A DNA stretch of 23,438 bases. It comes from a virus. Positions 1 through 23,438 of the stretch are shown piece after piece. The position numbers and the translations under genes are program-made. The stretch lies in IMG/VR virus record IMGVR_UViG_3300032284_003122, positions 1 to 23,438 of that record, one strand, 5' to 3'. Position 1 is the first letter of the stretch, and each line of letters starts with the position of its first letter. A model generated the notes under the pieces. The model was not told where the DNA came from and searched no databases. It worked only from the letters and a program-made list of their open reading frames with translations.

Positions 1-616
1 GCTTCCGTATAGCCTTTTCATATACCTTAATCATATATAGGTCTATTCCTTCTGGAAATAAATTCATAGCACACCATAATCTATGCCCACCATCAATTAC
101 AATCCAAGATTTATTATTATTCCAAGGTTTTTCAATACAAACCGGTTTAGATTTATCAGGACTTTTTAACCATTTTTTAGTGGTTTCTTCTAAAAATACT
201 TTTCTTTCTTCAGGTGTGTTTCCTTCTACTTTTCTTCCTTTAAAATATTCAACACCCGTTTGTATAGATTTTGCCCACTTACTCTCCCTTTCTGTTATTG
301 TTTTTTTAGATAGAAATGGATAAATTTCCTTAGTATTAGAAATACCTTCTTTAAATGTAAATTCAAACTCGTTAAGAATTTTTTCATTGTATATCCAAGG
401 AATTTGTATATTCTCTTGATGTTCAGAATTATTATCAATTCTGGTTAAATAGTCAACAACTTCTTTACTTAACCCCTTTTTAGTCAGATAATCTTTTTCA
501 ATAGATTTACATTCTTTCCATATCTTAGTATATTCAGGAGATGTATTAAAATTCTTCAACCCTAAATGGTGCTCAAATAATCTATTGTAGTCTTCAAATA
601 GTTTAATGTGTTTCAT
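1..616 (-). CDS. ParB/sulfiredoxin-like protein with N-terminal head-targeting-like motif (partial)
   Basis: The reading frame opens at the ATG complementary to 614-616 and stays open to the window edge, so the C terminus is missing (205 codons seen). The N terminus reads MKHIKLFEDYN, one of the recurring head-targeting-like elements in this window, with L-F-E as a possible prohead protease site. Near residues 170-185 the sequence WIVIDGGHRLWCAM resembles the D-G-x-H-R loop of ParB and sulfiredoxin-like nucleotide-binding domains; the preceding residues are strand-forming as in that fold. The rest is charged and helical with no recognised domain. It is divergent from the gene at 664, with 47 bases between the two starts. 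The motif is seen directly; membership of the ParB-like fold is an inference from one short motif, and the function is unknown. An internal head protein with a nuclease or nucleotide-binding role is possible. Confidence 0.6.
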   Translation of the reverse strand, partial: MKHIKLFEDYNRLFEHHLGLKNFNTSPEYTKIWKECKSIEKDYLTKKGLSKEVVDYLTRIDNNSEHQENIQIPWIYNEKILNEFEFTFKEGISNTKEIYPFLSKKTITERESKWAKSIQTGVEYFKGRKVEGNTPEERKVFLEETTKKWLKSPDKSKPVCIEKPWNNNKSWIVIDGGHRLWCAMNLFPEGIDLYMIKVYEKAIRK

Positions 617-634
617 AATTTTGGTTATTTTTAG

Positions 635-657
635 TATATATTAATTTTATATATATA
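635..657. promoter_or_regulatory. Divergent AT-rich promoter region with two TATATA boxes
   Basis: The 47-base gap between divergent starts at 616 (minus) and 664 (plus) holds AATATATA on the minus strand (635-642), 18 bases from the minus ATG, and TATATATA on the plus strand (650-657), only 6 bases from the plus ATG. The first is positioned like the boxes in front of other transcription units here. The second is unusually close to its start codon, so the plus gene may instead use the 635-642 box. Confidence 0.4.
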
Positions 658-663
658 GACAAT

Positions 664-1752
664 ATGAAACATCTAATTAAATTCTCTTTATTTGAAGAAG
701 TAAACCCTAAAGATATCGCAATGATTGAAAGCTTCAGCGATTACTTCACGGTGGCATTTGAGTTTGAAATAGAAACATTAGATAGAAGTAATATTAAGGT
801 TAAATTTAAAGATATTGACGAAGATGCGGTAGAAGATATTATAGATATTGTTTACAAAGACATGAGAATAAGAAAGAAATCCGAAAAAGATTTAGTTTAT
901 GATTTAATGTATAAATTATATGATCATGTTGAAGATAAATCTATTGATTTAAATACATTTGAAGAGATGTTTGATATTAATAAATACTAAACTGAAAGAG
1001 AAAAAAAAATAATAGATCATCTTAAAAACTCAATTAAATCATTTATTTACGAGGAGAATTATCCACATCTAAAAAGGATGGTTAAACAACATATGCCTAA
1101 CTTTACAAGAAAATGGTATAGAAAGATTGATTTTGTGGGTGATTCTACTTTAGATAGAGGTATTGAAATTAAACCAAAAACTTACATACCAAGTTTATCA
1201 GAATCAATTGAGATGATAAATGACTTTTATAATGATTTAGAAAAACAAGATTATTGGTACTTCTCAGAAAGAACTGGTATACACATAAACATTGGTTCAA
1301 ACCAACCAGTAGAGTGGAATCCAATTAAAGGTTTAATGTTGTTAAATGACTTCTCAGAAAAAGAAACAACACCCTACACATTCAAAGACATGACTTGGAG
1401 AATGAATAACAAGTTTTGTGGTTCTTTAATACCATATTTGAGAAAACTAACTGATAAAGAAAAGTTAAAGCTAAAATCTTTAGACCTACATAATTTAAAA
1501 GAAGCTGAAGTTGTATTAAATCAATTCATAAGTAAAAAAGTTACTGATATCGGATTTAAGAATCTTGGGTTCAACATAACAAAACTATCCAATAATTATG
1601 TTGAGTTTAGATATGCTGGTGGTGTACTATCAAGAGAAGTACTAATAGAGAAAGTTAAGTACTTTGCTTTTGTTGCTTATTGTATGACAAATGCAGAATA
1701 CAAAAGAAAAGAATATACTAAAAAACTATATAAATTTATAGATACACTATGA
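664..1752 (+). pseudogene. Amidoligase (ATP-grasp-like COOH-NH2 ligase) gene split by an in-frame TAA
   Basis: Two ORFs, 664-990 and 1078-1752, lie in the same frame. The 87 bases between them are also open and read as ordinary protein, so the whole is one 362-codon frame broken only by TAA at 988-990. The upstream piece carries the N-terminal F-E-F-E motif (residues 32-35) typical of amidoligases. The downstream piece carries the D-S-x-L-x-x-G-I-E-I motif (residues 160-169), T-G-I-H-I-N-I-G, and a late V-E-F-R-Y-A-G-G motif, all hallmarks of the family. Such enzymes form amide bonds between a carboxylate and an amine; the substrate is unknown. The N terminus MKHLIKFSLFEE is head-targeting-like. 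No promoter box or good start precedes 1078, so an independent downstream gene is unlikely. The stop could be a natural nonsense mutation, a readthrough site or a sequencing error. Confidence 0.75.
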
Positions 1753-2240
1753 AAAAGATGACTTACTTAAAAAAGTTCAACGAAGCTTCAGGAGAAGAAT
1801 GTGATTTTGAAACATTCAAAGAGATTATGATGGAATTATCTGATTATTTCCACTGCGAATTTCACGACTATACAAAAGAGAACGACTATTTTTACGATTG
1901 TGAATTAACGATACCTCAAATAAATGATGAGGAAGTTGATGAAGAAGGAACTTACTTAACAGCTAAATATTTACTTGAAGTAATACCACCAACAGATGAA
2001 CCAGGTAATATAGAGTTACTTTATACACCACTTGGCTATTCAGTTGACAATCAGATCGAAAATCTAGAAAAATTAAAGAACATTATTATGGCAAATAATA
2101 ATAAAATTAAAAAAATATTTAAACTACTTCAAGAAGAAATTGTTCCGAGGTTTCAAGCTTTTTCTAACTTTGAACAATGTTCGGTTGGATTTGACGGTGA
2201 TGTTTTAAGAATTTGTTTTGATATGCCTGACGAGGGTTAA
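1749..2240 (+). CDS. Small acidic protein with N-terminal head-targeting-like motif
   Basis: The start codon overlaps the stop of the amidoligase frame (ATGA), so the two are translationally coupled and probably belong to one unit. The 163-residue product begins MKKMTYLKKFNEASGEE, which has the aromatic-basic spacing of the recurring N-terminal element and an F-N-E/A junction like a prohead protease site. The rest is acidic, with many Asp and Glu and several aromatic residues, and ends in a short helix-rich part. No enzymatic motif was recognised. It may be a partner or substrate of the amidoligase or an internal head protein; this is inferred from position and the N-terminal element only. 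It converges with the gene on the opposite strand, overlapping it by four bases. Confidence 0.7.
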   Translation: MKKMTYLKKFNEASGEECDFETFKEIMMELSDYFHCEFHDYTKENDYFYDCELTIPQINDEEVDEEGTYLTAKYLLEVIPPTDEPGNIELLYTPLGYSVDNQIENLEKLKNIIMANNNKIKKIFKLLQEEIVPRFQAFSNFEQCSVGFDGDVLRICFDMPDEG

Positions 2241-2851
2241 ATCGGACAACTACTAGCAGTATAGATATACTTGTAATTTCTTTTAATTTTAACGCCTAAA
2301 CTTTCAGCGGTGGTTACAATGTCTTCAAGACATTCACCATCAGCACCACCAACTATTGTAACTTCTTTATCTTTTAATGATGTTAATAACTCATATAACT
2401 TCTTAGGGCAGTGATACCACTGATGGTTATTACCAATATAAACTATGTATGTATATTCTTTAGTAGGAAATATATCACCTTTCTTTAATAATTTCTTATC
2501 TTCTTTATCAGAAATATCATTATATACTTCTTTATCTAGAATTTTCTTATAAAAGTCAGCATCTACTTTATAATTGTATCTTTTTTCAATAAGTTCTTTT
2601 TGATTAGGGAAATGATAAAGATCTTTATGAATAGGAATAATCGGCTCATCATCATATAAATAATCTTTATCCACATTCTTACCATCTATGTGATTATCAA
2701 AAATTTGATAAACAATATCAAATTGTTTACAATACTTCTTTAATTCATTCAGATACATTTCTGAAAAAAACTTACGAAAGCTTTTCTGAACATCAACTAT
2801 AACCAATATAGATTGACTTTGAAAACTCTCAAATTTTTTAATATAAGCCAT
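2237..2851 (-). CDS. Isochorismatase-like cysteine hydrolase with N-terminal head-targeting-like motif
   Basis: After an N-terminal MAYIKKFESF element, the chain continues LVIVDVQKSF, the classic first strand of isochorismatase/nicotinamidase-type hydrolases with catalytic Asp20. Lys90 in E-K-R-Y-N-Y fits the catalytic lysine, and Cys174 in GGADGEC, followed by a helix and Gly-Val-Lys-Ile, fits the nucleophile and last strand of the fold. The Asp-Lys-Cys triad therefore appears complete in 204 residues, a usual family size. Known members hydrolyse nicotinamide, isochorismate or related amides; the substrate here cannot be told. In a phage, a role in NAD metabolism is possible but inferred. 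The HNH gene ends three bases upstream, and its last codons overlap a TATATATA box that sits close to this start. Confidence 0.7.
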   Translation of the reverse strand: MAYIKKFESFQSQSILVIVDVQKSFRKFFSEMYLNELKKYCKQFDIVYQIFDNHIDGKNVDKDYLYDDEPIIPIHKDLYHFPNQKELIEKRYNYKVDADFYKKILDKEVYNDISDKEDKKLLKKGDIFPTKEYTYIVYIGNNHQWYHCPKKLYELLTSLKDKEVTIVGGADGECLEDIVTTAESLGVKIKRNYKYIYTASSCPI

Positions 2852-2854
2852 TAA

Positions 2855-3544
2855 CTATATATAAAAATCAATTTTATCATTTTTAATATCTCTATTCACT
2901 TTACTACAAAGAGGTTGTAAGTTAGTATAGTGATTTAATCTAATTAATTCTTCGTCTGTTTTAGCAGACGATAGTGGTATTATGTGATCAATATCCCACC
3001 CATGATTTAATTCACCATTATATAAACCATAATTATCCCAAGTCATCCATTTTTCAAATTTAGATTCTAAATAAAATCTTAGATACTCATAAGAACACCC
3101 AATTATCTCATTTGTTTTGTGATTTTTAACCTTCATAAATCTCTTAACTAAAGACCTAGCAGAAACTTTAATTAGTTTATCAGGATCTTTTGTAGTAACA
3201 TTATGATAATAATTTTTTTTATATTCTCTTATTTTATCAATATTATCATTTCTCCACTTCTTATAAGTTTCACTTCTTTTATCTTTATTTACTAAAGCAT
3301 ATTCTTTGTCATATTCTTTTTTGAATTCTATATTTTCTATGTACCACTGCTTACTTTTATAATTACACTTTTCTTTATTTGATAAATAATAACCTTTTCT
3401 ATATTCTTTAATTTTATCTTTATTATCTATAGAGTATATTTTTCTACAATCTTTACAATTATGTCTATAGCCATCTTTACTTGATTTTAATTTACCAAAT
3501 GAATCAAGTGTTTTTACCTGTTTACATGAACAACAAACTTTCAT
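2855..3544 (-). CDS. HNH homing endonuclease with N-terminal zinc finger
   Basis: The 229-residue protein starts with a C-x-x-C...C-x-x-C zinc-binding unit (Cys4, Cys7, Cys30, Cys33). A long basic segment follows with repeated N-K-x-K-x-x-x-Y-x-K units, and the C-terminal HNH nuclease domain covers residues 183-225 (D-H at 186-187, then N208 and N217). This layout is common in free-standing phage HNH endonucleases, which cut a DNA site in genomes lacking the gene and so spread it. It stands alone between the isochorismatase-like gene and a bidirectional terminator and has its own upstream AATATATA box. It ends with TAG, while most neighbours end with TAA. The family is clear; homing activity and the target site are inferred. 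It is probably a recent insertion within this accessory block. Confidence 0.88.
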   Translation of the reverse strand: MKVCCSCKQVKTLDSFGKLKSSKDGYRHNCKDCRKIYSIDNKDKIKEYRKGYYLSNKEKCNYKSKQWYIENIEFKKEYDKEYALVNKDKRSETYKKWRNDNIDKIREYKKNYYHNVTTKDPDKLIKVSARSLVKRFMKVKNHKTNEIIGCSYEYLRFYLESKFEKWMTWDNYGLYNGELNHGWDIDHIIPLSSAKTDEELIRLNHYTNLQPLCSKVNRDIKNDKIDFYI

Positions 3545-3563
3545 AAATAACTTATTTTTATTA

Positions 3564-3571
3564 TATATATT
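3564..3571 (-). promoter_or_regulatory. AATATATA promoter-like box before the HNH gene
   Basis: On the minus strand the sequence AATATATA lies 19 bases upstream of the ATG at 3544, the same spacing as at several other unit-leading genes in this window. Confidence 0.4.
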
Positions 3572-3611
3572 AAAAATTGATAATCACATTGATGGTAATT
3601 TTATTAAATAA

Positions 3612-3639
3612 AAAACCCATCAAATATTTGATGGGTTTT
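3612..3639. terminator. Perfect 28-base palindromic terminator
   Basis: AAAACCCATCAAATATTTGATGGGTTTT is described here by its arms: AAAACCCAT at 3612-3620 and ATGGGTTTT at 3631-3639, with complementary sequence through the centre. It has A-rich and T-rich flanks on both sides, so it can act in either direction. It lies just after the stop of the minus-strand gene at 3662-4237. Confidence 0.85.
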
Positions 3640-3661
3640 AATTCTTTTAATATTTTATTAA

Positions 3662-4237
3662 TTAAAGAGGTAATTCTTCTTCACCTTCTTCTTTTTCTTC
3701 TTCACCTTGTGCTGGAGCTTCTTCCTCTTCAGCAGGAGCCTGAGCTTGTCCTTGTGCAGGTGATTGAGCTTGTCCTTGAGCAGGTTCTTCAAATTCACCT
3801 TGTGCAGGTGCTTGAGTTTGAGGAGCTTCTTCAGTTTGAGCTGGTTGAGCTGGTTGAGCTTGTGCCTGAGGAGCTTCTTGAGTTTGAGCTTGAGGTTGTG
3901 CTTCTACCTGAACTTGAGGTTGAGCCTGTGATTGTGTTTGAGTTTGTGATTGACCACCACCCATTAAAGCACCACCAGGGATTTTATCAACATCTAAGTT
4001 ATCCATATTAATAAACTTTACAATTTCTTCAGCAATATCAACATCACCAAAGAACGTGCGTAAGTTTTTACCAGTAGTATCTTTTACTTTTTTTACATAA
4101 GCATTGATTAAAGATTGAGGAATATCAATCATTGTCTTTACTTTGTAAATATCGTTAACTTGAAGAACAGATTCTCTAATAATTTCTTCTCTATTCTTTT
4201 TAACACGATAACTTTCATATGTTCTAATATGCTTCAT
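3662..4237 (-). CDS. Gln/Ala/Pro/Glu-rich protein with N-terminal head-targeting-like motif
   Basis: The 191-residue product has two parts. Residues 1 to about 90 start with MKHIRTYESY, the recurring N-terminal element with T-Y-E/S as a possible cleavage site, followed by a mixed helical domain. From about residue 95 onward the chain is low complexity, first Gln-rich (alternating S/T/A-Q), then A-Q-P and P-A-Q-G-Q repeats, ending in a run of Glu with a final L-P-L. The tail is acidic and has no predicted fold. In T4 the prohead core contains small acidic proteins; a scaffold or internal head role here is an inference from the acidic tail and the N-terminal element. The gene has its own upstream AATATATA box and a strong terminator. 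Confidence 0.75.
   Translation of the reverse strand: MKHIRTYESYRVKKNREEIIRESVLQVNDIYKVKTMIDIPQSLINAYVKKVKDTTGKNLRTFFGDVDIAEEIVKFINMDNLDVDKIPGGALMGGGQSQTQTQSQAQPQVQVEAQPQAQTQEAPQAQAQPAQPAQTEEAPQTQAPAQGEFEEPAQGQAQSPAQGQAQAPAEEEEAPAQGEEEKEEGEEELPL
3680..3955 (-). repeat. Low-complexity coding repeat (Gln-Ala-Pro units)
   Basis: The part of the gene coding the C-terminal tail is an imperfect tandem array built from short units translating to Q-A-Q, P-A-Q-G-Q and E-E-A-P. Such arrays can change length by slippage. The opposite strand is left open across it by chance, giving a leucine/glutamate-rich false ORF. Confidence 0.75.
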
Positions 4238-4262
4238 TTGTATTTGAATATTTTTTATAGAT

Positions 4263-4270
4263 TATATATT
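4263..4270 (-). promoter_or_regulatory. AATATATA promoter-like box
   Basis: It lies 25 bases upstream of the ATG at 4237 on the minus strand and matches the motif found before most unit-leading genes here. Confidence 0.4.
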
Positions 4271-4296
4271 AAGTATAAAAAGTCATTTTTTTCACA

Positions 4297-4809
4297 TTAA
4301 TGATGTGTTATAATACTTACTATTAAGCCAATGATAATGGCAGTACCGCCTATACCACCTATGACCATTTTAGTCTTTGCTTTTCTTAATTGTAAATTCT
4401 TCTCATCTATAACATTCTGTCTATTTTCTACTTGGTCCTCTAAAACCATAATCTTTTTAAGATAACCAGCAATCTCACCTTGTAATGCTGAAATTTGTTG
4501 ATCTTTATTATCTAAAGACTCTTTTAATTTTTGAATTTCCATTTTTTGTGAAGAAATTACCTGGTCTTTATCGTTAATAACTTTAATACAAACTGAATCT
4601 GAATTTTGCAATTGAGAATTAAGTTGTTCTAAAAGTCCTAATAGCTCCATATTATTATCAAGAGTTTGAGCTTGTTGTATAGTTATAACAACAACATCTT
4701 GACCATTTGAATCCTTTTCATATCTTGGGTATTCTATAGGATTTGAATATTGACAAAAAGCTGTTAAACTTAAAGTCATTCCTATAATTATTGATAAAAG
4801 TTTTTTCAT
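4297..4809 (-). CDS. Signal-peptide, coiled-coil and C-terminal membrane-anchor protein (candidate spanin component)
   Basis: Residues 1-20 form a signal peptide with a basic start, a hydrophobic core and the end L-T-A-F-C-Q. Cys19 could be a lipidation site, but the residues before it do not match the usual lipobox, so ordinary signal cleavage is equally possible. Residues about 60-140 are a long coiled coil with Gln, Lys, Glu and Leu in heptads. Residues about 147-166 are a Gly/Ile-rich membrane segment followed by T-H-H. A protein anchored at both ends across the envelope matches the plan of a unimolecular spanin, which fuses inner and outer membranes at lysis. Its start overlaps the stop of the upstream membrane coiled-coil gene by one base (TAATG), so the two are co-translated. 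The lysis role is inferred. Confidence 0.6.
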   Translation of the reverse strand: MKKLLSIIIGMTLSLTAFCQYSNPIEYPRYEKDSNGQDVVVITIQQAQTLDNNMELLGLLEQLNSQLQNSDSVCIKVINDKDQVISSQKMEIQKLKESLDNKDQQISALQGEIAGYLKKIMVLEDQVENRQNVIDEKNLQLRKAKTKMVIGGIGGTAIIIGLIVSIITHH

Positions 4810-5225
4810 TAGTGTGATAGTTTATTTTTTAGTGACTGCAAGAGTGAATCTCCTGTTCTATTAGGTGGATGGTTCTTAAAATCATTTATTTTACTTTTAG
4901 TTTCAGCCATATCATGTCTTAACTTATCTAAATTAGCTTTAGATTTATTAGCTTCAATTTCTGCTTTTTTTGTTTGAGCCTCTTGCTTAACTAATTCTGA
5001 TTGTAATTTAATATCCAATTGTTTAAGACTATCAGATTTTGCTTTCCAGGAGTTTATTTCAATATCAACCGCTGCTTTTTGTTTTTGTAATGAGTCGAAT
5101 TGTAACTCTAATTGTTTAACTCTTTCTTTTGATGCTGAATCACCAGATAAAAACCATTTGAAACCAAATAAAATTGTTAGTCCAAGTAAAACAAGTATCA
5201 AAATTGACTTAATGTCTAATTTCAT
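4809..5225 (-). CDS. Inner-membrane coiled-coil protein (candidate Rz-like i-spanin)
   Basis: The 138-residue chain has one N-terminal membrane segment (about residues 7-27). A long Lys/Gln/Glu/Leu coiled coil follows to about residue 115, and then a short tail with P-P-N-R-T-G-D-S. This is the layout of i-spanins such as lambda Rz: type II membrane topology with a periplasmic coiled coil. The next gene, overlapping by one base, codes a secreted coiled-coil protein, and paired overlapping membrane proteins are typical of spanin cassettes. No holin or endolysin is visible nearby, so the lysis assignment is not secure. It could also be a structural membrane protein. An AATATATA box lies 18 bases upstream. 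Confidence 0.6.
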   Translation of the reverse strand: MKLDIKSILILVLLGLTILFGFKWFLSGDSASKERVKQLELQFDSLQKQKAAVDIEINSWKAKSDSLKQLDIKLQSELVKQEAQTKKAEIEANKSKANLDKLRHDMAETKSKINDFKNHPPNRTGDSLLQSLKNKLSH

Positions 5226-5243
5226 AAAACTTATTATTTTTGC

Positions 5244-5251
5244 AATATATA
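5244..5251 (-). promoter_or_regulatory. TATATATT/AATATATA promoter-like box before the spanin-like pair
   Basis: An AT-alternating box lies 18 bases upstream of the minus-strand ATG at 5225, matching other unit-leading genes. Confidence 0.35.
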
Positions 5252-5290
5252 TTATTTTTCAATTTACCCTTTTAATTTTCAAAAATTTTA

Positions 5291-5300
5291 TATATATTTG
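5291..5300 (+). promoter_or_regulatory. Promoter-like box TATATATTTG before the HAD-ClpS operon
   Basis: The last eight bases (TATATTTG) fit the Bacteroidota -7 consensus TAnnTTTG, and the first part fits the AT-alternating box seen elsewhere here. It ends 26 bases upstream of the ATG at 5327. No clear TTTG -33 box was found. Confidence 0.4.
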
Positions 5301-5326
5301 TAAATATTTAAAAATAAACTACAATA

Positions 5327-5857
5327 ATGAGTTATAAAAGGCTGATATCATTTGACTTTGACGATACAATTTGTCACACTCCAAAGCCTGAAGAAGGTCA
5401 AAAAATTTGGAAAGAAAAAACTGGAACTGATTGGCCGTTTGGTGGTTGGTGGGGTAGACCAGAAAGTATAGACCCTGAAATATTTTATGTACCATTAAAT
5501 CAATGGGTTTATAAAAAATACTTAGAAGCCGTATCAGATCCAGATAACTATGTTATTTTGGCAACAGGTCGTCTTAGAAAAAAAACAGGAATGCTTGAAA
5601 ATGTTATGAGTATTCTAAACCAACATAATCTATCATTTGATGAAGTACATTTAAACTGGGGTGGTGATACATATAACTTCAAAACTAAACTATTTGAAGA
5701 AAAGATTGAAGAACTAGGAGTCCATGAGTTTATACTTTTTGACGATAGACATGAACATTTAATTAAGTTTGAAGAATGGGCAGCAGATCATCATGTAGAT
5801 GTTAAAGTTGTTGATGTTGTTAACAAAAAAGAAACTATTTTTTCAAATAATATATAA
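5327..5857 (+). CDS. HAD-superfamily phosphatase, Swiss-Army-Knife RNA-repair-like
   Basis: HAD motif I is D-F-D-D-T at residues 10-14 (nucleophile Asp10, general acid Asp12). Motif II is T-G-R at 80-82, a lysine near 119-121 can serve as motif III, and motif IV is F-D-D-R at 138-141. The segment G-G-W-W-G-R-P at 39-45 is typical of the HAD domain of the Swiss-Army-Knife RNA repair family. Such proteins are thought to remove phosphates from RNA or nucleotide ends; T4 repairs host-cleaved tRNA with a comparable phosphatase. Length (176 residues) fits a single HAD domain with a cap. ClpS follows six bases after the stop, so the two share one transcript. The HAD assignment is firm; the repair role is inferred. 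Confidence 0.8.
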   Translation: MSYKRLISFDFDDTICHTPKPEEGQKIWKEKTGTDWPFGGWWGRPESIDPEIFYVPLNQWVYKKYLEAVSDPDNYVILATGRLRKKTGMLENVMSILNQHNLSFDEVHLNWGGDTYNFKTKLFEEKIEELGVHEFILFDDRHEHLIKFEEWAADHHVDVKVVDVVNKKETIFSNNI

Positions 5858-5863
5858 TAAATT

Positions 5864-6148
5864 ATGGCAACAATTACCAAAAAGAAAACTGAATCAAAGG
5901 TAGATGAGATTTTATCAAAACCGTATAAGTTAATACTTCACAATGATGATCACAATACGTTTGATTGGGTTATCACTTGTTTAATGAAAGTTTGTAAACA
6001 CGAGCAAGAGCAAGCAACTCAGTGTGCTCACATAGTTCACTATAACGGATTTTGTGATGTTAAATATGGTGATATAGAAACAATCTCAACAATGAAAGAT
6101 AAACTAAGAAGTGCTGGACTAAGTGCGACAATGGAAGCAAATAATTAA
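5864..6148 (+). CDS. clpS: ClpS, adaptor of the ClpAP/ClpCP protease (N-degron recognition)
   Basis: The 94-residue protein matches ClpS over its full length after a charged N-terminal tail. H-N-D-D at residues 26-29 corresponds to the Asn-Asp-Asp loop that binds the free N terminus of N-degron substrates. V-H-Y-N-G with His59 corresponds to the conserved substrate-contact histidine. At the position of the E. coli Met40 gatekeeper there is Phe33. The N-T-F-D-W-V-I, K-V-C-K-H and Q-C-A-H-I-V-H segments are close to Bacteroidota ClpS proteins as I know them, which points to capture from such a host. Known ClpS delivers proteins with bulky N-terminal residues to ClpA; a phage copy could redirect host proteolysis. 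It ends at a strong terminator. Confidence 0.9.
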   Translation: MATITKKKTESKVDEILSKPYKLILHNDDHNTFDWVITCLMKVCKHEQEQATQCAHIVHYNGFCDVKYGDIETISTMKDKLRSAGLSATMEANN

Positions 6149-6150
6149 TA

Positions 6151-6178
6151 AAAAAAGACACAGAAATGTGTCTTTTTT
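6151..6178. terminator. Bidirectional terminator between clpS and terL
   Basis: A 12-base stem, AAAAAAGACACA (6151-6162) with TGTGTCTTTTTT (6167-6178), closes on a GAAA tetraloop. It has A and T runs on both sides and sits between convergent clpS and terL, so it can serve both. Confidence 0.88.
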
Positions 6179-8319
6179 TATTTACCAAACCAATTAGTAC
6201 CCGTACCAAATCCATTATTATTAGCCTTAAATCGATTCATTTGCTGTTTTCTTATTTTTAAGACTTGACCATAGTCTAAACCTTCTACATAGTCCATATT
6301 TTTTAGTGTTTCTTGAACATAACTCATAAACTCCTTATCAACAAACTTACTTGACCACTCTTCAATCATCTCACTAAAGTCATGTCTACCAAACACAGTG
6401 GTAGCATTGACAATTGTCATTACGGTATCATCATGTCCAACGTCAGCGGCATATCTAGTATTACCTGCTGATGTAGTGTGTTTAACAAATGTTGTAATCT
6501 CTCTTATGTTTTCTTCATTGGTAATAACAAAACTCTTACTTTGCATCAAATCTTGATAATCTTTAACCATAAGATTTTTATTCTCACCCACTTTTAATCC
6601 GACCTTTTCTTCAGTAGCGTCTGCTCTGTGTTTATATCTAACAAATACCGAAGAACCATAATTATTATTACCATCAAATACATGTGGCAATTCAGCAAAT
6701 AAAGTGTTACCATAATTATTTAACTCAACAACCACCTTACAGTTATCCGGGTTTAAATATTCAAATACTATCATATAAAGTAACTCAGCCAACTGCTTGA
6801 CAGATATGTAATTATTTCTATAAATACCAATCTGTTCTAACCTAAAGAAATCAACTATTGACTTATAAGATGGTTTTTGAATTTCTATTAAATCTCTTGG
6901 TTTTTCAGATATCTTAAATATATTTATAATGGAGTAATCCTGACCAAGTCCTTCTGATATATCGACCGATATTACATATTTATAATCTTTTCTCATGATA
7001 GGTATAAAAACCTCATCATCTACCCATTTTAAATCGGCATAACTAAATTTTAGTCTTTTATCAAATTCCATTATAGGCTCATGAACATAATGCTTTTTAT
7101 TTCTTAATAACTCATCAATAATTGCTTCGTTTAATAATGACTTAGAAGCATTAATAAATCTTAAACCATATTCTTGGTTAAACGCATCTTCACCACCAAT
7201 GTCCTTAATGGCTTCTTCTTTCCAGGTTGTCATTTCTGATATTGCTAAAATAGGAACCTCGTGTCCTTTACTATCAATAAATGTCATTTTTCTAACATCT
7301 TCATCAGTACACTTATCATTATTATAAACATAAATGACATCTTTCATTGTATCTGTGATAAACTTCATCTCAACCTTAGTAGCAGAAGACCAAGCATCAC
7401 TAACAGTATTAAAAATGTCTTCTTTAGTGACACCATGTTCATACAATTTATGAGCATTTAACCTTATATAAGTAACGAAACGACCAGGTACTTGATACCA
7501 ATAAACCCTCATTGGTTTATAGTTATTTTTTAAAGGATCACCCTCAGGTCTTTCCGCATCTATCAATAATCTATGAAATAAATTCATACCATTTGGAGTA
7601 GATGTAATAATAATTTTTGAATTCTGAACGGCTGATACAGTTGGAAAAGCCGCGGTATAATAAGGCTCAATAATATTTGAAGGAATATGAGCAAACTCAT
7701 CTAAATAAAGTACGTCAATAGTAAAACCAATGGCTGGTGTCTTTGTTCTAGCAGATGTTTTAATTCTACAACCATTTTCAAATGTTAATGACTTTTGATT
7801 CCAAGTTTTAATACCTGGTTTTAAGAAGAAAGGTAATAATGAATAAATTGATTTAATCTTATCAACAATCTCTACTGCTGTATCACCTTTGTTGGCTACA
7901 ATCATTATATTCTTATCATTATTAAATAAAATTGTATGCAACATGAAAATAGATGATGAGATTGTTTTACCAACCTGACGAGATGCCATTAAAATATTAA
8001 ATCTGTTGTTTACAAAGTTATCTAGTATCTCTTCTTGATAATCTCTTAGTTTTATATTATTAATAGAACCATCTTCGGTTTTAACCTTACAATACTTTTC
8101 AGTAAAGTAATGAACATCTAAAGCACACCTAACATATTCTGATTGTTCATCAGCGGTCATTTTAAATGTAACACCGGCTCTTCTAAGTCCTACTTCAGAC
8201 TTTAACCAAGGATTTTGATATCTCTTAACAACAACACCGTCATTAATCTTATCTGTAGCATCATCTACCAATTTGGTTGTGAAAACCATTTGTCTTTCTT
8301 GTTGTGGAGCAAACGCCAT
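6178..8319 (-). CDS. terL: Terminase large subunit (gp17-like DNA packaging motor)
   Basis: The 713-residue protein has an N-terminal ATPase with Walker A S-R-Q-V-G-K-T at residues 113-119, Walker B V-L-Y-L-D-E at 203-208 and the coupling motif T-S-T-P-N-G at 239-244. The C-terminal RNase H-like nuclease has the acidic residues Asp453 (S-V-D-I-S-E-G), Glu532 (V-V-V-E-L-N-N) and Asp630/Asp631 (V-G-H-D-D-T). It pumps DNA into the prohead through the portal and cuts the concatemer. The chain is about 100 residues longer than T4 gp17; the extra length lies mainly between residues about 265 and 365, between the ATPase core and the linker. The gene is divergent from the probable small subunit, and the 50 bases between them hold promoter boxes for both. 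Confidence 0.96.
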   Translation of the reverse strand: MAFAPQQERQMVFTTKLVDDATDKINDGVVVKRYQNPWLKSEVGLRRAGVTFKMTADEQSEYVRCALDVHYFTEKYCKVKTEDGSINNIKLRDYQEEILDNFVNNRFNILMASRQVGKTISSSIFMLHTILFNNDKNIMIVANKGDTAVEIVDKIKSIYSLLPFFLKPGIKTWNQKSLTFENGCRIKTSARTKTPAIGFTIDVLYLDEFAHIPSNIIEPYYTAAFPTVSAVQNSKIIITSTPNGMNLFHRLLIDAERPEGDPLKNNYKPMRVYWYQVPGRFVTYIRLNAHKLYEHGVTKEDIFNTVSDAWSSATKVEMKFITDTMKDVIYVYNNDKCTDEDVRKMTFIDSKGHEVPILAISEMTTWKEEAIKDIGGEDAFNQEYGLRFINASKSLLNEAIIDELLRNKKHYVHEPIMEFDKRLKFSYADLKWVDDEVFIPIMRKDYKYVISVDISEGLGQDYSIINIFKISEKPRDLIEIQKPSYKSIVDFFRLEQIGIYRNNYISVKQLAELLYMIVFEYLNPDNCKVVVELNNYGNTLFAELPHVFDGNNNYGSSVFVRYKHRADATEEKVGLKVGENKNLMVKDYQDLMQSKSFVITNEENIREITTFVKHTTSAGNTRYAADVGHDDTVMTIVNATTVFGRHDFSEMIEEWSSKFVDKEFMSYVQETLKNMDYVEGLDYGQVLKIRKQQMNRFKANNNGFGTGTNWFGK

Positions 8320-8341
8320 ATTTTAGGAAAAGATATTTTTT

Positions 8342-8351
8342 AATATATATT
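8342..8351. promoter_or_regulatory. Divergent AATATATATT box between terL and the probable small subunit
   Basis: The near-symmetrical box reads AATATATA on both strands. It lies 20 bases upstream of the plus-strand ATG at 8370 and 24 bases upstream of the minus-strand ATG at 8319, so it may drive both genes. Confidence 0.45.
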
Positions 8352-8369
8352 GTAAAAAACCGCCTTCTT

Positions 8370-9005
8370 ATGTCAAAAACAGAGAATGAAAGAAATAGAA
8401 TCAAAGACGAATTCGATGAAATCCAATCAGAGAGTGGTGAATTTGATATTAGTAAACACCTTGCCAGACCTGAAGATTTACCAGATTTAGGTGAGATAGA
8501 AATATATGATTACGACTCAGATATGACAGTTGCAACACAACAGTCTATGGACGTATTAGAATCACTTATTGATTTATATTTAAGTGATGTACCTCAATTA
8601 AAAGAACACCCTTATATTAGAAATAAAATGAAAGAAGATGCTAAAGTATATGCTGAGACTATCTTCTTACAAAAAATGACAAGAAAGAACTTCTTATCAC
8701 AATTAAGACAAGTTGATAATGGTGATAACTCTGCTAGAATGCACGAGGTTGTCAATCAAACAATTGGTCAAATTAGAGAAAATTCTAAATTCTCATCTAC
8801 ACAAAGAACCGAACTTGAAAAGTTTTATAAAGGATTGAGAAAAGACTTAGGTCTTAACGAAATTGAAAATCCAGATGTTATTAAAGCTCAAAATGCAGCA
8901 TCAGAAGAAGCAGCAAGTGAAGACGCATCAGGTGCTATTATGGATAATAGAAAGTTGAATGATTTGATTAAGAATGCTATGATAAATAAAGATAAGGATA
9001 AATAA
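8370..9005 (+). CDS. Probable terminase small subunit (gp16-like)
   Basis: The start at 8370 is preferred over an in-frame ATG at 8304. The earlier start lies inside the beginning of terL and upstream of the shared promoter box, and the extra residues are poor in acidic character. The 211-residue product has an acidic N-terminal region. A helical central part (about residues 45-160) contains S-L-I-D-L-Y-L-S-D-V, V-D-N-G-D-N-S-A-R-M and V-V-N-Q-T-I-G-Q-I segments, followed by a coiled-coil-like part and an Ala/Glu/Asp-rich C terminus. T4-like small terminases are similar all-helical ring-forming proteins encoded next to the large subunit. Position, helical layout and acidic tails support the call, but no diagnostic motif exists. 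Confidence 0.55.
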   Translation: MSKTENERNRIKDEFDEIQSESGEFDISKHLARPEDLPDLGEIEIYDYDSDMTVATQQSMDVLESLIDLYLSDVPQLKEHPYIRNKMKEDAKVYAETIFLQKMTRKNFLSQLRQVDNGDNSARMHEVVNQTIGQIRENSKFSSTQRTELEKFYKGLRKDLGLNEIENPDVIKAQNAASEEAASEDASGAIMDNRKLNDLIKNAMINKDKDK

Positions 9006-9851
9006 TTATCTCCACTTAAAACTTTCAAATACAGTTATTAAATTACTAAATTGAATATCAACTTTTGTGATTATAAATCTATTTACTTTATTACCAGTTG
9101 CATAATTAACATATAGTGTATGTTCTTTAGATTTTAATTCTTCTTTAATATTGTCTTTTAGATCTGATTCAGTATTTGATAATAAAACTGTTAATAATTT
9201 GTTAGAATCTTTTGCTAATTTTATAGCACTATCTTCATCATCATAATAGAATAACTCATCATATTGTTCTAATTTCTCATCAGTGAATTTTTCACCATCT
9301 GTTTTTAGACCAATAATATGTTGTAATAATAATCTTACTTTTTTATGTGATATATCGTCAGAGTTTCTATTATAAAAAGTTTCAGAAATATAGTAAAACT
9401 TCTTTATAACCAATCCATTCTCTTTTAATTTATCTTCTATCTTAGAAATCATTAACTCATAATTTCTTTTATTATTTCTAGAACAAATAACGTAAATATC
9501 ATCGTTGGTATTTTTTAAATGTAAAATGTTATCTAAATTAATAGTATATTCTAAATTTTCTATTAATTCTTTATTCATGAATTCTTGCATAGAAAAAGCA
9601 AGATTTGAAATATCAGCTTTATAGTTTTTTGCTTTTATCTTCAATGTTTCAAACATTTCTGTTGGAATCCAGTAAATATGACCACCAAAATTAATTGAGT
9701 TTCCTTGGCTTTTATAAATACCTCTTTTAATCAAATTAAAATCTGATTCAGATATTTTCATAATAGGAATATTAGGTTTTGTTTTATCAACAATCCAAAC
9801 AGAACTATTAGTAGTCAATATTACATCTAAGTCAAAAAAATGTGATTTCAT
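9006..9851 (-). CDS. HAD-like protein of unknown function
   Basis: The 281-residue protein begins with a strand and F-F-D-L-D (Asp7, Asp9), like HAD motif I, though the usual Thr after it is replaced (D-V-I-L-T). A segment Y-V-I-C-S-R-N-N follows like motif II with Ser, H-K-K-V-R could give the motif III lysine, and F-Y-Y-D-D-E-D near residue 205 fits motif IV. The cap region after residue 30 is unusual and carries a G-G-H-I-Y-W segment. The complete motif set suggests an active or recently active phosphatase, substrate unknown. Its start overlaps the stop of the upstream zinc-binding gene by one base, and its stop directly abuts the stop of the small terminase gene with no terminator between. 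Confidence 0.6.
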   Translation of the reverse strand: MKSHFFDLDVILTTNSSVWIVDKTKPNIPIMKISESDFNLIKRGIYKSQGNSINFGGHIYWIPTEMFETLKIKAKNYKADISNLAFSMQEFMNKELIENLEYTINLDNILHLKNTNDDIYVICSRNNKRNYELMISKIEDKLKENGLVIKKFYYISETFYNRNSDDISHKKVRLLLQHIIGLKTDGEKFTDEKLEQYDELFYYDDEDSAIKLAKDSNKLLTVLLSNTESDLKDNIKEELKSKEHTLYVNYATGNKVNRFIITKVDIQFSNLITVFESFKWR

Positions 9852-10132
9852 TATAATTTATAATTTGTTACTTTATATCTAAATTCATGTGGAGTACCAT
9901 CAAATCTTGGACCCTCATATTCTTTATCTTTCCATTCAACACCACCACTTAGTTCAGTAGCAAAGCTTCTACACTTTGGACACTCACTTGGTGCAATTTT
10001 TTGAACTTCCCCCAAAACATTATCTATCTTAGATATTCTATGGTCTTTTTTAACTTCCACCATATCATCTTCTGTGTAATAGAAATGTGCTTTACACCAG
10101 GGGTTGCTACAAACCTTTTTCATTTTTTCCAT
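9851..10132 (-). CDS. Small zinc-ribbon-like protein
   Basis: The 93-residue protein has C-S-N-P-W-C (Cys8, Cys13) and, later, E-C-P-K-C (Cys pair near residues 51-54), which can form one four-cysteine zinc site. The C-terminal part is aromatic and Gly-rich (G-P-R-F-D-G-T-P-H-E-F). An AATATATA box ends only four bases upstream of the ATG at 10132, so the second methionine (10123) is a possible true start. It is translationally coupled to the HAD-like gene by a TAATG overlap. No specific function is recognised. Confidence 0.65.
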   Translation of the reverse strand: MEKMKKVCSNPWCKAHFYYTEDDMVEVKKDHRISKIDNVLGEVQKIAPSECPKCRSFATELSGGVEWKDKEYEGPRFDGTPHEFRYKVTNYKL

Positions 10133-10136
10133 AATG

Positions 10137-10144
10137 TATATATT
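10137..10144 (-). promoter_or_regulatory. AATATATA box, close to the start codon
   Basis: The box matches the recurring motif but lies four bases from the ATG at 10132 (13 from the alternative ATG at 10123). This suggests a downstream start or a very short leader. Confidence 0.3.
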
Positions 10145-10151
10145 AAATAAA

Positions 10152-10177
10152 AAATCCCGTCATTTCTAACGGGATTT
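10152..10177 (-). terminator. Hairpin terminator
   Basis: Arms AAATCCCGT (10152-10160) and ACGGGATTT (10169-10177) close an eight-base loop, with an A-rich flank on the plus strand that gives a T-run on the minus strand. It follows the stop of the minus-strand gene at 10194-10667. Confidence 0.8.
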
Positions 10178-10193
10178 CTTAAATATATTATTT

Positions 10194-10667
10194 TTAGTTT
10201 CTTACCATGCTTTTGCCTATTGCGAAGTTATATAATGTTGGTAAATTTAAGTATTTCATAAAGCAATTTCTTATATCTAATAACGTTTTTGACTTTTTAA
10301 CTATGTTTATTATTAAAAACCCAAATTCTTCTTGAAATTCTAAATAACAATCACACCAAGGTCTATTATAATGATCTAGTGAGTCCCATTCTTTGTGTCC
10401 ACCAGATAACCAATATATTGCTTTTTCGGGGGTTATATCTTCATAAATCATTTTTTTATCTATTGCCGTATTCCAAATCGGATCATTCCAGTCAGCCTTT
10501 CTCATTAATATTGACACCGCCTCTGCTAAATCTGATGTCATTTCTGGACCAATCTCAAAGAAGTACTCAGTTCCTTCTTTTGTTACTCTTAATTCTCTCT
10601 GATTCAAAATTTCATTAGCTTCTTGTTTCTTTTCTTTAGTTTCAAGAGCAATTCTTTTTCTCTTCAT
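10194..10667 (-). CDS. Conserved-looking protein of unknown function
   Basis: The 157-residue protein has a very basic N terminus (K-R-K-R-I) and a helical first part. A Trp-rich middle follows with A-D-W-N-D-P-I-W-N, Y-W-L-S-G-G-H-K-E-W-D and R-P-W-C-D-C-Y, and the C-terminal part is hydrophobic and helical. No family was recognised. It lies 17 bases after the W/G-repeat gene on the same strand and lacks its own promoter box, so the two probably share a transcript that ends at the terminator downstream. Confidence 0.6.
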   Translation of the reverse strand: MKRKRIALETKEKKQEANEILNQRELRVTKEGTEYFFEIGPEMTSDLAEAVSILMRKADWNDPIWNTAIDKKMIYEDITPEKAIYWLSGGHKEWDSLDHYNRPWCDCYLEFQEEFGFLIINIVKKSKTLLDIRNCFMKYLNLPTLYNFAIGKSMVRN

Positions 10668-10684
10668 GGTAATTTAGTTTTTTT

Positions 10685-10978
10685 TTATATCTTTGTAAGA
10701 TTAATGCCGCTTTGCCATTTACCGCCAAAATTGCCGTTTTCCCATATACCGTTTTCCCAGTTTCCATAAAAGCTACCGTCTTTAAAAATACCATAGTACC
10801 AGTCTCCATTATAGAAACTACCTTTTTTCCATATAAGTGTGTTGTTTTTTATTTCTAACTGAGCATTCTCAATCTCTGAGTCAATAAGCCAGTAGAATTT
10901 TTCTTTAAGAAGAATATCGTGTATTTCATTTGTACTTGTGTAAGTTTTACCACGATAATTTAACTCTGTATATCTCAT
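10685..10978 (-). CDS. Small protein with W/G/N repeat (MORN-like)
   Basis: Residues about 50-92 of 97 consist of short units of the form [GN]-x-[FW]-x-x-G (F-Y-N-G-D-W, F-K-D-G-S-F-Y-G-N-W, W-E-N-G-N-F-G-G-K-W), a pattern like MORN or related beta-hairpin repeats. The N-terminal half is a short alpha/beta part with L-N-Y-R-G-K-T-Y. Similar repeats occur in small phage proteins, but no role can be assigned. It leads a two-gene unit and has an AATATATA box 24 bases upstream. Confidence 0.65.
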   Translation of the reverse strand: MRYTELNYRGKTYTSTNEIHDILLKEKFYWLIDSEIENAQLEIKNNTLIWKKGSFYNGDWYYGIFKDGSFYGNWENGIWENGNFGGKWQSGINLTKI

Positions 10979-11002
10979 AATAAAATATGAATTTGTATGA
11001 CT

Positions 11003-11010
11003 TATATATT
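11003..11010 (-). promoter_or_regulatory. AATATATA promoter-like box
   Basis: It lies 24 bases upstream of the minus-strand ATG at 10978. The rest of the gap to 11144 holds A-rich sequence and the terminator at 11091-11119; nothing else is evident. Confidence 0.4.
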
Positions 11011-11090
11011 CTATTTTTTTATTATTAAAAAGACAATCGTGGAATTTACAAAAATTTCAAAGGTGGATAAAAAAAATATATTTTAAAATA

Positions 11091-11119
11091 AAAAAAACCA
11101 GACATATGCCTGGTTTTTT
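11091..11119 (-). terminator. Hairpin terminator after the 164-residue gene
   Basis: Outer arms AAAAAACCAG and CTGGTTTTTT flank an inner CATATG palindrome with one A/C mismatch. It lies downstream of the minus-strand gene that stops at 11145. Confidence 0.75.
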
Positions 11120-11144
11120 AAGAAGTGGAAAAAAATGATTTTTT

Positions 11145-11612
11145 TTATTTATTAAGGCTGTTCAAAAACTCTAATTCTCTCTTGGTCAAAGATGCCATAC
11201 CAGTAGCAGAAATCTTATCAAGAATAGTATCCACGTCTAAATCTAAATCACCAATCAAATCTTCAATAAAGACGTTACCAACTTCATTAGTTTTAACAAC
11301 TTTAGATTTTTTAGTTTGAGGTGGAGTTTTTGGAACTTCAATGGCTTTTATATCTCTAACAACATCATATCCAACACTAAAAGGCTCAAAAGAATAAGAA
11401 GATACACCACAAGTAGCAAATACCATAGTTGTAACACCAGTATTGATAAACCAGATATTGTCATACTTATCACTTAAATCAACCAAAAAATCAGAGTTAA
11501 TTGATAGAAATTCAGCAATAAATTTAAGTCTTGTGTTAGAAAACTTTTTACCGTGTTTGTTTCTCAATTCTAAGTGAACAATTTTGTTGATGTCAATATT
11601 CATAGATTTCAT
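11145..11612 (-). CDS. Protein with C-terminal tail like Bacteroidota rhomboid-associated DUF6576
   Basis: The frame is open from an ATG at 11639 (164 residues). A Bacteroidota-type -7 box (11637-11644) overlaps that ATG, which makes the later ATG at 11612 (155 residues) or 11603 more likely. The N-terminal part is an alpha/beta domain with V-H-L-E-L-R-N and W-F-I-N-T-G-V-T-T-M-V-F-A-T. A basic Pro/Lys/Thr linker follows, and the last 28 residues read D-T-I-L-D-K-I-S-A-T-G-M, then S-L-T-K-R-E-L-E-F-L. That ending matches the I-L-D-K-I-S-x-x-G-x-x-S-L-T-x-x-E tail common on Bacteroidota rhomboid-like and other proteins. The tail's role is unknown to me; its presence supports a Bacteroidota host. 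Confidence 0.65.
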   Translation of the reverse strand: MKSMNIDINKIVHLELRNKHGKKFSNTRLKFIAEFLSINSDFLVDLSDKYDNIWFINTGVTTMVFATCGVSSYSFEPFSVGYDVVRDIKAIEVPKTPPQTKKSKVVKTNEVGNVFIEDLIGDLDLDVDTILDKISATGMASLTKRELEFLNSLNK

Positions 11613-11636
11613 TGTTGTAGTGGTTAATTTGTTATA

Positions 11637-11644
11637 CAAATATA
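11637..11644 (-). promoter_or_regulatory. Bacteroidota-type -7 box (TATATTTG)
   Basis: The minus strand reads TATATTTG, matching TAnnTTTG, with a TTG about 20 bases further upstream (11665-11667) at -33 spacing. It is the best host-type promoter in the window and would start transcription near 11630. It suggests this gene is read by the unmodified host RNA polymerase, perhaps early. Confidence 0.5.
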
Positions 11645-11686
11645 AGCATTATTATCTAATTTACCAATTTTAAGTAAATAGTTTTT

Positions 11687-11694
11687 AATATATA
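11687..11694 (+). promoter_or_regulatory. AATATATA promoter-like box
   Basis: It lies 23 bases upstream of the ATG at 11718 but only two bases from an in-frame TTG at 11697. This decides the start of the large gene in favour of 11718. Confidence 0.45.
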
Positions 11695-11717
11695 AGTTGA
11701 AAAAATTACATAAATTT

Positions 11718-14600
11718 ATGAAGTATCTTAGTAATAGAGATGAATTCCTTAAAAGAAGTATAATCAAGATCGATGAACATATATCTATAAAAGATGATTC
11801 AATCAATGAAGAAATTGAATCCGGTCCATTTGCCAATGATATACCTTGGAATGACTCATTACTTGGTAGATTGATAAACTCTGCCATCAGAAAAGCAAAA
11901 ATAGGTGCAAATCTAGTTAGAATAAAGCAAGTTGGTAAAAGATTGCAAGAAGCTTTTGATGATTTATTAAGTAGATCATACGCATCTGGCTTATCAAAAG
12001 AAGATAAAGCTAGATATAATAAAGTTTCACTATATGCTTTTTTAGAAGAGTTAAAGAATTCAGTTGAGGAACTTGAAGGTAAAAGTGATGATGAGACACT
12101 TAAAGAAATAGAAGGGTTAAAAAATCTAACCGATACCGCTATCAAAGAAATTACAGACTTTGAAAATAAAACACCAGCGGATGAATTAACAATTGATAAG
12201 AGTGATTTAGATAAATTAATAAAAGAATTAAAAAAGTTTAGAGAATTCTTAAATGAGTTTAAAAAAGGAGAAGAAGAAAAGCCTGTAGAAACAGAAGGTG
12301 AAGAAAAAAGTGAAGAAAAGCCAGAGGTATCAAGTGAAACATCTGAATTATTTTACAAAACATCAGTTACTTTACTAAAATCTGTTATTTCTTTATGCGA
12401 TGTTGTAAAAGATGGTAAAATAACTTATCCAAAATCAACAACTCAGGCTAAACCAAATGAAAAAGAAACAACTAAAGTTGATACAAAAGAACCTGTAAAA
12501 GCAGAGGTAACAACTGAAAGATTTTTTTATGAAAATGAGTCTCTTCCAATATTTGAGTCAGAGTTAGCATCAAATGAAACTAAAGCTATTAATGCTTGGA
12601 AAAAAGTTGAAAGTGCTTACACTAAGTCAGGTATTTCTAATATGGTTACTAGAATTCAAGATCTTATTAAGAACTCTGAATCTGGTGAGAATGCAGAACT
12701 ATATAAAAAAACTATAAGTAAAATAGGATACCAAGTAGTTATGAATGAGCAAACTATTGGTAAGAACCTATTAAGCCATGATGATCTTGTTAAAGAAGAA
12801 TTAAATCCAGATTCTGATAATGACATACCTAAGGCTATTTCATTATTTGGTAATGTTATTTTAGCATTCAAAGGTGATATGGGCTTATCAGCTCAACTAA
12901 CAGAAGCTAATCAACCTATTAAAGATTTTATTAGTTCATATGATAAATTAAAAGAACTATTACCAAAGTTAAAATCGTCTCAAGAAACTAAAGATTCCAA
13001 TACTGAATCAGAGGTTAAAACAGAAGATGATATTGAATTAGGTAAGCATTATAAATACACCAATAAAAAAGGCGAGACTAAAGATGTTATTGCAGTAGAT
13101 AAGGATAAAGTTGTTTATCCAGGTGATGATAAAAAATATCTAACATCTGATGATAAAAAAGGAAAAGAATTAGCTAATAAAGACGTTTTATCAGTAGCAA
13201 CTGACAAATCAATTGGAACATTTGCTGTTAGACCCAATCAATTAAAAAAAGAATCTAAATCAATATTTAGATATTTTGACTTTATAAATGAAGCTGACGA
13301 GGATGTAGATTCTAAAGAGGAAAAAATAACAACCGATAAAACTGAAGAGGTTTCAGAACCAACTCAAATGATCATGTCTCAAAAGATAAAAGATTATTGG
13401 GATAAAAATGTAGATATCAAAAGCTTTGTAATGACAAAGAGTGAAATGGAAAAAGCTCGTATAGCATTTGACAAGGCTAGTAAAAGCGATTCTATTGTGA
13501 TACAAGGAATGGATCCTATTATTGAAATAGTTAAAGTTTTTAATAGAGCATATAAATTACATACAACTCAAGTTATACCAACAGGCAGAAAAGGAGGAAT
13601 GGTATCTAATAAAACATTTAGAGAGTACACAACATTTGGCGGTGGGTCACCAGACAGCGCAGGTTCTACTGGTGGGCCATATAGAAATAATGCGATTTTT
13701 GACCAATGGGAAGATGCGGTTCTTAATATTAAAAAAGATACAAAATATCAAAAAATATTTAGACAAGAGACTACACTAAAAACCGAAGAAGGTAACATAA
13801 TAAAAGATGCGGGTAAGAACCTTTTAAGATTCATGAATGATATGATTGATGGTGATACCTTATACAAAACTGATAAATCCGGGAAAGGCAAACAAGCCGA
13901 ATTTATTGAAAAATACTTTGGTACATCCGTAGATAACGAAAAGTTGGCTATCGGTGGAGAAAAAGAAATGAATGAAAATGGTAAAATTGCAGATTCTATA
14001 AAGGTTAGAAACTTAAATTTTACAGAAAAACCATTAAAGTTTGATAACTACGAACAATTAAAAGGTACTTTCTTTGCAACAAGTACAAATGACAATAAAG
14101 TATTATATTTCTACATACAAGACTTGCAAAATGGTGAGTTATACATCTCATATTGTAGAAGTATGTACTTTTTTGACAAATACATAACAGAATCGGGAAA
14201 TTCTATTAAGTTAGAAGGTGGTAATCTACCATTTGGTTTAAATAAAAATCAAAAAAATAAAGATGGTAAGGAATTTATAATATCAGCTTTTAGAATAAAA
14301 CCAGAATCTCTTATTGATAAAGATGGTAAGTTTAAGTTAAGTGGTAAATATTCAATTAAAGCCATAACTAAGTTTGATGAGGGTAAAAATAAAGCAGCAT
14401 CTTCAAAATTATCAGAAGAGGCTGAAATTGATATTAAGTCAATATTTACTTTACAGGAAAAATTAAAAGATAAAGAGGGTAAAGATATAGTTAGGAGATT
14501 TGTATTAACAAATGCCTCAAATTCAATAACAAAAAATGGCGGCTTTGTAAATATTGCAGCATCAAACGATGCTAACAAAACATCAATAGTTAAAAAATAA
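11718..14600 (+). CDS. Large charged head-protein candidate with internal protease-like sites (possible polyprotein)
   Basis: The 960-residue product is rich in Lys, Glu and Asp, with long helical and coiled-coil parts and Lys/Glu linkers near residues 175-210, 235-265 and 410-440. No domain was recognised. Three sites look like prohead protease cuts ([LI]-x-E): S-I-N-E-E-I-E-S near residues 28-35, L-P-I-F-E-S-E near 276-282 and Y-F-D-F-I-N-E-A-D near 519-526. The last is preceded by S-I-F-R, so that together it mirrors the N terminus of the next gene's product (L-K-T-Y-K-L-F-I-E-E-A-D). Cutting there would give pieces of about 30, 250, 245 and 435 residues. It is coupled to the next gene by TAATG. 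A role as internal or core head protein is inferred; a tail or baseplate protein is also possible. Confidence 0.65.
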   Translation: MKYLSNRDEFLKRSIIKIDEHISIKDDSINEEIESGPFANDIPWNDSLLGRLINSAIRKAKIGANLVRIKQVGKRLQEAFDDLLSRSYASGLSKEDKARYNKVSLYAFLEELKNSVEELEGKSDDETLKEIEGLKNLTDTAIKEITDFENKTPADELTIDKSDLDKLIKELKKFREFLNEFKKGEEEKPVETEGEEKSEEKPEVSSETSELFYKTSVTLLKSVISLCDVVKDGKITYPKSTTQAKPNEKETTKVDTKEPVKAEVTTERFFYENESLPIFESELASNETKAINAWKKVESAYTKSGISNMVTRIQDLIKNSESGENAELYKKTISKIGYQVVMNEQTIGKNLLSHDDLVKEELNPDSDNDIPKAISLFGNVILAFKGDMGLSAQLTEANQPIKDFISSYDKLKELLPKLKSSQETKDSNTESEVKTEDDIELGKHYKYTNKKGETKDVIAVDKDKVVYPGDDKKYLTSDDKKGKELANKDVLSVATDKSIGTFAVRPNQLKKESKSIFRYFDFINEADEDVDSKEEKITTDKTEEVSEPTQMIMSQKIKDYWDKNVDIKSFVMTKSEMEKARIAFDKASKSDSIVIQGMDPIIEIVKVFNRAYKLHTTQVIPTGRKGGMVSNKTFREYTTFGGGSPDSAGSTGGPYRNNAIFDQWEDAVLNIKKDTKYQKIFRQETTLKTEEGNIIKDAGKNLLRFMNDMIDGDTLYKTDKSGKGKQAEFIEKYFGTSVDNEKLAIGGEKEMNENGKIADSIKVRNLNFTEKPLKFDNYEQLKGTFFATSTNDNKVLYFYIQDLQNGELYISYCRSMYFFDKYITESGNSIKLEGGNLPFGLNKNQKNKDGKEFIISAFRIKPESLIDKDGKFKLSGKYSIKAITKFDEGKNKAASSKLSEEAEIDIKSIFTLQEKLKDKEGKDIVRRFVLTNASNSITKNGGFVNIAASNDANKTSIVKK

Positions 14601-15160
14601 TGAGAACTCTTAAAACATATAAACTCTTTATAGAAGAAGCAGACTTTGATATTAATCTAACAGACGAACCTGATGTTAAAATGGCTAAAGATGAGTTATC
14701 AATAACTCAAAAGCAATTGGCTGAATACAAAACAAAGAAACCTTTGTTAGATAATGCTTATCTTAAAATAAAATCAGATGCCGACTTACAAATAAAGGTT
14801 GATGAGATTATAGGCAAGGCTGATGAAAAAACACCTAAAAATCCTTTTTTAGTTGAATACCTACATGTTGCTAATCTTAAAAGAAAAGTTGATAATCTTC
14901 AAAATAGTATTGCTGATGATAAAGTTAAAAAAGATGATTTTAGTAGTCAACTACAAAGTATAACCGACGACAGCACAAAACAATCTGTAAATGGTAAAAT
15001 CACTGATATAACCAACAGAATATCGACAAATACGACAACTATAGCTTCTTTAGTTAAAGATATAGCAGAAGCACAAAAGTCATTAGATGATAAAATGAAA
15101 GATGTAGAAAAAAATATGATGGATAATATCAAGAAGATGTCAAGTCAGACATCAAAATAG
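14600..15160 (+). CDS. Coiled-coil protein with strong T4-like capsid-targeting N terminus
   Basis: The N terminus M-R-T-L-K-T-Y-K-L-F-I-E-E-A-D is the closest match in the window to the T4 capsid-targeting sequence (MKTYQEFIAEA), including the I-E-E/A junction expected for the prohead protease. The remaining 170 residues are almost entirely helical and charged, with coiled-coil heptads (residues 30-60, 90-120 and 140-180) and no enzyme motif. Its start overlaps the stop of the large gene by one base, so the two are made together. In T4 the internal proteins packed with the DNA are small, basic or helical and carry this signal. I infer an internal head or core role; scaffolding is an alternative. 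Confidence 0.7.
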   Translation: MRTLKTYKLFIEEADFDINLTDEPDVKMAKDELSITQKQLAEYKTKKPLLDNAYLKIKSDADLQIKVDEIIGKADEKTPKNPFLVEYLHVANLKRKVDNLQNSIADDKVKKDDFSSQLQSITDDSTKQSVNGKITDITNRISTNTTTIASLVKDIAEAQKSLDDKMKDVEKNMMDNIKKMSSQTSK

Positions 15161-15183
15161 AAAAAATATCATTTTTTACATTT

Positions 15184-15191
15184 TATATATA
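15184..15191 (+). promoter_or_regulatory. TATATATA promoter-like box before the sheath gene
   Basis: It lies 30 bases upstream of the sheath ATG. T4 late promoters are TATAAATA; this box may be the equivalent element for structural genes here. Confidence 0.4.
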
Positions 15192-15221
15192 CTCTATAAC
15201 ATAAAAAAAAATATTAAAAAT

Positions 15222-18200
15222 ATGGCAATTCAAATTGGAAAATACAAAAGACCAGGAATCTTCATAGAAGAGTATGATAATTCAATTATAACATCTCAAG
15301 TTGTTGAGGGTATTACTAATATGGTTATTGGTGTTTCTAAAAAAGGACCAGTAAACACACCTATTAGACTTACAACTCTTAGCGACCTAGAGTCGATATT
15401 TGGTCAACTTGACAGAGGCTTGGAAAGAAAAGGTTCATTTTTCCACAGAACTATCCAAAAAATGTTAGAATCTGCTCCGGTATACGCTATCAATCTTTTA
15501 AGTACAGATGATACTCTTGATGTTATTGATTATAAATCATTATCAGCTTCTGCTGGATATATGAACGACATCGAAAGAAGTGGTGCATACAGAAGATTCT
15601 TTGACACTACTGGCTTCTGGAAAAGAGATACAGAATCTTTCATCAATTTAACTAAAGGTAATACTGGTTATACTGAGAGAGCTTTCAATATCACTAACCT
15701 TTCTGATAAATATATTACTACATTTATCATTAAAAGTGATAGAACTGGTTTCGACAGAACCCTTATCGAATGGTATGGTTCTCAAGAAAAACTTCCGCCA
15801 TATGTAAATGCTAATGACTGGGCATCTGACTACTTAGTAGATGTTTTAGTTGTAGGTGGTGATTGGACTGATTACCAAACTTTAGCAGTTGACAATAGAT
15901 GGAAATCTTACTTCAACACATCTGGTCTTATTAAAGAACAGATTGGAAACTTCGCTAATGATAGAAATGTTACTTTATTAGCTTATTATCAAGGATTGTC
16001 ATTAATTCCATATTTTAGAGATGCCAACGGTACTAATATTTTTATTGAAACAACAATTAACAGAGATACAGATAAAACTGGTTTATTCTGCGCTTTTAAC
16101 TCAGATTTAGTTGAAACAGATTACTACAACGGTTTATTAGACTTAGTAGGTCAAACAACTGCAGGTATTGATGAATCATCAATTGAGTTCTTGTCTTATA
16201 AAGAAACAATCGCAGAGTCTATTGAAATTACAAATACTCCATTAGACTTACCAGGTAACGTTACAGCTTTAACAAACGTAACATACAACTATAATGGACA
16301 ACCATACCACGCATTTGATAATGGTAATGGCCCTGAAAGCACTGGTGTAATCGCATATGGTGAAAACAGAACATTCTGGTTTGGTGAAGGTTATGTGTAT
16401 AACGTAACAAGAAATGGTGCTACATCATCAGCTTCTGCTTCTATCGTAGTTACCTACAATGTAGCAGATAATGCCTTTGCTATGATAGGTGATGTTCAAG
16501 TTCCGGTTTCTGCAACAACATCATTAACTATAAGTGCAACTGACTATTCAGTTTCTTCAGCTACATTATCATTTGTATCTACATTTGTATTGGATAGCAC
16601 AGGAGCTATAACAATGGTTTCTAACACAACTGGTTCAACATCGGATGTAAATACTACACACCCATCAGTTCCAGCAACTGATATCGTTCTAGGTTATGCT
16701 AACTTTAGAATGATTAACGGTCAAATTATACCTGACTCACTTACTATAACAGATGTAAACGTAGACTTAAATAGTTTTGTAGATCTTAGTTATGGTACAG
16801 GTGGTTCTGATGATTATTATATCACTAACTTAGGTTCTGGTTCTATCAAGGTAGAATTTATGAACACTAACGCAACACCTACAAGTGCTAACTACCAACA
16901 ATATAGAAGAATTAAATTATTCAACAAGTTGGTAAGTCTTATTAGTTCAGTTAACAAAGACAAAATGGTATTAAATCTTGGTCCAGCTAATAACTTTGAT
17001 AAAGTTAGCTTATCAGGAATGACAATAACAAATATTGTTACTACAACAACTGCTAACAAATCATTTGTATTAAATACAGGATTATCAAGTGGTCAATTAT
17101 CTGATATACTTGCTGGTTTCTTTGTAGTTTACACAGTAGATAATGAACTTATAATGGGTGAAGATTCTATGACTACTAAAATGGAAGCTGCTACAACTTC
17201 AGATGGTGTCGTAGGTTTATACTCTAAATACTACACAAACTACTATGATGGTATTATCAACACTGGTGATTTCTTCTATACTAATAGAGTTCCTCAGTCA
17301 ATGATACAAAACGGCGAAACTTACACTATTATATTCATTGATGGTGAAACAGCTACAGGTGCAACATCTGCATATGCTGGTCATAATTATGTTATATTTG
17401 ATGGTGCTGTTGACCCAGCCTTCAATGTATATGAACAATTTATTGTTCCAGATTCTACAAAAAATACTGGTTCATTTATAATAGCATCAAATACTGCACC
17501 TGCAACTTTAGCAACTCACTTAGGTTATAGTGGTTATTTTGCTTATGAAGTTAGTGAGGCTGTAGTATATGAAGAAGTTATGAATGTTTCTGAAATTTAT
17601 GACTACATTAATAAGAAATTTATTAAAATGTATCTAAATAGTGGAGATCTTTATGTTGGATTCTTTGATGATGCTGCATTCAGTGGTAATACAGCTCTTG
17701 ATATAATAGCTAATAATACTATCTATATTCAATCAGAAAAATCAAACTTCACTCAAACAGTTGAAATTGAAGTTCCTTCTGGATATGTTCAAGTACCTAA
17801 TAAAATACTTGTTAAGTCAAGTAGATATACTGAAATCGTTCCTGGTAACTTCTTATTAGCAGAAGGTTGGAATACAACACCTGAAGCTGGTGTACCTAGA
17901 AAACTTACAAGAATTCTAACTAAGAAAGCTTACAGTGGTGACTCAACATTATCTGAAATCACTTGTGATGATAAGATTTATAAAGTTAACTATGGTGGAC
18001 GTTTAGAAACAACTAGATATACAGCAATTGAAGACTATGCTCTTACTTACAAAGGTATTGCTATGAAAGGATTTAGAATCAGAACAGCTTCTTTACCTGA
18101 CGGTACTGAATCAAGACAAAATACAATATTAAATATTGTTGCTAAAGGAACTCCTTTATTCAAAGCAATAACTAACAAAGAAGCTATTGACTTTAGATAT

Positions 18201-19112
18201 TTAATCGACTCATTCGGTCTTGGTTTAACTGAAAGATCTAAACAACAATTAGTAGATATTTGTGGTGAAAGATTAGACGCTCTTGGAATTATTAATATGC
18301 CTTCTATGAAGGAGTTCAAGAACTCAACATCTCCATCATTTATGGACAATGACCCAACATCTCCTACATATGGTACTCTTAGACTTGACTATGTAGCAGA
18401 AGGCGGTGACCCAACAAGCTCTCCTGCATTCCTTTACTCTTTTGGTGATGGATTAGGTTCAACTTCAGTAGGTTACTTTATGCCTTATGTTACAGTTGAT
18501 GACAATGGTAGACCAATAGATGTACCACCAGCAGCTTGGGTAGCTTCAACTTATATGAGAAAACACATCTCTAATGTAAGTGGTGTTACTCCTTGGACAA
18601 TCGCAGCAGGTGTTACTAATGGTAGAATCACTAACATTACAAAAACTGAAATGGATTTCACTCCAACTGATATCGAATACATAAATGGTGCTCAAATGAA
18701 CCCAATTGTGTTCAAGAGAAACAGAGGAAATGTAATTGAAACTGAAAATACAGCTCAAACACTTTACAAATCAGCTCTTTCATACTTACACGTTAGAGAG
18801 GTGTTGATTGAACTTGAGAGAGAATTATCAAGAATGTTATTAGACTTCCAATGGAAATTTAATACACCTGATGTTAGATCAGAAATTAAACTTAGAGCAG
18901 ACGTTATCTGTGAAACTTATGTAAGTAAGAATGGTTTATATAACTACTTTAACAAAATGGATGAAGAAAATAACACAAGTGAAATCATCGACAACCAAAT
19001 TGGTGTTCTTGATACTTATGTTGAACCAATCAAGGGTATGGGTATTATTGTAAATAATATTACAATCTTGAGAACAGGTGCTATCTCAGCAGGTGGATTC
19101 ATAAACGGATAA
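15222..19112 (+). CDS. gp18: Tail sheath protein (gp18-like), about twice the usual length
   Basis: The N terminus (residues about 5-100: G-K-Y-K-R-P-G-I-F-I-E-E-Y-D, then V-V-E-G-I-T-N-M-V-I-G) and the C-terminal domain (about 960-1296, ending with I-K-G-M-G-I-I-V-N-N-I-T-I-L-R-T-G) are typical of contractile-tail sheath proteins. The sheath contracts to drive the tail tube into the host. At 1296 residues it is about double T4 gp18 (659). The extra length is in the middle: a Ser/Thr-rich, beta-rich stretch at about 334-560 and a further beta-rich part to about 950, likely domains protruding from the tail surface. Codons ending in C (TTC, AAC, GAC) are more frequent than in neighbouring genes, in keeping with high expression. 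A strong terminator follows directly. Confidence 0.93.
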   Translation: MAIQIGKYKRPGIFIEEYDNSIITSQVVEGITNMVIGVSKKGPVNTPIRLTTLSDLESIFGQLDRGLERKGSFFHRTIQKMLESAPVYAINLLSTDDTLDVIDYKSLSASAGYMNDIERSGAYRRFFDTTGFWKRDTESFINLTKGNTGYTERAFNITNLSDKYITTFIIKSDRTGFDRTLIEWYGSQEKLPPYVNANDWASDYLVDVLVVGGDWTDYQTLAVDNRWKSYFNTSGLIKEQIGNFANDRNVTLLAYYQGLSLIPYFRDANGTNIFIETTINRDTDKTGLFCAFNSDLVETDYYNGLLDLVGQTTAGIDESSIEFLSYKETIAESIEITNTPLDLPGNVTALTNVTYNYNGQPYHAFDNGNGPESTGVIAYGENRTFWFGEGYVYNVTRNGATSSASASIVVTYNVADNAFAMIGDVQVPVSATTSLTISATDYSVSSATLSFVSTFVLDSTGAITMVSNTTGSTSDVNTTHPSVPATDIVLGYANFRMINGQIIPDSLTITDVNVDLNSFVDLSYGTGGSDDYYITNLGSGSIKVEFMNTNATPTSANYQQYRRIKLFNKLVSLISSVNKDKMVLNLGPANNFDKVSLSGMTITNIVTTTTANKSFVLNTGLSSGQLSDILAGFFVVYTVDNELIMGEDSMTTKMEAATTSDGVVGLYSKYYTNYYDGIINTGDFFYTNRVPQSMIQNGETYTIIFIDGETATGATSAYAGHNYVIFDGAVDPAFNVYEQFIVPDSTKNTGSFIIASNTAPATLATHLGYSGYFAYEVSEAVVYEEVMNVSEIYDYINKKFIKMYLNSGDLYVGFFDDAAFSGNTALDIIANNTIYIQSEKSNFTQTVEIEVPSGYVQVPNKILVKSSRYTEIVPGNFLLAEGWNTTPEAGVPRKLTRILTKKAYSGDSTLSEITCDDKIYKVNYGGRLETTRYTAIEDYALTYKGIAMKGFRIRTASLPDGTESRQNTILNIVAKGTPLFKAITNKEAIDFRYLIDSFGLGLTERSKQQLVDICGERLDALGIINMPSMKEFKNSTSPSFMDNDPTSPTYGTLRLDYVAEGGDPTSSPAFLYSFGDGLGSTSVGYFMPYVTVDDNGRPIDVPPAAWVASTYMRKHISNVSGVTPWTIAAGVTNGRITNITKTEMDFTPTDIEYINGAQMNPIVFKRNRGNVIETENTAQTLYKSALSYLHVREVLIELERELSRMLLDFQWKFNTPDVRSEIKLRADVICETYVSKNGLYNYFNKMDEENNTSEIIDNQIGVLDTYVEPIKGMGIIVNNITILRTGAISAGGFING

Positions 19113-19131
19113 TAAACATTAAATTTATACT

Positions 19132-19163
19132 AAAAAGAGGAAAGTGAAAACTTTCCTCTTTTT
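19132..19163 (+). terminator. Strong terminator after the sheath gene
   Basis: A 13-base stem, AAAAAGAGGAAAG (19132-19144) with CTTTCCTCTTTTT (19151-19163), closes a six-base loop and is followed by more T. Confidence 0.9.
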
Positions 19164-19195
19164 TTTATTATAACCATAGGGATAATAAACCCACG

Positions 19196-19203
19196 AATAT
19201 ATA
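19196..19203 (+). promoter_or_regulatory. AATATATA promoter-like box
   Basis: It lies 20 bases upstream of the ATG at 19224, directly after the sheath terminator. Confidence 0.42.
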
Positions 19204-19223
19204 ATAAAAAATAAATAATTAAT

Positions 19224-20162
19224 ATGTCTGAACAAAATAATATGAGCGAAGAAGATTACTTAAAGAAACATCTTGGTAATTTAGAAGCTTCTAAGAGTCA
19301 AAGTAACTCTGATATTCCATTTGTAGAACAACCAAAAATTGACAACACAAGAACTACAGATCTTCAGTTTTTTAATTTTGATATTAAAGAATTACCTTGT
19401 GGTGATTTTTATCCAGCAGGTACTATATTTATGGTGAGACCAGCTCAGGTAAAAGAAATTCAAGCATATTCAATGGTTGATGATCAAAACTTCTATGATA
19501 TTGTTGAAAAAATGAATGATATTCTACAATCTTGTGTTAGAATTAAATACTCAGATGGTAAAATGGGATCTTACCTTGAAATAAAAGACCAAGATAGATT
19601 ATTCTTAATATTCTTAGTTAGAGAATTAACATTCCAACAAGGCAATTCATTAACAGTAACTACAAGATGTGGTTGTGGTAATGATTTACAATTAGAGTTA
19701 AAAAGAGAAAACTTTTCTTTTCATAAAATTGATGAAAAGCTTGATAGATATTTCAGTGCTTCTACAAGATCATATCATTTTACCACTGTAAATGGCAAAG
19801 AATTTGAGTTAACTCCACCAAACATTGGCTTACAAAAAGCCTTCACCGATTATATACTAAAAGAAAATAATGAAAAAAGAACTCCAAATTTATCTTTTTT
19901 GAAAATTATTCCTTTTATGTTATCAGGTAGATCTTCAATAACTTATGAAGGTATTAAAGCTAAATTAAAAGAGTTTGAAGAAATTGATGATATTTCTTTC
20001 CAATTCTTAAATGCAGCAGTTAGTAAAATGACATTTGGTATCAAAGAATTGAAGAAAACTTGTTCGTGTGGTGAGGAGGTCCACACAGATATGCAATTTC
20101 CCAACGGAGCGTCAGGTATTTTCGTTATTCATGATGCCTTTGAAGCATATATTAAAGAATAA
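19224..20162 (+). CDS. gp26: Baseplate hub protein (T4 gp26-like)
   Basis: After a disordered acidic N terminus (about 45 residues), the 312-residue protein has the layout of the T4 baseplate protein family. L-P-C-G-D-F-Y-P-A-G-T lies near residues 57-67, then V-R-P-A-Q-V-K-E-I, and D-Q-D-R-L-F-L-I-F-L-V-R-E-L-T-F near 122-137. Two C-x-C pairs, Cys149/Cys151 (R-C-G-C-G) and Cys280/Cys282 (T-C-S-C-G-E), can bind one zinc. In T4 the hub protein gp26 takes part in building the central baseplate. The chain is longer than T4 gp26 (208 residues). A second ORF in the +1 frame overlaps its end and continues past the stop. Confidence 0.75.
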   Translation: MSEQNNMSEEDYLKKHLGNLEASKSQSNSDIPFVEQPKIDNTRTTDLQFFNFDIKELPCGDFYPAGTIFMVRPAQVKEIQAYSMVDDQNFYDIVEKMNDILQSCVRIKYSDGKMGSYLEIKDQDRLFLIFLVRELTFQQGNSLTVTTRCGCGNDLQLELKRENFSFHKIDEKLDRYFSASTRSYHFTTVNGKEFELTPPNIGLQKAFTDYILKENNEKRTPNLSFLKIIPFMLSGRSSITYEGIKAKLKEFEEIDDISFQFLNAAVSKMTFGIKELKKTCSCGEEVHTDMQFPNGASGIFVIHDAFEAYIKE

Positions 20163-20385
20163 GCTTCTATTACAAAAGCACTTTCATACACAAGAAATAT
20201 CTATGGATGATTGGCCTTTTTGGATGTTTGAAGAAAACATTAAAATGGTTAATGAGATTGTTGAAGAGGAAGAAACTTCTAGAAAGAAACAAGAACAAGA
20301 ACAACAAAAAGGAATGCCAAACTTTGATGCTAATTCAATGATGAGAAATGCCTCAAATATGACAGGTAATTTACCAAAGTTCTAA
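20131..20385 (+). CDS. Small protein overlapping the gp26-like gene (possible frameshift extension)
   Basis: The frame is +1 relative to the gp26-like gene. Starting at ATG 20131 (or 20134) it codes 84 residues and overlaps the upstream gene by about 30 bases; a further ATG is at 20203. Translation reads as real protein on both sides of 20203 (K-H-F-H-T-Q-E-I-S-M-D-D-W-P-F-W-M-F-E), followed by a Glu/Gln/Lys-rich helix and an Asn/Met-rich tail. Short D-x-x-x-x-P-F-x-x-F-E segments of this kind occur in tail-assembly proteins partnered with baseplate or tape-measure chaperones. It may be translated by coupling or by +1 frameshifting from the upstream gene as in lambda gpG/gpGT-type systems. 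No classic slippery site was found at the stop. Confidence 0.55.
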   Translation: MMPLKHILKNKLLLQKHFHTQEISMDDWPFWMFEENIKMVNEIVEEEETSRKKQEQEQQKGMPNFDANSMMRNASNMTGNLPKF

Positions 20386-20392
20386 AATAATT

Positions 20393-20418
20393 AAACCCAC
20401 CAATTTGGTGGGTTTTTT
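20393..20418 (+). terminator. Terminator of the gp26-like unit
   Basis: Arms AAACCCACC and GGTGGGTTT with a short AATTT loop are followed by a T-run on the plus strand. Confidence 0.85.
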
Positions 20419-20426
20419 AGTGCATA

Positions 20427-20455
20427 AAAAAACCCATCTAAAAGATGGGTTTTTA
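20427..20455 (-). terminator. Terminator of the tail tube gene
   Basis: Arms AAAAACCCATCT and AGATGGGTTTTT close a short A-rich loop; the A-run on the plus strand gives the T-run for minus-strand transcripts. It stands back to back with the plus-strand terminator just before it. Confidence 0.85.
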
Positions 20456-20470
20456 ATTTTAATATTATTA

Positions 20471-21091
20471 TTAGTATCCAGAAATAATTGGAGGATTAAT
20501 AGTAAAGTTGTTATCAATATATTCATCAATGAAGTAATCATAGATAAAGTCTGCTTGAACTGATTCAATAATATTATTAGATGACCAATCAAGTGAATAA
20601 CCAGCTAACTTACTGATTTGGCAGTTTTGGAATGTTACACGTCTTAAAACAACACCTTTTTTATCATGTTGGTTAACAATAATTGTACCAATGATATCAG
20701 ATTTATAGTGAAGTGTACCATTTTGTGAGTTAAATACTAAATCGTACCAAGCTTTCATTGCGTTCCAAGTCTCCATAGAACCTTGTTGATTTACGTTAAC
20801 ATTAAACTTAATGTTAAATGAACCAGAAGTTTTTGTAGGAGTTGTTAAAAACGCTCTTGTTGAATATTTAAATCTTTGTTCTTTAACAGCAACATCAAAT
20901 TCTGTTAAGTTAAAATCTATATTCAACGCATTTTGAAGAAGTAAGATAGGGTTTCTACCTTGAGCCTGTAAAATTACAGGTAATACAAATGTCGTCTCAA
21001 ACAAATTTGTATATACTACTTCATCAGGTAACGTACCTGGTCCACCCGGTGAACCGGTGTTTAAAAGTTGAGTGAAGTGTGGTAATGGCAT
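20471..21091 (-). CDS. gp19: Tail tube protein (gp19-like)
   Basis: The 206-residue chain has the size and beta-rich pattern of T4 gp19-type tail tube proteins. It has an early hydrophobic strand (T-T-F-V-L-P-V-I-L), then Y-D-L-V-F-N-S-Q-N-G-T-L-H-Y, I-I-G-T-I-I-V-N-Q-H-D-K-K-G and R-R-V-T-F-Q-N-C-Q-I-S-K-L, and ends with D-W-S-S-N-N-I-I-E-S-V-Q-A-D-F-I-Y-D-Y. The last two match the conserved C-terminal half of phage tube proteins, where the strands form the tube wall. Hexameric rings stack inside the sheath. Unlike T4, where tube and sheath genes are adjacent on one strand, here the gene lies on the opposite strand beyond the gp26-like unit. An AATATATA box lies 26 bases upstream. Confidence 0.83.
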   Translation of the reverse strand: MPLPHFTQLLNTGSPGGPGTLPDEVVYTNLFETTFVLPVILQAQGRNPILLLQNALNIDFNLTEFDVAVKEQRFKYSTRAFLTTPTKTSGSFNIKFNVNVNQQGSMETWNAMKAWYDLVFNSQNGTLHYKSDIIGTIIVNQHDKKGVVLRRVTFQNCQISKLAGYSLDWSSNNIIESVQADFIYDYFIDEYIDNNFTINPPIISGY

Positions 21092-21117
21092 ATTTTTTTA
21101 AATTATTTTTTATAAAT

Positions 21118-21125
21118 TATATATT
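21118..21125 (-). promoter_or_regulatory. AATATATA promoter-like box before the tail tube gene
   Basis: It lies 26 bases upstream of the minus-strand ATG at 21091. Confidence 0.42.
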
Positions 21126-21185
21126 TTTCTTCTTTCTCTCTTTAGCTCTATTTTAAAATATTATGTTGTAAAAAATGCCATTTCC

Positions 21186-21202
21186 ACTATTTAATAAATA
21201 GT
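21186..21202 (+). promoter_or_regulatory. Hairpin directly before the start codon
   Basis: The inverted repeat ACTATTTA (21186-21193) and TAAATAGT (21195-21202) ends two bases before the ATG at 21205. Folded in the mRNA, it could limit translation of this gene; the one-base loop makes the full stem imperfect. Confidence 0.3.
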
Positions 21203-21204
21203 AT

Positions 21205-21540
21205 ATGAACTGTAACTATAGATATTGCAATAAAGAGATTATTTGGGGTAGACCCGATAGAAAGTTTTGTAATAAAAATTGCAAGTCTAAAGAAAAAGCC
21301 ATATCAAAAGAATTAAAAGCTCTTAATAGAAGAAGTAAAAAGAGTAAAGAATTTGTTGAAAAGTCAAATATTAAACATAACTATAAGTATAACTACGACT
21401 TAGTTCTTTATGAGAACTGTAGAACTAAAGTCAAAATAATATGTCCTATACACGGAGAATTTGAACAAACACCAAATGCTCACTTATATGCAGGTAGTGG
21501 ATGTGAGAAATGTGCTAGAGAAGCCAGAAGAAAAGATTAA
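21205..21540 (+). CDS. Zinc-finger protein with DUF723-like C terminus (homing-element associated)
   Basis: The 111-residue protein starts with a zinc-binding unit C-x4-C...C-x3-C (Cys3, Cys8, Cys22, Cys26). The C-terminal half follows the pattern H-x-Y-x-Y, L-Y-E-N-x-x-T-K-V-K-I-x-C-P-x-H-G-E-F-x-Q-x-P-x-x-H-L-x-x-G-x-G-C-x-x-C, which matches the DUF723 (CapR-like) module often found in phage and homing-endonuclease proteins. It likely binds DNA; no nuclease motif is present. It lacks the AATATATA box and is preceded by a hairpin, unlike the phage's own genes. It converges with the LAGLIDADG gene, their stops overlapping by about four bases, suggesting the two arrived together. Confidence 0.65.
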   Translation: MNCNYRYCNKEIIWGRPDRKFCNKNCKSKEKAISKELKALNRRSKKSKEFVEKSNIKHNYKYNYDLVLYENCRTKVKIICPIHGEFEQTPNAHLYAGSGCEKCAREARRKD

Positions 21541-22337
21541 ACTTTTCTAGTTCTTTTAAAGAAACCTCTATTATAAGATATATTGTTTTTCTTACAACAA
21601 TTGTATATCTTTCTCCAATTACACTCAAAATGGTTGGCAATATCTATTATATCCAAACCTTCGTTTATTTTTGATATTAACAAATCAGTATCTATATTGG
21701 ATTTATTAGATGAATTTTTAGGCTTATTATCAACAATACTTTTACACTTATTATACTTTCTTTTTAAACCTATCTCATATCCAATAGGATATAAATATTC
21801 ATATAGAATTTCTATTTCTTGATGTTTTTTTATTCTTATATATGAACTACTATTTCCATTTTTATTAATTGTTCTTCTAATCTCATATTGTTTAATATTC
21901 AATGATATAAATAAGTCTTCTATATGTGACCAATCTTGATCATAACAAGATGTGATATAAAATTGTCTTGATTTATTCTTCTCATTAAAATAAAAACATC
22001 CATCACCATCAATAAGACCAAGATAAAAATACCTAACCAAATCAACGGGTATATCAGATAGTAAATCAAGCGGTGCCTTTACACTTTTATCAATAAAATA
22101 TTTTGATTGATAACTATCATAGAACTTAGAGTCACAAAAATAAATGGACATCTGAGGTCTTCTATTTTTTCTAACACGGTTCATAGTTTTAATATTTAGA
22201 AAACTTATAAGCTTTATATCTTCAACTATATCTAGAGCATCATCCTCAACTATTTCCAAAACTGTTCTATATCTCTCAATATTACCATCGGACCAAAGGA
22301 ATCCAAGGAAATAAACGAAATTCTTATCATATATCAT
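21537..22337 (-). CDS. LAGLIDADG homing endonuclease
   Basis: The 266-residue protein carries two LAGLIDADG helices. The first is F-L-G-F-L-W-S-D-G (residues about 10-18) and the second L-G-L-I-D-G-D-G (about 106-113), each with the catalytic acidic residue near its end. Two motifs in one chain mean it acts as a monomer on an asymmetric site. Residues after about 215 look like a helix-turn-helix (L-D-I-I-D-I-A-N-H-F-E-C-N-W-R-K-I-Y) that may add DNA contact. LAGLIDADG enzymes are less common than HNH or GIY-YIG types in T4-like phages. It sits between the tail tube and gp47-like genes as a probable insertion. An AATATATA box lies 36 bases upstream. Confidence 0.88.
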   Translation of the reverse strand: MIYDKNFVYFLGFLWSDGNIERYRTVLEIVEDDALDIVEDIKLISFLNIKTMNRVRKNRRPQMSIYFCDSKFYDSYQSKYFIDKSVKAPLDLLSDIPVDLVRYFYLGLIDGDGCFYFNEKNKSRQFYITSCYDQDWSHIEDLFISLNIKQYEIRRTINKNGNSSSYIRIKKHQEIEILYEYLYPIGYEIGLKRKYNKCKSIVDNKPKNSSNKSNIDTDLLISKINEGLDIIDIANHFECNWRKIYNCCKKNNISYNRGFFKRTRKV

Positions 22338-22365
22338 AACTATTCTTATTTTTTTAATATAAACT

Positions 22366-22381
22366 AATATATCTATATATT
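22366..22381. promoter_or_regulatory. Divergent AATATAT boxes
   Basis: AATATATC on the plus strand (22366-22373) lies 33 bases before the ATG at 22407, and AATATATA on the minus strand (22374-22381) lies 36 bases before the ATG at 22337. Confidence 0.38.
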
Positions 22382-22406
22382 AAAAAATAATTCCGTCCTT
22401 TTACAC

Positions 22407-23438
22407 ATGAGTAAAATATTTCTAATAGGTGACACACATATAGGTCTTGGCTACCCAAACAGTGTTGATAAATGGTTCAAAGTACACCAAGAATACTTTA
22501 GTAAATTTTTAATACCCCTTCTTAAAAAAGAAGTAAAACCAGGTGATATAATAGTTCACTTAGGTGACCTTTTTGATAATAGAAACATTATTCCAATTAA
22601 CTTACTTAATTATGGAATGGATGTTGTAGAAGAGATATCTAAAATTGCTCCTCTTCATATTATTATTGGAAATCACGACTTATGGTCAAAAAGTGCTTCC
22701 GAAATTAACTCAGTAAGACCATTTAGATACATACCAAATGTTAAAGTTTATAACTCTACCGAAGTAATAGAATACAATGGTTTAAAAATACTTATGATGC
22801 CTTTCTTTGAAAAAAGATTAGATCAAATAAAAGCCATAGATGATAATAAAAACTGTGATTATCTATTCTGTCACTCTGATCTAAATGGTTGTAAAATGCA
22901 CCTAACATCAGTTGCTCATAAAAATGCTGATAAAATAGACATAATCGACTTTAAATCATTCAAAAAAGTTAGGTCAGGTCATATACATTTGATTCAATCA
23001 AATAAACAATTCACATTTGTTGGGTCAATTTTCCAAATGGACAGAAACGACACCAGTGACCAAAAGGGTATTTTTGTTATTAACACAGATGATGATACTG
23101 AAGAGTTTTTTCCAAATAATATTTCTCCTGTATTCAGAAAATTCAGAGTTGCTAATGAGGAAGATATTGATAAGTTAGATGAGTTAAGAGATACTAAAGA
23201 TTATATTGATTTGGCTATTTCAAATAACTTATTAATCAACAATAGAAAACTTCGTAGAAAGTTAGAAGTTATGTTAGAGAAAGGTAATTTTGCTTCTGTA
23301 GAATATATTGATGATATTACTAAAGAGTTAGTAGATGGTGAAGAAGTAAATGAATCTAATGAAGTTGAATTTGATGAGAATGGTATGGAAATATCAGTTC
23401 AATTAGAATATGAAGATTATATCAAAGAGTATATTCTA
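22407..23438 (+). CDS. gp47: gp47/SbcD-like metallophosphoesterase, recombination nuclease subunit (partial)
   Basis: The frame opens at ATG 22407 and runs to the window edge (344 codons, stop not seen). The five phosphoesterase blocks are present: G-D-T-H-I-G (8-13), G-D-L-F-D-N-R, G-N-H-D, a C-H-S-D block in place of the usual G-H, and G-H-I-H. They bind two metal ions at the active site. This order and spacing match the SbcD/Mre11 nuclease and T4 gp47, which works with the gp46 ATPase to resect DNA ends for recombination-dependent replication. A gp46-like gene would be expected further downstream outside the window. The C-terminal part is acidic and helical. The family is clear; the pairing partner is inferred. 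Confidence 0.9.
   Translation, partial: MSKIFLIGDTHIGLGYPNSVDKWFKVHQEYFSKFLIPLLKKEVKPGDIIVHLGDLFDNRNIIPINLLNYGMDVVEEISKIAPLHIIIGNHDLWSKSASEINSVRPFRYIPNVKVYNSTEVIEYNGLKILMMPFFEKRLDQIKAIDDNKNCDYLFCHSDLNGCKMHLTSVAHKNADKIDIIDFKSFKKVRSGHIHLIQSNKQFTFVGSIFQMDRNDTSDQKGIFVINTDDDTEEFFPNNISPVFRKFRVANEEDIDKLDELRDTKDYIDLAISNNLLINNRKLRRKLEVMLEKGNFASVEYIDDITKELVDGEEVNESNEVEFDENGMEISVQLEYEDYIKEYIL

Follow-up and report, generated by a model that had tools for sequence, protein, structure and literature searches.

The window analysed here comprises 23,438 nucleotides of IMG/VR record IMGVR_UViG_3300032284_003122 and is a piece of a ~640-kb Mahaphage. The initial annotation described five N-termini with a common pattern within positions 1–4,237; we found all five and identified two more at higher coordinates, giving seven tag-bearing N-termini in the window (Table 1). 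The tail sheath, tube and terminase of the window were without the tag in a profile scan.

Table 1. Tag-bearing genes and upstream elements of the window (the arrow marks a candidate cut).
Feature	Positions	Strand	Remarks
Tagged gene MKHIKLFEDY, N-terminus MKHIKLFEDYNRLFEHH	2–616 (616 down to 2)	-	3' end beyond contig; DGGHR motif in body, no family match
ATATATA-type element upstream of the 2–616 gene	635–641	-	
Late-type ATATATA element shortly before the 664 gene	649–655	+	
Tagged gene, start MKHLIKFSLFEE / MKHLIKFSLFEEVNPKD	664–1752	+	SLFE↓E
Tagged gene MKKMTYLKKFNEAS	1749–2240	+	KFNE↓A; acidic 163-aa body
Tagged gene MAYIKKFESF, N-terminus MAYIKKFESFQSQ	2237–2851	-	204-aa body
ATATATA element directly upstream of the 2237–2851 gene	2856–2862	-	
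Tagged gene MKHIRTYESY, N-terminus MKHIRTYESYRVKKN	3662–4237	-	190 aa, conserved; Q/A/P/E-rich tail
ATATATA element upstream of the 3662–4237 gene	4263–4269	-	
960-aa protein, weaker tag-like start MKYLSNRDEFLKR...SINE	11718–14600	+	SINE↓E
Tagged gene MRTLKTYKLFIEEAD / MRTLKTYKLFIEEADF	14600–15160	+	186 aa; flanked by the genes of the 960-aa protein and the tail sheath

The gene at 2–616 is replaced by another gene in contig G001, whose 99%-identity alignment begins at window position 627. The 664–1752 gene contains an in-frame TAA at 988–990 in the window; its counterpart in the same 99%-identical contig is an uninterrupted 362-aa ORF (44757–45845), and its orthologue in a 735-kb phage bears another tag, MITNYTNYINE↓F. 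In the protein encoded by 2237–2851, residues F7 and E8 are unvarying across 20 relatives, and the structural model suggests, at low confidence, a separate helix at residues 2–8 ahead of the first strand at residue 15. The genes at 1749–2240, 3662–4237 and 14600–15160 had scores of 9.1 (LR756502-trained tag profile), 19.2 and 10.7, respectively, and the orthologues of the latter two in LR756502 and LR745206 are also tagged. The candidate cut of the 960-aa protein stands right before a conserved GPFANDI, and its orthologues carry MRYLKQREEF...LIKE↓E and MKYLSKRSEY...VINE↓S ahead of the same GP[FM]AND; the LR756502 orthologue is a 797-aa ORF at 196788 that was compared over its N-terminus alone. 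This protein also features a second, internal tag-like site (RYFDFINE↓A) at residue 518.

The profile used for counting spanned seven residues, was trained on LR756502 only and was applied with a cut-off of ≥8 bits. The resulting counts are approximate because ORFs were called by a simple procedure of our own (ATG starts, longest first). The tag was present in 125 of 971 ORFs of LR756502 (0.2 expected from shuffled N-termini), 98 of 936 in LR745206 (1.2 expected), 54 of 634 in a sister contig (0.4 expected), 44 of 924 in the divergent LR756504 (1.0 expected) and four of 25 in the window (0.0 expected). The same profile retrieved one of 305 and one of 294 ORFs in the control phages PTm1 and PAU; PTm1 has no tag of this kind. 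Matches to the tag DNA pattern reached 19 per genome in the forward direction and 0–1 when the pattern was reversed. The proposed excess of the motif at N-termini thus held genome-wide, at frequencies far above those of the shuffles. The window profile is blind to the tags of the 735-kb phage and of PAU, where variant tags are visible in their own N-termini. Overall, we estimate about 60–155 carriers per genome, or up to 16% of genes, in some of the largest phages known, and we found no prior description of such a tag expansion in the open-licence literature.

The bodies behind the tag are almost all unrelated, in line with the claim of the initial annotation: the 125 tagged proteins of LR756502 fall into 116 BLAST clusters. 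Domains among tagged proteins include lysozyme, SET, GNAT, HNH, glutamyl-tRNA synthetase and poly(A)-polymerase/CCA enzyme. Orthologues form pairs in which the tag was gained or lost, as for glutamyl-tRNA synthetase, and one and the same body bears differing lineage-specific tags in different phages. Membrane segments are depleted, occurring in 10 of 305 tagged vs 292 of 2457 untagged proteins. Some cargo would be odd for injection, such as a PQ-loop/SemiSWEET-like membrane protein and glutamyl-tRNA synthetase. Scans of the tagged bodies with Pfam, PHROGs, NCBIfam and PADLOC mostly matched nothing; therefore, no common function can be named, and describing the cargo as a set of known enzymes exceeds the evidence. 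The specific names given to three bodies in the window (ParB-like, amidoligase, isochorismatase-like) were likewise unsupported by family searches: Pfam and PHROGs returned no match for these labels, including ParB-like for the 2–616 gene, and the likenesses consist of short motifs, as in the amidoligase likeness of the 664–1752 gene. Searches of solved structures gave no support for the amidoligase and isochorismatase labels, and AlphaFold2 models of these two candidates (mean pLDDT ~63) yielded no significant Foldseek match.

Among the most conserved residues of the tag are positions 4 (L/I) and 7 (F/Y), which are present in nearly all copies. These hydrophobic or aromatic positions are the targeting positions of T4 IPIII; mutational work in T4 has assigned residues 4 and 7 of the capsid-targeting sequence (CTS) to targeting and residues 8 and 10 to processing (PMC9026906). 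The gp21-type cleavage motif is [ILF]xE followed by A/S/G/N. An xxE site of this type lies within residues 6–28 in 67–76% of tagged vs 19–23% of untagged proteins. A clear xxE site is missing from about a quarter to a third of the tagged proteins, two of the window's first five among them. The cut site proposed at the tag's end can be seen clearly in MKKMTYLKKFNE↓AS and MKHLIKFSLFE↓EV and is unclear in MAYIKKFESF and MKHIRTYESY; in the latter protein, the region next to the tag shows no clear xxE site. The suggested likeness to the T4 CTS was backed by a profile built solely from N-termini of the 735-kb phage, which recognised the T4 sequence blind, scoring IPII/IPIII (MKTYQEFIAE↓A) at 14.8 bits. 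This likeness is limited to IPII/IPIII because both profiles gave poor scores for T4 IPI, which is itself a genuine CTS protein.

Genes for a T4-type portal, MCP and S77 protease are present in these genomes. The gp21-like protease for which the initial annotation had proposed a search is present in nearly all related records: it can be aligned with gp21 over the conserved HP and SSR segments, its gene lies between those of the portal and the MCP, and its matches fall under the Pfam cut-off in large phages. A phmmer search of the MCP and protease against solved structures gave no match. The protease is fused to a repeat scaffold, the repeat of which (YSEY[IL]AE↓N) resembles the core of the tag. 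When the 735-kb profile was scanned internally, the protease-scaffold proteins came top by far, with 10, 9 and 7 matches vs 2–3 for the next. The MCP propeptide terminates in [IM][NH]EN; in PAU, N-terminal sequencing placed the start of the mature MCP no more than about two residues from LME64↓N65 (PMC5646251).

Free-standing tagged genes share an upstream ATATATA-type element with head genes (92–100% vs 24–42% of untagged genes), and the range across all genomes compared is 88–100%; in the 735-kb phage, the element precedes 22 of 25 tagged vs 103 of 272 untagged genes. We regard this element as a putative late promoter, and its sharing with head genes as a proxy that would point to late expression of the tagged genes.

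Together with the head-targeting interpretation, we considered that the tagged genes belong to a single large multigene family that diverges fast and in which the N-terminus is merely the best-conserved stretch. Tagged genes do cluster (54 adjacent pairs vs 16 expected), and a weak D-[IL]-L-x-[DE]-L-x-D-[DE]-G-[FY] stretch is common to many bodies. We nevertheless consider a single family quite unlikely, given the BLAST-level diversity of the LR756502 bodies, the different and clearly unrelated Pfam domains, the tag gain/loss pairs and the presence of the same bodies under another, lineage-specific tag in the 735-kb phage; the small D-L-x-L-D-D-G bodies may nonetheless be homologous to one another at a deeper level. 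Sending of the proteins, uncut, to some other phage-made structure (replication compartment, membrane or tail) would accommodate the tags without a clear cut site, which make up at least a quarter, and the hydrophobic segments on a few tagged proteins. It is unlikely in view of the resemblance of the tag to prohead scaffold repeats and the T4 CTS, the head-gene element upstream of tagged genes, the location of PAU tag carriers in the prohead cluster and the untagged tail sheath, tube and terminase of the window.

The tag could also act as a translation-start element (a codon ramp or a downstream box for short-leader messages) rather than as a protein signal. In many tagged genes ATATATA lies only ~11–15 nt before the ATG, so the messages would be almost leaderless. 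However, about half of the tagged genes come straight after another gene and lack their own leader, 123 different 24-base starts occur among 125 tagged genes, and the scaffold repeats and xxE sites would be left unexplained. We rejected this very improbable idea on the codon entropy test, where the entropy of tag codons was near that of ordinary usage (17.5 vs 18.3 and 16.5 vs 17.5 bits).

Our analysis therefore supports the overall reading of the initial annotation, a head-targeting element. The tag is probably a CTS like that of the T4 internal proteins, which here has spread to ~60–155 proteins per genome in phages of ~640–735 kb that are predicted to infect Bacteroidetes. As the tag looks like the T4 head-loading label, a large protein toolkit may be injected with the DNA. 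Docking, cleavage, packaging and injection of the tagged proteins are what we infer beside the features computed directly, namely the common tag, unrelated bodies, site enrichment, protease-scaffold fusion, repeat likeness and upstream-element association. In the proposed mechanism, tagged proteins would be made late, alongside the products of the head genes. The tag is short and amphipathic, hydrophobic or aromatic at residues 4 and 7 (and often 10), and would dock onto the prohead core by resembling the scaffold repeat unit (YSEY[IL]AEN). The scaffold-fused protease would then act after the Glu of [ILVFY]-x-E in the scaffold, the capsid protein and most tags, releasing cargo inside the head for injection with the DNA. 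We give an even chance to this full scheme, in which scaffold-repeat mimicry loads these proteins, the built-in protease frees them and they are injected as a ready-made toolkit when infection begins. If a label of the T4 kind does mark 60–155 proteins in each of the largest phages, the proteins delivered into Bacteroidetes hosts, mostly without assigned function, can be listed directly from sequence, and the label offers one reason for the very large genomes and heads. To our knowledge, the mechanism of CTS action is unsettled even in T4, and the scaffold-repeat likeness suggests a concrete one.

The closest known system is that of T4 IPI, IPII and IPIII, in which an N-terminal address cut by gp21 likewise stands on unrelated bodies. 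Both systems share the hydrophobic or aromatic positions 4 and 7, the T4-type portal, MCP and S77 protease, a downstream [ILF]xE↓A/S site, a candidate one in many of our tagged proteins, at a fixed or variable distance (IPIII MKTYQEFIAE↓A; IPI MKTFKEF...TITE↓A) and fast-changing cargo. Those T-even internal proteins whose function is known block restriction enzymes. T4 itself has three CTS proteins, and at least ten types occur across the T-even phages (PMC12373910), whereas the phages described here have ~60–155 carriers per genome, a lineage-specific tag consensus, a protease fused to a tag-like repeat scaffold and cargo that includes recognisable enzymes. The phiKZ and SPN3US inner-body and ejection proteins also represent many proteins in the heads of large phages, with N-terminal propeptides removed by a prohead protease, as proposed here. 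The head gene set of phiKZ and SPN3US differs from that of the tag-bearing phages. Most SPN3US head proteins (42) are uncleaved (PMC10052503), and we found no report in the open-licence literature of a single short N-terminal tag shared among the phiKZ/SPN3US proteins.

Sphingomonas (Sphingobacterium) phage PAU, with core proteins gp142–gp154, has a terminase and MCP related to those of these phages. We identified 20 PAU proteins with a common N-terminal tag, MKT[LI]..LYE, often followed by KLNEA. Ten of them are encoded in the portal-protease-scaffold-MCP prohead cluster, and in the depositors' annotation two of the carriers are named internal capsid protein and another is named scaffolding; the third "internal capsid protein", gp70, lacks the tag. 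The PAU tag is unlike that of the window in sequence, its carriers are far fewer, and the PAU protease (246 aa) is separate from the scaffold, unlike the fusion described here. As PAU is a cultured relative, the proposed head targeting can be tested now.

The initial annotation had described five proteins with one shared N-terminal element (the tag), and all five N-termini were found in the window sequence. ORFs were called by a simple script (ATG starts, longest first) and all counts are caller-dependent. The full sequences of LR756502, LR745206, LR756504, LR756501, PTm1, PAU and the sister contig G001 were compared. The window comprises 23,438 bases of an IMG/VR fragment. Its terminase is 78% identical to those of LR756502 (642 kb) and LR745206 (635 kb), 41% to that of LR756504 (636 kb) and 43% to that of LR756501 (735 kb; the 735-kb phage); that of G001 (476 kb) is identical, and this contig shows 99% identity across window positions 627–23434. 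Judged by length, the four LR genomes are the largest four complete ones reported for the Mahaphage clade, with predicted Bacteroidetes hosts (Al-Shayeb et al, 2020; PMC7162821).

A profile of residues 2–8 (M-K-[HYN]-[LI]-[KR]-x-[FY]-[NEK]) was trained on LR756502 only. It recognised 125 of 971 ORFs in this genome and, outside the training set, 98 of 936 in LR745206, 54 of 634 in G001 and 44 of 924 in LR756504, confirming a genome-wide excess over chance (shuffles expect 0.2–1.2). A strict DNA motif pattern occurred 18–19 times in LR756502, LR745206 and LR756504 and 11 times in G001 (reversed-pattern control, 0–1). Among 59 terminase-related contig loci longer than 9 kb, 145 of 1,129 ORFs were tagged and 55 loci carried at least one. 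At BLAST level the bodies are unrelated, as had been proposed: the 125 tagged LR756502 proteins form 116 clusters. Reciprocal best matches in LR745206 were found for 31/125 tagged versus 383/846 untagged LR756502 genes, and tagged genes are rapidly gained and lost.

The tag reads as a signal in the protein, not in the DNA: codon choice inside it is almost as free as ordinary usage, and the 125 tagged genes have 123 distinct 24-base starts. In orthologue pairs tagged on both sides, residues 1–8 are more conserved than the body (0.65–0.71 versus 0.44–0.53); untagged orthologues show no such excess.

The anticipated gp21-like protease gene is present as an S77-like protease, with portal, protease and Gp23 major capsid protein (MCP) in T4 order. 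The protease is fused with a scaffold-like region bearing 14-residue YSEY[IL]AEN repeats, in which [YFW][ILV][AG]E occurs 11–13 times (~0.1 expected). A second, nine-residue profile was built solely from 735-kb phage N-termini (e.g., MDKYNNFINEA, MIKKYIQFINEA). Across whole proteomes this protease-scaffold protein ranked top, with 10 internal matches in LR756502, 9 in G001 and 7 in the 735-kb phage (runner-up, 2–3). The suggested resemblance to the T4 capsid-targeting sequence (CTS) held for IPII and IPIII (MKTYQEFIAEA), which score 14.8 bits with this profile, but not for IPI, which was unrecognised. The best tag-core match seen (19.5 bits) lies inside a 960-aa window protein; because its LR745206 orthologue has no such internal match, this protein may have arisen when two tagged proteins became fused.

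Coordinates of features in the window and related genomes
Sequence	Position	Feature	Observation
Window	1–626	Tagged DGGHR-motif gene	Not at corresponding place in G001, which aligns from base 627 (99%)
Window	988–990	In-frame TAA splitting tagged amidoligase-like gene	Intact (362 aa) in 99%-identical G001
Window	2855–3544	Endonuclease VII/HNH-like gene	PHROG E 7e-15; flanked by tagged genes
Window	3612–3639; 20383–20473	Repeated hairpin CCCATCAAATATTTGATGGG + T run	Located where genes end; probable terminators
Window	11718–14600	960-aa protein	Internal RYFDFINE|A at aa 518
Window	15222–19112	Tail sheath	Long (1,296 aa)
Window	21537–22337	ORF	May be second candidate homing-type endonuclease
LR756502	208299–208742	Tagged SET-domain protein	Pfam E 2e-11; adjoins tagged 204-aa protein
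LR756502	225272–227371	Protease-scaffold fusion	Also in orthologues
G001	262861–264486	Glutamyl-tRNA synthetase	Tag-like N-terminal extension MDMKYIKTRNRFLAES ending FLAE|S; absent from LR756502 enzyme
PAU	106.0–113.7 kb	Ten tagged genes	Surround portal and protease, ahead of MCP

Gp21 of T4 cleaves after Glu within [ILF]xE. The pattern [ILVFYM]xE[SANGDE] falls within residues 6–28 in 67–76% of tagged versus 19–23% of untagged proteins, and the predicted cleavage sites of the MCPs give propeptides with INEN, IHEN or MNEN as their last residues. In PAU, the candidate site LME64|N65 gives a computed 521 residues and 56.1 kDa, which fits to ~2 residues the mature MCP defined by N-terminal sequencing (520 residues, 56.2 kDa, from a precursor of 585; PMC5646251).

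Predicted membrane segments occur in 10/305 tagged versus 292/2,457 untagged proteins, and maximum lengths are 772 and 4,258 aa, respectively. Recognisable tagged bodies include lysozyme, SET, GNAT, HNH and GluRS; two others, selected with a looser tag motif, are a poly(A)-polymerase head domain and one P-loop kinase. Orthologous bodies carry different tags in different lineages: the 204-aa protein starts with MAYIKKFESF in the window and MKVIKFSDYLKES in the 735-kb phage, and the amidoligase-like protein with MKHLIKFSLFE and MITNYTNYINE, respectively. At the window's left end, strains that are otherwise nearly identical may have exchanged cargo genes, or a misjoin may have occurred there in the contig.

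An ATATATA-type element, a putative late promoter, was found 5' of the MCP, portal, protease, sheath, tube and terminase genes. When only genes that have 45 nt or more upstream are compared, the element precedes 33/36 tagged versus 91/255 untagged genes in LR756502, 29/31 versus 96/265 in LR745206, 16/16 versus 89/213 in G001 and 22/24 versus 90/369 in LR756504 (p 2e-6 to 3e-11), and 22/25 versus 103/272 in the 735-kb phage (p 1.5e-6). In all genomes, its distance from the ATG of tagged and head genes falls into two classes, ~-15 and ~-30/-35; the former would yield nearly leaderless messages.

In the cultured relative PAU, 20 proteins start with a pattern like MKT[LI]..LYE or LFE (shuffle expectation 0.04). 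GenBank, giving no basis, names gp142 and gp154 internal capsid proteins and gp152 scaffolding; gp70, the third "internal capsid protein", lacks the tag.

In T4, the CTS directs internal proteins to the core and is removed by gp21; its residues 4 and 7 matter in targeting, and 8 and 10 in processing (PMC9026906). The simplest reading is that the tagged proteins represent a T4-like CTS system, in which they would dock on the scaffold repeats, have their tags cleaved off, and be packaged and later injected. T-even phages have at least 10 internal-protein types, many identified through the CTS signal (PMC12373910); the system described here would be far larger, with 125–155 tagged proteins, depending on the criteria, in LR756502 and 61–75 in LR756504, G001 and the 735-kb phage.

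Follow-up and report, generated by a model that had tools for sequence, protein, structure and literature searches.

The window, i.e. the whole stretch of 23,438 nucleotides analysed here (IMG/VR virus record IMGVR_UViG_3300032284_003122), encodes a 960-residue protein, P0001, which is probably a precursor that is targeted to the phage head and cut by the prohead protease, as judged by comparison of sequences. Flexible linkers with a T4-type targeting and cut signal connect its three folded parts, and P0001 would therefore probably be packed as one precursor and cut in the head. Cutting of this kind had been put forward in the original prediction; conserved boundary motifs, disordered linkers, the T4 pattern and the maturation site of the major capsid protein (MCP) all speak in its favour. 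Targeting sequences have been known in the form of N-terminal propeptides; neither an internal one nor a head polyprotein was found described in the open-access literature searched.

Layout of the putative precursor gene and its neighbour

The gene and its parts are located in the window as follows (a slash within a sequence marks a predicted cut):

11718..14600, + strand: P0001, 960-residue precursor consisting of an N-terminal targeting region and parts A, B and C (ORF translation)
11718..11756, + strand: N-terminal targeting-like sequence MKYLSNRDEFLKR (start common to nearly all relatives)
11799..11813, + strand: predicted cut site 1, SINE31/E (conservation of [ILV]xE, likeness to the MCP, low pLDDT)
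11811..12539, + strand: part A, residues 32-274, helical, with a disordered linker at its end (AlphaFold2; conserved in 95 loci)
12537..12560, + strand: predicted double cut site 2, E274/SLPIFE280/S (E280 invariant in alignment A1; linker pLDDT < 50)
12558..13253, + strand: part B, residues 281-512, with a helical core (289-422), a small beta stretch and a disordered tail (AlphaFold2)
13251..13295, + strand: internal capsid-targeting-like sequence (site 3) with predicted cuts on both flanks, E512/SKSIFRYFDFINE525/A (conservation; disordered setting)
13293..14597, + strand: part C, residues 526-960, with a beta-rich C-terminal half (alignment A4; AlphaFold2)
14600..15160, + strand: partner gene, 186 residues, with N-terminal targeting sequence MRTLKTYKLFIEE/AD (motif score; synteny)

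The gene lies between the terminase and sheath genes and adjoins the tail sheath; matches to phage families were obtained for the window's terminase, sheath and tube. P0001 and ten relatives were searched against Pfam and PHROGs, with no match for P0001. A LysM-like end of part A appeared in one relative only, with E = 0.033 and under the Pfam cut-off, and is not claimed here. The N-terminal sequence of P0001 is of the same type as the N terminus of the tRNA synthetase, MKYIKTRNRFLAES, and the product of the partner gene starts with MRTLKTYKLFIEEAD. The partner gene stands directly downstream in almost all relatives; it was not called in L122 and L123, and one gene intervenes in L108 and L109.

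The motifs of P0001 occupy residues 28-32 (SINEE), 274-281 (ESLPIFES) and 512-527 (ESKSIFRYFDFINEAD). All three motifs pointed out originally are thus present, and the cut residues proposed from them (E31, E280 and E525) were numbered correctly in the ORF translation, although two of the starts had been misplaced: the second motif begins at residue 276 and not 278, the third at 515 and not 523. The likeness claimed between site 3 and the start of the adjacent gene also held, YFDFINE/A and YKLFIEE/A having the same residues at the same spacing.

A full AlphaFold2 model was built from a 13-sequence alignment, and its mean pLDDT of 63 makes the domain detail rough. Folded parts were predicted between disordered linkers, and all three sites fall in regions with pLDDT < 50, which comprise residues 1-47, 239-282 apart from a single residue, and the greater part of 447-549. 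Inside the last of these, a helix was predicted at 511-522, on the internal element. Part C modelled alone from 33 sequences reached a mean pLDDT of 81.6. No fold match at E <= 0.001 was obtained for the full model against PDB and BFVD, nor for part C against PDB.

Conservation of the sites among relatives

Searches of viral contigs yielded 17 sequences related to P0001 as a whole and 95 related to part A, 80 of the latter being kept; the relatives of part A comprised 63 distinct sequences, 56 of them complete, and two further relatives came from huge-phage records. From these, 39 representatives were chosen by thinning on k-mer overlap. The near-twin genome G001, a 476,236-base contig that holds the best match to P0001 (99% identical), was used for the phage-wide tests. 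The phage group is known here from metagenomes only.

At site 1, a conserved Trp is preceded, at a distance of 7-17 residues, by [ILV]xE in 38 of the 38 evaluable representatives, a count that leaves out L131 (read from a later start); the linker preceding it varies in length. At site 3, the element RYFDFINE/A has all four targeting and processing residues of T4 IPIII at equal spacing (Y..F I.E/A), and E512, S513, Y519, F522 and E525 are invariant in alignment A1. Residues 513-525 carry the CTS pattern (Y/F at i, F at i+3, then L/I-x-E), as do residues 1-13 of the adjacent gene's product; the copy at 513-525 is internal rather than an N-terminal propeptide, N-terminal copies being found in P0001 and in the adjacent gene. 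The full T4-type element, taken as aromatic-x-x-F/Y followed a few residues on by hydrophobic-x-E (or F-L-E) and then mostly by A, S, N or Q, was found at site 3 in 35 of 39 representatives, a count that permits F/Y at i+3, though the surrounding linkers turn over. The site is absent from one clade (L105-L107) and from L113 and L124. Two of the four remaining representatives, L081 and L097, have lost Y..F and keep the bare cut motif (ESMNE/A and ILE/A, correspondingly), while in L105 and L113 nothing is kept. The original prediction had named unconserved internal sites in homologs as grounds for its refutation, and this comparison of 39 diverse relatives did not refute it.

A strict regex for CTS plus cut matched 33 of 39 real sequences, against a mean of 2.7 among shuffles (maximum 7 in 300), and a looser one 34 of 39 against a mean of 9.1 (maximum 17). 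Both were drafted after the site sequences of the homologs had been seen, so that these counts describe a pattern already seen and are no blind test. Within P0001 alone the score of site 3 was rejected as evidence: among the internal positions of all proteins of the phage it ranks within the top 2.3e-4, with about 0.2 expected per 960 residues, and is not significant. Helix 171-180 was likewise discarded as a fourth site; it outscores site 3, yet its Glu is unconserved, which shows that the score alone misleads. Site 3 stands out from chance because it is conserved in homologs at the same domain boundary.

Site 2 is more variable. E280 is invariant in alignment A1, and in other relatives many have ESxxFE/ and others a full targeting sequence. 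The short motif alone did no better than shuffles (38 of 39 real, 34 of 39 shuffled); [IL]xE is common in Glu-rich chains. It should be added that all four representatives without the full element at site 3 have an element of targeting type at site 2: LLKYDEFKRINE/G in L081, MLKYDQFIMLE/A in L097, VFRFNDFVNYLTE/A in L105 and DSYQSFCENVISKE/Q, the loosest of the four, in L113. The two sites thus apparently compensate, an element occurring at site 2 where it is lost at site 3, with both sites in the 39-sequence set assigned by eye after the sequences had been seen. Part B, between them, has diverged strongly or has been replaced in many relatives.

Split-gene relatives were sought and none was found, all 56 complete homologs being single ORFs, which goes against the suggestion that homologs might exist as separate genes. 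Since no relative is split at these points, an origin of P0001 by gene fusion is proposed by analogy only. L071/L016, considered as a natural split, was judged to be a frame break within part B and may be a sequencing error. Using hmmsearch with parts A and C at a looser threshold and with positive controls included, no homolog other than the controls was detected at E < 1 in the stretches of T4, PTm1, pT24, Lak-A1, LR756500, LR756501 and LR756504 that were searched.

The analogy for fusion comes from an unrelated basic protein (MPARSKTQQRLMGQAYAYK...), which ends at a targeting-like sequence in L232 and L233 and runs on past it in G001 (45894). In L234, L238 and L240 this protein has an internal MKHLTTFEAF or MKYIKTFEAY with an apparent old start Met.

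Targeting motif, protease and capsid protein in the phage proteome

A weight matrix was iterated on the N termini of the G001 proteome, with the P0001 gene and its neighbour left out, and converged on [LIM]-K-x-[FY]-x-x-F. At a score >= 8, 119-121 of 601 G001 proteins, the product of the adjacent gene included, carry the motif at the N terminus, against about 4 expected from the internal rate. A cut-like motif follows within 15 residues after the core in 81 of 119 tagged proteins (68% vs a background of 36%). The tagged proteins include an RNA ligase, a CCA-adding-type enzyme, a tRNA synthetase and an Acb1 anti-CBASS homolog; a few of the hits (e.g. a primase-like one) may be due to chance. 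The matrix had been trained on G001 before other phages were scored, with T4 ipIII already known as a model. Counted over the fetched stretches only, ipIII, ipII and ipI were the top three of 39 ORFs in T4. Over such stretches, none of 113 ORFs was hit in Tenacibaculum phage PTm1, a related phage, and 24 of 140, 13 of 97 and 7 of 109 ORFs were hit in LR756502, LR756501 and LR756504, correspondingly.

Other parts of the window also deserve a mention. Positions 1-616, at the window end, differ from the near-twin genome and hold an ORF that starts with the targeting-like MKHIKLFEDYNRLFE. Two ORFs, at 664-990 and 1078-1752, correspond to a single 362-residue ORF of the near-twin genome (44757-45845). 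By eye, the stretch 5864-6148 looks similar to a ClpS adaptor.

A gp21-type protease is encoded in the near-twin genome, outside the window: a 720-residue protease/scaffold homolog (phrog_207, E = 1.2e-31; PF03420 weak) at L032:5876-8035 (G001 59876-62038). Linked to it are repeats of 14 residues with Y-[LI]-A-E, whose copy number ranges from 4 to 12 across 80 relatives, and this repeat motif resembles the T4 targeting sequence YQEFIAE. The MCP propeptide of G001 ends with SINE/NAY, [SQ]INE/NAY being found in 80 of 80 relatives, and its INE/N aligns by eye with the LTE/A maturation site of T4 gp23. P0001 thus shares its L/I-x-E sites with the maturation site of the MCP.

Going by the similarity to T4 IPIII, the N-terminal region and residues 513-525 would dock P0001 to the scaffold core during prohead assembly, with the protease-linked repeats as a possible docking partner for the targeting elements. 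Once recruited, P0001 would be enclosed in the prohead. Cuts by the prohead protease would follow the Glu of L/I-x-E or L/I-x-x-E-like motifs, at E31, around 274-280, at E512 and at E525, and would set parts A, B and C free, along with short targeting peptides.

Alternative readings and comparison with known systems

The internal elements could do no more than dock P0001 to the scaffold at several points while the chain stays uncut, or is cut at its N terminus only, and serves as one multi-domain internal protein. The targeting Y and F are indeed conserved as well as the cut residues, and T4 IPIII keeps targeting apart from processing (PMC9026906); however, L081 and L097 retain the cut motif of site 3 after the loss of Y..F, and E512-S513, lying upstream of the element, are invariant in alignment A1, and we hold this reading to be unlikely. 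A role as core or scaffold protein of the kind of T4 gp22, gp67 and gp68, where many pieces mostly leave the head and the sites serve removal, appears quite improbable. Part C, a conserved and fairly confidently folded unit of about 415 residues, would be hard to expel, and the protease gene of this phage already has a scaffold-like repeat region attached to it, despite the Glu-rich linkers of P0001, its 186-residue head-tagged neighbour and the cutting of T4 core proteins to multiple fragments (PMC9026906).

The gene adjoins the tail sheath, and the score of site 3 is unremarkable within P0001 alone, as would be expected if the motifs were chance resemblances in Glu-rich linkers and the protein belonged to the tail or neck. 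Against this stand the strict matches in 33 of 39 homologs vs the shuffle mean of 2.7, the position of the element on a domain boundary and the apparent compensation of sites 2 and 3, and chance, already disfavoured, is left with a very slim probability. The preferred reading of P0001 as a precursor cut in the head also has a broader form: huge phages of the clade may tag about a fifth of their genes (some 120 proteins, RNA ligase, CCA-adding-type enzyme, tRNA synthetase and anti-CBASS homolog among them) with T4-type head-targeting sequences, and one or more of their proteins may be a true head polyprotein, with an excisable internal targeting sequence between products that the prohead protease sets free within the capsid. 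To this form we give somewhat less than an even chance.

An internal, doubly cut targeting copy, if true, would allow several head proteins to be delivered at fixed stoichiometry from one gene. Moreover, the motif singles out about 120 proteins as testable candidates for carriage in the head of a huge phage.

Multiple cutting is already known, since T4 core proteins and propeptides of giant phages are cut repeatedly (PMC9026906, PMC10052503). T4 gp22, gp67 and gp68 resemble the predicted sites of P0001 in having several gp21 cuts per chain (PMC9026906); their pieces are mostly removed, whereas the sites of P0001 separate conserved folded parts. According to the excerpts consulted of PMC5694885 and PMC10052503, ejection proteins of phiKZ and SPN3US, which have long propeptides, belong to the head proteins that are cut after Glu, some of them more than once, by a protease similar to T4 gp21. 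The cuts given there lie at A-x-E or S/A/G-x-E, unlike the motifs of P0001; those identified in SPN3US remove N-terminal propeptides, and its protease is cut at its own C terminus. The same excerpts describe no internal targeting sequence, in which P0001 also differs.

Among huge phages, LR756502 and LR745206 (642 and 635 kb) encode single-ORF homologs of 797 and 794 residues with sites 1 and 3. Part B is shorter in both than in P0001, and site 2 is ambiguous in LR745206, whose site 3, KILKTFESFVSVILE/S, resembles N termini seen in other tagged genes. A close parallel in sequence is offered by T4 IPI, IPII and IPIII. In IPIII, with the N terminus MKTYQEFIAEA, residues 4 and 7 are used for targeting and residues 8 and 10 for processing, and gp21 cuts after L/I-x-E (PMC9026906). 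P0001 and the product of its adjacent gene follow these proteins in residue spacing (YQEFIAE/A vs YFDFINE/A and YKLFIEE/A). The T4 proteins are small and have a single N-terminal propeptide, whereas P0001 is a 960-residue chain in which a copy is also internal, with predicted cuts on both flanks.
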